Positions 1 to 64,000 of a DNA stretch of 64,000 bases are shown piece by piece. Below the pieces are notes generated by a model. It did not search any database. It was not told the origin of the DNA and saw nothing but the letters and a program-made list of their open reading frames with translations. Location of the stretch: contig JADFLR010000010.1 in NCBI GenBank assembly GCA_022564295.1, positions 1-64,000 on the forward strand. The letters run 5' to 3'. The number at the start of each line of letters is the position of its first letter. Position 1 is the stretch's first letter. Both the position numbers and the translations under genes were made by a program. The stretch comes from Bacteroidota bacterium. Its GTDB lineage: Bacteria; Bacteroidota; Ignavibacteria; Ignavibacteriales; Ignavibacteriaceae.

Positions 1-1
1 G

Positions 2-100
2 GGCACTTATTCTTTTCCGATTCACCAGGCAGATGAGTATACAGATGAGCTAATATTTCTAGCTCAGTACATTAAACAATATAATTTCAATAATATCTAA
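2..100 (+). CDS. 3' end of an unidentified protein (partial)
   Basis: Frame 2 is open from the first base to a TAA at 98-100, giving 32 residues that end in QYIKQYNFNNI. A strong ribosome binding site for the next gene (GGAGGG, 101-106) follows the stop at once, so this is plausibly the end of an upstream co-transcribed gene. The fragment has no motif I recognise and no function can be assigned. It could also be a chance open frame, since only 33 codons are visible. Confidence 0.4.
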   Translation, partial: GTYSFPIHQADEYTDELIFLAQYIKQYNFNNI

Positions 101-110
101 GGAGGGAATT

Positions 111-746
111 ATGATGAATTCTCTGAAATGCTTCATCGGGGGTTTATTGGGGATATTAATCCTTTTTGCCGGACTTCAGAATGTAAATGCGCAAGGCATT
201 GTAAACGGGCTGAATACAGAAGTGCTTGGCGGGTTGATCGAACATCTTAAAAATAATCCTGATGCCGGGCAGGTGACTTTCTTTTCCAAGTCTGTATGGC
301 AGGACGGTATGCGCAGCTTTACAAGTTTCTCCGGTTACGAAATTGATGGTAAGATGCAATTTGAGGAAGGAAGGAATTTTGTTTTGCTGGGTGACGAAGC
401 AGTAGAAATGAGCGGGACAGATGCAGCCGCCGGTGCGGTTGAAGAATTAATGTATGCAATGGGAACTTGCATTATAGCAGCTGGGAATGCAAATGCTGCT
501 TTAATGGGCGTGAAACTTACTAAGTTCGAGTTGGACCTAGAAAGCGATATTGACTTGCACGGTTTGTTCGCTCTTGATCCGGAGGTGAGACCGGGCATTC
601 TTGAGTTAAGAGCAAAAATAACAATTGCGGGTGATGCTGACGAAGAAACTCTACGTAAGATTGCAAATTTAGGTTATACTTATTCACCCGTATCTAACTC
701 TGTGCGGGAAGGTGTTAATGTGGTACCGGAAATCGTGGTTGAATAG
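111..746 (+). CDS. Secreted protein of unknown function
   Basis: This 211-residue protein starts with a signal peptide: a hydrophobic stretch at about residues 9-22 followed by NVNA-Q, a typical signal peptidase I site. GGAGGG at 101-106 precedes two adjacent ATG codons at 111 and 114; the second has the more usual spacing and either could be used. The mature part is mixed alpha/beta and moderately acidic, with no cysteine pairs, repeats or catalytic motif that I recognise. A hydrophobic alanine-rich helix (about 105-130) may be a core helix. It is followed by a clear terminator, so it ends its transcript. Export to the periplasm or surface is likely; its role is unknown. Confidence 0.75.
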   Translation: MMNSLKCFIGGLLGILILFAGLQNVNAQGIVNGLNTEVLGGLIEHLKNNPDAGQVTFFSKSVWQDGMRSFTSFSGYEIDGKMQFEEGRNFVLLGDEAVEMSGTDAAAGAVEELMYAMGTCIIAAGNANAALMGVKLTKFELDLESDIDLHGLFALDPEVRPGILELRAKITIAGDADEETLRKIANLGYTYSPVSNSVREGVNVVPEIVVE

Positions 747-792
747 TAACTAAGAATTTTTGTCCTTAATTATTATTTCCTATTGCTACAAG

Positions 793-823
793 CCCCTGCT
801 TAATAATTTAAGCGGGGGTTTTT
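793..823 (+). terminator. Rho-independent terminator
   Basis: A 10-bp stem (CCCCTGCTTA pairing with TAAGCGGGGG, one G-T pair, six-base loop) is followed by five T. It lies 46 nt after the stop of the secreted-protein gene at 111-746. Confidence 0.85.
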
Positions 824-956
824 GAATGCTCAAATTTTCTAAATTATAGGACTATTGACTACAACATTTTCAGTATATGTCTTACTGTGTCTTGTGCTTC
901 GAACCACTAATTATCTTACAATTCTATCACATAATAATTCATCAGCGAACATTTGA

Positions 957-1208
957 ATTATTGAAAACTATCTCAATCCCTTCAACCCAACCACAACCAT
1001 TAACTACAAAATTCCAGAATTAAGTTTTGTTACGCTTAAAGTTTATGATGTATTGGGTATTGAAATAGCAACTTTAGTCAATGAAGATAAAGCTGTTGGA
1101 AGTTATGAAGTTGAGTTTGATGGGAGTGAGTTGACGAGTGGTATATATTTTTATAGACTACAAGCAGGTTCTTTTTTTGAGACAAAGAAGATGGTTTTGA
1201 TGAAGTAA
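957..1208 (+). pseudogene. Orphan T9SS C-terminal sorting domain (relic)
   Basis: The frame ending at TAA 1206-1208 encodes 81 recognisable residues, from ENYLNPFNPTTTINY to FFETKKMVLMK. This is the por secretion system C-terminal sorting domain (type A), which directs cargo through the outer membrane by the type IX secretion system. Ignavibacteria versions typically begin QNYPNPFNPST, so here Q and P appear changed to E and L. The frame is closed upstream by TGA at 954-956, and no start codon or cargo domain precedes it. A large secreted protein has therefore probably been deleted, leaving only its anchor. Translation is unlikely. A terminator follows. Confidence 0.8.
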
Positions 1209-1230
1209 GATTAACCTCGTAAGAGGTGAG

Positions 1231-1290
1231 CCCCTGCTAAGCCTCCATATTTGTGATGTTTCCCCAAGCATCATAGGGCAGGGGTTTTTT
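1231..1290 (+). terminator. Terminator downstream of the T9SS relic
   Basis: CCCCTGC (1231-1237) pairs with GCAGGGG (1278-1284), followed by six T. The long loop contains a second small stem (GATG/CATC). It resembles the terminator at 793-823 in sequence (CCCCTGC arm) and is a plausible intrinsic terminator for the lost gene. Confidence 0.6.
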
Positions 1291-1322
1291 ATTAGATTTT
1301 TTCAACCTGATTGACCCCATAC

Positions 1323-1350
1323 ACCCCCAAAACGAAGGGTGGGGGTTTTT
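1323..1350 (+). terminator. Second GC-rich hairpin with T run
   Basis: ACCCCCA (1323-1329) pairs with TGGGGGT (1340-1346) around a ten-base loop, and the run continues to TTTTT. It lies just after the previous terminator, so it is probably a second intrinsic terminator. Confidence 0.55.
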
Positions 1351-1665
1351 GGTGGGAAGGGTGCATCCATTCTACAAAATATTTTTAAAATACATTACTT
1401 GTCAATCGTTAAGTTTATTTTTCTTGATATTGTGTAAATAATATTGCAAGTTAACCATTGTTGATTGAATCTGAATTCTATACTTTGAGAAAAATTGTAG
1501 CCGAGATTTTGTTTTAACAAGTTTATTCTAACCTATTATTTTCCCCAAGGTGTATATTTATAATAATGCCGATATTTGCAGTAGAATATATGTTATTTCG
1601 GACGCTCCGCGTCTAGCAATAAAACTACATAATTATATGGTTATGTTTTGGGAAGGAGTAATGAA
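1351..1665. other. AT-rich gap upstream of a small membrane protein gene
   Basis: I find no gene here. The only structure is a short perfect hairpin, GGACGC-TCC-GCGTC, near 1598-1611, flanked by TTATT/AATAA. The last part (1651-1658, GGAAGGAG) is the ribosome binding site of the next gene. Confidence 0.5.
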
Positions 1666-2022
1666 ATGAAGAGATTTGCTGTTCCCATCCTTGTTATTGC
1701 ATTGGGTGTGGCATGGTTGTTAAATGTGCAAAATATATTGCCCCGTGTAAATTGGATTTGGACAATAGGGTTGGGAGTGTCAGGAGCAGTGATTTTGGTA
1801 ATAGACAAGATAAACAAGTTCAATTTTCTTGTCGGTGTGTTTTTGATGATTTCGTCTGTATTTTCAATATTTAGACAAACAGGAAAAATAAACCCGAATG
1901 TAGAGGTGCCAACTCTTTTTATCATTTTGGGTGTATTAATGCTGATTGTGCAATTGCTAAATTTGCAAAATCCAAGTTGGATTATTGATGATAAGAAAAC
2001 TAATGATGAAAACAAAACATAA
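1666..2022 (+). CDS. Small four-helix membrane protein
   Basis: The protein has 118 residues, beginning MKRFAVPILVIALGV. I chose ATG 1666 because GGAAGGAG (1651-1658) lies seven bases before it; a TTG at 1648 would swallow that site. Four hydrophobic segments fit membrane helices, at about residues 4-20, 29-45, 50-66 and 80-97, with a hydrophilic tail rich in K, N and D. The layout resembles small LiaF-like or DUF5668-type membrane proteins, but I see no diagnostic motif. The stop TAA (2020-2022) is also the start of an attC-like inverted repeat, which is the layout of an integron gene cassette. Function unknown. Confidence 0.7.
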   Translation: MKRFAVPILVIALGVAWLLNVQNILPRVNWIWTIGLGVSGAVILVIDKINKFNFLVGVFLMISSVFSIFRQTGKINPNVEVPTLFIILGVLMLIVQLLNLQNPSWIIDDKKTNDENKT

Positions 2023-2081
2023 CGAGTCAATACACCGCACGGCGTTTAGAGACACGCGGCCGGTGATCTCCAGCGTTAGCT
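2017..2081 (+). other. attC-like recombination site (integron cassette end)
   Basis: TAACG (2020-2024) pairs with CGTTA (2074-2078), and CACCG (2033-2037) pairs with CGGTG (2061-2065). The two unpaired spacers are each eight bases, and a GC-rich centre sits between. This matches the R''-L''-L'-R' plan of integron attC sites, and the stop codon of the preceding ORF lies inside R'', as is usual in cassettes. The site is much more GC-rich than its surroundings. The 3' core reads GTTAGCT rather than the strict GTTRRRY, and no integron integrase is in the window, so the call is tentative. Confidence 0.5.
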
Positions 2082-2455
2082 GACCGAAGGTTACTGTTCT
2101 TTAACTTAACATACTAAGAATAGAACTCTGTTAGGAGAAGAATAAAAAAATACCTTAAACCTCTATAGATAAAGCGCAAGAGGCGTTTTTAGTGTTGAAG
2201 AAATTAAGAAGAAATAATTAATCTCGCAAGTAAATAGGGCTATTTTAAAGTTGTTTCAAAAATAATACAAGCTAAGAAGCCATACGACTCCGGCACGGTT
2301 GGAGTTAAAGAAGCACTAACCAGCTAAAATTTATTTTCAACAGACAAATTTTGCTTGCGTATCTGCCTAAATAATATGATATTCAATGAGGTTAATAATC
2401 TTATTTCACTAAGTGAATTAACCTTTCACTATCATTAATTTATTGAGGAGGGGCT
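2082..2455. other. Non-coding gap, no clear feature
   Basis: I see no supported gene. There is a short inverted repeat ACTCC/GGAGT near 2287-2305 and otherwise AT-rich sequence. The end carries the ribosome binding site GAGGAGGGG just before ATG 2456. Confidence 0.4.
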
Positions 2456-2887
2456 ATGTATTCTTTATGCTACAAATTTTCATTGGTTCTGCTTTTTGTT
2501 CTGCTATTTGCAGGCACGATGGCAATTGCTCAACCTGCCGGCGGAAACGTAATAGTTATTAATAATGCTGAACTATCACTTACCAATGAAGGCTCAATTG
2601 CAGAGTTTGATTCTCTTAATTCACTCTATAATAAAAATGTTCTCGCCAAAAACGAGTTGATTATATCTTACAAAACTTACTCTCATTGGTATGGACATAA
2701 CAACAGAGATTTTATTACAATGGTGGAAGTTAAAAGTTGGGAGGATGTAATTGCTATTAATCAACGCAATACAGAACTATTTGAGGAGGCTTGGGCAACA
2801 GAAGCTGAACGAAAAGCATTTAACGATGCAAATAATAAATATTTTACGGGAAAGCACTCGGATGAAATTTACCAAGTCTGGGATTAA
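2456..2887 (+). CDS. Small secreted protein, possible dimeric alpha/beta-barrel-like fold
   Basis: The protein has 143 residues, with a signal peptide at 1-25 (hydrophobic core LVLLFVLLFAGTMAIA, cleavage before QPAGG). GAGGAGGGG sits directly upstream of ATG 2456. The mature part contains a stretch HWYGHNNRDF, then a strand VEVKSW, then a helix EDVIAINQRNTELFEEAW. This strand-helix layout recalls small Bacteroidota proteins of the dimeric alpha/beta-barrel (ABM or EthD-like) type, but that is a weak resemblance. There is no catalytic motif I can name. It stands alone between a cassette-like region and the integrase gene, and ends in a strong terminator. Confidence 0.65.
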   Translation: MYSLCYKFSLVLLFVLLFAGTMAIAQPAGGNVIVINNAELSLTNEGSIAEFDSLNSLYNKNVLAKNELIISYKTYSHWYGHNNRDFITMVEVKSWEDVIAINQRNTELFEEAWATEAERKAFNDANNKYFTGKHSDEIYQVWD

Positions 2888-2931
2888 TCATTAGAAATCT
2901 TATATGTGAATTTAAACTTATCGAATATAAT

Positions 2932-2964
2932 AACCCGGCTCTACTTCTATCAGCCGGGTTTTAT
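2932..2964 (+). terminator. Rho-independent terminator
   Basis: A nine-base perfect stem, AACCCGGCT (2932-2940) with AGCCGGGTT (2952-2960), is followed by TTATT. It ends the transcript of the gene at 2456-2887 and faces the 3' end of the convergent integrase gene, so it may work in both directions. Confidence 0.8.
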
Positions 2965-3009
2965 TATTTATAATGTAACTTAATCTAATATTTTAACGGC
3001 ATTAGTTAT

Positions 3010-4047
3010 TTAATAGGAAACTGCCTGTTTGTCTAAAGTTAAAACAGCCTCCGTAAGGTTTTCAATTGAGAGACTGATGTAGTGCTTCTCTGTAATGTAG
3101 ATTGAAGAATGTCCCAGTAGTTTTGAAATTGTGCTTATGGGAATTCCTTTCTGTAACAGATGGCTCCCAAATGAAACTCTTAAAAGGTGGAAATGGTATT
3201 TTTCATTCAATCCTAATTTCCTAACTATTCTTTTGAATCTCTTACTCACATATTCATTAGAATAAGGAACACCCGGATATTTAGAAAATAAATAGTCATC
3301 TAACTTTATATCTATTATTTTGGGTAACCTATTCTGTAATAATTGAAATAATGTATTGTTCAGAGGGATGATACTTGGCTTTTTGTTTTTGGTTCTGAAT
3401 GAATCATAATTTTGAACTAAAAGAGTCCTGCCCCTTAGATTTACAGATGACCATTTTAGATTAATTAATTCCGATAATCTTAAACCTGAGTTCATTGCTG
3501 TTAAAAAGATGTCTTTCAAGTTCCTGCATTCAGTGTTAGTAACTATTAACTTGAATTCACTTTCATCAATGAACAGAGGAGTTGACTCAGCAATTTTAGG
3601 AAGCTTTTTTCTGTTAAAAGGATTATCAGTTAAGTAGCCCCAATTCACAGCTTTGTTGAATGCACTTTTTAATGCTCTGTAATTAGTCCAGGCACCGTGT
3701 TGAGTTCGCTTAAAGGTTATGTTCATAAATTGGTCAAGCTGATGATAGGTTAATTTGGATAATGCAATATCACCTGTAAATTGACTGAGCTGTCTAAAAG
3801 AAAGCGAAACGGTTTTAAGATACTTCTTAGAACAATTTGCAGCTAAATAGTCTTGGTATCGTTTAGCATAGGTAGATAAGAGTATGTGGTGTGGCTTATG
3901 ATTGTCCTGAATCCTCTTTTGGAAATCTGTCAGGAATTTAATTGCTTGAGCCTTTTTTGTGGATTTTGCAGAAACTCTTTTTACCCGATTTTCAATATCA
4001 TCAAAATATTCTAAATGATAATATTTACCTCGTTTGAAAAGAAACAT
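3010..4047 (-). CDS. Tyrosine recombinase / phage-type integrase
   Basis: The 345-residue protein has an N-terminal arm-binding-like region (1-55), a SAM-like core-binding domain (about 57-145) and a catalytic domain. The catalytic set is visible: R190 in GLRLSEL, K in the beta hairpin near 220-223, H287 and R290 in HLLR, H313 in LLGH and nucleophile Y323. It should therefore be active in site-specific strand exchange. AGGAG lies a few bases before its ATG. The gene reads away from a tRNA-Thr copy 84 bp upstream, the usual arrangement for an element that integrates at a tRNA gene. It lacks obvious features of IntI-type integron integrases. It may belong to an integrated island whose other end lies left of the window. 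Confidence 0.9.
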   Translation of the reverse strand: MFLFKRGKYYHLEYFDDIENRVKRVSAKSTKKAQAIKFLTDFQKRIQDNHKPHHILLSTYAKRYQDYLAANCSKKYLKTVSLSFRQLSQFTGDIALSKLTYHQLDQFMNITFKRTQHGAWTNYRALKSAFNKAVNWGYLTDNPFNRKKLPKIAESTPLFIDESEFKLIVTNTECRNLKDIFLTAMNSGLRLSELINLKWSSVNLRGRTLLVQNYDSFRTKNKKPSIIPLNNTLFQLLQNRLPKIIDIKLDDYLFSKYPGVPYSNEYVSKRFKRIVRKLGLNEKYHFHLLRVSFGSHLLQKGIPISTISKLLGHSSIYITEKHYISLSIENLTEAVLTLDKQAVSY

Positions 4048-4091
4048 ATTAGCACTCCTTTCATCTTAAAAGAGTGTTAAGCAGGGGTTTC

Positions 4092-4112
4092 CACTGAACA
4101 ATTTACTGAACA
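4092..4112. repeat. Two ACTGAACA direct repeats beside the integrase
   Basis: ACTGAACA occurs at 4092-4099 and 4105-4112, a 13-bp spacing, between the integrase start and the tRNA copy. This is where arm-type integrase sites or excisionase sites would be expected. The role is inference only. Confidence 0.35.
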
Positions 4113-4131
4113 GTCTGGAGAAAAGCTTTGA

Positions 4132-4204
4132 AATCACTTAGCTCAGCTGGTAGAGCAACTCATTCGTAATGAGTAGGTCGCCGGTTCGATTCCGGCAGTT
4201 GGCT
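4132..4204 (+). tRNA. tRNA-Thr (CGT) copy with broken acceptor stem, probable att site
   Basis: A D arm (GCTC/GAGC), an anticodon stem ACTCA/TGAGT with loop TTCGTAA (anticodon CGT at 4165-4167) and a T arm GCCGG/CCGGC are all intact. The 3' acceptor strand AGTTGGC (4197-4203) needs GCCAACT at the 5' end, but 4132-4138 reads AATCACT: only the last three pairs and one G-T wobble can form. Sequence identity to a normal tRNA-Thr seems to begin at ACTTAGCTC. This is what is left when an element inserts in a tRNA gene and the true 5' end stays at the far side. Function as a tRNA is doubtful. Confidence 0.75.
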
Positions 4205-4889
4205 CTTGCCTATTTTGTTGAAGCAACTTTATTTAATGAAATTTAAACCTGTGTTATATTTTTAAATAATCATAAAACATTCCTCTAACTCTGTATCATT
4301 CATCATTTCTGTTTTATATCTCAAACTAGAATTTTTTCTAAGTTTTATTTTAGAAAAACATGTTAAAATGAGAAAGTGTATAATCTTGAAACGAAATTCA
4401 TATATATAAGATTAAATAAGCACATTATTTTAACGTTTTATAACATGGTATAAATGTTGAATCTCTTACTTAAAATTTAAAAACTAAACGGAATACGTAA
4501 TGAACTTTTTAGAATTTATCGTAGTTTTTTGGTTAGCAGTATTTTTAGTATCGGGTTCCTTCCTGGGACACAAATCTTATAAAAGAAAAAAAGAACTGCA
4601 CAACTTATTTAATAATTAATCTTTGTTAGATTAATTTCCGTAGGGGAAACACCCACTTTAAAAATGTTACTTCTCTGTCTTTAACATTCCTTTGGCTGGA
4701 AGAAAATATCTCCTTTTCGGTATCACGCTGTTTAAATCTCTATCCGGATTTATTAATAATTTATACGGCATTCTTTCAATTATTCCCAAATTTATATCAT
4801 TTCAGATTATTTTGGCTACTATTTTAATATTTGGCTAATTTTTCATTCAAACAATTAAAAAATATTGTGGAGAAAAGAACAAATTTTTC
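4205..4889. other. AT-rich gap before the dcw promoter
   Basis: Apart from the doubtful short ORF at 4500-4619, I see no gene in this stretch. It is very AT-rich and contains no strong hairpin terminator. Confidence 0.5.
4500..4619 (+). CDS. Possible single-helix membrane microprotein
   Basis: A 39-codon frame encodes a peptide with one hydrophobic segment (about residues 3-22, FLEFIVVFWLAVFLVSGSFL) followed by a basic tail KSYKRKKELH. The shape fits a small membrane protein. There is no convincing ribosome binding site (only GGAATACG upstream), and I recognise no family, so it may be a chance ORF. Confidence 0.3.
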   Translation: MNFLEFIVVFWLAVFLVSGSFLGHKSYKRKKELHNLFNN

Positions 4890-4916
4890 TTGACTTTTGA
4901 AGAAATTTTCTATTAT
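4890..4916 (+). promoter_or_regulatory. Likely promoter of the dcw operon
   Basis: TTGACT (4890-4895) and TATTAT (4911-4916) are 15 bp apart, immediately upstream of the MraZ boxes and mraZ. The short spacing makes it a moderate match to a housekeeping promoter. Confidence 0.5.
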
Positions 4917-4918
4917 TT

Positions 4919-4944
4919 TGGGGAGTAGTGGGGAATTGTGGTGA
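4919..4944 (+). promoter_or_regulatory. MraZ operator (three 10-bp-spaced boxes)
   Basis: TGGGGA (4919-4924), TGGGGA (4929-4934) and TGGTGA (4939-4944) recur at exact 10-bp intervals just before mraZ. MraZ is known to bind GTGGG-type direct repeats of this spacing upstream of its own operon. The boxes overlap the start region of transcription, which fits autorepression. Confidence 0.8.
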
Positions 4945-4966
4945 AAATAACCAAAGGATAATAGAA

Positions 4967-5401
4967 ATGTTTAGAGGACAGTTTACATATTCAATTGATA
5001 ACAAAGGAAGGATAAGCATTCCGGCTAAGCTTCGCAGGCAAGTTTCGCCCGAATCAAATGATACTTTTATCATAACCAGAGGCACTGCAATGTGCATCGA
5101 TATCTATCCTTTGGATGAATGGCAAAAATTTGAAGAGAAACTTCTTAAGCTTAATTCATTCGATCCTGTTGAAGCAAAGTTTATAAGAATGATCTCTCAG
5201 TTTGCTACTGATGACACTATGGATTCTCAATCGAGAATTCTGATTCCACAATCGCTAATTAAATTCGCTCAGATCGAAAAAGATGTATTAATACTTGGTG
5301 CGTTACAAAAAATTGAAGTTTGGAATCCGAAACTTTACGAAGAGTATATAAACGAGGAAGGTGAAACGTACGAGCAAATAGCTGCAAAAGTAATGTCGTG
5401 A
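4967..5401 (+). CDS. mraZ: Transcriptional regulator MraZ
   Basis: MraZ is a DNA-binding regulator of the division and cell-wall cluster. The protein of 144 residues has two AbrB-like swapped-hairpin halves: the first around SIDNKGRISIPAKLRRQ and the second around DSQSRILIPQSLIKFA, with the DxxGRxxxP-type signature in each. I chose ATG 4967, with AAAGGA before it. The GTG at 4928 would place the start inside the MraZ boxes and add residues absent from the family. Its TGA overlaps the ATG of rsmH by one base. The three boxes upstream indicate autoregulation. Confidence 0.95.
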   Translation: MFRGQFTYSIDNKGRISIPAKLRRQVSPESNDTFIITRGTAMCIDIYPLDEWQKFEEKLLKLNSFDPVEAKFIRMISQFATDDTMDSQSRILIPQSLIKFAQIEKDVLILGALQKIEVWNPKLYEEYINEEGETYEQIAAKVMS

Positions 5402-6327
5402 TGATAAAAGTTCATCATACACCGGTTTTATTAGACGAGAGTCTGGATTACTTAATTACAGATAAAGCCGGGGTTTACTTTGAAGGCACGTTGGGATTCG
5501 GTGGACATACGGAAGAAATTTTAAAGCGATTAAATGAAAATGCCGTATTAGTTTCCACCGATGTTGATAAGACAGCATTCGATCATTGCAAAAAATTATT
5601 TGATGATGAAAGCAGAATTCGATTGTACAATTTTAACTATTCGCTTATTGATGTTATTGCTAAGATTGAATCGATAGAGTTCTTTGACGGTGTGTTTGTT
5701 GATTTAGGAGTTTCCTCATTTCAGATTGATAATGCATCTGCTGGATTTACATACAGTGCCGATGCACCATTGGATATGAGAATGGATAAAAATTTAAAGT
5801 TAACTGCTTACGATGTGATAAATGATTTTGATGAAGATAATATTGCAAAAATTATTTATGAATACGGTGAAGAAAGAAATTCAAGAAAAATTGCAAGACA
5901 AATTGTTAACGCAAGAAGAATTAATAAAATTGAAACAACCGGCGAGCTTAAAAAATTGATATTAGAAATTACATCGGAACGCTATCAGGTTAAAACTTTA
6001 TCAAGAGTGTTTCAGGCATTTAGAATTCACGTAAACAACGAACTCGAATTTCTAAAACAGTTCCTGAATAATTCGTTAAAAGTTTTAAAGAGCGGTGGAA
6101 GACTTGTTTTGATTTCATATCATTCATTGGAAGACAGGATTGTTAAAGAGTTTTTTAAGTATGAACAACTTAGTTGTGTCTGCCCGAAGGAAGTACCCGT
6201 TTGTATTTGTGAAAAAGAACCGCGGTTAAAAATAATTACTAAAAAACCCATTCCACCTTCCGAAGCTGAGGTAGGGTTAAACAGAAGAGCAAGAAGTGCC
6301 AAACTTAGAGTAGCTGAAAAAATATGA
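5401..6327 (+). CDS. rsmH: 16S rRNA m4C1402 methyltransferase RsmH (MraW)
   Basis: This SAM-dependent enzyme N4-methylates C1402 of 16S rRNA. The 308-residue length is normal. The family start (HHTPVLLDESLDYL), the SAM loop GTLGFGGHTEEIL, the segment FVDLGVSSFQID and the C-terminal RRARSAKLRVAEK signature are all visible. ATG 5401 overlaps the mraZ stop as TGATG; the GTG at 5398 is a less likely start. The 3' end overlaps ftsL by four bases (ATGA). It sits second in the dcw cluster, its usual place. Confidence 0.95.
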   Translation: MIKVHHTPVLLDESLDYLITDKAGVYFEGTLGFGGHTEEILKRLNENAVLVSTDVDKTAFDHCKKLFDDESRIRLYNFNYSLIDVIAKIESIEFFDGVFVDLGVSSFQIDNASAGFTYSADAPLDMRMDKNLKLTAYDVINDFDEDNIAKIIYEYGEERNSRKIARQIVNARRINKIETTGELKKLILEITSERYQVKTLSRVFQAFRIHVNNELEFLKQFLNNSLKVLKSGGRLVLISYHSLEDRIVKEFFKYEQLSCVCPKEVPVCICEKEPRLKIITKKPIPPSEAEVGLNRRARSAKLRVAEKI

Positions 6328-6653
6328 AAAAGAGTGCAAAGCCGTTTATCATAAAAATTATTTTCTTGCTTGTAGTTGTTACATCTATGGTGCTGGTAAG
6401 TATAGGACTTCGTTTTAAGTATGAAGAGTTAATGCGTGAGAAATCTGAACTTAATAAAATGTTAAAAGAAGAAAGAACAAAAAAAGTTAATCTTATTGCA
6501 GAGTACCAAGCATATAGTTCGAAAGAAAAAATAATTTCAGTTGCCGAAAACAAATTAGGTATGATCAGAAGAATACAACCTAAAATTACAATTAGTGTTA
6601 ATAAAAATCTTATTAATAAAGTAAACGAAAAATTAAAATCTAAGTATGAATAA
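6324..6653 (+). CDS. ftsL: FtsL/DivIC-type divisome protein
   Basis: This is a small bitopic division protein that forms a coiled coil with the FtsB/FtsQ partners at the septum. It has 109 residues: a short cytoplasmic N-terminus, one membrane helix at about 9-28, then a heptad-rich coiled coil (about 29-70) and a C-terminal tail with the segment AENKLGMIRRIQP, as in FtsL/DivIC proteins. Sequence conservation in this family is low, so the name rests on size, topology and position between rsmH and ftsI. It overlaps both neighbours. Confidence 0.8.
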   Translation: MKKSAKPFIIKIIFLLVVVTSMVLVSIGLRFKYEELMREKSELNKMLKEERTKKVNLIAEYQAYSSKEKIISVAENKLGMIRRIQPKITISVNKNLINKVNEKLKSKYE

Positions 6654-8643
6654 TTCCCGTGCTCTGTTAGTCATCTTATTTGTTTTACTGCTGTTTGCAG
6701 CGCTTATAGTAAAACTTGTTGATATACAAATAATTAAAAGCGAAGAGCTGAAATATTATGCGCAAAGGCAGCAAACACGATTGGAAACAATTAAAGCTGA
6801 GAGGGGATTGATTTACGACAGGTGTAATGTTCTGCTTGTGTATAACAGGAACGACGTTACATTTAATTTAGATCTAAGAATGCTTCATGAAAATAGAAAA
6901 GATGATTTGGCTGAAAAGCTTTCTTCCGTTTTTGTAAACAGCAAATCACATTACCTAAAGTTGATGGAGCAAAAGGGCAAAACAATTGTTATAGAAAGGA
7001 AAGTGCCTGTTGAAAAAGCAGCACTTCTCAAAAATATTAATTTAAGCGCACTGTTTTCAGTTGATGAACCGACCAGGATATATCAATATGGTTCTATGGC
7101 TTCACATCTGTTGGGTTATGTTAATAAGGAATTTGTTGGAGTGAACGGAGTTGCAAAATATTATGAGGATGAATTGAATGGAGAGGAGGGATCGCGTTTA
7201 GTTGAACGAGATGCATTAGGCAGAGTAATTACATTTTCTGATGAAGAGACTAAAACTGCAATTCCTGGTGATAATCTGATTTTAACAATAGACAAGAATT
7301 ATCAAACAATACTTGAAGAGGAATTAAAACTCGGACTTCAAAAATATAAAGGTAGATCTGCCACAGGAATTTTAATGGATCCGAATACCGGAGAGATTTT
7401 AGCTCTCGCAAATATAAGCGATTTCAATCCAAACTTTTATTGGAAGTATGATGATTACCAAAGAAAGAACAGAGCTATAACAGATACTTATGAACCCGGT
7501 TCAACCTTTAAAGCATTTACAATGGCTGCATTAATTGAAGAAGACAAATGTTATGAAGATGAGCTTGTAAATGTAGAAAACGGAACGTACAAATTTAGAA
7601 ACACTTACATAAGAGATACTCATAGTAATCAATATCTCACCGTAAGGGGTATTCTTGAAGAATCAAGTAATATTGGAATTTCAAAACTTGTTCAGCGTTT
7701 GAATAATGACGCATACTTCAAATACCTGAGGGGGTTCGGTTTTGGTACTTTTACCTCGGTTACTTTACCGGGTGAAGTAAAAGGAACACTTAAAAAACCG
7801 AATCGTTGGTCTAAATATACAAAGACCTTCATGTCTTTTGGATATGAGGTTTCGGTAACACCGCTGCAATTAATAAATGCTTTCTCAGCAATTATCAATG
7901 GCGGCATTCTATACGAACCTCATATTCTAAAGGGCAGAACAGATATAAACGGTAAAGTAATATTCGAATCATCTCCGGTAATTGTTCGCCGTGTTATCTC
8001 GGAAGAAACTTCTGCGAGAGTTAGAAAAATGCTTAGAGGTGTTGTTAAGAATGGTACCGGTTCGTTTGCCGATTCTAAATTAATCCCTGTTGGCGGAAAA
8101 ACGGGAACATCACAAAAATTAATTGATGGAAAATATTCTAAAAGCAAATATAATGCGTCGTTTATAGGATTTTTCCCTGCTGATAATCCGCAAATGGTTT
8201 GCCTAATAATTGTTAATTCACCGAAAGAAAAGTATGGCGGAAGAGTGGCTGCCCCGATATTCAAAAATATTACCGAAAGAATACTTGAAACCAATTTGAA
8301 AATATTTCAGAAATCGGAAGAGTATAAAACGCATAAAAATGTTGAGAGTAAAATAGTTTCAATAACAAATGAAAAAGAAGTTGCACCCAAAGTGATAAAT
8401 GTTGTAAACGTTTCGGGCAATTATCCGAACTCTGAAAACCAAAAAATTCTTATGCCCGATCTGCGAGGTCAAACGGTTAAAGATGCACTGATAAAGTTGA
8501 ATTTATTAGGGCTGAATTATGATATAAACGGCTCGGGTATTGTTACATCGCAAAGCATCAGTCCCGGATTGAAAATAAAGCCAAACCAGGTTTGTAAAAT
8601 TAATTGTTCCGAAACGATAATAAGCGGAGCGAATATTTACTGA
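6646..8643 (+). CDS. ftsI: Penicillin-binding protein / septal transpeptidase FtsI with PASTA domain
   Basis: FtsI crosslinks septal peptidoglycan in the periplasm. The 665-residue protein has an N-terminal membrane helix (about 6-23), a PBP dimerisation domain and a transpeptidase domain. The three active-site motifs are visible: S286-T-F-K289, S340-S-N342 and K485-T-G487. A single PASTA domain occupies about 600-660 (MPDLRGQTVKDALIKL), more often seen in Spo VD/Bocillin-binding homologues and in many Bacteroidota FtsI. It starts inside the end of ftsL and its TGA overlaps the murE start. Confidence 0.95.
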   Translation: MNNSRALLVILFVLLLFAALIVKLVDIQIIKSEELKYYAQRQQTRLETIKAERGLIYDRCNVLLVYNRNDVTFNLDLRMLHENRKDDLAEKLSSVFVNSKSHYLKLMEQKGKTIVIERKVPVEKAALLKNINLSALFSVDEPTRIYQYGSMASHLLGYVNKEFVGVNGVAKYYEDELNGEEGSRLVERDALGRVITFSDEETKTAIPGDNLILTIDKNYQTILEEELKLGLQKYKGRSATGILMDPNTGEILALANISDFNPNFYWKYDDYQRKNRAITDTYEPGSTFKAFTMAALIEEDKCYEDELVNVENGTYKFRNTYIRDTHSNQYLTVRGILEESSNIGISKLVQRLNNDAYFKYLRGFGFGTFTSVTLPGEVKGTLKKPNRWSKYTKTFMSFGYEVSVTPLQLINAFSAIINGGILYEPHILKGRTDINGKVIFESSPVIVRRVISEETSARVRKMLRGVVKNGTGSFADSKLIPVGGKTGTSQKLIDGKYSKSKYNASFIGFFPADNPQMVCLIIVNSPKEKYGGRVAAPIFKNITERILETNLKIFQKSEEYKTHKNVESKIVSITNEKEVAPKVINVVNVSGNYPNSENQKILMPDLRGQTVKDALIKLNLLGLNYDINGSGIVTSQSISPGLKIKPNQVCKINCSETIISGANIY

Positions 8644-10112
8644 TGACACTAACGGAACTTTTAAATGGTGTAACTGCAATCCAGGTAACCGGAAATATTC
8701 GTGATGACAAAGTTACCGGAATTGAATACGATTCACGAAAGGTGAATAATGATTCGGTGTTTGCAGCCATAAAAGGTTTTAATGTTGATGGTCATAAGTT
8801 TATTCCCGATGCACTTTATAGTGGAGCGATTGCAATAATTTTGGATAATGAAGGAACTACTCCTAATGAACTTTATAAGCATAGCGGTGCTGCAAAAATT
8901 TTGGTGAACGATTCGCGGACTGCACTTGCAGAAGTTTCCGATTATTATTTCGGTCATCCTTCAACAAAGTTAAACCTGATTGGAATTACAGGAACCAACG
9001 GGAAAACCACGATATCATATTTTATAAAAAATATACTTGAAACTACCGGCTATAAAACAGGATTGTTAGGAACGATTTCAAACTTTATTGGTGATAAAAA
9101 GATTGTTTCAAAATTAACTACTCCCGAAGCAAATGATTTGAATGAAATGCTGCTTCAAATGGTAAACGAAGGTTGCGAATATGCCGTGATGGAAGTGTCG
9201 TCGCATTCTCTAACTTTAAAAAGGGTTCATAGTTTGTATTATAGCTCGGCGATTTTCACAAACATAACTGCTGAACATCTCGATTTTCATCATGATTTTG
9301 AAAATTATCTGAATGCAAAAAAAATATTGTTTGATGGTTTAGATGTGAGTGCATTTGTTGTTTATAACTCTGATGATGATAACAGCAAAGAAGTTTTGAA
9401 TGATTGTAAAGCAAAAAGATACAGCTATGGGACATTATCCGGTTCGGATTTTTTAATTAAGCAAATTGAGTATGATCTCAACGGTACTTCATTTATAATT
9501 AATTACGATGCAACAGATTACAGGGTTACAACTTCTTTAGTAGGTGAGTTCAATGCATATAATGCAACTGCTGCTTTTGCAATAACCAAATTATATGGTG
9601 TTAAAGAAGATCAAATAATTAAAGGGATTAAAACTACACCGCAGGTGCCGGGAAGATTTGAAGTGATCAGCAAAGGAAACAAAAAAGTTATAATTGATTA
9701 CGCTCATTCGGCTGATAGTCTTGAAAAAGCATTGAAGATTGTAAACAATTTAAATAGTGATGGCGCTAAGATAATAACAGTGTTTGGCTGCGGTGGGAAT
9801 CGTGATAAATTGAAAAGATCGCAGATGGGCAAAATAGCAAGTGAATTAAGCGATGAAGTCATCATTACTTCTGATAATCCGAGGGATGAAAATCCATATA
9901 AAATTATTGATGATATAAGATCAGGAATTGTGAAAAAAAATTATAATGTAATTGAGAACAGAGCAGAAGCGATAAAGAATGCAATACATAAAAGTGATAA
10001 CAGTTCAATAATTTTAATAGCAGGAAAAGGTCACGAAGATTATCAGGAAATAAAAGGAGTGCGTGCTCATTTTTCCGATCGTGAGGTTGCAGAAAATTAT
10101 TTGCAAAGTTGA
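8643..10112 (+). CDS. murE: UDP-MurNAc-tripeptide synthetase MurE
   Basis: MurE adds the third amino acid to UDP-MurNAc-L-Ala-D-Glu in the cytoplasm. I chose ATG 8643, which overlaps the ftsI stop (TGATG), giving 489 residues, the usual size. The Mur-ligase ATP loop GITGTNGKTT lies at about 114-123. The specificity motif D411-N-P-R414 is the one associated with meso-diaminopimelate as substrate, so the wall is probably of the mDAP type. Central and C-terminal Mur ligase domains are complete. An 83-bp gap, unusual in this tight cluster, separates it from murF. Confidence 0.95.
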   Translation: MTLTELLNGVTAIQVTGNIRDDKVTGIEYDSRKVNNDSVFAAIKGFNVDGHKFIPDALYSGAIAIILDNEGTTPNELYKHSGAAKILVNDSRTALAEVSDYYFGHPSTKLNLIGITGTNGKTTISYFIKNILETTGYKTGLLGTISNFIGDKKIVSKLTTPEANDLNEMLLQMVNEGCEYAVMEVSSHSLTLKRVHSLYYSSAIFTNITAEHLDFHHDFENYLNAKKILFDGLDVSAFVVYNSDDDNSKEVLNDCKAKRYSYGTLSGSDFLIKQIEYDLNGTSFIINYDATDYRVTTSLVGEFNAYNATAAFAITKLYGVKEDQIIKGIKTTPQVPGRFEVISKGNKKVIIDYAHSADSLEKALKIVNNLNSDGAKIITVFGCGGNRDKLKRSQMGKIASELSDEVIITSDNPRDENPYKIIDDIRSGIVKKNYNVIENRAEAIKNAIHKSDNSSIILIAGKGHEDYQEIKGVRAHFSDREVAENYLQS

Positions 10113-10154
10113 AACGAGCATGAAAAACCTTTTACACATAAAGGAATGAATATA

Positions 10155-10199
10155 ATGCGAGTTCCATCTGGCAAAAAACGAACCATTATTGACAGATGA
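10155..10199 (+). CDS. Possible tiny leader ORF coupled to murF
   Basis: ATG 10155 begins a 14-codon frame (MRVPSGKKRTIIDR) preceded by AAGGA at 10141-10145. Its TGA (10197-10199) overlaps the murF ATG as ATGA. The arrangement would allow translational coupling. An in-frame ATG at 10146 gives a 17-codon version. There is no independent evidence that it is translated. Confidence 0.25.
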   Translation: MRVPSGKKRTIIDR

Positions 10200-11587
10200 A
10201 CAGAGTGACTTTAAATATTGAAGATTTTTTTGAAATACCGACTGCAGAGATTTTTAATCCGGGTGAAATTAAACCGGTAAGAATCGTAACAATTGATTCA
10301 AGGAAAGTAAAAAAAGGTTCTTTGTTTATTGCAATTAAAGGGAAGAGATTTGATGGGCACAGTTTTGTAAGGTCTGCAGTTGAAAACGGTGCGACTGTGC
10401 TTCTAATCAATCGAAAAAGGATAAATGAATTTGATGATATTGATCTTCCCATAATTACTGTGAAGAATACAACCAAAGCTCTTGGCGAAATAGCAAAGCT
10501 CTGGCGGAAGAAATTAAACGTAAAAATAATTGGTTTAACAGGCAGCAACGGAAAAACATCAACTAAAGATATGCTGGCAACATTATTAAATGAAAAATAT
10601 AAAGTGAACAAAACAGAAAACAATAATAATAACCATATCGGCGTTCCGTTAACGGTTTTAGCAACAAACCAATCACACGATGTGCTTGTTGCAGAGTTAG
10701 GCACAAATCACTTTGGTGAAATAGAATACACAGCTAAAATATTACAGCCCGATATTGCTTTGATCACCAACATCGGAGATTCGCATCTTGAATATTTAAA
10801 AAACAGGAAAGGTGTTTTAAAAGAAAAGATCGCTTTGTTTGATGAAACACAAAACAACAAAGGCAAAATTTTTATCAATTATGATGACCCGATGTTAAAA
10901 AATCTTTACAATAAATTTAACAACTGTACCACTTACGGATTTAAAAATAATGTTGAAGTAAAAGGAAAAATATTAGACTACACCGATGACGGAAGACCTG
11001 TAGTTAAAATAAAGTATAAAAATAAAAAAATGAAAAATACCTTACCATTATATGGTGAACAAAGTGCAAAAAATTATCTGGCAGCTGTATCCATTGCGGC
11101 GAATTTAGGCTTGACAAAAGAGCAGATAAAAAAGGGAACCGAAAAAATTAGCGTAACTGGCGGTAGATTAAATGTAAAGCAGCGCGATAATTTTCTTCTG
11201 ATTGATGACACTTACAATGCAAGTCCCGATTCAACAAAAGGAGTAATAGTACTAGTTGCGCGAATAAAAACTTATGAACGAAAGGTTTTGATATTAGGAG
11301 ATATGTTTGAACTCGGCAAAGATAAGATAAAACTTCATCGTAGTCTCTCTTCCATAATAATAAAAAGTGGTATCGATGAACTATACACAATCGGAACAGG
11401 AATGAAAGCGCTGCATGAAAAATTGATTAACAAAAAATTAATAACGAAACATTTTAGAACAAGAAAATCATTACTAAAATTTATAAGCAATTATGATCCG
11501 CAGAACACAGTTATACTTGTTAAAGGTTCTCGCGGAATGCTAATGGAAGAATTCGCAAATAAAATTTTATCAAAAATAAAAAGCTAA
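10196..11587 (+). CDS. murF: UDP-MurNAc-tripeptide:D-Ala-D-Ala ligase MurF
   Basis: MurF adds D-Ala-D-Ala to complete the UDP-MurNAc-pentapeptide. The 463-residue protein has the N-terminal Mur domain (IDSRKVKKGSLFIAIKG), the ATP loop GLTGSNGKTSTKDML near 112-126, the ENNNNNHIGVPLT segment typical of MurF, and the C-terminal domain with IDDTYNASPDS. No promoter is visible in the short gap after murE. The stop TAA overlaps the mraY ATG by one base. Confidence 0.95.
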   Translation: MNRVTLNIEDFFEIPTAEIFNPGEIKPVRIVTIDSRKVKKGSLFIAIKGKRFDGHSFVRSAVENGATVLLINRKRINEFDDIDLPIITVKNTTKALGEIAKLWRKKLNVKIIGLTGSNGKTSTKDMLATLLNEKYKVNKTENNNNNHIGVPLTVLATNQSHDVLVAELGTNHFGEIEYTAKILQPDIALITNIGDSHLEYLKNRKGVLKEKIALFDETQNNKGKIFINYDDPMLKNLYNKFNNCTTYGFKNNVEVKGKILDYTDDGRPVVKIKYKNKKMKNTLPLYGEQSAKNYLAAVSIAANLGLTKEQIKKGTEKISVTGGRLNVKQRDNFLLIDDTYNASPDSTKGVIVLVARIKTYERKVLILGDMFELGKDKIKLHRSLSSIIIKSGIDELYTIGTGMKALHEKLINKKLITKHFRTRKSLLKFISNYDPQNTVILVKGSRGMLMEEFANKILSKIKS

Positions 11588-12696
11588 TGCTATACTATCT
11601 TTTTGAATACATAAATAAACTATATGATCCACCGGGTTTTGATATCTTCAGGTTCTTAACTTTTCGTTCAGCATTAGCTGCTATTACGGGTTTATTCCTT
11701 GCGTTGTATGTTGGACCGAAAGTTATAAAGTTTCTCACAAAAAATCAGATTGGTGAATCTAAGAAGGAAGACGGTCCTAAATTCCATTGGTCTAAAGCAG
11801 GAACACCTACAATGGGCGGAGTGATAATCCTCTTCTCGGTTCTTATTCCTGTTCTACTTTGGGCTGATGTAAAAAGTATTTATGTGATTCTTATAACAGT
11901 TGGAACCCTTTGGTTGGGTGGTGTAGGATTTTTAGATGATTATTTGAAAGTAGTTAAGAAGTATCCAAATGGTTTGATTGCAAGATACAAGTTGTTAGGG
12001 CAGGTAATAATTGGATTGGTAGTAGGTTCCGTAATTTATTTTTCTCCGGAGTTCGAAGGCATCAATACACTTACTACCGTTCCGTTCCTTAAAAATGTAA
12101 ATCTCGATTTTTCAATATTGTATATACCTGCGGTTGTTTTTATTGTAACGGCAACATCAAACGCAGTTAATTTAACCGATGGTTTGGATGGACTGGCAAT
12201 CGGTGTGATTGCAATTGTAATGATTGCTTTGGCAATTTTAAGTTATATAAGTGGTAATGCAATCTTCTCAAACTATCTCAACATTCTGTATCTACCGGGC
12301 TCTGGTGAATTAACAGTATTTATTGCTGCACTTGTGGGGGCTTCGCTCGGATTTCTCTGGTACAACTGTTATCCCGCACAGGTTTTTATGGGCGATACAG
12401 GTTCATTAGCGTTGGGCGGTGCATTCGGAATCCTTGCAGTTCTTATTAAGAAAGAATTGTTTATCCCTTTGCTCGGAGGAGTGTTCTTCATGGAAACAAT
12501 TTCGGTAATAATTCAGCGGGTTTATTTCAAATATACAAAAAAAAAATACGGTGAAGGCAAAAGAGTTTTTAAAATGACTCCCATACATCATCATTTTGAA
12601 ATGAAAGGGTTACCAGAACCGAAGATAGTTGTTCGATTTTACATAGTTGCTATTATTCTTGCAATTGTAAGTCTTGTTTCATTTAAGATAAGATAA
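11587..12696 (+). CDS. mraY: Phospho-MurNAc-pentapeptide transferase MraY
   Basis: This integral membrane enzyme transfers phospho-MurNAc-pentapeptide to undecaprenyl phosphate, making lipid I. The 369-residue protein shows about ten membrane helices. Conserved cytoplasmic motifs are visible: DDYLKVVKKYPNGL, NLTDGLDGLAIG, FMGDTGSLALGG and the histidine-rich MTPIHHHFEMKG. These carry the magnesium- and substrate-binding aspartates and histidines of the family. It overlaps murF and murD by one base each. Confidence 0.97.
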   Translation: MLYYLFEYINKLYDPPGFDIFRFLTFRSALAAITGLFLALYVGPKVIKFLTKNQIGESKKEDGPKFHWSKAGTPTMGGVIILFSVLIPVLLWADVKSIYVILITVGTLWLGGVGFLDDYLKVVKKYPNGLIARYKLLGQVIIGLVVGSVIYFSPEFEGINTLTTVPFLKNVNLDFSILYIPAVVFIVTATSNAVNLTDGLDGLAIGVIAIVMIALAILSYISGNAIFSNYLNILYLPGSGELTVFIAALVGASLGFLWYNCYPAQVFMGDTGSLALGGAFGILAVLIKKELFIPLLGGVFFMETISVIIQRVYFKYTKKKYGEGKRVFKMTPIHHHFEMKGLPEPKIVVRFYIVAIILAIVSLVSFKIR

Positions 12697-14042
12697 TGGA
12701 TTTAAAAAATAAAAAAATAACAATAATTGGTGCAGTTCGAAGCGGAGTTGGTGCTGCTAAATTAATCAAAAAAGTAGGCGGAATCCCTTTTGTTAGTGAT
12801 ATGGCTGATGAAAAACATTTAAAAGAATTTGTTGATGAATTGCAGCAAGAGAATATTAAATTCGAAACCGGCGGGCACACTGAAAAAGTTTACGATTGTG
12901 AAATGATGGTTGTAAGTCCCGGTGTTCCTAACAATGCTCCTGTACTGATCAATGCAAGAAAAAATCATATAAGTTTAATAAGTGAAGTTGAGTTGTCCTA
13001 TCGATATTGTAAAGGAAACATCATTGCAATAACAGGTACTAACGGTAAAACAACAACTACAAGTTTGTGCGGTCACGTTTTTAATCAATGCGGGCGTAAT
13101 GCTTTTGTTGCCGGTAACATTGGATTGGCTTTTTCTGAAATAGCTTTAGATGTTGAAGAGAATGAATTTGTTGCACTTGAAGTTTCAAGCTTTCAATTAG
13201 ATCTGATTGAAAAATTCAAACCTAAAGTCGCAATGATATTAAATATAACACCCGATCATCTTTACAGGTACGATGAAAGTATTGATAAATATGCAGCTTC
13301 CAAACAAAATATTTATGAAAACCAGGATGCCGGTGATTACCTTATACTGAACAAAGACAACGGTACGGTATTAAAATATTTGAAAGATCATAAAAGCAAA
13401 TCGTTTTATTTCTCTTTTATTAATGAGCTGGATAACGGTTGTTTCAAAAGGAATGAAAGAATTCAATTTAAAAAAAATGGGAAAGAAGTATTCAGTTGTA
13501 ATGTCTCTGATATAAAAATTAAAGGCGAACACAACCTTGCCAATGCAATGGCGGTAATATGCGCAGCAAAAATTTTCAAGCTTGATAATCATAAAATCAT
13601 TAAAGCGCTACAGGCGTTTGAAGGTGTTGAGCACCGGCTTGAATTTGTTAGAGAAATAGACGGTGTAAAATTTATCAACGATTCTAAAGCGACAAATATT
13701 GATTCTGTTTGGTATGCGCTAAAAAGTTTTGATGAACCTATAATTTTAATTCTTGGCGGTCAGGATAAAGGGAATGATTATGATCAAATACAAGCATTGG
13801 TTATAGAAAGAGTAAAGAAAATTTATGCAATCGGTTCTTCGGCTGAAAAGATTTTCAGCTTCTTTCATTCTTTAGTTAAAGTGGAAATTAAAAAATCATT
13901 AGAGGATGTAACCACAACAGTAATAAATGAAGCACGGCAAGGTGATGTTGTTTTGCTTTCCCCGGCTTGTGCCAGTTTCGATATGTTCGATAATTACGAA
14001 CATCGGGGCGAAGTTTTTAAGAAAGCAGTAAATAGTTTATAA
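12696..14042 (+). CDS. murD: UDP-MurNAc-L-alanine:D-glutamate ligase MurD
   Basis: MurD adds D-glutamate to UDP-MurNAc-L-Ala. The 448-residue length is normal. A Rossmann-like N-terminal domain (KITIIGAVRSGVGAAKLI) is followed by the ATP loop ITGTNGKTTTTSL near 112-124, the segment VALEVSSFQLD, and the C-terminal motif FINDSKATN. The usual first glycine-rich loop reads GAVRSGVGAAK, close to the family pattern. Start and stop overlap the neighbours by one base, indicating coupled translation. Confidence 0.95.
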   Translation: MDLKNKKITIIGAVRSGVGAAKLIKKVGGIPFVSDMADEKHLKEFVDELQQENIKFETGGHTEKVYDCEMMVVSPGVPNNAPVLINARKNHISLISEVELSYRYCKGNIIAITGTNGKTTTTSLCGHVFNQCGRNAFVAGNIGLAFSEIALDVEENEFVALEVSSFQLDLIEKFKPKVAMILNITPDHLYRYDESIDKYAASKQNIYENQDAGDYLILNKDNGTVLKYLKDHKSKSFYFSFINELDNGCFKRNERIQFKKNGKEVFSCNVSDIKIKGEHNLANAMAVICAAKIFKLDNHKIIKALQAFEGVEHRLEFVREIDGVKFINDSKATNIDSVWYALKSFDEPIILILGGQDKGNDYDQIQALVIERVKKIYAIGSSAEKIFSFFHSLVKVEIKKSLEDVTTTVINEARQGDVVLLSPACASFDMFDNYEHRGEVFKKAVNSL

Positions 14043-15181
14043 TGAAAAAACTCGCAATAACAATTTTCTTTGATGCTTTTGCACTTATGTTACTCGGGCT
14101 CATCATAGTTATGAGCGCGAGCAGCACATATAGTGTTATCAGGTTCGATAGCGTATTCCATTTGTTTAATTCGCATCTGTTTAAAGTGGGTATTGCATTC
14201 TTTCTTATGATATTCTTCAGCATGATTCCTTATGAGGTATATAAAAATTATTGCAAGCCCGCAATGATAGGAATTACTCTTGTTCTGATTATAACTTTAT
14301 TATTTGCTCCAAGTATTAAAGGATCTGTTAGATCAATAAACCTCGGGATTGTTTCATTTCAACCTGCTGATATTGCAAGATTGCTGCTCCTAATTCATTT
14401 AGCTTTTATGCTGGATGATAAGCAGGACAAACTTGATGATTTACATCATGCTTTTATTCCTATGTTCATTTGGGTAATAGTTATTTCATCTCTAATAATT
14501 CTTCAACCAAATATCAGTACCGGATTGCTTCTTGTTTTAATATCTTCAACGGTTTTATATGTAGGCGGTGCAAGATTAAAACATGTTCTTTCATCTTTAT
14601 TATTGTTTTTTACTGTCAGCGGAATTGCAGCAATGATCTATCCTCATTCAAGAGAAAGAATATTGTCTTATATTAATTCTTGGCTACATGGAGGTGATAT
14701 AAATCTTCAGGTAAAGCAGGCAATTTATGGTTTGGGCAGCGGCGGGTTATTCGGTGTTGGTGTAGGCAACAGCATGCAGAGTAATCTGTTTCTGCCCGAA
14801 GCTTATGGTGATTTTATATTTGCAATACTTGGTGAAGAGTTGGGTTTTATCGGTGTGGTCTTTGTCTTGCTGAGTTACCTGATTCTTTTCATTGTTGGTA
14901 TTCTAATCGCAAAGAAAGCAAAAGACAGATTCGGGCAGTTGTTAGCATTCGGGATAACTATTTCAATCATCACTTATGCTTTTGTAAACGTTGCTGTTAC
15001 CACAGGTATGCTGCCGACAACAGGGTTACCTTTACCCTTCATTAGTTACGGCGGTACGTCTTTGGTGTTCTTGGGTATTGGTATTGGCATTTTAATAAAT
15101 ATTGCTCTTTCAAATCAGAAAAAAAATGATGTGGAAGATGATGATGAATTCGGTGAAACTCTTGCAGAGGCAAATGTATGA
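14042..15181 (+). CDS. ftsW: Septal peptidoglycan glycosyltransferase FtsW
   Basis: FtsW is the SEDS-family glycosyltransferase that polymerises lipid II at the septum, working with FtsI. The 379-residue protein has about ten membrane helices. Family hallmarks include the early VMSASS segment, the loop with QPNISTG, the AILGEELGFIG segment and the C-terminal PLPFISYGGTS motif. Its end (ATGTATGAGC) overlaps the murG start by four bases. The long hydrophilic acidic tail (NDVEDDDEFGE) is cytoplasmic. Confidence 0.95.
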   Translation: MKKLAITIFFDAFALMLLGLIIVMSASSTYSVIRFDSVFHLFNSHLFKVGIAFFLMIFFSMIPYEVYKNYCKPAMIGITLVLIITLLFAPSIKGSVRSINLGIVSFQPADIARLLLLIHLAFMLDDKQDKLDDLHHAFIPMFIWVIVISSLIILQPNISTGLLLVLISSTVLYVGGARLKHVLSSLLLFFTVSGIAAMIYPHSRERILSYINSWLHGGDINLQVKQAIYGLGSGGLFGVGVGNSMQSNLFLPEAYGDFIFAILGEELGFIGVVFVLLSYLILFIVGILIAKKAKDRFGQLLAFGITISIITYAFVNVAVTTGMLPTTGLPLPFISYGGTSLVFLGIGIGILINIALSNQKKNDVEDDDEFGETLAEANV

Positions 15182-16281
15182 GCATTAAAGCCACACAATA
15201 TAAAGTGTTGTTTGCTGGCGGCGGAACAGGTGGGCATTTGTTCCCTGCAATTGCAGTGGCAGAACAAATAAAGGAAATGAAACCTGATACTGAAATTCTA
15301 TTTGTTGGAGCGAAATCCAAAATTGAAGGAAAGATAGTTCCTAAGCTTGGTTATAAATTTAAATCGATTTGGATCAAAGGATTTTCGAGAAAATTCAACC
15401 TGGAAAATCTATTATTTCCATTAAAACTTTTTGTGTCGGTAATACAATCAATAATTATAAATATGAAATTTCAACCAAAGGTTGCAATTGGTTCCGGAGG
15501 ATATGTTTCCGGTCCGGCAATTTTCGGTTCATCTGTTATGGGTGCTAAAATAATTTTACTTGAGCAAAATAGTTATCCGGGTATTACAACCAGGTTGTTA
15601 GAGCGTTATGCAGATGAAGTTCATATCAGCTTTGAGGACTCAAAAAAATATTTAAGAAGAAAAGAGAAAACCATCTTAACCGGCAATCCGGTAAGAAAAA
15701 ATTTAGGAACTGAAAACAAAATCACGGCATTAGAGAAATTCAGATTAACATCCGAATCAAAAACACTTTTAGTGCTTGGCGGAAGTCTCGGTGCTGCATC
15801 AATAAATAAAGCAGTGGCAAATAACATTGTAAAACTTAAGCAGGCGGGAATTCAGATAATCTGGCAGACAGGCGCAAATTATTTTGATGAACATAAAATG
15901 TATTCTTCGAAGAGTGTTAAAGTATATGAATTTATTAATGATATGAATGCTGCTTATTCTGCTTGTGATTTACTTTTGGCTCGTGCCGGCGCAACAACAA
16001 TTGCAGAAATATTAGTATTGGGTGTTCCATCTATTTTGGTGCCTTCACCTAACGTGGCTGAGAATCATCAATATTATAACGCAAAATCTTTATCGGATAA
16101 AAACGCCGCTGTTCTTTTAAAAGATGATGAATTGAACTCCGGATTATCAGAAAATGTTATCTCAATAATTAAGTCGGAAAATAAACTCAATGAGTTAAAA
16201 AATAATACAGTAAAGCTGGCGAAACCTGATGCAGCTAAAAACATTGCAATTAACGCTTTAAAATACATGGAGGCAGTATGA
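15178..16281 (+). CDS. murG: Lipid II synthase MurG
   Basis: MurG transfers GlcNAc from UDP-GlcNAc to lipid I on the inner face of the cytoplasmic membrane, forming lipid II. The 367-residue GT28-family protein has the N-terminal GGGTGGHLFPA loop (about 13-23), a second glycine-rich segment VLGGSLGA near 198-205, and the C-terminal donor-binding motif ARAGATTIAEI followed by VPSPNVAENHQ. Start and stop both overlap their neighbours by four bases. Confidence 0.96.
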   Translation: MSIKATQYKVLFAGGGTGGHLFPAIAVAEQIKEMKPDTEILFVGAKSKIEGKIVPKLGYKFKSIWIKGFSRKFNLENLLFPLKLFVSVIQSIIINMKFQPKVAIGSGGYVSGPAIFGSSVMGAKIILLEQNSYPGITTRLLERYADEVHISFEDSKKYLRRKEKTILTGNPVRKNLGTENKITALEKFRLTSESKTLLVLGGSLGAASINKAVANNIVKLKQAGIQIIWQTGANYFDEHKMYSSKSVKVYEFINDMNAAYSACDLLLARAGATTIAEILVLGVPSILVPSPNVAENHQYYNAKSLSDKNAAVLLKDDELNSGLSENVISIIKSENKLNELKNNTVKLAKPDAAKNIAINALKYMEAV

Positions 16282-16757
16282 GTGCTGAAACTTCAAATAA
16301 TAAAAGCGTATTTAAATACAATATGTCGTTCTATTATAAATCAACCATAATATACTTTATTGTTTTTGTGCTTTACCTGGTTATTAGAGGCGAGTTTGTG
16401 GAAGATTCTTTCACTCTTGTTATAAGCGACCCGGTGCTTTACTTCCTGGGGCTTATTGTGATCTTCTCAATAGCTGCTTTGCTGTATAACCAACTGCTTA
16501 ACAAACATATTGAAATAACAGGCAACGGCATTGCGTTTATCAATCGATTTAAAGAAAGAAGATTTAAAAAAGAACAGCTTGTGTTTATTAAATTCTTCAG
16601 GCAAAAAGGTTCTGAAAGATCAAAAAGAATGAAAATTGTAAGAATAAAAATTGAGAACAGGTTAAGACCAATTATGTTTAGAATTTCTGATTATGAAAAT
16701 GAAGATGATTTATATAATAAAATTTTAGAAATGAAAACCGCAATTGGAAATAAATAG
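16278..16757 (+). CDS. Membrane protein with PH-like domain, embedded between murG and murC
   Basis: This 159-residue protein is not one of the standard dcw genes. Two membrane helices (about 21-38 and 52-71) precede a soluble basic part (about 74-150) with strands HIEITGNGIAFIN, KRMKIVRIKI and RPIMFRISDY and a final helix, a layout that fits bacterial PH-like (bPH) domains. It overlaps murG by four bases and the murC GTG by one base, so it is co-translated with lipid II genes. Its role is unknown; a membrane-tethered regulator or scaffold of lipid II synthesis is possible but speculative. Confidence 0.85.
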   Translation: MSAETSNNKSVFKYNMSFYYKSTIIYFIVFVLYLVIRGEFVEDSFTLVISDPVLYFLGLIVIFSIAALLYNQLLNKHIEITGNGIAFINRFKERRFKKEQLVFIKFFRQKGSERSKRMKIVRIKIENRLRPIMFRISDYENEDDLYNKILEMKTAIGNK

Positions 16758-18136
16758 TGTTTAAGAATATACATAAAGTACATTTTGTTGGAATAGGTGG
16801 AATAGGAATGAGCGGTATTGCCGAAATACTTTTGGATCAGGGTTTTGAGGTGTCCGGCTCCGATAATTCGTTAACTGAAATTACCGACCGTCTTACAAAA
16901 CTTGGAGCAAAGGTTTATAAAGGTCATTCACCTGAAAATCTGAAAGACGCTGATGTGCTTGTTTATTCATCTGCCGTTACTACCGATAACCCTGAAGTAG
17001 CAGCAGCCATTGAGAAAAACATTCCGGTAATTAAACGATCGGAAATGCTTGCAGAAACAATGAGAATGAAATACGGAATCGGTATAGCAGGTACACATGG
17101 TAAAACGACTACTACAAGTATGGTTGGTTTAAGCTTAACAGAAGGTGGAATTGATCCGACAATAATAGTAGGCGGAAAGTTAAGCGGACTGGGCGGTACT
17201 AATGCGCGGTTAGGAAGCGGAGAATTTATTGTTGTTGAAGCAGATGAATTCGACAGAACATTTTTAAAACTAACTCCGGTAATTGCAGCATTAACAACAT
17301 TGGAAAGTGAACACCTTGATACTTACAAAGATCTTGATGATATAAAATCTGCATTTATTGAATTTGCAAACAAGGTTCCTTTTTATGGTTTTGTTGTTCT
17401 TTGTCTTGATGAACCGGCGCTGCTGGAAATTATACCGGAAATAAACAAAAAAATTATTACATATGGAACAACACCACACGCAGATATAAGAGCAGTTGAT
17501 ATAACACACAACGAATTTTCAAGTACATATACGGTTAAACATAACGGAGAAGATTTAGGCAAAATTAAATTAAATGTTCCCGGTTTATATAACGTAAAAA
17601 ATTCTTTGGTTGCTATAACTATTGCTAAGGAATTGGGCATCGGGTTTTCTGTTATTAAAAAAGCATTGGAAAAGTTCTCCGGTGTTTACAGAAGATTTGA
17701 GATTAAATACAATAAAGAAATATTAGTTGTGGATGACTATGCACATCATCCAACCGAAACTACAGCATCACTTGAAGGTGTGAGGGCAGGATGGAAAAGA
17801 CGTTTAGTTGTTGTGTTTCAACCGCATCTTTATTCGAGAACAAGAGATTTTTACCAGGAGTTTGGAAGATCATTTCTGAACTCGGATGTTTTTATTTGTA
17901 CGGATGTTTATCCGGCAAGAGAAGAACGGATTGATGGAGTTGACGGGAAAATGATTACCGATATTACTCAAAAGTTCGGACATAAGAATGTTCACTACGT
18001 TGCCGATAAAAATGATATTCCGGAATACCTTTTAAACATAGTAGAGGACGATGATATTGTAATTACAATGGGTGCCGGTGATATCTGGAAATATGGTGAG
18101 AAGTTTGTTGAATTATTGAACAAGAGATCGAAATGA
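16757..18136 (+). CDS. murC: UDP-N-acetylmuramate:L-alanine ligase MurC
   Basis: MurC adds L-alanine to UDP-MurNAc, the first step of stem peptide assembly. The 459-residue protein begins at GTG 16757, which overlaps the previous TAG (TAGTG). The UDP-binding loop FVGIGGIGMSGIAEI lies at about 10-24, the ATP loop GTHGKTTTTSM near 112-122, and the C-terminal domain has DDYAHHPTE and PHLYSRT. All are standard. It overlaps ftsQ by four bases. Confidence 0.96.
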   Translation: MFKNIHKVHFVGIGGIGMSGIAEILLDQGFEVSGSDNSLTEITDRLTKLGAKVYKGHSPENLKDADVLVYSSAVTTDNPEVAAAIEKNIPVIKRSEMLAETMRMKYGIGIAGTHGKTTTTSMVGLSLTEGGIDPTIIVGGKLSGLGGTNARLGSGEFIVVEADEFDRTFLKLTPVIAALTTLESEHLDTYKDLDDIKSAFIEFANKVPFYGFVVLCLDEPALLEIIPEINKKIITYGTTPHADIRAVDITHNEFSSTYTVKHNGEDLGKIKLNVPGLYNVKNSLVAITIAKELGIGFSVIKKALEKFSGVYRRFEIKYNKEILVVDDYAHHPTETTASLEGVRAGWKRRLVVVFQPHLYSRTRDFYQEFGRSFLNSDVFICTDVYPAREERIDGVDGKMITDITQKFGHKNVHYVADKNDIPEYLLNIVEDDDIVITMGAGDIWKYGEKFVELLNKRSK

Positions 18137-18900
18137 AAAAGAAGTTCGGTGCAATATTCGGAGTTATACTGTTTGCAGTAATTATTGGCGGGATGATTTA
18201 TGTAAACGTTGTTACTGAAAAATCCGAAAGGGAAATCTTTTCCGAAATAATATTAGAAGGGAATAAAACTCTTTCAGCAAACGATTATTTGATCAGTTCT
18301 GATTTGAACAAAGTAAGTGAATACGCGGAATTAACATTACAGGAAATTAAATCAAGAATAACAGAACATCCTTATGTAGCTAAAGCCGAAGTTCAAGCGG
18401 ATGGAATTGGAAGAGTAGATATTAAGATAGTTGAAAAGAATTTTATGGCAGTATTGCTGATGAAAAGTGATCCGTTTTTAATAACTGAAAATTTTCAACT
18501 CATTAAACTGAAAAGGAACTCAGATATTTCAAAACTTCCTGTTATAAGTAATGTGAATTTAAATCGTAAAAGTAACGACCATGGAAGTATCCATAGTGAT
18601 GAGCTGATTCGTGCATTTAAAATTATCGACGCAGCTAAAATAGTAAATGATGAAATGTACAAAGATTTAACGGAAATTAATTTAAGACATGGCGGTGATG
18701 TTATTTTAAGTTTTTCCGGCATTACCTTTCCTGTAATATTCGGAAAAGGTTCGGAAGGCAAAAAGGTAGTTATTCTATCATCTATATGGAAAGGGTTAAA
18801 TAAAAAAGATAAACTATTTAAAAACAGCAGCTACGTTGATTTAAGATTTAACAATGAAATTTTTATCGGTAAACCTGTAAATACGGAAACAAACGGATGA
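18133..18900 (+). CDS. ftsQ: Divisome protein FtsQ
   Basis: FtsQ links early and late divisome proteins and recruits FtsL/FtsB. The 255-residue protein has a membrane helix at about 7-26, then a POTRA-like domain (about 36-107: IILEGNKTLSANDYLISS and ITEHPYVAKAEVQ) and a beta domain. Length and position between murC and ftsA fit. It overlaps both neighbours by four bases. Confidence 0.9.
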   Translation: MKKKFGAIFGVILFAVIIGGMIYVNVVTEKSEREIFSEIILEGNKTLSANDYLISSDLNKVSEYAELTLQEIKSRITEHPYVAKAEVQADGIGRVDIKIVEKNFMAVLLMKSDPFLITENFQLIKLKRNSDISKLPVISNVNLNRKSNDHGSIHSDELIRAFKIIDAAKIVNDEMYKDLTEINLRHGGDVILSFSGITFPVIFGKGSEGKKVVILSSIWKGLNKKDKLFKNSSYVDLRFNNEIFIGKPVNTETNG

Positions 18901-20141
18901 AAAAAAATATTATAGCAGGATTGGATTTAGGCACAACAAAAGTTTGTGCAGTTATTGCAGAAAGAAATATTGATGCTGACAAGTTTGATATTCTTGGTTT
19001 TGGTGTTGCACCATCGGAAGGACTGCATAAAGGTCTTGTTGCTAACATCAGTAAAACTGCTGAAGCGATAAAAAGTGCGATGGCGATTGCAAGTAACAGG
19101 GCAGGCTTAACTGTTAATGTTGTAAACGTTGGTGTTGCCGGAGAGCACATTACAAGTATAAGACACAGAAATTATGTTACAATAACAAGCGAGGAAAAAG
19201 AAATAACTAAAGAAGACCTTAACAGGTTAGAAGCAGATGTAAGAACAATTCGCATTCCTTCGGACAGACAAATTCTTCATATAATACCCGAAGAATATTC
19301 TGTGGATTATCAGGGTGGAATCGAAAACCCAATTGGTATTTCCGGCACCAGATTGGAAGCGAGCAACCACGTTGTATTAGCATCGATTCCGGCAATTCAA
19401 AATATTAAAAAATCTGTTGAACGGGCAGGATTAAAAGTACAGGATTACATACTTCAACCTATTGCATCGAGCACTTCTGTGCTCGAAGAAAATGAAACAG
19501 ACCTTGGTGTTGCTTTAATTGATATAGGCGGCGGTACGACTGACATCGCTATTTTTCATAAAAAAGCAATTAAGCATACAAAGGTAATAGGTATTGCAGG
19601 TAACCAGGTAACAAACGATATACGCGAATCGCTTGGTGTTGTAACTGAAGAAGCTGAACATCTGAAAATAGAATTTGGTTATGCTACAGATAGTGCAATT
19701 ATTAGAGACGAAGACATATTAATTAAAGGTGTTGGTGCTCGGGGTAATACTAAAATTCCAATCAGTTTATTAACACAGATCATAGGTCTTCGTATGAAAG
19801 AACTTTTTACGCTGGTTGACAATGAACTGAGAAATGCAGGATTCAAAAGTAAAATTAAAGCAGGAATTGTTTTAACGGGCGGCGGGTCGCTGCTTAGGGG
19901 AACAACAGAATTAGCAGAAGAAGTTTTTGGTTTACCTGCACGAATTGGTATCCCGCAGGATTTAGGACTTGGGCTGGCGAACGAAATTCAAAGCCCTGAG
20001 TTCGCAACAGTTGTAGGTTTGATAAAAGGAATTCCAGGCGGAAAATCGAGCGAGTATCAATCATTAATGATTAAGAAAATAGGCAAAAACAAAATGATAG
20101 ATTTTGTAGAGAAAGTAAAAATATTTTTCGATGAACTATAA
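18897..20141 (+). CDS. ftsA: Cell division protein FtsA
   Basis: FtsA is the actin-like ATPase that tethers FtsZ filaments to the membrane. The 414-residue protein has the phosphate-1 loop AGLDLGTTKVCAVI (about 6-19), the 1C subdomain with the SHS2 fold (about 85-165), the phosphate-2 segment ALIDIGGGTTDIAIF and the adenosine motif IVLTGGGSLLRG. The C-terminal end IDFVEKVKIFFDEL is a likely amphipathic membrane-targeting helix. It is 21 bp upstream of ftsZ. Confidence 0.96.
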   Translation: MKKNIIAGLDLGTTKVCAVIAERNIDADKFDILGFGVAPSEGLHKGLVANISKTAEAIKSAMAIASNRAGLTVNVVNVGVAGEHITSIRHRNYVTITSEEKEITKEDLNRLEADVRTIRIPSDRQILHIIPEEYSVDYQGGIENPIGISGTRLEASNHVVLASIPAIQNIKKSVERAGLKVQDYILQPIASSTSVLEENETDLGVALIDIGGGTTDIAIFHKKAIKHTKVIGIAGNQVTNDIRESLGVVTEEAEHLKIEFGYATDSAIIRDEDILIKGVGARGNTKIPISLLTQIIGLRMKELFTLVDNELRNAGFKSKIKAGIVLTGGGSLLRGTTELAEEVFGLPARIGIPQDLGLGLANEIQSPEFATVVGLIKGIPGGKSSEYQSLMIKKIGKNKMIDFVEKVKIFFDEL

Positions 20142-20162
20142 AAACCTTAACAAGGAGGGTAC

Positions 20163-21470
20163 ATGACTAAATTCGCCACTATCGATAGTGAGCATCCAAT
20201 GTCTGCAATGCTTAAAGTTGTAGGCGTTGGTGGTGGAGGTTGTAATGCCATTGAGAGTATGATACTGCGTGGTCTTGACGGAGTTGAATACATTGGCATT
20301 AATACCGATGCTCAGGTGTTGGAAAACAATCGGGCAACACACAAAATTCAGGTGGGAACAGCAATTACCCGCGGACTTGGCGCAGGTGCAGATCCTAATA
20401 TAGGAAGGAAGGCAGTTGAAGAAGACCGCGAAAAAATTGCTGAAATATTAGCCGGCAGCGATATGGTTTTCGTAACAGCCGGAATGGGCGGTGGTACCGG
20501 CACGGGAGGCGCTCCTATCGTTGCTTCCATTGCACAAAGTATCGGAGCTTTGGTAGTTGGTATTGTTACCAAACCATTTAAATGGGAAGGCAAAACAAGA
20601 ATGCTGAATGCCGAGCAGGGTATTCAGGACTTAAGACAGCATGTAGACAGCTTAATTGTTATTCCCAACGAAAGATTACTTGCAATATTAGATAGCAATA
20701 CAAATGCGTTTGCTGCGTTTGATAAACCGAATGAAGTGCTGTACGAAGCAACTAGAGGAATAGCAGATATAATTACGGTGGAAGGTTTGATAAATGTTGA
20801 TTTCGCTGATGTCCGAGCTGTTATGAGTCAAAGTGGCGAAGCACTGATGGGATGCGGAATTGCAAGCGGAGAGAACAGAGCAATTGAAGCCGCACAAAAA
20901 GCTATTTCAAGTCCGCTGCTTGAGGGCTTGAACATAAAAGGAGCAAAGAGTGTTCTGCTTAATGTTTCCGGCTCTAGCAATTTGACAATGGAAGAAATTA
21001 ATGAAGGCAATAACGTTATATTCGAAGCTGCCGGAGAAGAAGCTAATGTTATTTTTGGATGCGTTCGTAAAGAAGAGATGAATGATTATGTCTCTTACAC
21101 TGTAATAGCAACCGGTTTCGATTCTGCTCGTAAATCATTTCCTATTGTAAAAAGTAAATCGGAAATAAAAGACAACCAGGATTCACTGGAATTCAGAGGC
21201 GGCTTTAACTTTTTGGATACTGATAATATTGATAAAGAAGACCTGGAAGTTCCAACTATCCTTCGTGTAAATGTAAACAGCCCTAACGCGTCAATTGGCG
21301 ATAGTGAAGAAGATAATGATGAGAAGAAATTAGAAGAAAGCACATTTTCTATAGATGCTTCGCGTTACAGTTGGGCAAAGCAGAAAATGGAAAACGAAGA
21401 ACATGATAATAAATCTAAAGATGATGATGACGATGAAAGTTCATCATTCCTGAGAATGATTATGGATTAG
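20163..21470 (+). CDS. ftsZ: Cell division GTPase FtsZ
   Basis: FtsZ is the tubulin-like GTPase that forms the Z ring. The 435-residue protein has the GTPase domain with GVGGGGCNAIE (T1 loop), the tubulin signature GGGTGTGGAPI and NVDFADVRAVM (T7 loop), then a C-terminal domain. An acidic, poorly conserved linker (about 330-425, ending with a run of aspartates) leads to the terminal peptide SSSFLRMIMD, which is the usual FtsA-binding tail. AAGGAGGGT directly precedes ATG 20163, a stronger ribosome binding site than in the overlapping genes upstream, which suits the high amounts needed. It closes the dcw operon; no clear hairpin terminator follows. Confidence 0.97.
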   Translation: MTKFATIDSEHPMSAMLKVVGVGGGGCNAIESMILRGLDGVEYIGINTDAQVLENNRATHKIQVGTAITRGLGAGADPNIGRKAVEEDREKIAEILAGSDMVFVTAGMGGGTGTGGAPIVASIAQSIGALVVGIVTKPFKWEGKTRMLNAEQGIQDLRQHVDSLIVIPNERLLAILDSNTNAFAAFDKPNEVLYEATRGIADIITVEGLINVDFADVRAVMSQSGEALMGCGIASGENRAIEAAQKAISSPLLEGLNIKGAKSVLLNVSGSSNLTMEEINEGNNVIFEAAGEEANVIFGCVRKEEMNDYVSYTVIATGFDSARKSFPIVKSKSEIKDNQDSLEFRGGFNFLDTDNIDKEDLEVPTILRVNVNSPNASIGDSEEDNDEKKLEESTFSIDASRYSWAKQKMENEEHDNKSKDDDDDESSSFLRMIMD

Positions 21471-21608
21471 AGTTTGTATGCAAAGAGATTTGTTTTTTGT
21501 AAAAAATAATAAATACAATAGGGTATTGAGTATCGGATAATTTTTGCTTCTTCTATTTTTTCTATTAGAAGTATTAATTTAGGGTAAGCAGGAAATTCAG
21601 TTTGAAGG

Positions 21609-21806
21609 TCATTCATCTGTAAGCCTTGATTCAACAAAAGGAATGCCCTCCTCTTTTTGTTGTGGGATTATTAATCTATTTGGTCTGCAGCATGTTTCGC
21701 AATCTTCAATAAAGTCCTGCTTATCCTCTATTGTAAGATCGACCCACAACTCATTTTCCTCACCGCAATATTGGCAAATCCATGTTAGTACATCATCAGT
21801 AGTCAT
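21609..21806 (-). CDS. CPXCG-type cysteine-rich small protein
   Basis: The protein has 65 residues with two cysteine pairs, C11-x-x-C14-G and C36-x-x-C39, which fit a zinc ribbon. The context CQYCGEEN near the N-terminus and the acidic region between the pairs match the family of small CPXCG proteins found in many proteobacteria and Bacteroidota. AGGAGGAAGG precedes the start. Function unknown; metal binding is inferred from the cysteines. Confidence 0.75.
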   Translation of the reverse strand: MTTDDVLTWICQYCGEENELWVDLTIEDKQDFIEDCETCCRPNRLIIPQQKEEGIPFVESRLTDE

Positions 21807-21904
21807 TTCCCCTTCCTCCTAAATTTATTTATTTCAGTTATAATAAAACATATTTTTGGTTAAAGGCAAGCATAAGTTGCTATTCAGCAAATTAGAATTA
21901 GCTT

Positions 21905-22067
21905 TCACCTAACTGAAGTTAGGTGTTAATGGTATTTTAACACTTTGCTTTAATTAACTCAGCCTACTAACACCTGACTTTAGTCAGGTGCAAGAAAACA
22001 GATACCATCTTCCTTAACACCCGACTTTAGTCGGGTTAAGAAAGTAACCACAGATAGAGAAAACGGT
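21905..22067. repeat. Left 163-bp direct repeat with three palindromes
   Basis: The block contains three hairpins in order: CACCTAACTGAAGTTAGGTG, CACCTGACTTTAGTCAGGTG and CCCGACTTTAGTCGGG. An almost identical block of the same length and order lies at 22615-22777, on the other side of the transposase gene. The palindromes resemble the REP sequences that accompany REP-associated tyrosine transposases. Confidence 0.85.
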
Positions 22068-22079
22068 TTCAACCGTTTT
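22060..22079. repeat. Hairpin at the 3' end of the transposase gene
   Basis: AAAACGGTT (22060-22068) and AACCGTTTT (22071-22079) form a perfect nine-base stem with a two-base loop. The stop codon of the transposase lies inside it. A related hairpin, AACCGTT/AACGGTT, lies at 22563-22578 upstream of the gene. Confidence 0.7.
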
Positions 22080-22515
22080 TAACATACTTTATTCCGTATT
22101 TTTTCATAAACAACTCATACTCTTCCGTGAAACTCTTCGCCCTGTGATGCTCTTCCTGATTATTTATATAATCAACAACTTTTTTCAATTGTGATTCTGA
22201 AACCGAAAACGCACCATAACCTCTTGCCCATCTGAACTTATTATTAACTAATCGGTTATCATTAATATAATGAGAAGAACTTCCTTTCAGCAATTTTAAA
22301 CATTCATCAATTGATAGAGTTGTAGGCAAATCAATTAAAGCGTGGACGTGTTCTGCATTAACATAATTGGTTCTCATATAAATTTCTTTCTCTTCAGCAT
22401 AACTATAAAGAAACTTAGAGACTTGTTTTCGTACATCCTTTAACAATACTTTCTCTTTGTTGTGTGTTGACCAGATGAGATGTAACCAAACTTTAGAATA
22501 TGAATGTAACGACAT
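22069..22515 (-). CDS. REP-associated / IS200-like Y1 transposase
   Basis: This 148-residue single-strand transposase has the HUH motif H56-V-H58 in EHVHALIDLP and the likely nucleophile Y116 in VVDYINNQEEHH. A family-typical RWARGYGAFSVS segment lies near 95-106. All key residues are present, so it may be active. Such enzymes cut and join single-stranded DNA at hairpins. It is flanked by matching palindrome-rich direct repeats, and its stop codon is embedded in a hairpin. There is no partner TnpB. Confidence 0.9.
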   Translation of the reverse strand: MSLHSYSKVWLHLIWSTHNKEKVLLKDVRKQVSKFLYSYAEEKEIYMRTNYVNAEHVHALIDLPTTLSIDECLKLLKGSSSHYINDNRLVNNKFRWARGYGAFSVSESQLKKVVDYINNQEEHHRAKSFTEEYELFMKKYGIKYVKNG

Positions 22516-22614
22516 TGTAATAACCTTTTTTTATTCTTTTACATAAACTAATGATTATTTGTAAACCGTTAAAACGGTTGTCAGGTTGGAGGTGTTGAGT
22601 GTCGTTGTTTCTTC

Positions 22615-22777
22615 TCACCTAACTGAAGTTAGGTGTTAATGTATTTTAACATTTTACTTTAATTAAGCCAGCTAACTAACACCTGACTTTAGTCAGGTGC
22701 AAGAAAACAGGTGCCTCCTTCCCTAACACCCGACTTCAGTCGGGTGAAGAAAGTAACCACAAGATAGAGAAAGCGGT
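22615..22777. repeat. Right 163-bp direct repeat with three palindromes
   Basis: This copy has the same three palindromes in the same order as 21905-22067, in the same orientation. A further degenerate palindrome, CACCCAACTGAGTTAGGTG, follows at 22811-22829. The match between the copies suggests a fairly recent duplication. Confidence 0.85.
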
Positions 22778-22886
22778 AGTTGATGATAGTAATATTGTGA
22801 TCCCAATTTTCACCCAACTGAGTTAGGTGTTAAATAGCACCTTCTCCCTTACTTTTCAGTCCCTTGCATTTAAACTTTAAATTTCT

Positions 22887-22918
22887 ATATTATAGTGTGC
22901 AAATGTTCACTATAATAT
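22887..22918. promoter_or_regulatory. Perfect 11-bp inverted repeat, operator-like
   Basis: ATATTATAGTG (22887-22897) and CACTATAATAT (22908-22918) are exact reverse complements separated by ten bases. The right arm overlaps the first ATG of the polymerase fragment. The symmetry fits a dimeric repressor site. An SOS (LexA-type) operator is conceivable because error-prone DnaE genes are often SOS-controlled, but the sequence alone does not show which protein binds. Confidence 0.5.
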
Positions 22919-24599
22919 GTTTGAAAACAGCGAAAAAACAAGAAATTTGTTAGAATACCAGGCTCCCCCGGAATGGCGGAACGTGGTGAAAATTCATACG
23001 CTCTATCCGCCCATTCCCAAAAACACGGGTAATATCAACTTTGATATTTACGATTTTGATATGCTCTTTAACGATACCGCCACAAAGGAATTGATACGAA
23101 CAGGAAAGACCATCGGGTGTTTTTATATTGAGTCTCCGGGAATGCGTTCGCTGCTTCGCCGGCTTGATGTTGAAACATTTGAGATGCTTACTGCGGCGAG
23201 TTCGGTTATCCGTCCGGGTGTTGCGGAAAGCGGAATGATGCAGGAGTTCATCGCACGCCACAAAGATCCTTCGCGAAGAAAATATCTTGTACCCGAAATG
23301 GAAAAATATCTCGGTGAAACTTACGGTGTGATGATTTACCAGGAAGATGTAATTAAAGTTGCTCATCACATTGCAGGTTTAAGTTTAGAGGAAGCCGATC
23401 TTCTGCGAAGAGCGATGAGCGGAAAGATGCGCTCGCACCATGCAATGCAAAGGATAGTTGATAATTTTTTTTCTTCCGCAAAAGAAAAAGGTTTAACCGA
23501 TTACCAGGCAAAAGAACTGTGGCGGCAGATTGAATCGTTTGCGGGTTACTCTTTCTGCAAAGCTCATAGTGCATCGTTTGCTTTGCTTTCTTACCAGGTT
23601 GCGTTTCTTAAAGCACATTACCCGGCGGAGTTTATGGCAAGTGTTTTAAATAACGGCGGTGGATTTTATTCTGCTGCGGTTTACATTCAGGAATCAAAAC
23701 GGTTTGGCTTGAAGATTGAACTTCCCTCCGTTAACGAAAGTGAAAAAGAATATGTTGGAAAGGGAAGAGCAATCCGTGTTGGTTTAAAGGCAATAAAAAA
23801 TCTTTCCTACAATGCAATCGATAGAATAATTGAAGAAAGAAAACAAAACGGTAAATACATCTCGCTTGCTGATTTTCTTGTACGTACAAAACTTGCTTAC
23901 GAAGAAACGGCAATGCTTATAAAGTGCGGTGCAATGGGGTGCTTCCGGCAAACACGACCAACTCTTATGCGGCTTTTGGATGTTTATCTTCACCGCAGAA
24001 AAATTATTGAAGAGAGTTATAACGATCTTTTTATGAATGAAACTTTTAAACTTGAGAATGAAGTAAAAACAAATGAGAACTATTCACTCGCAGGAATATG
24101 CAAAGAAGAATACGAAGCATTTGGTTATATGGTTACGCGTCATCCGCTTCACTTTTTTAGGGAATGGATTGAGCAGCCCGGAATTGTGCTCGCAAAAGAT
24201 ATGTATCGTAACCGCGGCAGAAGAGTGAAGATGATTGGATGGTATATGACATCGAAAAGAATAAAAACCAAAAGGGGTGATATAATGAAATTCCTTTCGC
24301 TTGAAGACCTGACCGGAACTTTTGAGGCGGTTATCTTCCCGAATGTTTATTACCATGTGGCTGAGCTTACTCTTTCGATGGGACCTTACCTTGTTACCGG
24401 AAGAATAGATGAAAACGATTCCACCAACATTGTTACAGAAAATTTAAAAGTGCTTTCATCACAAACAGTGCTTGCAAGTTTGGAGAAAGACAGCGTTGAG
24501 CATAATTATTACGGCGATAAAGAAAAAGTAACTGAAGAGGATTTTGAACTTGCAAAAACATTGAATAAGGAAAAGTTGAGAACTGCGTATGCGGGGTGA
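22917..24599 (+). pseudogene. DNA polymerase III alpha (DnaE family), C-terminal half only
   Basis: The 560-residue product matches the C-terminal part of a Bacteroidota-type DnaE. The fingers region is clear (FYIESPGMRSLLRRL, SSVIRPGVAESGMM, GVMIYQEDVIKVAHHIAGL, RRAMSGK, FAGYSFCKAHSASFALLSYQ), followed by a helix-hairpin-helix part and an OB-fold (ITGT-like segment, RVKMIGWYMTSKRIKT). Full-length proteins have about 1000-1150 residues. The PHP domain and the palm with its catalytic aspartates are missing, so it cannot polymerise. It looks GC-richer than its neighbours. The missing half coincides with the repeat-rich, transposase-containing stretch just upstream. It may be the remnant of an ImuC/DnaE2 gene. 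Confidence 0.8.
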
Positions 24600-24610
24600 A
24601 GGGAGTGTGA

Positions 24611-24634
24611 GACTGTGGGACTGTGGGACTGTGG
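24611..24634. repeat. Three tandem copies of GACTGTGG
   Basis: GACTGTGG repeats at 24611, 24619 and 24627, just after the polymerase fragment, followed by GAGTGGGA. It is a short tandem repeat that could vary in copy number. No function is visible. Confidence 0.7.
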
Positions 24635-24823
24635 GAGTGGGAGACGATGAGACTATTGAAATTATTTATTAGCATCAAACTGAGTCTTGCTACTGCTAGG
24701 GATACGGAGACAAAGTAAGGTGTTACTTAATAGTTAAAAAAGGAAAATATAGTAGTAAATAATTATATTGTTCTTATAAAAATATATTTTAAAATTATTC
24801 TAAAGTTAAAATCAGTAATCATT

Positions 24824-25444
24824 GTGAATATAAAAGTAATAATAACCCTTTCATTTATGTTAAGTGCAAACTTGTTTGCTCAGGACCTTTTAACAGGTCT
24901 CACTTATTCCATCTCTATTCCTACAGGCAATACAAGTAACTTTATAAGTAATACAAGCTTTAAAGGTCTTAGTATTGATTTACGAAAATTTTTTTCTCAT
25001 AATGCATCAATCGGTTTTCTTGTAGGTTGGAGTACGTTTGAAGAAGAAACTAATAAAACTATTTCAACGTTTGTTGGTGATGTTTCGGGAGAGCAGAACA
25101 GGCTGATAAATTCATTCCCGGTTATGATAACAACAGATTATTATTTTGGCGAGGGTAGAGAGTTCAGACCGTTTATAGGCATTGGAGTTGGAATGTATTA
25201 TTTTTATCATCAATTGGAACATATATTGGAATTAGCGGATGATAATCTCGAATCATCCAAATGGCATTTTGGTGTAGCACCCGAGGCAGGTTTTGTTTAT
25301 TTATTGGATTCATAATATGCTTTTGTAAATGTACGATATAATTATGCATTCAGTGCTGAAAATGAAATCACAAAAATTTCTTCATCTCAATCTTACCTAA
25401 CATTTAATATTGGATTTGCTTTTACTCCTCTAACTTATTTTTAG
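24824..25444 (+). pseudogene. Outer-membrane beta-barrel protein gene with in-frame TAA
   Basis: GTG 24824 opens a frame with a signal peptide (LSANLFAQ cleavage) and alternating strands typical of a small outer-membrane barrel (SFPVMITTDYYFG, FRPFIGIGVGMYY). A TAA at 25313-25315 stops it after 163 residues. In the same frame the barrel resumes as YAFVNVRYNYAF and ends in TFNIGFAFTPLTYF, with TAG at 25442-25444, a normal barrel end with a terminal F. The full reading would be 206 codons. A single substitution probably created the stop. A sequencing error or a recent pseudogene are both possible. Confidence 0.7.
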
Positions 25445-25543
25445 TATCAGTTAAAATATTAAGTGTAAAAACAATTATATTCCATACACAATTTGAGAAA
25501 TTTATACTCGCACTTCTCTAAACGGTTCATCTGTTTATACCTG

Positions 25544-25615
25544 TCCGCCTCAGGCGGAATTTCTCATGTTGGCCAGATGGAACTCGTCCCGATGAACCTG
25601 CCTACCGCAGGCAGG
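25544..25615. repeat. Cluster of short palindromes (CCTGCC...GGCAGG family)
   Basis: TCCGCCTCAGGCGGA (25544-25558) and CCTGCCTACCGCAGGCAGG (25597-25615) are palindromes, framed by copies of GGTTCATC and its complement (near 25523, 25591 and 25626). The second palindrome shares its CCTGCCTA and CGCAGGCAGG arms with the insertion in the restriction-modification gene at 34407-34442, so this is a dispersed repeat family. Confidence 0.7.
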
Positions 25616-25669
25616 TCGAGACTCGGTTCATCATATTAAGAATCATAAAAATTAATCAGAGTATCTTAT

Positions 25670-26284
25670 ATGAATAAAATAAATATCCTTCTGTTTGTTT
25701 CTTTATTTTTCACCATCGCAATCATTTCTTCCTGTAGTTCATCCACGCAGCTAACGAATATGTATGTGGCTAAGGATTTTAAAACGGAAGGATTTAAAAA
25801 GATATTAGTATTTGGAATGGCAGGTAAGGAGTGGAAGAAAAAGGTGTATGAAAATGAATTTGGAACTGTTTTTAAAAAATACAATGTTGAGACAGTAGTT
25901 GCCTGGCAGGTTTTACCGAAAGGTGAACAATTAACAGTGGAGACATTTGAAAAGTACTTTAAAGATCAGGATATTGATGCGGTGCTTGTTACAAGGGAAA
26001 CCGGTGAAAGTACTGAAGAGACTATGTACGGCGGCGGAACCTCTTTTGTAGCGATGGGTTTTCATGGATTTTATATCTCAACTTCTCCAATATATAATGT
26101 ACCTGCTGTAGTGTCCGAAGAAAAAATAATTCATATGGATACAAAACTTTTCGAAACAAAAGAGGGTAAATTAGTGTGGAGCGCAACTTCTGAATCCTAT
26201 GAACCCAAAAGCACTTCTGATGTAATTAAATTTGTTAGCTTAATTGTGGTTGATGAATTATATCAGGAGGGATTTATTAAATAA
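25670..26284 (+). CDS. Lipoprotein of unknown function
   Basis: The 204-residue protein has an N-terminal signal with a lipobox IISSC (cysteine near residue 22), so it is probably anchored to a membrane by lipid. The rest has alternating strands and helices (KKILVFGMAG, FKKYNVETVVAWQVLP, DIDAVLVTRETG) and a C-terminal part on the pattern IIHMDTKLFETKEGKLVWSAT, which resembles lipoproteins that bind or sense at the envelope. I recognise no named family. It lies 107 bp upstream of the RND efflux operon in the same direction, so it might belong to it. Confidence 0.8.
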   Translation: MNKINILLFVSLFFTIAIISSCSSSTQLTNMYVAKDFKTEGFKKILVFGMAGKEWKKKVYENEFGTVFKKYNVETVVAWQVLPKGEQLTVETFEKYFKDQDIDAVLVTRETGESTEETMYGGGTSFVAMGFHGFYISTSPIYNVPAVVSEEKIIHMDTKLFETKEGKLVWSATSESYEPKSTSDVIKFVSLIVVDELYQEGFIK

Positions 26285-26391
26285 AAAATTTATTGTATCT
26301 AATCTAACTGATTGTTAAATTTTAATGCGGAATAAATTGCAAACAGAAAATCCCACACATTTTTAAAACTTTAAATTACCTCGAGTAAAAA

Positions 26392-27543
26392 ATGAAATTA
26401 AAAAATATAATTTTATTAATAAGTTCATTATTGATTATAGTTTCCTGCGGCACAGATGAACAATCAAATCTCTTCGTTCCGGAGATACCTGTTTATAAAA
26501 TAATTGCTGAAGATGTTCCTATATACCAGGAATTTGTCGGACAGGTTTATGGCTTAAAGGATATCTCCATCCGTGCAAGAGTAGAGGGCTTTTTAGAAGG
26601 CATCTATTTTGATGAGGGTCGTGTCGTTAAAAAAGGTCAATTGCTTTACACAATTGAAAGCCAACCATTTGAAGCTGATGTTGCTGCAAATATGAGTTTA
26701 TTAGCGAGAGAAAAAACTATGCATGTAAATGCCGAAAGTGAGTTAAACAGAATAAGACCTCTTGCCGAAATAAACGCAGTAAGCCAGAGCGATCTTGATG
26801 CAGCTGTTGCTCGATTCGATGCTTCGCAGGCATCTGTTGAAGCTGCCGAAGCAAATCTGCGGGCAGCTCAGATTCAATTAAGCTATACAACTATTTATTC
26901 TCCTATTTCAGGTATAATTGGTAAAACAAAAGCAAAGGTTGGAGATTTTGTCGGACGGGAACCTAATCCTGTTATTTTAAATGTGGTTTCCCGTATAGAT
27001 GTTATCCTGGTAGAATTCTTTTTAACTGAAAGTCAATACCTGATATTTGCTCGGGAATGGAATAAAAATAAAGAGTTGAAAAAAGTTGAAAGGAAAGAAC
27101 CAAACTTAGATTTAATTTTATCTGATGGTTCAGTACACAATCACAAAGGTAAATTTGAATTTATTGACAGGGATGTCGATCCAACCACTGGATCAATTCT
27201 AGTTCAGGCATCCTTTCCCAACCCTGAAGGCTTAATACGCCCGGGTCAGTTTGCCAGGATAAATGCTTCAGTACGAACAATAAAGAACGGAATTTTAATT
27301 CCACAAAGATCGGTGATGGAATTGCAGGGAATACACAATGTTTATGTAATTAATGATGAAAACAAAGTAGAACTTAGAAGAATAATAGTTGGTCCCACCA
27401 TAGATTCCTTCTGGCTTGTTGATGAAGGATTAAATAACGGAGAGAGAGTTGTATACGAAGGTTTACAGAAAGTAAAACCCGGTATGACGGTAATTCCGGT
27501 TTTGACGAAAGCTGAACGAACCAATAAAGAAACCGGTAATTAA
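26392..27543 (+). CDS. RND efflux periplasmic adaptor (MFP / HlyD family)
   Basis: The adaptor joins the inner-membrane pump to the outer-membrane channel of a tripartite efflux system. The 383-residue protein begins with a lipoprotein signal (IVSCGTDEQ) and has the barrel-sandwich halves (RARVEGFLEGIYFDEGRVVKKGQLLY and YTTIYSPISGIIGKTKAKVGDFV) around an alpha-hairpin coiled coil (about 95-160), then beta-barrel and membrane-proximal domains. The pump gene starts two bases after its stop. Substrate cannot be read from sequence; multidrug or solvent efflux is typical. Confidence 0.93.
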   Translation: MKLKNIILLISSLLIIVSCGTDEQSNLFVPEIPVYKIIAEDVPIYQEFVGQVYGLKDISIRARVEGFLEGIYFDEGRVVKKGQLLYTIESQPFEADVAANMSLLAREKTMHVNAESELNRIRPLAEINAVSQSDLDAAVARFDASQASVEAAEANLRAAQIQLSYTTIYSPISGIIGKTKAKVGDFVGREPNPVILNVVSRIDVILVEFFLTESQYLIFAREWNKNKELKKVERKEPNLDLILSDGSVHNHKGKFEFIDRDVDPTTGSILVQASFPNPEGLIRPGQFARINASVRTIKNGILIPQRSVMELQGIHNVYVINDENKVELRRIIVGPTIDSFWLVDEGLNNGERVVYEGLQKVKPGMTVIPVLTKAERTNKETGN

Positions 27544-27545
27544 AT

Positions 27546-30500
27546 ATGGGCAATTTTTTTGTTAACCGACCGATAGTTGCAATGGTTATAGCCATTGTTA
27601 TAGTAATTGTTGGCTTCATTTCACTATTGAGTCTTCCTACCGAGCAATATCCCGATATCACACCACCAATTGTTCAAGTGCGTGCAACTTATACAGGCGC
27701 AAATGCAATAAATGTTGAACAATCGGTTGCAACGGCATTGGAACAGCAGATAAATGGCGTTGATAATATGATCTATATGAAATCAACAAACTCAAACGAT
27801 GGCACTTTGTCTTTGGATGTATCTTTCGAAGTGGGAACCGACCCTGATATGAATACGGTCTTTGTTCAGAACAGAGTTTCGGCAGCCACTGCCAAATTAC
27901 CTGAAGAAGTTAAACGGTTTGGTGTTACAACAGAAAAGTCTTTACCAAATATTATTATGCTTGTAACTTTAACTTCCGATGGCAGATTCGATCAGAACTT
28001 TCTTGGCAACTACGCGTTAATTAATATAAAAGATATCTTAGCTCGTATTAAAGGTATTGGTCGTGTTAATGTAATCGGTGCGAGCGATTATTCGATGCGT
28101 ATCTGGATAAAACCGGATCGCCTTGCTCAACTTGGAATTACAGTTCCTGAACTTTTAACTGCTATTAGAGAACAAAATGTAATAGTCCCAGGAGGTAAAT
28201 TCGGAGCGGAACCTTCTCCACCCGGAACGGAAATTACTTATACAGTTCGACTTCCTGATCGTTTGCAAACTGAAGAAGAGTTTGGAGAAATAGTTGTAAG
28301 AACTACTGAAGGTGGTTCGCAGGTTAAGATAAAACACATCGCAAGGGTTGAACTCGGGGTTGAAACATACAGTGCGTTCACACGGCTAAATGATAGTGAG
28401 TGTTCAATTATTGGACTTTACCAGGCTCCCGGTTCAAATGCAGTTGAACTTGGGGAACAAGTAATAGCTGCTATGGAACTGCTGTCGAAATCATTCCCTG
28501 AAGGGATGAGGTATGATGTTTCACTTGATGCTACCGCTCCAATCACAGCAGGGATAAAGGAGATTATTGAAACCTTGTTTATAGCATTAGCACTTGTAAT
28601 TCTTGTAGTATTCATTTTTATACAGGATTGGAGAGCAACTCTTATTCCTACAATGGCAATACCGGTTTCACTTATAGGTGCGTTTATTGTTTTTCCAATG
28701 CTTGGTTTTACGATAAATGTCTTATCGCTCCTCGGTCTGGTCCTTGCAATAGGAATTGTTGTTGATGATGCTATTGTTGTTGTAGATGCTGTACAGGTAC
28801 ATATTGAAAATGGGATGAATCCAAAAGAAGCAACTCAAAAAGCAATGTCGGAAGTTACTGCCCCGATTATAGCTACAACCCTTGTGCTTATCGCCGTGTT
28901 TATACCTGTTGCATCTATGGGCGGAATAACCGGAAGTTTATATCAACAGTTTGCAATTACTATAGCTGTGTCGGTTGTATTTTCTTCCGTTAATGCGTTA
29001 ACGTTAAGTCCTGCTCTCGCTTCTTTGTTGTTAAGAAAATCAACTCCATACAAAGGGTTGCTCGGAAAGTTTTTCGGCTGGTTCAATAAGTCATTTGATA
29101 AAACCACTGCATCATACATGAGTTTCACAAATATAGTCGCACGAAAAATCAAGAGAGGCTTTGTATTTATAATTATAGTTCTCATCGGAACTGCAGTGGT
29201 TGGCAAATTGCTTCCCGGTGCTTTCATGCCAACAGAAGACATGGGCTATCTGTTTGTAAATATGCAGTTACCCGCCGCTGCTTCACTTCAGCGTTCTGAC
29301 GTTGTGATGAAGAAAATAGAAAAAATACTTGCCAGTCATGATGATATAGTTGAATTTATTACAGTTGCTACAGGTTTCAGTTTAATCTCGGGCAGTATGT
29401 CTTCAAATGCCGGCTTTGCTTTTGTTTCTCTCAAAGATTGGGGTGAACGGAGTATGACTGCGGAGGAATTTGTCAGCCAGTTAAATAAAGAGTTTTACTT
29501 TGGTATCAACGAAGCGCAGGTCTTTGCTTTTGGTCCTCCCGCAATTCCGGGTCTTGGCAACGGTTCAGGATTTTCAATTATGATCCAGGACAAGGGTGGA
29601 AACACACCCGAATTCCTTGCAGAGAACACAAATAGATTTATTCAAGCTGCTTTGGAGCGTCCGGAGATTGGAACAATCTTTACAACTTTTCAGGCAGATG
29701 TTCCACAAAAGTTTTTGAATATTAACCGCGATAAAGTATTAAAAGCCGGAATTAGCTTAAACGATATGTACACTACCGTTGGCGCATTTCTCGGCGGCTC
29801 TTATGTAAATGATTTTAATAGGTTCGGTCGTTTGTACAAAGCTTATATACAGGCAGAGCCGGAGTACAGGTTGAATCAAAAACAGCTTGGGCTCTTTTTC
29901 ATTAAAAATAAAAACGGAGTTAGCGTTCCCCTCTCTGCATTTATTAGTGTGGAAGATATAGTTGGACCGGAATTCACAAATCGTTTTAATCTTTATAGAT
30001 CCGTTGAACTAACAGGAGCTCCGGGGGCTGGTTATACTTCAGATGAAGCTCTTACTGCACTTGAAGAAATTGCTGCTGAAATACTTCCACAGGATATGGG
30101 TTATGAATGGAGCAATATGTCTTATCAGGAAAAAGAAGCAGGTGGTTCGGGTTCAATAGTTTTTGTTTTTGCATTAATATTTGTATTTCTTGTTCTCGCG
30201 GCACAATATGAAAGCTGGTCGCTTCCGTTAAGCATTTTATTAGGAACTCCGTTTGCAATTTTCGGTGGAATGGCAATTCTACTGATTGCACGAATGTTTA
30301 GCCCTAGTTATGAAAATAATGTATTTGCGCAGATATCTTTAGTGATGTTAATTGCAATGGCTGCTAAAAATGCAATACTTATTGTTGAGTTTGCCAAAAT
30401 GGAATTCGATAAGGGGCTTTCTTTATTTGATGCAGCAATCAAATCTGCCAGGCAAAGGTTTAGACCTATTTTGATGACGGCATTTTCTTTTATACTTGGG

Positions 30501-30710
30501 GTTTTGCCTCTTGTAATAGCATCCGGAGCCGGCGCAGAAGCAAGGAAAGTAATGGGAATGGCTTTATTGGGTGGAATGACTTTAGCAACTTTACTTGGAG
30601 TATTCTTTTACCCGATGTTGTTTGTTGGAATCGGGAAACTTTTTAAATATGAAGAAAAACGTGATGCATTAATATCATCGGCAACCGAAGAAACAGATGA
30701 TGAAAAGTAA
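27546..30710 (+). CDS. RND efflux pump, hydrophobe/amphiphile type (AcrB-like)
   Basis: This inner-membrane proton antiporter of 1054 residues has the usual RND length and two repeated halves with large periplasmic loops. Proton-relay residues are visible: the aspartate pair in GIVVDDAIVVVDAV (helix 4) and the lysine in AMAAKNAILIVEFAK (helix 10). Twelve membrane helices are expected. The gene lies between the adaptor and the outer-membrane channel gene and overlaps the latter by 14 bases. The TolC-like partner in the same operon makes a complete efflux system. Substrate range is not predictable. Confidence 0.95.
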   Translation: MGNFFVNRPIVAMVIAIVIVIVGFISLLSLPTEQYPDITPPIVQVRATYTGANAINVEQSVATALEQQINGVDNMIYMKSTNSNDGTLSLDVSFEVGTDPDMNTVFVQNRVSAATAKLPEEVKRFGVTTEKSLPNIIMLVTLTSDGRFDQNFLGNYALINIKDILARIKGIGRVNVIGASDYSMRIWIKPDRLAQLGITVPELLTAIREQNVIVPGGKFGAEPSPPGTEITYTVRLPDRLQTEEEFGEIVVRTTEGGSQVKIKHIARVELGVETYSAFTRLNDSECSIIGLYQAPGSNAVELGEQVIAAMELLSKSFPEGMRYDVSLDATAPITAGIKEIIETLFIALALVILVVFIFIQDWRATLIPTMAIPVSLIGAFIVFPMLGFTINVLSLLGLVLAIGIVVDDAIVVVDAVQVHIENGMNPKEATQKAMSEVTAPIIATTLVLIAVFIPVASMGGITGSLYQQFAITIAVSVVFSSVNALTLSPALASLLLRKSTPYKGLLGKFFGWFNKSFDKTTASYMSFTNIVARKIKRGFVFIIIVLIGTAVVGKLLPGAFMPTEDMGYLFVNMQLPAAASLQRSDVVMKKIEKILASHDDIVEFITVATGFSLISGSMSSNAGFAFVSLKDWGERSMTAEEFVSQLNKEFYFGINEAQVFAFGPPAIPGLGNGSGFSIMIQDKGGNTPEFLAENTNRFIQAALERPEIGTIFTTFQADVPQKFLNINRDKVLKAGISLNDMYTTVGAFLGGSYVNDFNRFGRLYKAYIQAEPEYRLNQKQLGLFFIKNKNGVSVPLSAFISVEDIVGPEFTNRFNLYRSVELTGAPGAGYTSDEALTALEEIAAEILPQDMGYEWSNMSYQEKEAGGSGSIVFVFALIFVFLVLAAQYESWSLPLSILLGTPFAIFGGMAILLIARMFSPSYENNVFAQISLVMLIAMAAKNAILIVEFAKMEFDKGLSLFDAAIKSARQRFRPILMTAFSFILGVLPLVIASGAGAEARKVMGMALLGGMTLATLLGVFFYPMLFVGIGKLFKYEEKRDALISSATEETDDEK

Positions 30711-32139
30711 AATAAAAAATTCACTCTTACTTTTAATAGGTATACCCGCTTTAATGTATACTCTTTCTAATTGTTCGATGGGTCCCGATTTTCAGAAACC
30801 CAAAGTTGAAACACCAGTACAATATAGATACGACAGTTTAAAAGTTGATTCCGTTGCAACATTAAAATGGTGGGATCTCTTTAACGATCCTGTTCTGGAT
30901 ACTTTAATAATTACGGCTTTAAGAGAAAATAAAGATCTGCTTATTGCAATCAGCCGGATTGAAGAAGCACGGGCTAGCCTTGGTTTTACAGGTGCAGATC
31001 AGTATCCGAAACTTGATATTCAAGCTGATGCTAATAGAGGGAATATTCAAGCTAAACAGTTTGGATTGGAGCAGACTAATAATGCATTTTTTATCGGTCC
31101 TGTTCTAAGCTGGGAAATTGATTTTTGGGGCAAGTTCAGAAGGGCAACTGAATCTGCAAGAGCACAACTGCTTGCCTCGGAATTTTCATTGCGAACAGTG
31201 CAAATCAGTTTAATATCTGAAGTTATAAGTACGTATTTCCTTTTGCTGGATTTTAGACAGAGATTGGAAATTGCCCAAAACACACTTGTTACGCGGGAAA
31301 AAGGTCTTAATATAATCCAGCATCGTTTTGATAAAGGAGTAGTTGCTGAAATTGATCTTAATCAATCACAAATCCAAAAAGAAATTGCCGCTGTTGCCAT
31401 CCCGGTTTTCGAACGTCTTGCTGCACAAACAGAAAATGCATTAAGAATTTTACTCGGTAAACTACCCGGCGAAATTGAGCAAGGTTATTTTTTGTACGAT
31501 CAGATAATCCCACCGGATATACCAACGGGTTTGCCTTCGGATCTGTTAATCCGCAGACCCGATATTGCAGAAGCCGAATATTTACTTATGGCACAAAACG
31601 CTAACATAGGTGTTGCGGTTGCAAAGATGTTTCCTTCAATAAGTTTAACCGGAATCTTAGGTATTGCAAGTGGTGATCTGTCAACTTTGACTGACGGTGG
31701 AGCTGCCTGGTCTTTAAGCGGTAGTTTACTTGGACCCCTTTTCAATTTTAATAAAAATACATTAAGAGTTGAAATTGAAGAAGCTAGAACAGAACAGGCA
31801 TTATATAATTATGAGAACACTGTTCTTATTGCATTCAGAGAAGTTGAAGATGCATTGATTGAGGTAGAAACATATAAAAGACAACTTGCTGCAAATCAGA
31901 GACAGTTTAATGCAGCTAAAAATGCTGAATTACTTTCGCAGCAAAGATACGATCAGGGTGTAACAAGTTATCTCGAAGTACTCGATGCACAGCGCTCTTC
32001 ATTTAATGCAGCGTTGGAACTTTCGGAAGTGAATAAAGATTATCTAAATGCTTACGTTAAATTATACAAAGCTCTAGGCGGTGGCTGGATTACTCAAGAA
32101 GAAATGCAAGAAGCTGAGAAGCAAGCTGAGATAGAATAA
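30697..32139 (+). CDS. Outer-membrane efflux channel (TolC/OprM, NodT family)
   Basis: The 480-residue outer-membrane factor is a lipoprotein (signal ending TLSNCSMGPDF, cysteine near residue 26), as in OprM. The two repeated OEP halves are seen, with SEVISTYFLLLDFRQRLEIAQ in the first and the RRPDIAEAEYLLMAQNANIGVA and VTSYLEVLDAQRSSFNAAL motifs in the second. It begins inside the pump gene (ATGATG at 30697) and is the last gene of the efflux operon. It would form the trimeric exit duct. Confidence 0.93.
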   Translation: MMKSKIKNSLLLLIGIPALMYTLSNCSMGPDFQKPKVETPVQYRYDSLKVDSVATLKWWDLFNDPVLDTLIITALRENKDLLIAISRIEEARASLGFTGADQYPKLDIQADANRGNIQAKQFGLEQTNNAFFIGPVLSWEIDFWGKFRRATESARAQLLASEFSLRTVQISLISEVISTYFLLLDFRQRLEIAQNTLVTREKGLNIIQHRFDKGVVAEIDLNQSQIQKEIAAVAIPVFERLAAQTENALRILLGKLPGEIEQGYFLYDQIIPPDIPTGLPSDLLIRRPDIAEAEYLLMAQNANIGVAVAKMFPSISLTGILGIASGDLSTLTDGGAAWSLSGSLLGPLFNFNKNTLRVEIEEARTEQALYNYENTVLIAFREVEDALIEVETYKRQLAANQRQFNAAKNAELLSQQRYDQGVTSYLEVLDAQRSSFNAALELSEVNKDYLNAYVKLYKALGGGWITQEEMQEAEKQAEIE

Positions 32140-32304
32140 AATAAAAATGCCAACAAATTATTTTCAATGAGTTTTCATAAATAGTAAGCATTTGGAGAAC
32201 GCCCATTTCTATAGTAATTTGTGCTCATCTCCATCGTTCTTTCAAGGAATTTTTATTTTTGAACAATGAATGTCTAACTTATACCCACATTATTTTTTTG
32301 ATTG

Positions 32305-33423
32305 ATGCTCTTTACAAATTTGATTAAAAATATTTTTAAAACTTTATTGTTAATTCTTTTATTAACACAGTTAGCTTATGCACAAGAAGATTCGAATAAA
32401 CCGGATACGGTTGGTGTTGGAGGTGCTGACTGGTTTGCTTATCCTTTTGTTTTCTTTTCACCGGAAACAAATTGGGCGTTTGGTGCAGGAGGTATAATAT
32501 ATTTTAGTCTTTCCGATAAATTCAAATCTAAACCATCAAGTATAACGGCATCAGGTTTTTATACAATAAATGAACAGTTTGATATAACAATTCTACCTGA
32601 AATTTATTTTAATCGGGATCGATATCTTCTCTCAACTAAATTTAACTATGGAGAGCTCTTTGATTTCTTTTATGGAATTGGAAGTACCTCGCCAGACATC
32701 GCAAATAATCAATACCTTCAAAGAAATTTTATACTAAATGTAAAATTTCAAATGCAGGCATTCGATAAAAATTTAAAACTCGGTCCTGTTTATGAAGGGA
32801 GAGTTATGGATGTCATTAATACAGAAGGAAATCTACTATTAGATTCAAATCTTGTAAGAGGCAGTGACGGTGGTACAACATCAGGGATTGGTTTTATAGC
32901 CAGCTATGATACAAGGGACAATATATTTTATCCCTCTGAAGGCGGCTTTCACCAGTTTAGTGCAACGTATTACAGCAAAGCATTTGGCAGCGATTTCGAT
33001 TATAGCAAGTATTTGCTTGATTTGAGAAGATATATAAGTCTGTCCCCCAATCATATTCTGGCATTACAAGTATATTTTATGCTAGAATTTGCGTACCCGC
33101 CTTTTTATGATCTAGCACTACTTGGAGGGGATAAAGTTATGAGAGGATATTTATATGGCAGGTATAGAGATAGATTGTATTATGCATTCCAGGCTGAATA
33201 CAGACTGCCAGTGATTTGGCGCTTCGGTTTTGTTGTTTTTGGCGGTGTGGGTGATGTTGCATCTGAATTATCAAAAGTTACTATAGCAACTATTAAACCT
33301 ACTTATGGATTCGGTATAAGGTTTAGAATAGATGAACTTCAAAAATTGGATTTAAGAGTGGATTTTGGGTTTGGTGAGGACGATGCAAGTGGAATCTATT
33401 TTAGTGTGAACCAGTCATTTTGA
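32305..33423 (+). CDS. Omp85-superfamily outer-membrane barrel protein (surface antigen D15-like)
   Basis: The 372-residue protein has a signal peptide (ending QLAYAQ) and then a beta barrel; POTRA domains are absent. The loop motif MRGYLYGRYRD, the counterpart of the VRGF/Y motif on loop 6 of Omp85 proteins, and the barrel end GIYFSVNQSF with a terminal F are visible. I chose ATG 32305; the TTG at 32302 is in frame. Such POTRA-less proteins are common in Bacteroidota; patatin-like fusions are related. Role unknown; it stands alone after the efflux operon. Confidence 0.8.
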   Translation: MLFTNLIKNIFKTLLLILLLTQLAYAQEDSNKPDTVGVGGADWFAYPFVFFSPETNWAFGAGGIIYFSLSDKFKSKPSSITASGFYTINEQFDITILPEIYFNRDRYLLSTKFNYGELFDFFYGIGSTSPDIANNQYLQRNFILNVKFQMQAFDKNLKLGPVYEGRVMDVINTEGNLLLDSNLVRGSDGGTTSGIGFIASYDTRDNIFYPSEGGFHQFSATYYSKAFGSDFDYSKYLLDLRRYISLSPNHILALQVYFMLEFAYPPFYDLALLGGDKVMRGYLYGRYRDRLYYAFQAEYRLPVIWRFGFVVFGGVGDVASELSKVTIATIKPTYGFGIRFRIDELQKLDLRVDFGFGEDDASGIYFSVNQSF

Positions 33424-33659
33424 GTGTGTCATATAAGATGAGGTTTTCCAAGAATTCACGGAATCTTTTGGAATCATTAAGAGATAGTTATTTGTAATCC
33501 ATTGCTGATATATTCCGGCTGTCTTAGTATCAGATTGGCACATTAAATCTGACTGTCCGCACTAAAGATTCCAAAATATGCTTGCGTTTAACAATAATTA
33601 TTTTATCTTGGTTATGTCATTAATTAACCCAGAATAAAAAATAATTTAATGGTGGGGTT

Positions 33660-34277
33660 ATGCTTAATAAATTCATCTTTACTATAATTATAATTAGTTG
33701 TTTCTGTTTCCTATCGGAGTTTTCAGTAGCTCAATCGAATGAACAACTTGTTCAAGAGGGAATATCAAATTATCATCACGGAAATTATGAGAAGGCAATT
33801 GAACTTTTTAATAAAGCATTAAGAAATATTGCATCGACACAAAAGGTTATACAATTAGCGAATGTTTCATCTAGGACAGATATCGATGTTAGTAATAAAT
33901 CAAATGTGGGACTTTCAAATGAACGTAATATCAGGGTATCTAATGTACAATTCGTTGGTGTTTCGAAGAGAGAAATTACAAGGGTTAATCCTAAAAATCT
34001 TGTCTCTAATCCACGCAATTTTCAAGGATCTATTGCGGGCAAAATTTACATTTACAGGGGAAGATCCTATTTGAAATTGGGCATGTCCAGGAATGCATTT
34101 AATGACTTTGATAAAGCTGTTTATCTAAATCCGTTATACAGTGAGGCTTTTTTTAGAAGGTCAATTACTTATCAGGATCCGGAGGAAGATGATATTTGTG
34201 GAGATTTAAAGAGGGCTATGCAAAGGGGACACATCTCTGGTAAAATCTTTTACTACAAGCTGTGTAATTACAGATAG
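33660..34277 (+). CDS. Secreted TPR protein with an octapeptide repeat insert
   Basis: The 205-residue protein has a signal peptide (about 1-25, ending FSVAQ). TPR-like helices occur at about 28-56 (GISNYHHGNYEKAIELFNKAL) and 127-170 (YIYRGRSYLKLGMSRNAFNDFDKAVYLNP). Between them, residues 69-108 form five consecutive eight-residue units with V/L-S-N/K at positions 1-3 and a hydrophobic residue often at position 7 (starts at V69, V77, L85, V93, V101), continuing loosely as VNPKNL and VSNPRNF. This insert may form a beta-solenoid-like or exposed array. No function can be named. GGTGGGG lies just upstream of the ATG. Confidence 0.75.
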   Translation: MLNKFIFTIIIISCFCFLSEFSVAQSNEQLVQEGISNYHHGNYEKAIELFNKALRNIASTQKVIQLANVSSRTDIDVSNKSNVGLSNERNIRVSNVQFVGVSKREITRVNPKNLVSNPRNFQGSIAGKIYIYRGRSYLKLGMSRNAFNDFDKAVYLNPLYSEAFFRRSITYQDPEEDDICGDLKRAMQRGHISGKIFYYKLCNYR

Positions 34278-34327
34278 TAATTCATTGCTATTGAGTGAGA
34301 ATTTCTTTTTAGACTGTCAAAATTTTT

Positions 34328-37276
34328 TCACGCGAGGTAGAAATCAAGATTTACTTCTTTATTTCTCCTTCCACAATCTTGATTTCCTTCTCCGTTAAAC
34401 CGTAAAGCCTGCCTATGCCGAAGCGGCTTCGCGCAGGCAGGCTGGTAAACGAGCTGGTCTATTTCTTTATCAATTCTTTCGCATTTGCGCTCTAAGTAGT
34501 TTTTGTCTCCTTCTGTTTTGGCTTGCTGGAGTTGCTTTTTTGCAGTGAGAATTTGATCGACCAATAGCATAAGTTTATCTGAGTTTTTTTTATTTTTTAC
34601 TTTAGCGATTGGTAATTGTGCAATATGTCCTCTTTTAACCTGTGCTAATGCTTCTCCTTTTTCGGGATTAATGACATTTTGATAATACCAAGTTAATAAT
34701 TTGGAATTTATAATAGCTAAAATGAATTTAAGATTGGTATCTATATCACGTGGCACAATAGTATACAAGTTATCTCTCACAATATATTTATCAGTATCCA
34801 ATGTAGCAATAAGCGAATCCCCAGTTTGACGTATAACAATTTTTGAATTTGCATCATAGTTTGCGGAATATCTAGGCTCAGCTAGCCAATCACCAAAACT
34901 TATCCAATAATCCTTATTCCAAAGAATTGCAAAACGATTTATTAGACGTCCCCTTAATAGTTTTTTAAAAGTTGAATTGATTCTCTTTTTGGAAACATAT
35001 GGCTTATCTTCAACTACTTTCCTTGTTTGTGGAGGTTTGCCTTTTCCTACTTGAAAAGGTTTGCACCCTTGAGTTATAACAACAATATCATCCAATAGTG
35101 TATTATTTTTAATTTTTAATGTGAGGGGAATAATTTCATCTCTTTCATAAATATTTACTGAGTTACCTTCAGATTGAATAAACCTTTGTTGTGATATATA
35201 ATATGATTTTTCTAATTTATCTTTCTCTATTAGTTTAACTTTAATTTTAGATCTAACGGATGGTTTAATTTTATTTAGTATAATTGTCTCAGTATCAACA
35301 GTAGCTTGGTTAAAAACATAGAATTTATAATGTACTATTTGGTCAATTACATAATTTTTGAAAATATACTTCCTAAAATCTTTAGAGAATAAGTTTAACA
35401 ACCATGTATTCGGAATTATATATCCCAACAATCCTTTTTGTTTTAAGATAATCAAAGCCTTTTCAATAAAGATTGAATAGGAATCAAACTGATAACTCTG
35501 AATGTGATATTTGTTCTTAAAATAATGTAAAGAATTGTTTGCAAAAGTTGCACCATACGGTGGATTCCCTACAATCGCATCAAAGCCGCCTTTGTTCATT
35601 ACTTCAGTGAAGACATTCTCAAAATCCATTGGTTTAATTTTCAGTTCATCGAACCCTCCCTCAGTCCCTCCCTTTGGCAAAGGGAGGGAAGTCTGATGAT
35701 CAAGAATATCAGTTCCAATTAATGAGTTGCCGCATATAATGTTTTTATTTAAATCGGGTAAAAGCTGTTCTTTAAATAATACCCACGTATCATTTGCAGT
35801 TGCCGTGGTTTCATCTTCAAGCAATTTTAAATAAAGAGAAAGCTGTGTTACTTCAACCGCTTGCTGGTCAATGTCAACTCCGTAAATATTATTAATAAGT
35901 ATTTTCTGTTTCTGTTTAAGAGAGAGACGGTAAACCCCTTCATATAAAATGCAGCCGTCTTTTTTTGCCTGCTCTGTGTGCTGCTGGTACCAAAGTTTAT
36001 GGTAATCGAGAAGAGTTTCAAAAACAGTTATAAGAAAGGAACCGCTTCCGCAGGCAATGTCTGCAAACCGCATCTTTGCAATCTGCCTCGGTGTTTTGCC
36101 CGTAATAAGTTTTCCAACTGTGTTTTCTACAATGTAATTAACAATATACTGCGGCGTGTAATAAACTCCGCCTGCTTTTCTTACTTCAGGTTTTTCTTCA
36201 ATGGTTGCTCGCTTATATGTGGCGTGTACAACCTTTCCGAGAAATCTTTCGTAAATAGAACCAAGAATATGAATTGGAATTGCGTCAAAATTATAAGGAG
36301 TATTTTCGTGGGAAAGTTCTTCACAAATTGCAGAAAAAGTTTTATCATCGGGTTCGACTATGTTAGGGGAATCAATAAGATGTTTTTTAAATACAACTCC
36401 GTTGTATTTTGCATCGAGCTTACGCGAATCTCTAAGAAAATCTTCCCAGGCACTTTTTCTTTTGCCAAAATTACTTACATAATGATCTGGTTCAATCAGC
36501 TTATCTTCCAAAAACTTTATAAATACAAGCCTGTCTATTGTCCTTTGCGTTGCTTCGGTAAGCTCTTCGCTTGAAAGATGTTCATTATTCTTCTTAAAAG
36601 ATTTTGCAAGTGCAGTTCTTATCTCATCTAACTCTTCAAGAAATGCCTCATCGATAGATTGAAATGCCGTTTTAGTTATTTTTGCTTTTTTGCCCTTTGG
36701 TTTAGGAAGTGCATCAGCATACTTACCGATAGAATTATTTGCAATTGCTTCATGTGAAAAGAGCCAATAGATTTCTGAAAATTTATCTTCGTTGAGGTAA
36801 TCAGTATAATGGAATTGTTTAATCTTATAATTAATTGCATCGTTAATTGCCGGTTTGAACCTGCAATCAACAATATGGAATTCTTCGAAGTCTGTAAGCA
36901 CTGCTATCGGAGTTCCGGCATTCCATCCATAACGTGCTGTCTGGAAGTAGTAGTCTTTGTTTTCTAAATCGTGTGCGGGTTTTTTAGCTTCAACAAAAAA
37001 CTTTACCGTTCTAAAATCAGGCGCTAATGAGAATGAATAATCAGCTCTTTTTTGTGCTTTTGCAAAGTGTAAAGGCTTTTCAACCTTTACTTCCTGTTCA
37101 TAAGGATTTTTCTGTTCTTCATGCCTTACATCCCAGCCAAGAGCAATAAAGAGCTTATTTATAAAATCATTCCTTACATCTGCTTCAGAATAACTTTGGT
37201 TTAAAAAATAGTTTTCGTTTTCCTTGAAATCTTGCACAAGGTCTGAAACTCTCTTAAAAGCATTTTCGAAAAACAT
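34328..37276 (-). CDS. Type IIG restriction-modification enzyme (Eco57I-like)
   Basis: This 982-residue protein combines nuclease and DNA methyltransferase. The N-terminal PD-(D/E)xK part has D79 and E96-A-K98 (FFVEAKKP). The amino-methyltransferase has motif I in FADIACGSGSFLI (near residue 405) and motif IV NPPY in AIVGNPPYGATF (near 572). A C-terminal specificity region follows (TaqI-like). It is probably a single-chain restriction enzyme; no partner gene is nearby. Two palindromes interrupt it: an in-frame insert (SLPLPKGGTEGGF, near residue 533) and a 3' insert (34407-34442) that shifts the frame. The original end LYGLTEKEIKIVEGEIKK and its TAA (34351-34353) are still readable in another frame. 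Activity is uncertain. Confidence 0.9.
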   Translation of the reverse strand: MFFENAFKRVSDLVQDFKENENYFLNQSYSEADVRNDFINKLFIALGWDVRHEEQKNPYEQEVKVEKPLHFAKAQKRADYSFSLAPDFRTVKFFVEAKKPAHDLENKDYYFQTARYGWNAGTPIAVLTDFEEFHIVDCRFKPAINDAINYKIKQFHYTDYLNEDKFSEIYWLFSHEAIANNSIGKYADALPKPKGKKAKITKTAFQSIDEAFLEELDEIRTALAKSFKKNNEHLSSEELTEATQRTIDRLVFIKFLEDKLIEPDHYVSNFGKRKSAWEDFLRDSRKLDAKYNGVVFKKHLIDSPNIVEPDDKTFSAICEELSHENTPYNFDAIPIHILGSIYERFLGKVVHATYKRATIEEKPEVRKAGGVYYTPQYIVNYIVENTVGKLITGKTPRQIAKMRFADIACGSGSFLITVFETLLDYHKLWYQQHTEQAKKDGCILYEGVYRLSLKQKQKILINNIYGVDIDQQAVEVTQLSLYLKLLEDETTATANDTWVLFKEQLLPDLNKNIICGNSLIGTDILDHQTSLPLPKGGTEGGFDELKIKPMDFENVFTEVMNKGGFDAIVGNPPYGATFANNSLHYFKNKYHIQSYQFDSYSIFIEKALIILKQKGLLGYIIPNTWLLNLFSKDFRKYIFKNYVIDQIVHYKFYVFNQATVDTETIILNKIKPSVRSKIKVKLIEKDKLEKSYYISQQRFIQSEGNSVNIYERDEIIPLTLKIKNNTLLDDIVVITQGCKPFQVGKGKPPQTRKVVEDKPYVSKKRINSTFKKLLRGRLINRFAILWNKDYWISFGDWLAEPRYSANYDANSKIVIRQTGDSLIATLDTDKYIVRDNLYTIVPRDIDTNLKFILAIINSKLLTWYYQNVINPEKGEALAQVKRGHIAQLPIAKVKNKKNSDKLMLLVDQILTAKKQLQQAKTEGDKNYLERKCERIDKEIDQLVYQPACAKPLRHRQALRFNGEGNQDCGRRNKEVNLDFYLA
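34407..34442. repeat. Palindromic insertion at the 3' end of the restriction gene
   Basis: The outer arms GCCTGCCT and AGGCAGGC enclose a second small stem CGAAGC/GCTTCG. Together with one extra base they separate LVY from LYG of the ancestral enzyme and shift the frame. The arms match the palindrome at 25597-25615. Confidence 0.8.
35664..35688. repeat. In-frame palindromic insertion inside the restriction gene
   Basis: TCCCTCCCTTTG and its complement CAAAGGGAGGGA form an almost continuous 25-base palindrome. Read on the minus strand, the surrounding DNA encodes SLPLPKGGTEGGF, a low-complexity segment between DHQT and DELKIKP of the enzyme. Length is compatible with the frame, so the protein may tolerate it. 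Confidence 0.75.
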
Positions 37277-37484
37277 TAAGTATAACTCCAGAAATGTTGT
37301 TTAAAAATAGAAAAAAAGGAGTGAAAAGAGAATCAGAAAATTAAGTTAGCAAAGTTGTAACAAATTCAAGCTTCACCTACCTGCTTACATGTCCATAGTT
37401 ACATTGATGTTATCACAATCCTAAGGACAGGATAGAAATAATTTGTAAATTATATTTAATAAAAACGTTTTATAAAAATATGTT

Positions 37485-38504
37485 ATGATAACATCAAAAA
37501 AATTTAGTTTAGTGGAAGTCCTTAAATGGACCAAAGTTGAAATCATCATATTTATATTCATTGCAGCTATTCCAACGATTCTCTATGATGTGTTAGGTTA
37601 TAAGTGGCTTGCCATTCCCTGGCTGCCGGTTGCTTTGGTTGGTACTGCAGTTGCATTTTTAATTGGATTTAGAAACAACGCATCTTACGACAGACTTTGG
37701 GAAGCACGGAAAATCTGGGGTGCTATTGTTAATTCGAGCAGAACCTGGGGTATTGTGGTAAAAGATTTTATAACAAATAAGCACCCTGAGATTGAACTCT
37801 CCGAAGAAGAATTAACTAAAATTCACACCAATTTTATTTACAGACATATAGGATGGCTTGCTGCACTAAGATATCAAATGGGAAAGAGTAAAGCCTGGGA
37901 AAATTCGCAGGCATCACTCTCTGAAGAATATAAAAAAGTATTTAAAATGTTTAAGGGTGAAAATGATTTGGAAACTGAATTAGACAAATATTTTTCTGAA
38001 TCGGAAAAAGAACATCTATCTCCCAAAAAAAATAAAGCGACACAAATAATTAGTATTCAATCATCAGAATTAAAAAAAATATGGGAAATAGGACTCATCG
38101 ATAATTTTCGTCATTTGAAATTGCAAGGAATGCTTGAATAATTCTACGATCAGCAAGGTCAGTGTGAGCGCATTAAGACTTTTCCGTATCCCAGACAATT
38201 CGCAACTGTTAATCTTTTTTTCGAATGGATTTTTATTTTATTAGTACCTTTTGGTATGCTTCCGGGGTTTGAGAAATTAGGTAGTCGATTAATCTGGCTT
38301 ACAATTCCATTTTGTGTCCTTGTGTCATGGGTATTTCATACAATCGAAAAAGTTGGAGAGTCCAATGAAAATCCTTTTGAAGGTGGCGTTAACGATATAC
38401 CTTTGGCAGCAATTAGCAGAACCATAGAAATAGACTTAAAAGATATGCTGGATGAAAATGATTTACCAGAACCTATTCAACCAATCAACAATATTTTAAT
38501 GTAA
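37485..38504 (+). pseudogene. Bestrophin-like channel gene interrupted by in-frame TAA
   Basis: Bestrophins are anion channels; homologues conduct chloride or bicarbonate. ATG 37485 encodes 218 residues with the family features LVGTAVAFLIGFRNNASYDRLWEARKIWG and RHIGWLAALRYQMG, then stops at TAA 38139-38141. The same frame continues at once as FYDQQGQCERIKTFPYPRQF, then membrane helices and DIPLAAISRTIEIDLKDML, to TAA 38502-38504. These are conserved bestrophin parts, so the real gene is about 340 codons and the stop splits it. A sequencing error, a recent mutation or low-level readthrough are the options. A carbonic anhydrase gene follows 14 bp later. Confidence 0.75.
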
Positions 38505-38518
38505 AATAAGGAATTAAG

Positions 38519-39088
38519 ATGGAGATTAATGAAATAATTAAAAGATTAAAAGAAGGTAACAAACGCTTTATTTCCGACACTGCTCATAGAAAATTGCAAG
38601 ACTCAACGCGTAGAGAATTGCTAGCAGGCGGACAATCACCATTTGCAGTTATACTCGGATGCGCAGATAGCAGGGTTGTACCCGAAATTGTATTTGATAC
38701 AGGTCTGGGTGAGATCTTTACCGTAAGGGTAGCAGGAAACGTGGCTAACATTGCATCTCTTGCAAGCATTGAATATGCAGTTGCAATCTTGAAGGTGACA
38801 GTTGTTTTAGTACAGGGACACTCAAGCTGCGGTGCAGTTTCAGCCGCCGTAGATGGTGGGGATCTGGGATACAACCTCAATTTACTTTTAACTCATATTA
38901 CTCCTGCAATAGAACAAACTCCTGGTGGAAATATTGATGAGATTATTAAAAAGAATGCCGAGTTAAATGCAGAAGAACTGGTAAAGAGATCAGAAATTCT
39001 ATCAGAAGCGGTAAAGAACGGACAGTTGAAAATAATTCCTACATTTTACCATCTTCAAAGCGGTGAGGTTGAATTTTTAACCGATTGA
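38519..39088 (+). CDS. Beta-carbonic anhydrase
   Basis: The enzyme interconverts CO2 and bicarbonate. The 189-residue protein has the zinc ligands and catalytic dyad C48-x-D50-x-R52 (CADSR) and H101-x-x-C104 (HSSC), with VPEIVFDTGLGEIFTVRVAGN between. AAGGA precedes the ATG. It lies 14 bp behind the bestrophin-like gene, so they form one transcription unit, suggesting bicarbonate handling. No signal peptide is present, so it is cytoplasmic. Confidence 0.95.
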   Translation: MEINEIIKRLKEGNKRFISDTAHRKLQDSTRRELLAGGQSPFAVILGCADSRVVPEIVFDTGLGEIFTVRVAGNVANIASLASIEYAVAILKVTVVLVQGHSSCGAVSAAVDGGDLGYNLNLLLTHITPAIEQTPGGNIDEIIKKNAELNAEELVKRSEILSEAVKNGQLKIIPTFYHLQSGEVEFLTD

Positions 39089-39107
39089 GTTAGGAGGTTG
39101 CGTTAAA

Positions 39108-39134
39108 ATGATTAAAGCAGCTAAAGCAGGTTGA
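39108..39134 (+). CDS. Truncated mini-ORF with a strong ribosome binding site
   Basis: TAGGAGG (39091-39097) precedes ATG 39108, but the frame reads only MIKAAKAG and then TGA. It may be the remains of a gene once co-transcribed with the carbonic anhydrase; the mobile repeat at 39194-39280 lies just downstream. Translation product, if any, is eight residues. Confidence 0.2.
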   Translation: MIKAAKAG

Positions 39135-39193
39135 AGAATATTTCTTTTTTTTCATTTCCACCCGATAAAATTTGTTCTGCACAAGTTTGAAAT

Positions 39194-39280
39194 GTCATTC
39201 TGAATGGAGCATAGCGGAATGAAGAATCTCCAGATGGAAAAATTGAGATTCTTCTCCCGATAAATCGGGATCAGAGTGAC
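39194..39280. repeat. MITE/REP-like palindromic repeat
   Basis: The ends GTCATTCTGA (39194-39203) and TCAGAGTGAC (39271-39280) are inverted copies with one mismatch. Inside are perfect arms GAAGAATCTC (39221-39230) and GAGATTCTTC (39245-39254), and a hairpin CCCGATAAATCGGG (39257-39270). The layout is that of a non-autonomous extragenic repeat. Confidence 0.75.
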
Positions 39281-39462
39281 AAAAATTAGTTCTGCAACAG
39301 ACTCTAAATTCGGGTGCGAATTAAAAATCCGAATTTTCACGCAGTCTCTAATCTATGAGGGCAAAGTGATATGATTGCTGTTTGTATATGCTTTAATGTT
39401 AACTTTACATTATAATAATTAACAAGATTATCGTTAAGCATTTAGTAATACAATATAATAAA

Positions 39463-40338
39463 ATGAATTTTAATTCTTTATCTCAATTTATTCCCGCTAT
39501 CGTTTTCATCGTAATATTTTTATTCCTTCTTTCTCTGGAACATTTTTTCCCGTTACGGAATAAGACCTATTCATTAGTTGTAAGATTATTAATAAATGCT
39601 TCCTTAAGTGTCATTTCTTTTATGGTTGTGTTTTTCCTTGTTTCTCCGGCAGCGAAGAATGCTATTAGCTGGAGTTCGGAAAATAGTTTTGGCATATTAA
39701 ATTTAATCAAACTTCCGGCAGTCATCGAAGGTATAATAGCTTTTCTTTTGATGGATCTTGCATTTTATTACTGGCATCTGGCAAATCATAAGGTCCCGGT
39801 TTTCTGGCGTTTCCACAATGTTCATCATATCGATCCCGATCTTGATGTCTCTACCGCATTCAGATTTCACTTTGGTGAAATTGCATTATCTGCAATCTTC
39901 CGGATTATTCAAATATCAATAATTGGAATTACACCTGCTGCGTTTTTCATTTATGAAATATGCTTTACCGCTAATACAATATTTCAGCACAGCAACGTAA
40001 AGCTTCCCATTAGATTTGAGAGGATATTGAACAAGATAATAGTTACCCCTAGAATGCATGCAATACATCATTCACAATTTCGAACTGAAACAGATTCTAA
40101 TTTCTCAACAGTATTTTCCTTGTGGGATCACCTCCATAAATCTATTCGTTTAAATATTCCGCACAAAGATATTGTGATTGGTGTTCCGGGTTACACAAAA
40201 TCCGGGGATAATAATCTTGATAATGTTCTCTTACTGCCATTTAAAAAACAGAGAGATTATTGGAAGAAACCGGATGGTTCAGAATTATTTAGTCGTGAAA
40301 AATATATCTCAGAAAATCCGGGTAAACTTGAGGATTGA
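39463..40338 (+). CDS. Fatty acid hydroxylase / sterol desaturase superfamily membrane protein
   Basis: Members of this family use a di-iron centre held by histidine clusters to hydroxylate or desaturate lipids. The 291-residue protein has membrane helices at about 8-24, 40-60, 86-104 and 145-165. The histidine motifs are visible: H105-x3-H109 (WHLANH), H118-x-x-HH (FHNVHHID) and HAIHH (PRMHAIHHSQF), plus RFHFGE. The whole set is intact, so it is probably an active enzyme. The natural substrate cannot be told from sequence; it stands alone. Confidence 0.88.
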   Translation: MNFNSLSQFIPAIVFIVIFLFLLSLEHFFPLRNKTYSLVVRLLINASLSVISFMVVFFLVSPAAKNAISWSSENSFGILNLIKLPAVIEGIIAFLLMDLAFYYWHLANHKVPVFWRFHNVHHIDPDLDVSTAFRFHFGEIALSAIFRIIQISIIGITPAAFFIYEICFTANTIFQHSNVKLPIRFERILNKIIVTPRMHAIHHSQFRTETDSNFSTVFSLWDHLHKSIRLNIPHKDIVIGVPGYTKSGDNNLDNVLLLPFKKQRDYWKKPDGSELFSREKYISENPGKLED

Positions 40339-40380
40339 TATTTTTTTTATTTGCAAAAATGGTTTTATCAGAATTCTATA

Positions 40381-40434
40381 ATTTTTGCCTATAAGCAAAA
40401 AAAGTAGCGAAGATTTTTGCTTTAAAGCAAAAAT
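40381..40434. terminator. Two A/T-flanked palindromes between convergent genes
   Basis: An imperfect palindrome (ATTTTTGCCTATAAGCAAAAA, 40381-40401 region) and a perfect 22-base palindrome (40413-40434, ATTTTTGC...GCAAAAAT) lie between the hydroxylase gene and argF, which converge. The arms begin and end in T and A runs on both strands, so a bidirectional terminator is likely. Confidence 0.5.
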
Positions 40435-40602
40435 ATTAGAATTGCAAATCCTAAAAAAACGTGGTTTCCGAACTAATTTCACAAGCGAAGCAGCCATAGC
40501 TACCTTATTTGTTTGCGGCTCAGTTAGGTAAAAAAAGCCTCAAATGCTTTAATAATTGTCCTCCATTAGCGCATTCACGGTAAATATAAGTATGAAATTT
40601 AT

Positions 40603-41604
40603 TTACTTACCCAAAGTAGCAACCATAACCGCTTTTATTGTATGAAGCCGATTTTCCGCCTCATCAAAAACAATTGAGTGTTTCGATTCAAATACTTCTT
40701 CAGTTACTTCCAGTCCATCTAATCCGTACTTTTGATAAATATCTTCGCCAACCTTTGTTTCCCTGTTGTGGAATGCAGGAAGACAATGGAGAAATTTAAC
40801 ATCAGGATTTCCGGTAAGTTCAATTACTTTTTGATTAACCTGGTATGGTTTTAATAAGCTTATTCTTTCTTCCCAAACTTCCGCAGGTTCACCCATCGAA
40901 ACCCAAACATCGGTGTAGAGAAAATCGACTCCTTTTACACCTTCTTCAACATTTTCTGTAAGAGTGATTTTTGCCCCGGTTTCCTTTGCAATTTCTTTGC
41001 AGGTATTAACAAGGTCATCTTCAGGCAGATTATTTTTTGGTGCACATAATCTAACATCCATTCCCATTTTTGCAGCACCTACTAAAAGCGAATTGCTAAC
41101 ATTATTTCTTGCATCGCCTAAATAACAAAATGAAATCTCGGATAACTTTTTATCAGAGTGTTCTAACATCGTCATAAAATCAGCAAGAATTTGAGTTGGG
41201 TGGAATTCATCCGTTAATCCATTCCAAACAGGAACACCGGAAAACTCTGCAAGTTCTTCAACTATCTTTTGCCCGAATCCTCTGTATTCAATCCCATCAT
41301 ACATTCTTCCTAATACGCGTGCTGTATCTTTCATCGATTCTTTGTGCCCTATCTGTGAGCCGGAAGGACCGAGATAAGTTACGTGAGCACCTTGATCAAG
41401 TGCCGCAACTTCAAATGCACATCGTGTTCTTGTTGAAGATTTTTCAAAGATTAATGCTATGTTTTTACCTTTTAATTTTTGCTCTTCATTCTCATTTAGT
41501 TTATCTGCTTTTAGTTTGATTGAAAGATCAAGTATATAATTAATTTCATCTGTTGTAAAATCCAGTAGTTTTAAGAAGCTGCGATTCTTAAAATTCATCT
41601 GCAT
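40603..41604 (-). CDS. argF: Ornithine carbamoyltransferase
   Basis: The enzyme makes citrulline from ornithine and carbamoyl phosphate in arginine biosynthesis. The 333-residue protein has the carbamoyl-phosphate loop SSTRTR (S56-R61), HPTQ near 137-140 and the ornithine-side motif HCLP near 275 (FLHCLPAFH). The start is ATG 41604. It is a stand-alone gene here; other arginine genes are not in the window. A catabolic role cannot be excluded. Confidence 0.95.
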
Positions 41605-42203
41605 ATTAACTCCATTTAATGTTTGATAATTGATAAAAAATGATTATTATAAAATATTGTTCAACAGCAAATTAATGATATTTGTAATAATTACACTAAT
41701 TGGCTGATCAAAGAATTTTACCAAATGAATTTAATTGTTAAATATTGATTGCAATTCTAATTACAAAAATGATATACTGTAAATATTTTTTTAGATGATT
41801 TTAAAAATGATAAGTATTATTGTCACATCATGAAAAACACTGTTGTTGATTTTATCCAATATTAAGAGTACCTTTAATAATTTACTATCATCACCACAAT
41901 ATAAAGTAATACAACTAAATGTAATTTATTTTTTAGGTGGGGGGAAATTACTTAATTAATATTTATGAAAATTAAGGAGAAGCATATGACATAAATTACT
42001 ACTAATTGAATGCGGATGCGTTAAGTTCCGCATTAATAGAACAGGGGGTGAACATAATTGTTGAACAAGTAATACTACTCTCTTGATTCGCAACTCAGGT
42101 TGATGGTATATTAAGATTAAACTTCGCCATTCATCTTGTTGTTGTATCACTTCTTCTTAGGTAGTACTAATTGTTTTATTTTCATCTTTAAATGAGGTAA
42201 ACT
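41605..42203. other. Long leader region upstream of the TonB receptor gene
   Basis: No protein gene is supported. A mini-ORF at 41965-41994 (MKIKEKHMT, with AAGGAGA at 41974-41980 before its internal ATG) and a perfect hairpin AATGCGGA/TCCGCATT (42009-42034) are the only features. The length suggests regulatory content. Confidence 0.4.
42009..42034 (+). promoter_or_regulatory. Perfect hairpin in the receptor leader
   Basis: AATGCGGA (42009-42016) pairs exactly with TCCGCATT (42027-42034) around a ten-base loop, without a T run after it. Post-transcriptional control of the receptor is possible; nothing more can be said. Confidence 0.35.
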
Positions 42204-44852
42204 ATGCCAAAATTTTACATTTTCTTTTTATTAATGTTTTGCGCAACTATTACTCTTGCACAAGAAACAACTCTTAAAGGTAAAGTTACTGGTTCTGATG
42301 TTTTTGGTTCTGAACCGGCTCCTTTAGTGGGAGTTAACATTCTGGTAAAAAATACAGCAACGGGAACATCAACCGGAACAAATGGAGAATTTAGTTTAAA
42401 TGTTAATAATCTTCCTGTTGAATTGGTGTTCTCATATATTGGATATGAGAAAAAAACAATAACGGTTAACAGCGAAAGCTTTTTAGATGTGCTGTTAGTT
42501 GTAGATGTTTACAGTTCTGATGATGTATTAATTGTTGGATCGCGTTTCAGACCGAGAACATCAATTACTTCACCCGTTCCGATTGATAATATAAAACTTA
42601 AAGATCTACAATCAACTTCACAAACATCTCTTGATAAAATGCTTCATTACACCGTTCCTTCTTTTAATTCCACTCAACAGACAATTTCTGATGCTACTGC
42701 TCATTTTGATCCGGCAGATTTAAGAGGTTTAGGTCCGAGTCGTACTCTAGTTCTAATTAACGGAAAAAGAAAAAATCCTTCTGCTTTAGTTTATATAAAT
42801 GATACACCGGGAAAAGGCGATGTTGGTGTTGATATGAACAGTATTCCAATAAATGCAATAAAACGCGTGGAAGTTTTGCGTGATGGTGCTTCCGCTCAAT
42901 ATGGTTCGGATGCAATTGCCGGTGTGATAAATATTATACTGAATGATCAAACTGAAAATACGGTAATAGGCGCTTACTCTGGCATTACAGACGAAGGTGA
43001 TGGTTTTCAAATTGGGGCTACTGTAAACACAGGATTAAAAATTGGTGAAGATGGATTTCTGAATGTATCAACAGGTTATTCAAATCAAAATGAAACCAAC
43101 CGGGCTGGAAGCCCTGGTAAGGATGATCTGTTTGGAATACCTGCCACAGATCCTTGGATAATAGAGAATCCCAGTCTTGGAATGCGTGTAGGTTTACCAA
43201 ATATGAAATCCGCAAATGCATACTATAATAGTGAAATTAAATTAGAAGGTGGAGGTGAAGTTTATTCCTTTGGAGGTCTTGTTTTTAGAGAGGGTTTAAG
43301 TTACGCTTTATATCGTGCACCATATTGGATTCCGGATCCGTTTTTTATCAAACATGATGAAGGAACTGTCTATCAAGGATTTCAACCCACTTTTGAAACT
43401 TCTATATTCGATGCACAATGGACAACTGGAGTCCGTTCTCAGAAACTAGGCTGGGATTATGATCTTAGTTACACATTTGGTAATAATACTGTTGATTATA
43501 AGGTTGATAATTCAATAAATCTTGATTTGGAGGAATTGAGTCCAACAGTTTTTGACCCCGGTGGTTACGGATTTAATAGTAGTATAATAAATTTTGATAT
43601 TTCAAAGTTATTTTTTAAAATATTCTTTGTAAGTATCGGTACGGAATTTAGACAAGAAAATTTTATTACGATTGAAGGAGACGAGGCATCATTTTTTGGC
43701 GCGGGTGTACAATCCTTTCCCGGCTTACAACCTCAGAATGCAATAGACGCGAAACGTCAGAATATTGGTGTGTATTTAGATCTTGGTCTGGACGCTACGG
43801 ATAATATTTATCTAGGCGGTGCTGTTCGCTTCGAAGATTATAGTGACTTTGGAGAGACTGTTAATTTTAAGGTAAACGGTCGTATTAAAACATCGGATAA
43901 TAGATTTAGTCTTAGAGGTTCAGTCTCTTCCGGTTTCCGTGCACCATCATTACATCAAATTCATTTGAGTAATATTCAGACACTAATTTCTGCAGGCACA
44001 GTCAGTAATCAAGGAACTTTTAATAATGATAGCCCTGTTTTACGTCAATTGGGTGTTAATAAATTAAAAGAAGAAACAGCTACAAATATCACGTTTGGAA
44101 TTGCAGGCAGACCGATTGATGGTTTATTTTTTAGCGTCGATGTTTTTCAGATCGATCTTGATGACAGGGTTGTTTACTCCAGTTCTATTTTTACAGATGA
44201 TACTACAACTACAGTTTACCGCATCCTGCAGGCAAATAGCATTACCAGCTTAAAATTCTTTTTAAATGCCGTTAATACACGCACACAGGGAATAGATGTA
44301 GTAGCCAGTTACGATTGGGGTAAATTGAGGTTAAATTTTGCAGCTTCTTTTCTTGATCATACCATTGAAGGTAAAATTAATACGCCTAAAGTTCTAGAAG
44401 ATGATGGAATTGATATTTTCGATCGCAAAGAACAATCACGAATATTAACAGCGAGACCAAATGAAAAAGTAATTCTTGGTGCCTCCTATGATTTTAATCC
44501 GGTAACTGTTGGGGTTACGGGAATTTATTTTGGAAGTGTAACATGGCAGCATGTTAATAATGGTCTTAATGGTGTTGATTTGGGTAATGGTCCTCTACCA
44601 ACTGATGATGCGGCTTTTGACCAGACTTTTTCTTCAAAAGTATTAGTTGATTTATTTGCCAGTGTAAGAATCACTAATGAAATTTCATTTACAGTTTCAG
44701 TGAATAATCTACTTGATGTTTTTCCTGATGTCATTGATACAAAAGGTGATTTTGTGACTGACCTTGGTGGTCGATTTAAATATCCATGGGAAGTGAATCA
44801 ATTCGGATTTAACGGACGCGTAATATTAGTAACTGTTAATTTTACTTTATAA
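42204..44852 (+). CDS. TonB-dependent outer-membrane receptor
   Basis: The 882-residue protein takes up a large substrate across the outer membrane using TonB energy. A signal peptide (about 1-19, ending TITLAQ) is followed by a carboxypeptidase-regulatory-like domain (22-100, with LVGVNILVKNTATGTSTG and FSYIGYEKK), a plug domain (about 115-245, with DLRGLGPSRTLVLINGKR and RVEVLRDGASAQYGSDAIAGVINI) and a long barrel ending in VILVTVNFTL. No SusD partner is next to it, so substrate is unknown; siderophore, vitamin or peptide are all possible. It is monocistronic with a clear terminator. Confidence 0.95.
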   Translation: MPKFYIFFLLMFCATITLAQETTLKGKVTGSDVFGSEPAPLVGVNILVKNTATGTSTGTNGEFSLNVNNLPVELVFSYIGYEKKTITVNSESFLDVLLVVDVYSSDDVLIVGSRFRPRTSITSPVPIDNIKLKDLQSTSQTSLDKMLHYTVPSFNSTQQTISDATAHFDPADLRGLGPSRTLVLINGKRKNPSALVYINDTPGKGDVGVDMNSIPINAIKRVEVLRDGASAQYGSDAIAGVINIILNDQTENTVIGAYSGITDEGDGFQIGATVNTGLKIGEDGFLNVSTGYSNQNETNRAGSPGKDDLFGIPATDPWIIENPSLGMRVGLPNMKSANAYYNSEIKLEGGGEVYSFGGLVFREGLSYALYRAPYWIPDPFFIKHDEGTVYQGFQPTFETSIFDAQWTTGVRSQKLGWDYDLSYTFGNNTVDYKVDNSINLDLEELSPTVFDPGGYGFNSSIINFDISKLFFKIFFVSIGTEFRQENFITIEGDEASFFGAGVQSFPGLQPQNAIDAKRQNIGVYLDLGLDATDNIYLGGAVRFEDYSDFGETVNFKVNGRIKTSDNRFSLRGSVSSGFRAPSLHQIHLSNIQTLISAGTVSNQGTFNNDSPVLRQLGVNKLKEETATNITFGIAGRPIDGLFFSVDVFQIDLDDRVVYSSSIFTDDTTTTVYRILQANSITSLKFFLNAVNTRTQGIDVVASYDWGKLRLNFAASFLDHTIEGKINTPKVLEDDGIDIFDRKEQSRILTARPNEKVILGASYDFNPVTVGVTGIYFGSVTWQHVNNGLNGVDLGNGPLPTDDAAFDQTFSSKVLVDLFASVRITNEISFTVSVNNLLDVFPDVIDTKGDFVTDLGGRFKYPWEVNQFGFNGRVILVTVNFTL

Positions 44853-44893
44853 TTAATTAAATCTGATCAAGCTTTTTCGCCTAATATTTAGGA

Positions 44894-44920
44894 AGCCCGT
44901 CAATTATTGATGGGCTTTTT
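44894..44920 (+). terminator. Rho-independent terminator
   Basis: AGCCCGTCA (44894-44902) pairs with TGATGGGCT (44908-44916) including one G-T, followed by TTTTT. It lies 42 nt after the receptor gene. Confidence 0.85.
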
Positions 44921-45204
44921 ATTTATTGCTGCAAATGTATATTCGAAATACAAGGTTGCTCAACTGTTTATTTTCTGAGTTCAACTGGCTGCTTTAAGTA
45001 ACTACATGGTTTAATATTCACTTCATTAATAATTATTCTATATTTGTTATCGATAAATTTTTGTGGGAAATTAAAGAATAGTGGTAGAACCAGATATCTA
45101 TTACGCACTCCAGCAATAATACTTTGCATTCAAAAAGTTTATTTATTTAATTATGTTAGCTTTATAATTTAGAGAATTAGTTACCGGAAAAAATAGTTCT
45201 ATAT
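44921..45204. other. AT-rich gap before the AsmA-like gene
   Basis: Nothing beyond AT-rich spacer is visible. No hairpin or strong ribosome binding site precedes ATG 45205. Confidence 0.4.
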
Positions 45205-48200
45205 ATGGTCGATAAGAAAAAAATAAAATCCGAACCCTTTTTAAAAATGTTGTTGAAAGTTTTGCTTTATTCTTTCATTGCCTGGGTTTTAATTCTCATT
45301 TTTGCAACTGCAATGTTGTACATTTTTAAAGATGATATAAGTAAAAAACTTTTGCTTAGCTTGAATGATATCCAGGAAGGAGAGATAACATTAGAAGACA
45401 TTTCATTCTCACCGTTTGCACAATTCCCGAGTATTTCTCTCCGATTAAACAACATTGTTTATTATGAACATCCTATTAATAAAAGAGATACAACGGAAAT
45501 ACCAATTGGGAAATTTAATGCGATTTATGGGGCGATTAATATTTTGGATTTAATTGGTGGAAGAATTAATGTCTCCAAAGTTATTATTGATGGCGGCACA
45601 TTAAATTTTGTTACTTATAAAGACAGCAGTGTAAACCTTTTTAACGCTTTGGGAATGGATAAACCTGCTCACTTAACAGAAAATAAAGATTTAAAATCGA
45701 TCGACACATTTAATACTAACGAGTTAAAATCTTCAGAAGAAAATAAAAATACATCCAATGAAGAGAAGGTTATTGACTTAAGTATTGAACAGTTAACGAT
45801 AAAAAATTTGATGATCAATTTTGAAAATCATATATTCAACAGGACTGCTTCTTATAATATTAAAAACCTTTCATCTTCATTTCATCACAAACCCGATCTA
45901 ATTAATGGCTCACTTAAAACTGACATTAAAATTAATTCTATTCAACTTTCCGATAAAACTTTTTTAAAAAACAAACTATTAAAAATACAAACAGATTTTA
46001 GTTTTGATAGAGAAAAATTATTTATTGCTGTTCAGCCAAGTCGTTTGTCTTTTGAAAGTGCAGTATTTGATATTAAGGGAACTTATGATATTAAAAATGA
46101 TGAATACATCGATTTTGAAATTGATGGTTCTGATCATGACTTCAGCTTTTTCTCACTCGTATTATCTGATGAAGGAATGAAAAATTTAAAGAAAGGTGAT
46201 TTTTACTTTCATGGAACAGTTAAAGGAAAAATGTCTGTTGGAATTCCAATTGCGGAATTTTCTTTCGGTGTAAAAGATGTAAATCTTTATATGCCAATAG
46301 CTAAGAGCTCTATCAGAAATTTTAATTTTAATGGTTATTTTCATTCAGGTAGTAAAACGAAATTCTCTAATGCCTATTTAAAAATAGATACTTTATACGC
46401 ACAGTTACCTGATGGCTATGTGAATGGTACATTCTCTGCAAAAAATTTTGTATCCCCTTATCTGGAATTTAAGTACGATCTTAAAACAAAACTCGATGGA
46501 TTTGATGAAATATTTAAGCTGGATTTTATAGAAAATCTTAGCGGCTTTATTTCCATTACAGATGAGAAGAAAGGAAAGTACAGTAAAGAGAAGAGAAGAA
46601 TTACAGGTGATATTAATGAGGCAGCAATCACTTTTGATAATGTTTCTTTTAATTTACCGGGCGTAATGGATGTTAACAGATTTGATGGTACCATACACCG
46701 AAATCTCGATCAACTTGAATTCCTGAATTTGAAGATACTAACCGGCGATACTGATCTTTTTGTGAATGGGAATATCAACAATTTTCTTTCCCTGCTATAT
46801 AATGAAGAGAAAATCATAGAAGGATATTTCAATATTAAAGCTGATGTGTTTGATCTTCCTAATTTTCTTTCATTCGATCCTACTATTGGCAGAGATTTTC
46901 CCTACAGGCTTAAAAACCTGGAATTAATTGTTAATATAAATTCTACAACATCTAAACTGCTCGAATTTGATTCATTCCCCGAAATAGATATTAATATAAA
47001 AAAGCTTGAAGCAACTATTGAAGGATTTCTCCCACCGCTTAAAATTACCAACGGAAGATTCAAAGTAAGCGAAAGCATTCTCGGATTTCATATGGACTTT
47101 GATCATTTCTTGATTGATATTGCAGGCGGTCAAATTAATCTTACCGCAGATTACAACTCTTCCAAATACCAACCATTTTACATAAAAGCAGATGTTCAGT
47201 TTGATGATATCAATCCCGCTAAATTTGTTTATGATGACCAGGCAGATTCCATTCCTGAAATACTTAACGGTTCACTGAACGGATCGTTGTTTGCAGAGCT
47301 TCAGTTTGCTACAGATACAATGGCTATGAAGTTAGTGAATATTAAAAGGGGAGATTTGAGTTATTATTTTTCAGAAGATACCATCGAAACAAAATCATTG
47401 GAGTTTTACGCTAAAGATGTTTATTATAATTCGGATAAAGATCCGAATCCGCTGGCAACATTAACTACTAATCTCAAAATTAAATCTGAAGAATTATATA
47501 CGGATTACTTTAAAGTAGATGATGTTTATTACGATATAAATGTCGAAAATGGTACTTATACAATTATTCCAAAAAGGAAAAGTTTTTTTGGAAGCCAGGG
47601 AAATGGTTTGCATATATTAAAGCCGTTTGCTGAAGTTCCATCTTACAGATTTCAATATTCAATTAAACAGTTTAATACCGAAGATCTTTTAAAAACTTTT
47701 TTAGAGGACACAGTTATTACAGGCAAAATGGATTTTTCAATGGATATAACCATGACTGGAAATCATTGGGACAATTTAGTAAGTAATCTAAATGGAGATA
47801 TTCATCTTACAGGAAAAAATTTGATAATGTACGGTGTAGATACTGATGAGCTGTTAGAAAAATTTAAACGTAGCCAAAAATTTACGCTTATTGATGTTAG
47901 TGCGGTGCTCCTGGCAGGACCGGTTGGTCTGGCTGTAACAAAAGGTACAGATTATGCCAGTTTGATAGTATTGAATTCGGGAGAAGAAACACATATAACT
48001 AAACTGGTTTCCGATTGGAGTGTTCATGATGGAAAGCTCGTTATGCAGGATGTTGCCTTTGCAACTGAGAAGAACCGGATTGCTGCAAATGGCTGGCTTA
48101 ATTTTGCAACAGATAGCCTTGAATTAACATTTGCATTATTAAACAAAATCGGGTGCAGTATTTTTAGTCAGGATTTGTACGGGAGTTTTGAAAAACCTGA

Positions 48201-48318
48201 AACAGGAGACATTAAAGTGGTCGGTACTATTTTAGCACCATTTACAAATTTGTGGGATGATATTTGGGGGAATGATTGCGAAGTGTTTTATAACGGGGCT
48301 GTTAAGCATCCCGAATAG
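45205..48318 (+). CDS. AsmA-like family envelope protein
   Basis: AsmA-family proteins are large membrane-anchored periplasmic proteins linked to lipid transport and outer-membrane assembly. The 1037-residue protein has one N-terminal membrane helix (about 19-40), then long stretches of beta-strand-rich repeats (ITLEDISFSPFAQFPSISLRLNNI, GTFSAKNFVSPYLEFKYDL) and a C-terminal segment IAANGWLNFATDSLELTFALLNKIGC that matches the AsmA C-terminal region. No cofactor motif is expected. It is a single gene. Confidence 0.85.
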   Translation: MVDKKKIKSEPFLKMLLKVLLYSFIAWVLILIFATAMLYIFKDDISKKLLLSLNDIQEGEITLEDISFSPFAQFPSISLRLNNIVYYEHPINKRDTTEIPIGKFNAIYGAINILDLIGGRINVSKVIIDGGTLNFVTYKDSSVNLFNALGMDKPAHLTENKDLKSIDTFNTNELKSSEENKNTSNEEKVIDLSIEQLTIKNLMINFENHIFNRTASYNIKNLSSSFHHKPDLINGSLKTDIKINSIQLSDKTFLKNKLLKIQTDFSFDREKLFIAVQPSRLSFESAVFDIKGTYDIKNDEYIDFEIDGSDHDFSFFSLVLSDEGMKNLKKGDFYFHGTVKGKMSVGIPIAEFSFGVKDVNLYMPIAKSSIRNFNFNGYFHSGSKTKFSNAYLKIDTLYAQLPDGYVNGTFSAKNFVSPYLEFKYDLKTKLDGFDEIFKLDFIENLSGFISITDEKKGKYSKEKRRITGDINEAAITFDNVSFNLPGVMDVNRFDGTIHRNLDQLEFLNLKILTGDTDLFVNGNINNFLSLLYNEEKIIEGYFNIKADVFDLPNFLSFDPTIGRDFPYRLKNLELIVNINSTTSKLLEFDSFPEIDINIKKLEATIEGFLPPLKITNGRFKVSESILGFHMDFDHFLIDIAGGQINLTADYNSSKYQPFYIKADVQFDDINPAKFVYDDQADSIPEILNGSLNGSLFAELQFATDTMAMKLVNIKRGDLSYYFSEDTIETKSLEFYAKDVYYNSDKDPNPLATLTTNLKIKSEELYTDYFKVDDVYYDINVENGTYTIIPKRKSFFGSQGNGLHILKPFAEVPSYRFQYSIKQFNTEDLLKTFLEDTVITGKMDFSMDITMTGNHWDNLVSNLNGDIHLTGKNLIMYGVDTDELLEKFKRSQKFTLIDVSAVLLAGPVGLAVTKGTDYASLIVLNSGEETHITKLVSDWSVHDGKLVMQDVAFATEKNRIAANGWLNFATDSLELTFALLNKIGCSIFSQDLYGSFEKPETGDIKVVGTILAPFTNLWDDIWGNDCEVFYNGAVKHPE

Positions 48319-48341
48319 TTTGGGTTTTATATAAAAAAGGC

Positions 48342-48370
48342 TGCCGGAAATGATCCGGCAACCCTGAATA
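48342..48370 (-). terminator. Terminator of the DUF4136 gene
   Basis: TGCCGGA (48342-48348) pairs with TCCGGCA (48354-48360). On the minus strand the stem is followed by GCCTTTTTT, so it serves the minus-strand gene 48398-48979, which converges with the AsmA-like gene. Confidence 0.7.
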
Positions 48371-48397
48371 TTTTATTAAGAATTAATAAGGAAATTT

Positions 48398-48979
48398 CTA
48401 CTCCTGGTTTCCCTGTCCTGGAGGAAATTTCGAAAGAATATTTGTTACTAATTCATCTATGTCCGCCTGCGATTCTTCCGGAGTCTTTTCGGATTTACTC
48501 AAAGTACCTGTTGCGACACCTCTGAATGAAAGTTCCTTTTCCTGCCAATCAATTATATCGATAACCAACGATCCTTCCTCGTAGTAGCTTACGTAAGTAG
48601 ATCCGCCATAACCATAACCACCATAACCGCGATAACCACCATACCAACCGCCATAACCATATCCGCCGGTAGTAGTAACCTGCATTCTCTCCTTAGAACC
48701 TGCAGTGAGAAGGACCACAAAATCAGGATCTCCTTCTTCTGTTAGCTGAAATCCTTTTGCTTCAAAATCTTCTTTGATAGCTGCGAGGACACGTTTTTTA
48801 ATCAGAGGGTATTGTGTTAAATAATCATCAGGATCAACTTCACTTGGATTCGCAAACCTGTAAGTTTTATATTTACCAAAGTCCTGTGTCGGGTCAAAAT
48901 CGGTTGTATACTTAACTGATGAACAACCAATTAATGATAGTGTAATTACACTTAAAATTAATATTTGAAATAGTTTCAT
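48398..48979 (-). CDS. DUF4136 lipoprotein
   Basis: The 193-residue protein has a lipoprotein signal (LSLIGCSSVK, cysteine at residue 19) and the DUF4136 fold signature DPTQDFGKYKTYRFANPSE, then LIKKRVLAAIKEDFEAKGF. A Gly/Tyr-rich stretch near 105-130 and a DIIDWQEKELSFRGVA segment complete it. The family is common in Bacteroidota, and its role is unknown. A paralogue sits at 51875-52414 with the MscS-type channel gene between them. It is transcribed leftwards, together with or after the MscS gene. Confidence 0.9.
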   Translation of the reverse strand: MKLFQILILSVITLSLIGCSSVKYTTDFDPTQDFGKYKTYRFANPSEVDPDDYLTQYPLIKKRVLAAIKEDFEAKGFQLTEEGDPDFVVLLTAGSKERMQVTTTGGYGYGGWYGGYRGYGGYGYGGSTYVSYYEEGSLVIDIIDWQEKELSFRGVATGTLSKSEKTPEESQADIDELVTNILSKFPPGQGNQE

Positions 48980-49130
48980 TGTACCTCCTAATGTGGAAAA
49001 TTAAAATCTGTACCGGTAATTTTATCAAAATAAACACGAAAAACAATATCTTATAATTCCCATTGCTATTGTATAAATCGAAAATAAATCTAATAATTCC
49101 TACTTTCATCATCATTTCGATCATTAAATC

Positions 49131-51632
49131 TTATTTCTTTTCTTTATCCTTATCGGTTCCCAACCGTTTTTTTCTTCTTGTATGATCATCTTCACCCAAT
49201 TGATCTTTGGTTCTATCTGTAATAATGTGCAGATCTCGCTGCGGGAATGGGATAACAATTCCTTCTTTCTCAAATGAATTGTTAATTGCAACACGTAAAT
49301 CACTTCTTATCTCAATCCAGTCTGTATAGTTTGATGTCCAGCATCTCAATTCAAATTCGAGGTAGCTATCTGCAAAATCCTGAAATAGTACATAAGCAGC
49401 CGGTCTTGTTAATATTTTCTGATTCCCTTTTGCACAGTTGAGAAGTATCTCCATCACTTTATTTACATCACTTCCATACATTACCCCCACTTTAATTTCA
49501 ATTCTTCTAAGCTGGTCGGTCATCGTCCAGTTAGTAAGTTTATTAGAGATCAGATGACCGTTTGGTACAATTATATCAGCACCGCTCCAGTTGCGTATAA
49601 TACTTGAGCGAATACCAATGCTTTGTACTCTGCCTGATATATCTGCAACTGAAACAGCATCACCCACCTGGATTGGTCTCTCGAAAATAAGAATTAAACC
49701 TGATATAAAGTTATTTACCAGGTCCTGCATACCAAAGCCAATACCAACACCCAGAGCACCAACCAATATTGTAAGCTTACTTAAATCAAGCCCAATCCCG
49801 AAAAGTGCAACGATAATACCAAGTACCAGGATTGAATAAGTTGTTAAAGACGAAATTGCTCCCGGAACACCACGAGGAAGTTTTAACCTTGGAAGGATAT
49901 CACCCTCAAGAAAGAACCTTACTGTTCTGGAAATAATAACAGCCGCCCAGATCGAGAATATAAATATTAAAACATTTACAATAGCGATTGAGAAACTGCC
50001 GATTTCCCACTTCCTGTTCAAAGTTTCGGAAAGCCATACTAAAACTGGATCATAGACATTGTATGAATTTAGCACTGTACCCAGCCAGAGAATTATTGCA
50101 GCTAAACGGATAATTTTTCTACTGGTCAATTGAATTTTTTCGTGCTGATATTGAACTACCCGCAGCTTCTGTGCAGGTTTTGTTTTAAGAAATAATATGA
50201 TTAAAGCATTCAATACTGCCACCGCTGTAAAGAGCAGTATGGCAATATATATAATGTTAAGAGTTCCGCTAACCAGCAGATTTGCAAGGGAAACATATCC
50301 AAGAATGTTTCCAATGAGTGCGAAACTTATCAGGGTAAGAGCTGCCCTGTTCCCGAATGATACATACCCTAATGCTTTTTTACCCTCAAAAGATTTTTCA
50401 AATACTTTACTTCTTATTATCCAGATTAATCCTGCAATTGCAAGAATAGTTAATAATAATAAAATTAACCTTCCAAGGAATGAATCAATTACAGCAATAT
50501 CCTGAAATTGATTCAGCACATAGAGTATGGATAACCCGTAAAGCGGGGCTTTAAGTAGAGGATTAATGATGTGACTTAAAATCCTTAATAGAGGAATAAG
50601 CATTGTTATTTTTATAAGGCTTTTTAATACATCAGGCGCATCGGTATAAAGCAGTGAGGAAAATATTAAAAATATTAGAAATGAAACCGCCAGTGAGCGG
50701 TCTAGTAATTTTACTGCAAATTTAACCGCACTGTCTTCGGCTTCTATGCTGCGGCTGAAATATTTTAAACCATATACAAACAAGAAAAAAAGTATAAACA
50801 CAAGAAGATCGTATATAAGTTTGTCTGATTCGGTTTCAATAAAATCTGATACAGATCTTTTATACAATACCCAGATATCCTCAACTTGATTTGTAAGAGA
50901 TACTGTATCCGGAGATTCAATTACTATTGCCCATAATGGAGGGGCATCGCGGGTAAAAATTTCTGTTCTTCTGAGATTTAAAGCATCGTCAAGTTTTACA
51001 ACAATATTACTCAGTTCAATGTTAACTTCTGCAATTCTGCTTTGGTATGATAATAATGTATTAGATCGTTTGATAAGATCTTTGCCCTTTAGGGTAAGCT
51101 GCGTTTGAATATTACGAATGCTTTTGAGTAAATCCTCAGGTGCCTTTTCTTTCTTAGCATTATCATAAGTCCGTTTCCATGTTGCTTTTATATTTTCAAA
51201 TTTTGCTTTTTCTTCATCAAGATTAGTTGACCGGTCTTCAATTATCTTTTGCCATTCCAGTACCTGTTTGTGTTTTGCTCCCCATCTTTGCCTTAGATCT
51301 TTCAGGCTCCTGGTAAACTTTTCATCCAGTTTGTCAAGATCAGCTTCGCTTTTTAATTCTTTCATTGATTCGTTAAAATCCACATAAGTTGTTTCTATCT
51401 TAACTATCTCTGAAGCTGGGACAATAATTGACTCAAGATTATTTAGATAAATCGTTACTTCTTCAATCTTTTTAGGGACTTCAGTTACAGAATATGTAAC
51501 CTCGGTCTCAGGTTTTTCTTGTAAAAGTTGATTGGATGTTTCTTGCTGCGAGAAGTTTGGTGTGCAAAAAAATGAAATTAATAAGAATGAGCTAAGTAAG
51601 GTTTTTAATTGTTTGTTGAGCATAGCAGGCAA
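49131..51632 (-). CDS. Large mechanosensitive channel, MscS family
   Basis: This channel opens under membrane tension to release osmolytes. The 833-residue protein has a signal peptide (about 7-28), a periplasmic coiled-coil region (about 60-215), then about ten or eleven membrane helices. The MscS pore helix and start of the beta domain are clear: VGALGVGIGFGMQDLVNNF followed by IFERPIQVGD. The C-terminal vestibule domain includes RRIEIKVGVMYGSDVNKV. The MPAMLNK start allows ATG 51632 or the next ATG. It resembles MscK/MscM-type large channels. Two DUF4136 lipoproteins flank it. Confidence 0.92.
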   Translation of the reverse strand: MPAMLNKQLKTLLSSFLLISFFCTPNFSQQETSNQLLQEKPETEVTYSVTEVPKKIEEVTIYLNNLESIIVPASEIVKIETTYVDFNESMKELKSEADLDKLDEKFTRSLKDLRQRWGAKHKQVLEWQKIIEDRSTNLDEEKAKFENIKATWKRTYDNAKKEKAPEDLLKSIRNIQTQLTLKGKDLIKRSNTLLSYQSRIAEVNIELSNIVVKLDDALNLRRTEIFTRDAPPLWAIVIESPDTVSLTNQVEDIWVLYKRSVSDFIETESDKLIYDLLVFILFFLFVYGLKYFSRSIEAEDSAVKFAVKLLDRSLAVSFLIFLIFSSLLYTDAPDVLKSLIKITMLIPLLRILSHIINPLLKAPLYGLSILYVLNQFQDIAVIDSFLGRLILLLLTILAIAGLIWIIRSKVFEKSFEGKKALGYVSFGNRAALTLISFALIGNILGYVSLANLLVSGTLNIIYIAILLFTAVAVLNALIILFLKTKPAQKLRVVQYQHEKIQLTSRKIIRLAAIILWLGTVLNSYNVYDPVLVWLSETLNRKWEIGSFSIAIVNVLIFIFSIWAAVIISRTVRFFLEGDILPRLKLPRGVPGAISSLTTYSILVLGIIVALFGIGLDLSKLTILVGALGVGIGFGMQDLVNNFISGLILIFERPIQVGDAVSVADISGRVQSIGIRSSIIRNWSGADIIVPNGHLISNKLTNWTMTDQLRRIEIKVGVMYGSDVNKVMEILLNCAKGNQKILTRPAAYVLFQDFADSYLEFELRCWTSNYTDWIEIRSDLRVAINNSFEKEGIVIPFPQRDLHIITDRTKDQLGEDDHTRRKKRLGTDKDKEKK

Positions 51633-51874
51633 ATCGTTATTAATAATCTTTACTTTATTTACTGATAATCTAATAAATATTTTTATTAAAAGGTTTTGAT
51701 AATTCAGAAGTAGTTTAATGAATTTTATCTTCGAAATTAGTAGTAAGAAAAACGAAAGTGAATAACAACTAAAACTGCTAACTTTTTTCCCCTTGAGTTT
51801 TAATTAGAAGTATTCGAAATTTGATTAAATTATCATTAGATTTTATAAAAAATAAATTTTGATCGGAAAATTAA

Positions 51875-52414
51875 ATGAAGTTAACGAATGTAATAATAAC
51901 TGTTGGCTTAACAGCTTTACTTTCTTCCTGTTCATCTTTGAACATCTCTACAGATTATGACCCGACACAGGACTTCAGCAAGTACAAAACATACAGATGG
52001 GCAAGAATTAAGGAACGCGACCCAAATGATATTCTTTCTAAAAATCTTATGCTTAGAAAGAGAGTACAGGTTGCAGTAAATAATGAACTTAAAGAAAAAG
52101 GTTTTACTAAACTAGATAGAGGGAAACCTGATTTTATCGTATTTGTTCATGCAGGCATTCAACAAAGAACAAATGTTTATTATCATGGCGGGTACCACTA
52201 CGGTGGATGGTGGGGTCCATACGGTAGTTATTCATCAGTAAGTCATTACAAACAGGGAACCCTTGTTGTTGATATTGTTGATACCGAAGAGAAGGAACTT
52301 TCGTGGCGGGGTATTGCATCGGATGTAGTACAATCTTATTCCGATGCTGAAGCATTACAGGAAGAACTTGATTATGTTATTTCTGTAATGTTGGAAGATT
52401 TTCCGCCAAATTAA
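51875..52414 (+). CDS. DUF4136 lipoprotein (paralogue)
   Basis: The 179-residue protein has a lipobox SSCSS (cysteine near residue 19) and the same DUF4136 signature (YDPTQDFSKYKTYRWARIKERDP, RKRVQVAVNNELKEKGF) as the gene at 48398-48979. A short Gly/Tyr/His stretch lies near 105-125, and the DIVDTEEKELSWRGIA segment matches. The two paralogues lie on either side of the large MscS gene, transcribed in opposite directions. Function unknown. Confidence 0.9.
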   Translation: MKLTNVIITVGLTALLSSCSSLNISTDYDPTQDFSKYKTYRWARIKERDPNDILSKNLMLRKRVQVAVNNELKEKGFTKLDRGKPDFIVFVHAGIQQRTNVYYHGGYHYGGWWGPYGSYSSVSHYKQGTLVVDIVDTEEKELSWRGIASDVVQSYSDAEALQEELDYVISVMLEDFPPN

Positions 52415-52609
52415 TATAGTAGTAATATTCAAATAAAATTTTGAGAATCTCTATTACTATTCAACATAAAAACCAAGAAGAGCAATGTACTGGATTTCAT
52501 CTTTGCATTTACCCTTATTTATCCTTTTATTTATTTTCATCTGTTTATAATTTTTTTGATGCAGTATGTTCTAAATATTAATTATTTATTTATTATCGGA
52601 GGCAATAAA

Positions 52610-53188
52610 ATGAAAAAATTCTTTGTACTATTTTTCGTTTTAATTAGTGTTACAACCATTTACTGTTTCAATATAGAATCTGAGCAGAATAATTCAGCAA
52701 TTTATAATCCATTTGAACCAAATCCTCAAAAAAGCAAATGGTACTATGGTGGAAATTTTGGCTTTAACTTTTGGAACGATTACTTCTATCTGGGGGTTTA
52801 TCCATTAGTTGGGTATAAAGTAACTCCAAAGTTTTCGGTCGGTGGTAAACTTGGCTATGCTTTTTACAGTATAAACAGTACAGATTTTAGTTCTCATAAT
52901 TATGGCGGTAGTCTTTTTACGAGATATCGTATAGTTCCGCAGTTTTATCTGCATGGCGAATTTGTTTATTTCAGTTACGAGAGACAAACTTTCAGTATTG
53001 TAAATCAGCAATTCGGGTCTGAAAGATTTTGGGTCCCGTTTTTGCTTCTTGGAGGCGGTTTTTCACAAATGGCAAGTCCTAATGTTTGGGTTTTTGTCGA
53101 AGTCCTTTTTGATGTAATACAAGACTCAAATTCTCCGTATGAAAATTGGGATCCCTTCGTTAGCTTTGGAGTAGGTGTAGGATTTTAA
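52610..53188 (+). CDS. Small outer-membrane beta-barrel protein
   Basis: I chose ATG 52610 because GGAGG lies just upstream; an ATG at 52556 would add an unsupported extension. The 192-residue protein has a signal peptide (about 1-18) and alternating hydrophobic strands (YGGNFGFNFWNDYFYLGVYPLVGYKV, YGGSLFTRYRIVPQFYLHGEFVYFSYE) ending in FVSFGVGVGF, a typical barrel finish. It fits the OmpX/porin-like small barrels of Bacteroidota. Role unknown; it may form a pore or a scaffold. Confidence 0.78.
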   Translation: MKKFFVLFFVLISVTTIYCFNIESEQNNSAIYNPFEPNPQKSKWYYGGNFGFNFWNDYFYLGVYPLVGYKVTPKFSVGGKLGYAFYSINSTDFSSHNYGGSLFTRYRIVPQFYLHGEFVYFSYERQTFSIVNQQFGSERFWVPFLLLGGGFSQMASPNVWVFVEVLFDVIQDSNSPYENWDPFVSFGVGVGF

Positions 53189-53282
53189 CAAACATATCAA
53201 TAAACTATTGCTTTAGAATTTTATTTTCACAGTAGAAGTATAAATTTTATATTGATATAAAAAAGTAGGATAAATGATTATG

Positions 53283-53357
53283 TCGGGGTGGGGAGATTCG
53301 AACTCCCGACCTCTTCGTCCCGAACGAAGCGCGCTAACCGGGCTGCGCTACACCCCG
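53283..53357 (-). tRNA. tRNA-Pro (CGG)
   Basis: Read on the minus strand, the acceptor CGGGGTG pairs with CACCCCG, the D arm is GCGC/GCGC, the anticodon stem CTTCG/CGAAG encloses loop TTCGGGA with anticodon CGG, and the T arm GGGAG/CTCCC encloses TTCGAAT. All stems are intact. CCA is not encoded. It lies in the gap between the barrel protein and the first OmpA-type gene. Confidence 0.95.
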
Positions 53358-53545
53358 TATATGAATCTTACAATTTATGAAAATTTTACAGGGAAAATTG
53401 ATACTTTTATCAGTGAAAATCAAATTTACATCATTTTATCCGGCATAATTTTAGTGTATAATATTAATACGATTAAAAATTTAACTTTTTTCATTTTATT
53501 TGATTTTGTTGTTTTTATGTAAATTTTGTAATATCTTTAATAAGC

Positions 53546-53571
53546 TTGTTTAACTAATATTGGTTAAACAA
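53546..53571. promoter_or_regulatory. Perfect 9-bp inverted repeat upstream of the OmpA-type gene
   Basis: TTGTTTAAC (53546-53554) and GTTAAACAA (53563-53571) are exact complements separated by eight bases, about 60 bp before the OmpA-family ATG. Its symmetry fits an operator, but the regulator is unknown. Confidence 0.45.
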
Positions 53572-53629
53572 CTATATAACAAGAAGATGAACAATTATCA
53601 TTTCATAACAATACAGTGAGGATTACAAT

Positions 53630-54763
53630 ATGAAGAAACTATCTACCATTATTGTGCTTACTACAACATTACTATTAATGGGTAATGTTTTCGCACAATC
53701 CAGATATGTTGCAGAAGATGCATGGGGTTTTGGTTTTGGTTTTACATATCCAAGATACATATCTATCAATAATGCCGTCGTGCAAAGCTCAAGTTTCTAT
53801 GGTGGACATCTCTCCATCCAAAGAAATTTTTCAGAGCACATTGGTATTAGACTAAAAGCCGCCTACAACCATGTTGAAGCTACCTATCAGGTTGCCCCAA
53901 AGGTGGGTGAGTTTGTTACCAATGATATGATAACCGGTGATGTAGATCTTCTATACTACTTTGTACCATGTGAACCATGGTCACCTTATTTGGTTATTGG
54001 TAGTGGTGTTAATTATCACGAACCTGAAAATGCCTTAAGCCCTTTAATTGCAGACGAAGGAACTAATCTTGTTGCACAACTTAACGTGGGTGCTGGAATG
54101 GAAATTACAATTGGATACGATTGGAGAGTTAAACTCGAGGTTGTTTATCACTCAATGTGGAATAGTAAAATTGATGGGAACTTTGGGTCCAGTAACGGAT
54201 TATTTGGCGGAACAGCAAACGACACCTGGGTTAATGCTGATGTTGGTATTCTCTATTACTTCAGCAAAGGTGAACCATCAAAAATTTGTCAGCTATACAC
54301 TGGTATAGCAGAAGTTGATTATGATAAAATTGAAGATATCGTAAGAAGATATCAAACAGATCCAACAGAAATAGATTACAACAGAATTGAAGACATAGTC
54401 AAAAGATATTCTCAAAGACCTGTAAAGGATAAATGGACACTTGTTGGTGTTAATTTTGATTTTAACAAAGCTACACTCAGACCTGAAGCTTTCCCGATCT
54501 TGAGCAATGCAGCCGAAATACTGTTAACTTATACAGATGTAAGTGTTGATATCGTTGGTCATACAGATCAGGTCGGTTCTGATAGATACAACGATAAAAT
54601 TTCACTTCAGAGAGCTGAATCTGTTAAGAAATATCTTATTGCCAAAGGAGTTGATGCAAACAGGTTAAATACTGTTGGTAAAGGCAAGAGAGAGTTACTC
54701 TTTAATGAAAACGATCCAACAAGCAGATTTTATAACAGAAGGATTGAGTTTAGAGTTAAATAA
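53630..54763 (+). CDS. OmpA-family outer-membrane protein 1
   Basis: OmpA proteins anchor the outer membrane to peptidoglycan. The 377-residue protein has a signal peptide (GNVFAQ), an N-terminal barrel (about 25-215), a linker with a repeated unit (DYDKIEDIVRRY, DYNRIEDIVKRY) and a C-terminal peptidoglycan-binding domain (VNFDFNKATL, GHTDQVGS with its conserved aspartate, and LQRAESVKKYL with its conserved arginine). It is highly similar to the next gene, and the C-terminal 150 residues are almost the same. It was probably duplicated. Confidence 0.93.
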   Translation: MKKLSTIIVLTTTLLLMGNVFAQSRYVAEDAWGFGFGFTYPRYISINNAVVQSSSFYGGHLSIQRNFSEHIGIRLKAAYNHVEATYQVAPKVGEFVTNDMITGDVDLLYYFVPCEPWSPYLVIGSGVNYHEPENALSPLIADEGTNLVAQLNVGAGMEITIGYDWRVKLEVVYHSMWNSKIDGNFGSSNGLFGGTANDTWVNADVGILYYFSKGEPSKICQLYTGIAEVDYDKIEDIVRRYQTDPTEIDYNRIEDIVKRYSQRPVKDKWTLVGVNFDFNKATLRPEAFPILSNAAEILLTYTDVSVDIVGHTDQVGSDRYNDKISLQRAESVKKYLIAKGVDANRLNTVGKGKRELLFNENDPTSRFYNRRIEFRVK

Positions 54764-54789
54764 AATATTTAATAAATTGAATAATCAAC

Positions 54790-54820
54790 GAGGACCCCTG
54801 AAATATGGGATCCTCAATAA
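54790..54820 (+). terminator. Weak hairpin after the first OmpA-type gene
   Basis: GAGGA...TCCTC (54790-54794 and 54811-54815) with inner CCC/GGG forms a short stem with a bulge. It is followed by AATAAAAA rather than a clean T run, so it is a weak terminator. Confidence 0.4.
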
Positions 54821-54881
54821 AAATATGATGGATCATTATGTACTTTTTATTTTATATTGATCATTGCATAAAGGCAGGTCT

Positions 54882-56012
54882 ATGAAAAAATTATTTACAA
54901 TATTAACTGTTTTCTCAGCACTCATTTTGATGACTAATACATTTGCCCAATCAAGGTATCTTGCCACAGATTCCTGGGCATTCGGGTTTGGGTTCACTTA
55001 TCCGAGATACATTTCAATAAACGATGCTGTTGTACAAAGCTCAGATTTCTATGGCGGACATCTTACAATTCAAAAAAATGTTTCAGAACATGTTGGAGTT
55101 AGATTTAGAACCTCTTACAACCATGTGGTGGCTACTTATCAGGTTGCCCCAAAGAGGGGAGAGGATGTTAGTAATAATATGATTACTGCTGAGTTTGGTT
55201 TTTTATTCTACTTCGCTCCTTGTGAACCTTGGTCTCCATATGTATTAGCCGGTTCTGGTATAAATTACTATAAACCGGAAAATACGTTAGCTACCTATTT
55301 GGATAATGAGTATACTTTAGACGGACAATTCATCGTAGGTGCAGGTTCTGAAATTAGGGTTGGAGAAAATTGGCGGGTAAAACTTGAAGTTGATTATAAT
55401 ATGGTTTGGAGCAGTAATATTGATGGTAATCCCGGCCCGAGCAATGGGCTAATTGGTGGAACTGCAAACGATACGTGGGTTAATGCTGATGTTGGATTAA
55501 TTTATTATTTCAGCAAAGGCGAACCTTCAAAAATATGTCAGCTTTATACCGGTATTGCAGAAGTTGATTATAATCAAGTTGAAGATATTGTTAGAAGATA
55601 TCAAACAGAACCAACCGAAATTGATTACAACAGAATTGAAGATATAGTCAAAAGATATTCACAAAGACCTGTTGAGGACAATTGGACACTTCTTGGTGTT
55701 AATTTTGATTTCAATAAAGCTACACTAAGACCGGAAGCTTATCCAATACTCGACAATGCTGCCGAAATTCTTTTAACTTATCCTCAGGTAAATGCAGATA
55801 TTATTGGTCATACAGATCAAGTAGGATCTGATAAAATCAACGATAAACTTTCACTCCAGAGAGCTGAATCTGTTAAGAAATATCTTATTGCCAAAGGAAT
55901 TGATGCAAGCAGGTTAACTACTGTTGGTAAAGGTACGAGAGAACTGCTCTTTAAGGAAAACGATCCTACAAGCAGATTCTATAACAGAAGAATTGAGTTT
56001 AGAGTTAAATAA
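54882..56012 (+). CDS. OmpA-family outer-membrane protein 2 (tandem paralogue)
   Basis: The 376-residue protein is the tandem copy of the previous gene. I chose ATG 54882; AAAGGCAGG precedes it, and the TTG at 54864 is in frame but weaker. The signal peptide (TNTFAQ), the barrel, the repeated linker (DYNQVEDIVRRY, DYNRIEDIVKRY) and the OmpA C-terminal domain are all present. It differs mainly in the barrel loops. The gene ends in a clean terminator. Confidence 0.93.
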   Translation: MKKLFTILTVFSALILMTNTFAQSRYLATDSWAFGFGFTYPRYISINDAVVQSSDFYGGHLTIQKNVSEHVGVRFRTSYNHVVATYQVAPKRGEDVSNNMITAEFGFLFYFAPCEPWSPYVLAGSGINYYKPENTLATYLDNEYTLDGQFIVGAGSEIRVGENWRVKLEVDYNMVWSSNIDGNPGPSNGLIGGTANDTWVNADVGLIYYFSKGEPSKICQLYTGIAEVDYNQVEDIVRRYQTEPTEIDYNRIEDIVKRYSQRPVEDNWTLLGVNFDFNKATLRPEAYPILDNAAEILLTYPQVNADIIGHTDQVGSDKINDKLSLQRAESVKKYLIAKGIDASRLTTVGKGTRELLFKENDPTSRFYNRRIEFRVK

Positions 56013-56040
56013 AATATTAGTAAAGATTACTTAATCAATT

Positions 56041-56070
56041 GGGATCTCTTATAAATGGGATCCCTTTTTT
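56041..56070 (+). terminator. Rho-independent terminator
   Basis: GGGATC (56041-56046) pairs with GATCCC (56059-56064), followed by six T, 29 nt after the second OmpA gene. Confidence 0.75.
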
Positions 56071-56144
56071 ATTTTAAATTGCATTGTCTTTAAATTTTTC
56101 AATTTTTTTTTACGAATCTTCTTTACTTTATTAAAATTTTATTT

Positions 56145-56152
56145 TATGTTTG
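56145..56152 (+). promoter_or_regulatory. Bacteroidota-type promoter element TAnnTTTG
   Basis: TATGTTTG (56145-56152) is an exact match to the TAnnTTTG -7 element described for Bacteroidota. TTTA at 56122-56125 is near the expected -33 position. Transcription would then start near 56159, just upstream of the PyrR leader. Confidence 0.5.
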
Positions 56153-56169
56153 AGGCATATTAATTAACC

Positions 56170-56260
56170 TTTTAATCTATCCCGAGAGGTGGAAAAGGAT
56201 GAAAATAAAATCAACGAAGAAAAAGGATACCTCCAAGGAATTTTTCCAAGGGGGATTTTT
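56170..56260 (+). promoter_or_regulatory. PyrR-type attenuator leader of the pyr operon
   Basis: The leader holds ATCCCGAGAGGTGG (about 56179-56192), matching the conserved UCC-n-GnGAGG core of the PyrR-binding RNA hairpin. Further down, CCTCC...GGGGG with a nested AAGGAA/TTCC (about 56230-56254) forms a hairpin followed by TTTTTT (56255-56260). The 3' arm AGGGGG is also the only ribosome-binding-like sequence before pyrR. Pyrimidine-bound PyrR would favour the terminator, giving feedback control of pyrR-pyrB-pyrC. Confidence 0.65.
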
Positions 56261-56265
56261 TATGT

Positions 56266-56811
56266 ATGAAGGAATCATTTAAGATAATTGATAAACAAGG
56301 ATTAGACAGAATTTTAACGCGAATTGCTCACGAAATTCTTGAAAAAAATAAAGGTTCACAGAATCTTGTATTGATTGGAATGCGAACAAGAGGTGAATTC
56401 CTTGCAAAGAGAATACACGAAAAGATAAAATTAATAGATGATGTTGATCTTCCGCTGGGAGTGCTTGATGTAACTCTATACCGTGACGACTTTAGAACAA
56501 GAATGAAGCAGCCTGAAGTTTCGGTTTCCGATATTACTTTTGATATTAATGAAAAAGATGTGATACTCATTGATGATGTTTTATATACCGGTCGGACTGT
56601 GAGATCTGCATTAAATGCATTAATGGATTTTGGGAGACCATCATCTATACAATTATCTATTCTTGTCGATCGTGGTCATCGTGAATTACCTATTCGTGCC
56701 GATTATGTTGGTAAGAATATTCCCACTTCTCAAAACCAGGAAGTTAAAGTGAAGATGCAAGAAATTGATGGAGAGGATGCCATCTATAACATAGACATTA
56801 ATAATAAATAA
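56266..56811 (+). CDS. pyrR: Bifunctional pyr operon regulator / uracil phosphoribosyltransferase PyrR
   Basis: PyrR binds UMP and the pyr leader RNA to control attenuation and can also convert uracil to UMP. The 181-residue length is typical. The PRPP loop VILIDDVLYTGRTVRSAL (about 99-116) and the segment LYRDDF are visible, along with LVDRGHRELPIRADYVGKNIPTS. ATG 56266 is favoured over ATG 56262, which stops after six codons. It lies 10 bp before pyrB, in the same operon. Confidence 0.95.
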   Translation: MKESFKIIDKQGLDRILTRIAHEILEKNKGSQNLVLIGMRTRGEFLAKRIHEKIKLIDDVDLPLGVLDVTLYRDDFRTRMKQPEVSVSDITFDINEKDVILIDDVLYTGRTVRSALNALMDFGRPSSIQLSILVDRGHRELPIRADYVGKNIPTSQNQEVKVKMQEIDGEDAIYNIDINNK

Positions 56812-56821
56812 TATATTAAAA

Positions 56822-57742
56822 ATGCCATTATCCAGCAGACATTTACTCGGATTGCAAGGTGTACCGAAAGAAGATATTCAATTGATACTTGATACGGCAA
56901 ATACATTTAAAGAAGTACTAGCCAGACCAATAAAGAAAGTGCCAACTCTGCAAGGCAAAACAATTGTTAATCTGTTTTACGAAAGTTCTACCCGTACAAG
57001 AATTTCATTTGAACTTGCAGAAAAAAGATTATCGGCAGACACGGTTAACTTTTCTCTATCAACAAGCAGCGTTAAAAAGGGTGAGAGTTTAAAAGATACA
57101 GTAAAAAATATTGAAGCTATGAAAATTGATATGATTATCATAAGGCATTCTGCTGCTGGCACACCATTTTACTTAACGAAAATTTGCGATGCTAACATCA
57201 TCAATGCCGGAGACGGAACCCATGAACATCCGACACAAGCATTGTTGGATATGTATTCTATACGCGAAAAGCTTGGTAAAATTGAGGGCTTAAAAGTTTG
57301 CATTGTTGGTGATATTTTGCATAGCCGTGTTGCACTCTCAAATATATTCGGGTTGGAAACGATGGGAGTAAAAGTTTCTGTTTGTGGTCCTTCTACAATG
57401 ATTCCAAGGCAGATTGAAGAATTAGGTGTTGATGTAATATATAATATTGATGAAGCTATTCAGGAAAATGATATATTGAATGTACTGCGTATTCAGCTTG
57501 AGCGTAATGCGGGTGAGAATTTTCCATCTTTACGAGAGTATGCAAAATACTTTGGAATTACTAAGGAGAGATTGGAAAAAAGCGGTAAAGAAATTCTTAT
57601 TCTTCATCCAGGTCCTATAAATCGCGGAGTAGAAATTTCATCCGAAGTTGCTGATGGTTCTAATCAAATAATATTGGATCAGGTTACAAACGGTGTTGCC
57701 ATTAGAATGGCGGTTCTTTACTTACTGGGGACTCTTAATTAA
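56822..57742 (+). CDS. pyrB: Aspartate carbamoyltransferase catalytic subunit
   Basis: The enzyme joins carbamoyl phosphate to aspartate, the first committed step of pyrimidine synthesis. The 306-residue protein has the carbamoyl-phosphate loop ESSTRTRISFELAEKRL, KKGESLKDT, HPTQALLDMYSIRE and the C-terminal HPGPINRGVEI. Both active-site regions are intact. No pyrI regulatory subunit is beside it, so it probably works as the free trimer. It is the second gene of the pyr operon. Confidence 0.95.
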   Translation: MPLSSRHLLGLQGVPKEDIQLILDTANTFKEVLARPIKKVPTLQGKTIVNLFYESSTRTRISFELAEKRLSADTVNFSLSTSSVKKGESLKDTVKNIEAMKIDMIIIRHSAAGTPFYLTKICDANIINAGDGTHEHPTQALLDMYSIREKLGKIEGLKVCIVGDILHSRVALSNIFGLETMGVKVSVCGPSTMIPRQIEELGVDVIYNIDEAIQENDILNVLRIQLERNAGENFPSLREYAKYFGITKERLEKSGKEILILHPGPINRGVEISSEVADGSNQIILDQVTNGVAIRMAVLYLLGTLN

Positions 57743-57751
57743 GATTAATAA

Positions 57752-59044
57752 ATGAAAATAATTCTAAATGATATCAACCTCTTTCATCCGGAACAAAAGT
57801 TAAATAAGAAAAATACAACTGTTTTATTAGAAGATGGAGTAATTTCCAAAATTGGTAATCTTAAACCGAGCGATTTTGAAGAATCCGAGGTTTTTGAATT
57901 TGCGGGAAAGTATGTTGTTCCGGGATTTTTCGATATGCACGTTCACCTCCGTGAGCCGGGAAGAGAAGATGAGGAAACCGTTGTTACTGGCTGCAATGCT
58001 GCTGCCAATGGCGGCTTTACAGGTGTTGCTTGTATGCCAAACACACAACCGGCAATTGACTCTGCCGAAACAATATACTTAATCAAAGGACATGCGAAAA
58101 CTCATCTTGTTGATGTTTATCCAATTGCTGCGGCAACTGTTGGAAGAGAAGGAGAAGTGCTTTCACCAATGGCTGAATTATTTGAAGCTGGTGCCGTTGG
58201 TTTTTCTGATGATGGTGTCGCAATCAAATCTGCATCGATATTGCGAATGGTTTTGGAATACTCACAAATGTACGATTTGCCTATCATCGAACATTGCGAA
58301 GATCAAACTCTTGCAGGCGGTGCTATGAATGAAGGATTAAATTCCACGTTATTAGGTTTGCCTGCAATTCCTTCAGTTGCAGAAGATTTAATTGTGAGCA
58401 GAGATATACAAATGGCAGAATATACAGGTGGAAAGGTACACATCGCTCATATCAGCACGAAGAATGCTGTGCAGTTGGTTAGAGAAGCAAAAGCAAAAGG
58501 TTTTAAAGTAACCGCCGAGGTAACACCTCATCATTTTAGTTTAATTGATGATACGGTTAAAACTTATGATACAAATTTTAAAATGAATCCTCCCTTGAGA
58601 ACTCAGGACGATGTTGATGCGATAATAGAAGGATTAAAAGATGGAACTTTGGATTGTATTGCAAGCGATCACGCACCTCATTCAATTGAAGAAAAAGAAG
58701 AAGAATTTCAATATGCTCCAAACGGTATCTTAGGATTAGAAACAGAAATCGGATTAACTTTTTCTGAATTATTTCATAAAAAAATTCTTGAACTAAAAGA
58801 TATTGTTGAAAAACTATCCATTAATCCCCGGAGGATTTTAAATATTCCTGTCCCTAAATTTAATATTGGTCAGGAAGCAAACTTTACTATATTAGATACT
58901 GATGTTGTTTGGACTGTAGATGTAAACAAGTTTAAAAGTAAATCTAAAAATTCACCATTCGATAAAAAGTTGCTTACTGGAAGAGCAATAGCTGTGATAA
59001 ATAATCGGAAGATGTTTTACAATGATGAGTTTATAACTCTTTAA
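57752..59044 (+). CDS. pyrC: Dihydroorotase (class I)
   Basis: The enzyme closes carbamoyl aspartate to dihydroorotate. The 430-residue metal-dependent amidohydrolase has the zinc motif H63-V-H65 (DMHVHLREPG), conserved IEHCED and VHIAHIST, and the ASDHAPHS aspartate. Length and sequence indicate class I (Bacillus type). It follows pyrB by nine bases. There is no obvious terminator downstream. Confidence 0.95.
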   Translation: MKIILNDINLFHPEQKLNKKNTTVLLEDGVISKIGNLKPSDFEESEVFEFAGKYVVPGFFDMHVHLREPGREDEETVVTGCNAAANGGFTGVACMPNTQPAIDSAETIYLIKGHAKTHLVDVYPIAAATVGREGEVLSPMAELFEAGAVGFSDDGVAIKSASILRMVLEYSQMYDLPIIEHCEDQTLAGGAMNEGLNSTLLGLPAIPSVAEDLIVSRDIQMAEYTGGKVHIAHISTKNAVQLVREAKAKGFKVTAEVTPHHFSLIDDTVKTYDTNFKMNPPLRTQDDVDAIIEGLKDGTLDCIASDHAPHSIEEKEEEFQYAPNGILGLETEIGLTFSELFHKKILELKDIVEKLSINPRRILNIPVPKFNIGQEANFTILDTDVVWTVDVNKFKSKSKNSPFDKKLLTGRAIAVINNRKMFYNDEFITL

Positions 59045-59231
59045 GAATTATTAACGCCTAACAGCTTATTATCCTTTTTCTTCCATCTGAATAATTAAAC
59101 ATTTCCACTGTATATTTTAATATACGGTTAATTAAAAAAATCTTTGAATATGGCTTAATTTCAAAGAATATCTATGGCACTCTGTTTGGGTTCTTCGTCT
59201 AAAAGAATAAAGACAAATAAAAGGTGCTAAG

Positions 59232-60041
59232 ATGAAACTAAAATTATTTACAATCGCTTTTGCAACATTGTTATTCGCACAAGCTTGTGATGTTCACGAT
59301 CCCTACAAAGAAGTTGATTATACTCCGCCAGCAATTCCAAAAAACGTTGTGGTAATGAATGGCGACAACAGGGTTGATCTGTTTTGGGATAACAATAGAG
59401 ATTCTGACCTTGCCGGGTATAATGTTTATGTTAGTGATAGTTATGACGGAAGATATGAACTCATCGGTTCTTCTGATTATAACAGTTTTGCAGATTACTA
59501 TGCCGAAAATGGTGTAACTTATTATTATGCAGTTACTTCTTATGATTATAACAGCAACGAAAGTGAACTGAGCCATGATGTAATCTATGCAACTCCTCGC
59601 CCGGAAGGATTTAATCAATCTGTATTTGATTACAGAAGGTTTCCAAATAATTCGGGCTATTCATTTTCTAAGTATTCAGTATTCCGCTATGATGATTTGA
59701 GCACTGATTTTTTCTTTGAGATCTATGAAGATGAATTTTACCTGGATGTTTGGGATGATACGGATATTCAAGACATGGGACCAACGAATGATATTTATGA
59801 TATAGAATTTGCACCTATTTCAGGATGGTCACCAACAAAGGATGTTAAAGCTATTATAGGACATACTTATGTAATCTGGACCTGGGATAATCATTTTGCC
59901 AAAGTAAGAATTTTCTCAATGACTGGTGAAAGAATTGTTTTTGATTGGGCGTATCAATTAGTTGAAGGCGAACCACAATTAAAGGGATTAAGAAATGGTG
60001 AGACAAGAACATCTTTGAAAAGAATAAATATCAGACCGTAA
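59232..60041 (+). CDS. Lipoprotein with fibronectin type III domain
   Basis: The 269-residue protein has a lipoprotein signal (FAQACDVHD, cysteine near residue 19) and one FnIII-like domain (about 34-125: PKNVVVMNGDNRVDLFWDNN, LAGYNVYVSDS, TYYYAVTSYDYNSNES). The C-terminal half is Trp/Asp-rich with no match I recognise. It is probably exposed on the cell surface or in the periplasm. Function unknown. Confidence 0.82.
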   Translation: MKLKLFTIAFATLLFAQACDVHDPYKEVDYTPPAIPKNVVVMNGDNRVDLFWDNNRDSDLAGYNVYVSDSYDGRYELIGSSDYNSFADYYAENGVTYYYAVTSYDYNSNESELSHDVIYATPRPEGFNQSVFDYRRFPNNSGYSFSKYSVFRYDDLSTDFFFEIYEDEFYLDVWDDTDIQDMGPTNDIYDIEFAPISGWSPTKDVKAIIGHTYVIWTWDNHFAKVRIFSMTGERIVFDWAYQLVEGEPQLKGLRNGETRTSLKRINIRP

Positions 60042-60052
60042 AATATAATGGA

Positions 60053-60137
60053 AAGTGCGATTCGTGACAAACTTAATAACTAATTTTAACGGACGATATA
60101 ATTAACCAATACATTTGGAAATGAATCGCACTTTTTG
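60053..60137 (+). terminator. Long-loop inverted repeat with T run
   Basis: AAAGTGCGATTC (60053-60064) and GAATCGCACTTT (60124-60135) are perfect 12-base complements, with a 59-base AT-rich loop, ending in TTTTT. It may act as a terminator for the FnIII lipoprotein gene or be a small mobile repeat. Confidence 0.55.
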
Positions 60138-60198
60138 AACAATTTAGATTTGACTTATTTGTAGATTTCCGAGAAATATTTATTTAATTTTAGACACA

Positions 60199-60642
60199 AT
60201 GAAGAAAATAATAATTTTAATATTTATACTTATTTGGGGGCAGCAAATCTTCGCACAAAAATATCCCATCAAGAGTGAGTTAAGATCCAGCTCACAAAAT
60301 ACAATGGCTTACGAAACTCTGGAAGAAATCGAAATGGGAATTTCTAAAACAAAACTATCCGCTATTTCTCCGCATTTATCTTCACATATCTATCTAAGTT
60401 TTCTTAACGGAGTCTCCGGTTATTATAGTTCTAACCAGGCATACTATGTATTGGAAAATTTCTTTAAGGAATATAAGGTCACTTCATTTAAGTTTGATAG
60501 TTTTAACTTCAATACCGTTACACCTTTTGCTAAAGGTACTTATAATTATGAGCACAAAGGCAATCGTTCCGAAGCAAAGGTTTATCTTACCGTGAAGCTG
60601 ACTGGCAAATCATGGAAAGTAACTCAAATATCAATTAATTGA
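60199..60642 (+). CDS. DUF4783 secreted protein
   Basis: The 147-residue protein has a signal peptide (about 1-19, ending QQIFAQ) and the pattern typical of DUF4783: a helix with an amphipathic IEMGISKTKLSAISPHLSSHIYLSF, a YSSNQAYYVLENFFKEYKV segment, and C-terminal strands EAKVYLTVKLTGKSWKVTQISIN. It has an NTF2-like size. Function unknown in the family. The large sensor kinase starts three bases after its stop, so they are probably co-transcribed. Confidence 0.82.
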   Translation: MKKIIILIFILIWGQQIFAQKYPIKSELRSSSQNTMAYETLEEIEMGISKTKLSAISPHLSSHIYLSFLNGVSGYYSSNQAYYVLENFFKEYKVTSFKFDSFNFNTVTPFAKGTYNYEHKGNRSEAKVYLTVKLTGKSWKVTQISIN

Positions 60643-60645
60643 TCG

Positions 60646-63600
60646 ATGGTTAAAAAATTCTTTAAAAAATTGAAAGACGATAAAAAATATTTTGCTGTCG
60701 TCTTTTTTATTTTAATCTTAATCATTATTTCAGGAATTATTACACCTCTAATAATCAATCAGCAAAGAAGTAGTTGGGATTCAGAGTTAGCTTACCAGGT
60801 TGCGGAGATTGAGAAATCTGTAAAGACATTATTTGCTAAGAAAGAATCGAAATTATTAGCAGCTAAGAACTGGCTTAAAAGGAGTCTCTCAGAAACTTTC
60901 AAATCAAAATCGTATCAATACAAAGAATTAATTGAGCTGGTAAACCATGCAGAAAAGAAGGACTATTCATTAGAGGTTATTGCACCAAACGGGAAACTGA
61001 TTGCCTGGAACGAAAATATCGCAATCCCGCAAGAAGAAATATTTCCCTTGGCATATCCACTCGGTGAAACATACTTTTATAGAGGCGGCTTATTAACATA
61101 TCTAACTATTGTTGATACGGTTCTTATTCAAAATGATATATTTTATTTAATTGTTAGTGAAAAGATAGAGAAACATTACACACTTCAGAATGAATTTTAT
61201 TCTGACGAAAGTTTTTCCAAAGAGATTTCAGAAAAATTCTTAACCAGGTTTATTATTGATTATGACCCATTTGCTCCACCGAAAATAGATGGAAGGATTT
61301 ACTCATTCCCGGTTGTTAATTATAAAGGGACTAAAATTGGGCAGATAAGTTTTTATAAACCATCACTGAATGTTACGATAAACAGCATTCGTAATATAAC
61401 TACTAAAACCCAATCTGCCTTGGTTGTGCTCGTATGTATTTTTATCGGGCTAAGTTTTAGAAAAGAGTTTTTGAGAATAAAATACAAATCGCTAAGGTTC
61501 CTTTTTCTCGTTATATATTTAGCTGCTTTTAGAGTATTAATTTTCATTGTTGATTTCCCTTCAATGTTTCTATCCGGTTCAATAGCCGATCCGGCAAATT
61601 TCTCATCAACTTTTACATGGGGATTGGTTAAATCACCTGTTGAGTTTTTTATTACGAATTTATTTTTAGTGATAATCGGAATTCAATTATTCCGATACTG
61701 TTTTCAATACCTACAAACTGAAAAAACAAATCGTTGGTGGTTTTTAAATATACTTTCAATACCTGCACTTCTTATTATTTTCTTTTATTTATTAAGGGGA
61801 TTGAGTGCTGCAATTAAAAGTGTGATTTTTGATTCGACGATAAGATATTTTAAAGAACCAACACCAGTACCCGACGCTGACATTTTATTTATGAATCTAA
61901 ATGTATTAATATTTGGCTTAGTGATTGTACTGGTAATGGCTGCGTTGATAATGCTGATAGGATTATTCCTGAAGATCACATCGCCGCAGTATGAGCTATT
62001 AAAATACTCCATATTTTTTATTTCAATACAAACACTTGCTTATTTCTTTTTTGATTATCTGCCGGAACCGTTAATTACTTACCCGATGGTTTTTTTATTC
62101 ATCAGTTTAATTTTATTGCTTCTGTACTTTACATATTATAAAAGGCAAAGTTTTTCTCAATTGCTGTTGTATGGAACGATAATATCTTCCGTTATAATTG
62201 TGATTCTTATGAACTATTTTAATCTGCAATTGGAGAGGCAATCATTAAAAACAGTTGCGTTCGAAATAATTAGGGCAAATGAAAACTTATTGCATTATAT
62301 GAGCGATGAAACATTAAACAAAGCTTTAAAAGATGATGAGTTAATGAATAGCTTTTTCAGATCAAATATTAATTATGATGCGGAAGCATTTAGAGTTTGG
62401 AGCAACAGCCCCATGCAGAGGGAATCGATAAGTTCCGGAATATTTCTTTACGATATGGATAAAAGGGAGATTGGAAGTTTTTTAGTTGATTTAGAAAAGC
62501 AATACAACATATTCAATTACTTCGATGATATTGAATTAAGCGTAGTAAATATTATGGAGATTTCCGATTCAATTGGCAGAGATGTAATTACCTACGTAGG
62601 GCTTATTCCTGTGGTGAGGAGAGATTTCGTTTCAGGTTATATTGCTGCAGTTATTGAATTTAATATTCGTAATATTGGCTCAATAAATATTCCTGATTTT
62701 CTCAAATCAAATAAAGCATTATTAGGAGCTGCTATTGATGCATCTTTACTTAAGATCTTTGAATTTACTAACGGACGGCTTACACAGGTTTATGGCGATA
62801 TATATCCTTCGCGTGAACAAATGATACCTATTTACAATGCAGACTATTCGGAGTTTAATGATGCATGGATAAACTTTTCAATTTATGATGAAAACTATGT
62901 CGCTTATGTCATCAAGCTTTATGAATACGGGGATGAAAGAGTTATTACCGTTGCTGCGAAGGAAAAAGAAATAACTTGGAACCTTTTTAATTTCTTTAAG
63001 ATATTTTTGCTTCATACAATATTTATACTATTGCTGTTTGTTTTTCTTAAAGTTACAAAATTGCTTAAAGTTCATTCATCTTTTAGAATAAGATTGTTGT
63101 ATGCATTTCTTCTTGTATCTATTGTGCCGTTAGCTTTGCTTGCAGTTTATAACAGGGAAGTAGTATCGGAAAGAAGTGAGAAAGCGATATTTACAGAACT
63201 AAGCAAGCGTTCGGATTATTTGGAAAATCATATTACTTCCCAGTTAGCAAAACATGAAGATAGGGAACTTACAACTGCTTTCCGCAACGCAGGAAAGGAG
63301 TTGGATATATCATTCGCCGTATATCAGAATACAGATTTGCTATACAGTTCTCGTGATGAACTTTACCGCATCGGTTTGTTCGACTATAAATTAAATTCGA
63401 AGGCACATTATAGTTTAAACTATCTTAGTTATAGAGAGTATCTTACTAACGAAAACATCGATAAGTACACATTTGATGCATATTACAGAAAAATAAATGT
63501 AAATAATGTTCCGCTTATTATAGGAGTAAATGATGCTTTCAATAAAATTAAACCGGCGTTTTCATCCGCCGATATTGATGTAATTTTATTCGGAATTTAT

Positions 63601-64000
63601 TCTTTTGCTTTAATTATTATTATAATTATAAGCACCATGCTTGCTAATCAAATTTCTGCACCTATAAGACGATTAACAAAAGCCACAGAAGCAGTTGCGA
63701 AAGGGGATCTGGATGTTGAGTTGGAAAATAATGAGAAGGGCGAGATGAGAGACCTTTACAAAGGTTTTAATTTGATGACAAAAGAATTGCGGAAAAATCA
63801 GATTGAACTTGCAGAACTTGAGAGAGAAGGTGCATGGAAAGAAATGGCAAAACAGGTTGCGCACGAAATTAAGAATCCTCTAACGCCAATAAAATTAGCT
63901 ATTCAACAGCTCATCGCTTCTTACAATGATAAGAGTAAAAATTTTGATAAAATATTTAAGAACGTAACAAAAACAACATTAAATCAAATTGATAATCTTG
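60646..64000 (+). CDS. Large NtrY-like membrane sensor histidine kinase (partial, runs off the window)
   Basis: ATG 60646 opens a frame that stays open to the window end (1118 codons). The first helix is at about 13-33, and more membrane helices lie at about 250-530, 780-840 and 975-998. Two extracytoplasmic sensing regions separate them. A HAMP domain (about 999-1050, ending KGFNLMTKEL) leads to the HisKA dimerisation helix with the phospho-acceptor H1073 in VAHEIKNPLTPIKLA, the NtrY-type signature. The ATPase domain is outside the window. The signal sensed is unknown. Its regulator gene may lie further right. Confidence 0.93.
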   Translation, partial: MVKKFFKKLKDDKKYFAVVFFILILIIISGIITPLIINQQRSSWDSELAYQVAEIEKSVKTLFAKKESKLLAAKNWLKRSLSETFKSKSYQYKELIELVNHAEKKDYSLEVIAPNGKLIAWNENIAIPQEEIFPLAYPLGETYFYRGGLLTYLTIVDTVLIQNDIFYLIVSEKIEKHYTLQNEFYSDESFSKEISEKFLTRFIIDYDPFAPPKIDGRIYSFPVVNYKGTKIGQISFYKPSLNVTINSIRNITTKTQSALVVLVCIFIGLSFRKEFLRIKYKSLRFLFLVIYLAAFRVLIFIVDFPSMFLSGSIADPANFSSTFTWGLVKSPVEFFITNLFLVIIGIQLFRYCFQYLQTEKTNRWWFLNILSIPALLIIFFYLLRGLSAAIKSVIFDSTIRYFKEPTPVPDADILFMNLNVLIFGLVIVLVMAALIMLIGLFLKITSPQYELLKYSIFFISIQTLAYFFFDYLPEPLITYPMVFLFISLILLLLYFTYYKRQSFSQLLLYGTIISSVIIVILMNYFNLQLERQSLKTVAFEIIRANENLLHYMSDETLNKALKDDELMNSFFRSNINYDAEAFRVWSNSPMQRESISSGIFLYDMDKREIGSFLVDLEKQYNIFNYFDDIELSVVNIMEISDSIGRDVITYVGLIPVVRRDFVSGYIAAVIEFNIRNIGSINIPDFLKSNKALLGAAIDASLLKIFEFTNGRLTQVYGDIYPSREQMIPIYNADYSEFNDAWINFSIYDENYVAYVIKLYEYGDERVITVAAKEKEITWNLFNFFKIFLLHTIFILLLFVFLKVTKLLKVHSSFRIRLLYAFLLVSIVPLALLAVYNREVVSERSEKAIFTELSKRSDYLENHITSQLAKHEDRELTTAFRNAGKELDISFAVYQNTDLLYSSRDELYRIGLFDYKLNSKAHYSLNYLSYREYLTNENIDKYTFDAYYRKINVNNVPLIIGVNDAFNKIKPAFSSADIDVILFGIYSFALIIIIIISTMLANQISAPIRRLTKATEAVAKGDLDVELENNEKGEMRDLYKGFNLMTKELRKNQIELAELEREGAWKEMAKQVAHEIKNPLTPIKLAIQQLIASYNDKSKNFDKIFKNVTKTTLNQIDNL

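Follow-up and report, generated by a model that had tools for sequence, protein, structure and literature searches.

A 34-bp palindrome interrupts the 3' end of a predicted Type IIG restriction-modification gene in the window (the whole stretch of 64,000 nucleotides that was analysed, from an Ignavibacteriaceae genome, G000), and the conserved C-terminus has been shifted out of frame. Taken as a whole, the best explanation is that a REP-like, non-autonomous palindrome inserted at a preferred site in the 3' module of the gene, and we consider this probable. Sequence comparisons show directly that DNA was inserted and the frame shifted, that an empty site exists, and that related palindromes have used the site repeatedly. 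The features of the locus, all on the minus strand, are the following.

34328..37276, minus strand: Type IIG restriction-modification ORF with a shifted C-terminus, 982 aa, from PADLOC and Pfam
34328..34441, minus strand: new C-terminus read through the insert, QPACAKPLRHRQALRFNGEGNQDCGRRNKEVNLDFYLA; its Q derives from the original CAG
34351..34407, minus strand: relict of the ancestral last 18 codons, LYGLTEKEIKIVEGEIKK, plus TAA (34351-34353), now out of frame; from homologues
34408..34441, minus strand: REP-like palindromic insert CCTGCCTGCGCGAAGCCGCTTCGGCATAGGCAGG, 34 bp, missing at the orthologous position of all intact relatives
34442..34561, minus strand: upstream part of a ~170-bp recombining 3' module; nucleotide identity falls sharply beyond
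35652..35692 (outer limits approximate), minus strand: second palindromic insert, in frame, in the loop GTDIL^DELKIKPMDF; arms 35665-35676 and 35678-35689

The ORF matched REase_MTase_IIG in PADLOC (E 3e-161). Its Pfam domains were Eco57I, N6_Mtase and TaqI_C, with a weak HSDR_N match below the Pfam cut-off. With nuclease-like, N6-methyltransferase and recognition domains in a single protein (Pfam, PADLOC), it is, as judged from its domains, a Type IIG restriction-modification enzyme. About 945-953 codons are open 5' of the insert, and the protein as it stands ends in IDQLVY-QPACAKPLRHRQALRFNGEGNQDCGRRNKEVNLDFYLA, with the stop ending at 34328. Automated annotation would call the gene intact, although its conserved end has been replaced. 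In a synteny check, the neighbouring gene (37485-38138) was absent in five other genomes of the genus, so there was no orthologous locus to compare. The sequence of the TaqI_C recognition domain (QGCKPFQVGKGKPPQTRKVV..) was nearly identical in Pyrinomonadaceae, Planctomycetes and Microcoleus contigs (L002, L003, L004), which suggests wide transfer of one specificity.

The original prediction had described a 36-base palindrome, an old frame still readable to the TAA at 34351-34353 and an ORF end at 34328, all of which is accurate. The ancestral end that it proposed was recovered by homologue alignment. About 20 homologues, from this family and other families of the phylum, plus Acidobacteria and Planctomycetes contigs, terminate in LVY-x-LYGLTEEEIKIVE or very close to it, giving the family pattern LVY-x-LYGLT..EEIKIVE. 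The LYGLTEEEI end is conserved even across distant enzymes. In tblastn searches, the matches of relatives repeatedly ended at residue 945, the start of the insert. G348, a member of another genus in this family, has the closest tail, which is uninterrupted and reads GTTTACCAG-CTTTACGG, with the empty-site junction CCAG^CTTTACGG; it is 91% identical to the window over 96 flanking bases. This empty site bears out the claim that a palindromic insertion moved the ancestral C-terminus out of frame. Homologues with the present C-terminus and no repeat were looked for and not found. Because 34 is not a multiple of 3, the last 18 residues, with the conserved LYGLTEEEIKIVE end, gave way to 37 unrelated residues. 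A low-confidence structure model of the relative L002 (mean pLDDT 38.9, too weak to judge the tail) suggests that a helical hairpin is followed by a short terminal helix and that this helix is what was lost, in which case a conserved terminal helix would have been replaced through the palindrome insertion. Given the conservation of the lost end, the enzyme may be impaired or altered, and loss of function of the present allele is plausible.

Together with the flanking G and C, the palindrome spans 36 bp (34407-34442), and its CCTGCC..GGCAGG core spans 34 bp (34408-34441). As part of the target, the outer G and C do not count towards the insert, so the net insertion is 34 bp, not 36. The placement of the boundary carries a 2-bp ambiguity (GC), and no target duplication beyond these two bases was seen; the flanks are CCAG and CTTTAC. 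This short, imperfect palindrome can form a hairpin, with a fold energy of -24.4 kcal/mol where shuffled sequences average -14.5 (z -4.0; none of 200 shuffles as good). The pattern GCCTGCC N4-24 GGCAGGC occurred once in the 4.07-Mb genome, and the reversed control pattern not at all. A chance palindrome was rejected on the fold compared with shuffles and on this single occurrence against none in the control. An intrinsic terminator was rejected as no T run follows the hairpin; the sole terminator-like match (34439-34460, plus strand) is a separate, weaker stem. An Rfam search gave no match to a known structured RNA. A hairpin in the empty target was also rejected as an attractant, the intact site folding no better than shuffles.

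In G000 the palindrome is single-copy, which rejects a high-copy repeat in its own genome. Across the 395 sampled genomes of the phylum it was found in eight, allowing up to 3 mismatches to its consensus. All 34 core bases were matched by four copies in G351, a fifth copy there matching 32/34, and 31/34 were matched in G356, G049, G255 and G323. Both G351 and G049 held several copies. These matches make it a dispersed repeat in other Bacteroidota. The "mobile palindromic repeat" of the original prediction needs qualifying: it is dispersed in other genomes but single-copy in the host genome, so mobility is deduced from the relatives. Copies outside the gene tails were often nested in other hairpin repeats, such as ATCGCGGG^CATTTGACCCGCGAT in G049. 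Their flanks did not share a CAG^CTTT motif, so a simple short motif does not account for the site preference.

Ten tails from five genomes were interrupted at the same nucleotide: one in G000, three in G356, one in G355, three in G348 and two in G354. The preferred insertion point is (C/G)AG^CTTTAYGG in the conserved 3' module, and all ten inserts were of the CCTGCC..GGCAGG type. Each of the three palindrome copies in G356 lies in the tail of the same gene family, and the inserts in G355, G348 and G354 are others, with ends of the same kind. Two tails had a further insert at the first ACCAG^CTT that they contain. When 391 genomes of the class were screened for the right-hand junction, it turned up only in this family (G000, G348, G354). 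Reuse of a landing point to the nucleotide, in a defence gene and in several genera, is unusual. Both this recurrent insertion point and the second palindrome in the gene go beyond the original prediction.

At least three of the insertion events at this site are independent, as the window, G356 and G355 show. The window tail is nearest to intact G348 tails (0.91), and its second-best match is also intact (0.89), while its identity to the interrupted tails, including those of G356, is below 0.77. The window palindrome matches that of G356 at 31/34 bases, and its nearest relatives are the dispersed G351 copies. The three G356 inserts are identical to each other, in flanks that are only 0.68-0.76 identical in the pairs listed (24-32% differing). 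The interrupted G355 tail is 0.90 identical to an intact tail upstream on the same contig, and carries a different insert. The inserts found in G348, G354 and G355 have common ends, TTTACCTGCCG..AAGGCAGG; apart from one match of different appearance in G232, they turned up in the family only at these tails, and a single older event may thus be their common origin. Orphan tails could also multiply with the insert inside, so that events within one genome may not all be independent.

Comparison with relatives delimited the 3' module. Identity between the window gene and G348 gene 1 was 0.83-0.97 within ~120 nt of the site and 0.23-0.50 beyond. For the G348, G290, G349, G263 and G144 genes it was 0.67-0.97 over ~120 nt upstream and then at most 0.50, the fall at the edge of the module taking place over ~30 nt. 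In the G355 and G356 genes identity dropped too, but was more variable inside the module. A ~170-bp 3' module has probably been exchanged between enzymes with different upstream halves. Orphan copies of it were scattered among toxin-antitoxin-like and other genes in G348, G144, G355, G354 and G356, with neighbour names assigned by eye from translations. Orphan last ~40-60 codons of Type IIG genes were seen among toxin-antitoxin-like, HEPN-like and other small genes (L137 6398-9030, L138 5459-6680, L140 ~3990-4100, L139 2350-3050, L073, L074). The orphan copies look like joints of a defence island.

Since the module recombines, with its sharp edge, the insert might have been brought in by homologous recombination, as a tail already carrying the palindrome, either from an orphan tail or from an incoming restriction-modification gene. 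Interrupted orphan tails are indeed present in four related genomes. Against this, no palindrome-bearing tail is close to that of the window, the best matches being intact, and G000 has no other tail copy. We therefore regard this route as unlikely. An assembly or sequencing artefact is the least probable explanation of all; the genome is a draft of 59 contigs, but the same element occupies the same position in independent genomes.

The consequences for the protein are a separate matter. Of the ten interrupted tails, only that of the window lies in a full-length gene; the other nine are orphans, preceded by 10-40 open codons. Intact tails were in ORFs of more than 150 codons in 11/13 cases and orphan in 2/13 (Fisher p 0.0006 for the difference, indicative only, as the copies are related). 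This suggests that an insert at the tail site is usually not kept in a working gene, and the window case is therefore probably recent or tolerated. The original prediction had proposed that loss of function may be selected in a defence gene; the nine other interrupted tails in orphan fragments fit an insert that is harmful in a live gene, rather than selected. A tolerated or even useful new C-terminus, with a peptide derived from the palindrome as in Rickettsia palindromic elements and a working enzyme, is compatible with insertion and differs on the outcome. It would agree with the open remainder of the ORF, and with the in-frame palindromic loop insert that the same gene, like most relatives, carries. 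The excess of orphans among interrupted tails and the conservation of the LYGLTEEEI end speak against it, and we hold it to be rather doubtful, though somewhat less so than recombination. Ribosome bypass or frameshifting at the hairpin could let part of the messages yield the ancestral end; the 34 nt leave a +1 shift, and AGG C AGG CTT stands at the right edge. However, this is not an established slippery motif, the other inserts at the site vary in length and sit in non-coding fragments, and such recoding appears very improbable.

The loop palindrome in the window gene reads TTCCCTCCC..GGGAGGGA. The same loop repeat with changed cores was found in G290 and G355, and other palindromes at this loop in G144, G263, G349, G332 and G313; the two G348 genes had no palindromic insert there. 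In every sequence found the loop palindromes were in frame, in a search that required an unbroken frame and that out-of-frame cases would escape.

In the favoured insertion model, a CCTGCC..GGCAGG-type palindrome dispersed across Bacteroidota would have entered (C/G)AG^CTTTAYGG with a net gain of 34 bp. The mover would be a transposase of the Y1/HuH (RAYT/IS200-like) kind, working on single-stranded DNA folded into a hairpin, and the event would be recent, since the other 945 codons of the ORF are open. Y1/HuH transposases were present in 7/7 genomes searched, with 4-13 matches each and four in G000. In genus g155, short CCTGCC..GGCAGG hairpins flank some of the Y1 genes; for two tails, one orphan and one in a gene, a hairpin-flanked Y1 transposase stands no more than ~0.6 kb away. 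None of the Y1/RAYT genes examined was flanked by the window 34-mer. No Y1 gene adjoins the palindrome; that of the window is 12 kb away and has different hairpins. RAYT-like mobilisation is the leading candidate on the present genomic comparisons. That the 3' module is a dedicated landing site, with insertion and precise Y1 excision as an off/on switch and scattered copies as arms through which recognition domains are exchanged and defence genes joined, seems to us improbable.

Several repeats were observed in passing. The window Y1 transposase gene (22156-22500, minus strand) lies between two identical 27-bp hairpins, TCACCTAACTGAAGTTAGGTGTTAATG (21905, 22615), each followed by a 121-nt direct repeat that is 89% identical (region 21905-22761). 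At L155, L164 and L169, short CCTGCC..GGCAGG palindromes beside Y1 genes split other hairpins, as in AACC^TCTACGAGGTT and AAACC^GTTGAAACGGTTT. At window positions 53664-55658, stretches that are 73-77% identical are duplicated in tandem at a spacing of 1249-1252 bp and have a short repeat within them.

The gene resembles Type IIG enzymes with exchangeable recognition domains in its domain order (HSDR_N-like, N6-MTase, TaqI_C) and in a C-terminal half that varies between conserved parts. Unlike in those enzymes, the last ~170 bp are also scattered between other genes as orphan DNA copies. Rickettsia palindromic elements likewise lie within protein-coding genes, and the loop insert (35652-35692) is in frame as they are, whereas the 34-bp tail insert is out of frame; the likeness considered here is one of insertion type. 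Two REP superfamilies, GTAG and CGTC, are described with RAYT/TnpA-REP transposases (PMC3733652; TnpA-Y1 phylogeny in PMC6006769), and a Bacteroidetes subclass with atypical hairpins has been reported (PMC3733652; PMC6006769). REPs nested inside other hairpin repeats are on record (PMC3733652), as are REP hairpins within ORFs, in one instance at nearly the same position of two Xanthomonas recB genes (PMC3733652; PMC6006769). Our palindromes share with REPs that they are gene-less hairpins of 20-65 nt, dispersed and sometimes nested in palindromes or inside ORFs, in genomes that also encode Y1 transposases. They differ in that the foot of the window hairpin, between CCAG and CTTTAC, has no GTAG or CGTC tag, in that G000 has a single copy instead of many, and in that insertion recurs at a single position, to the nucleotide, within a restriction-modification gene module. 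That palindromes insert into genes was already known (PMC3733652); the repeated landing site is the new point, and as a defined target it allows tests of how Bacteroidota palindromes move and where they choose to insert.
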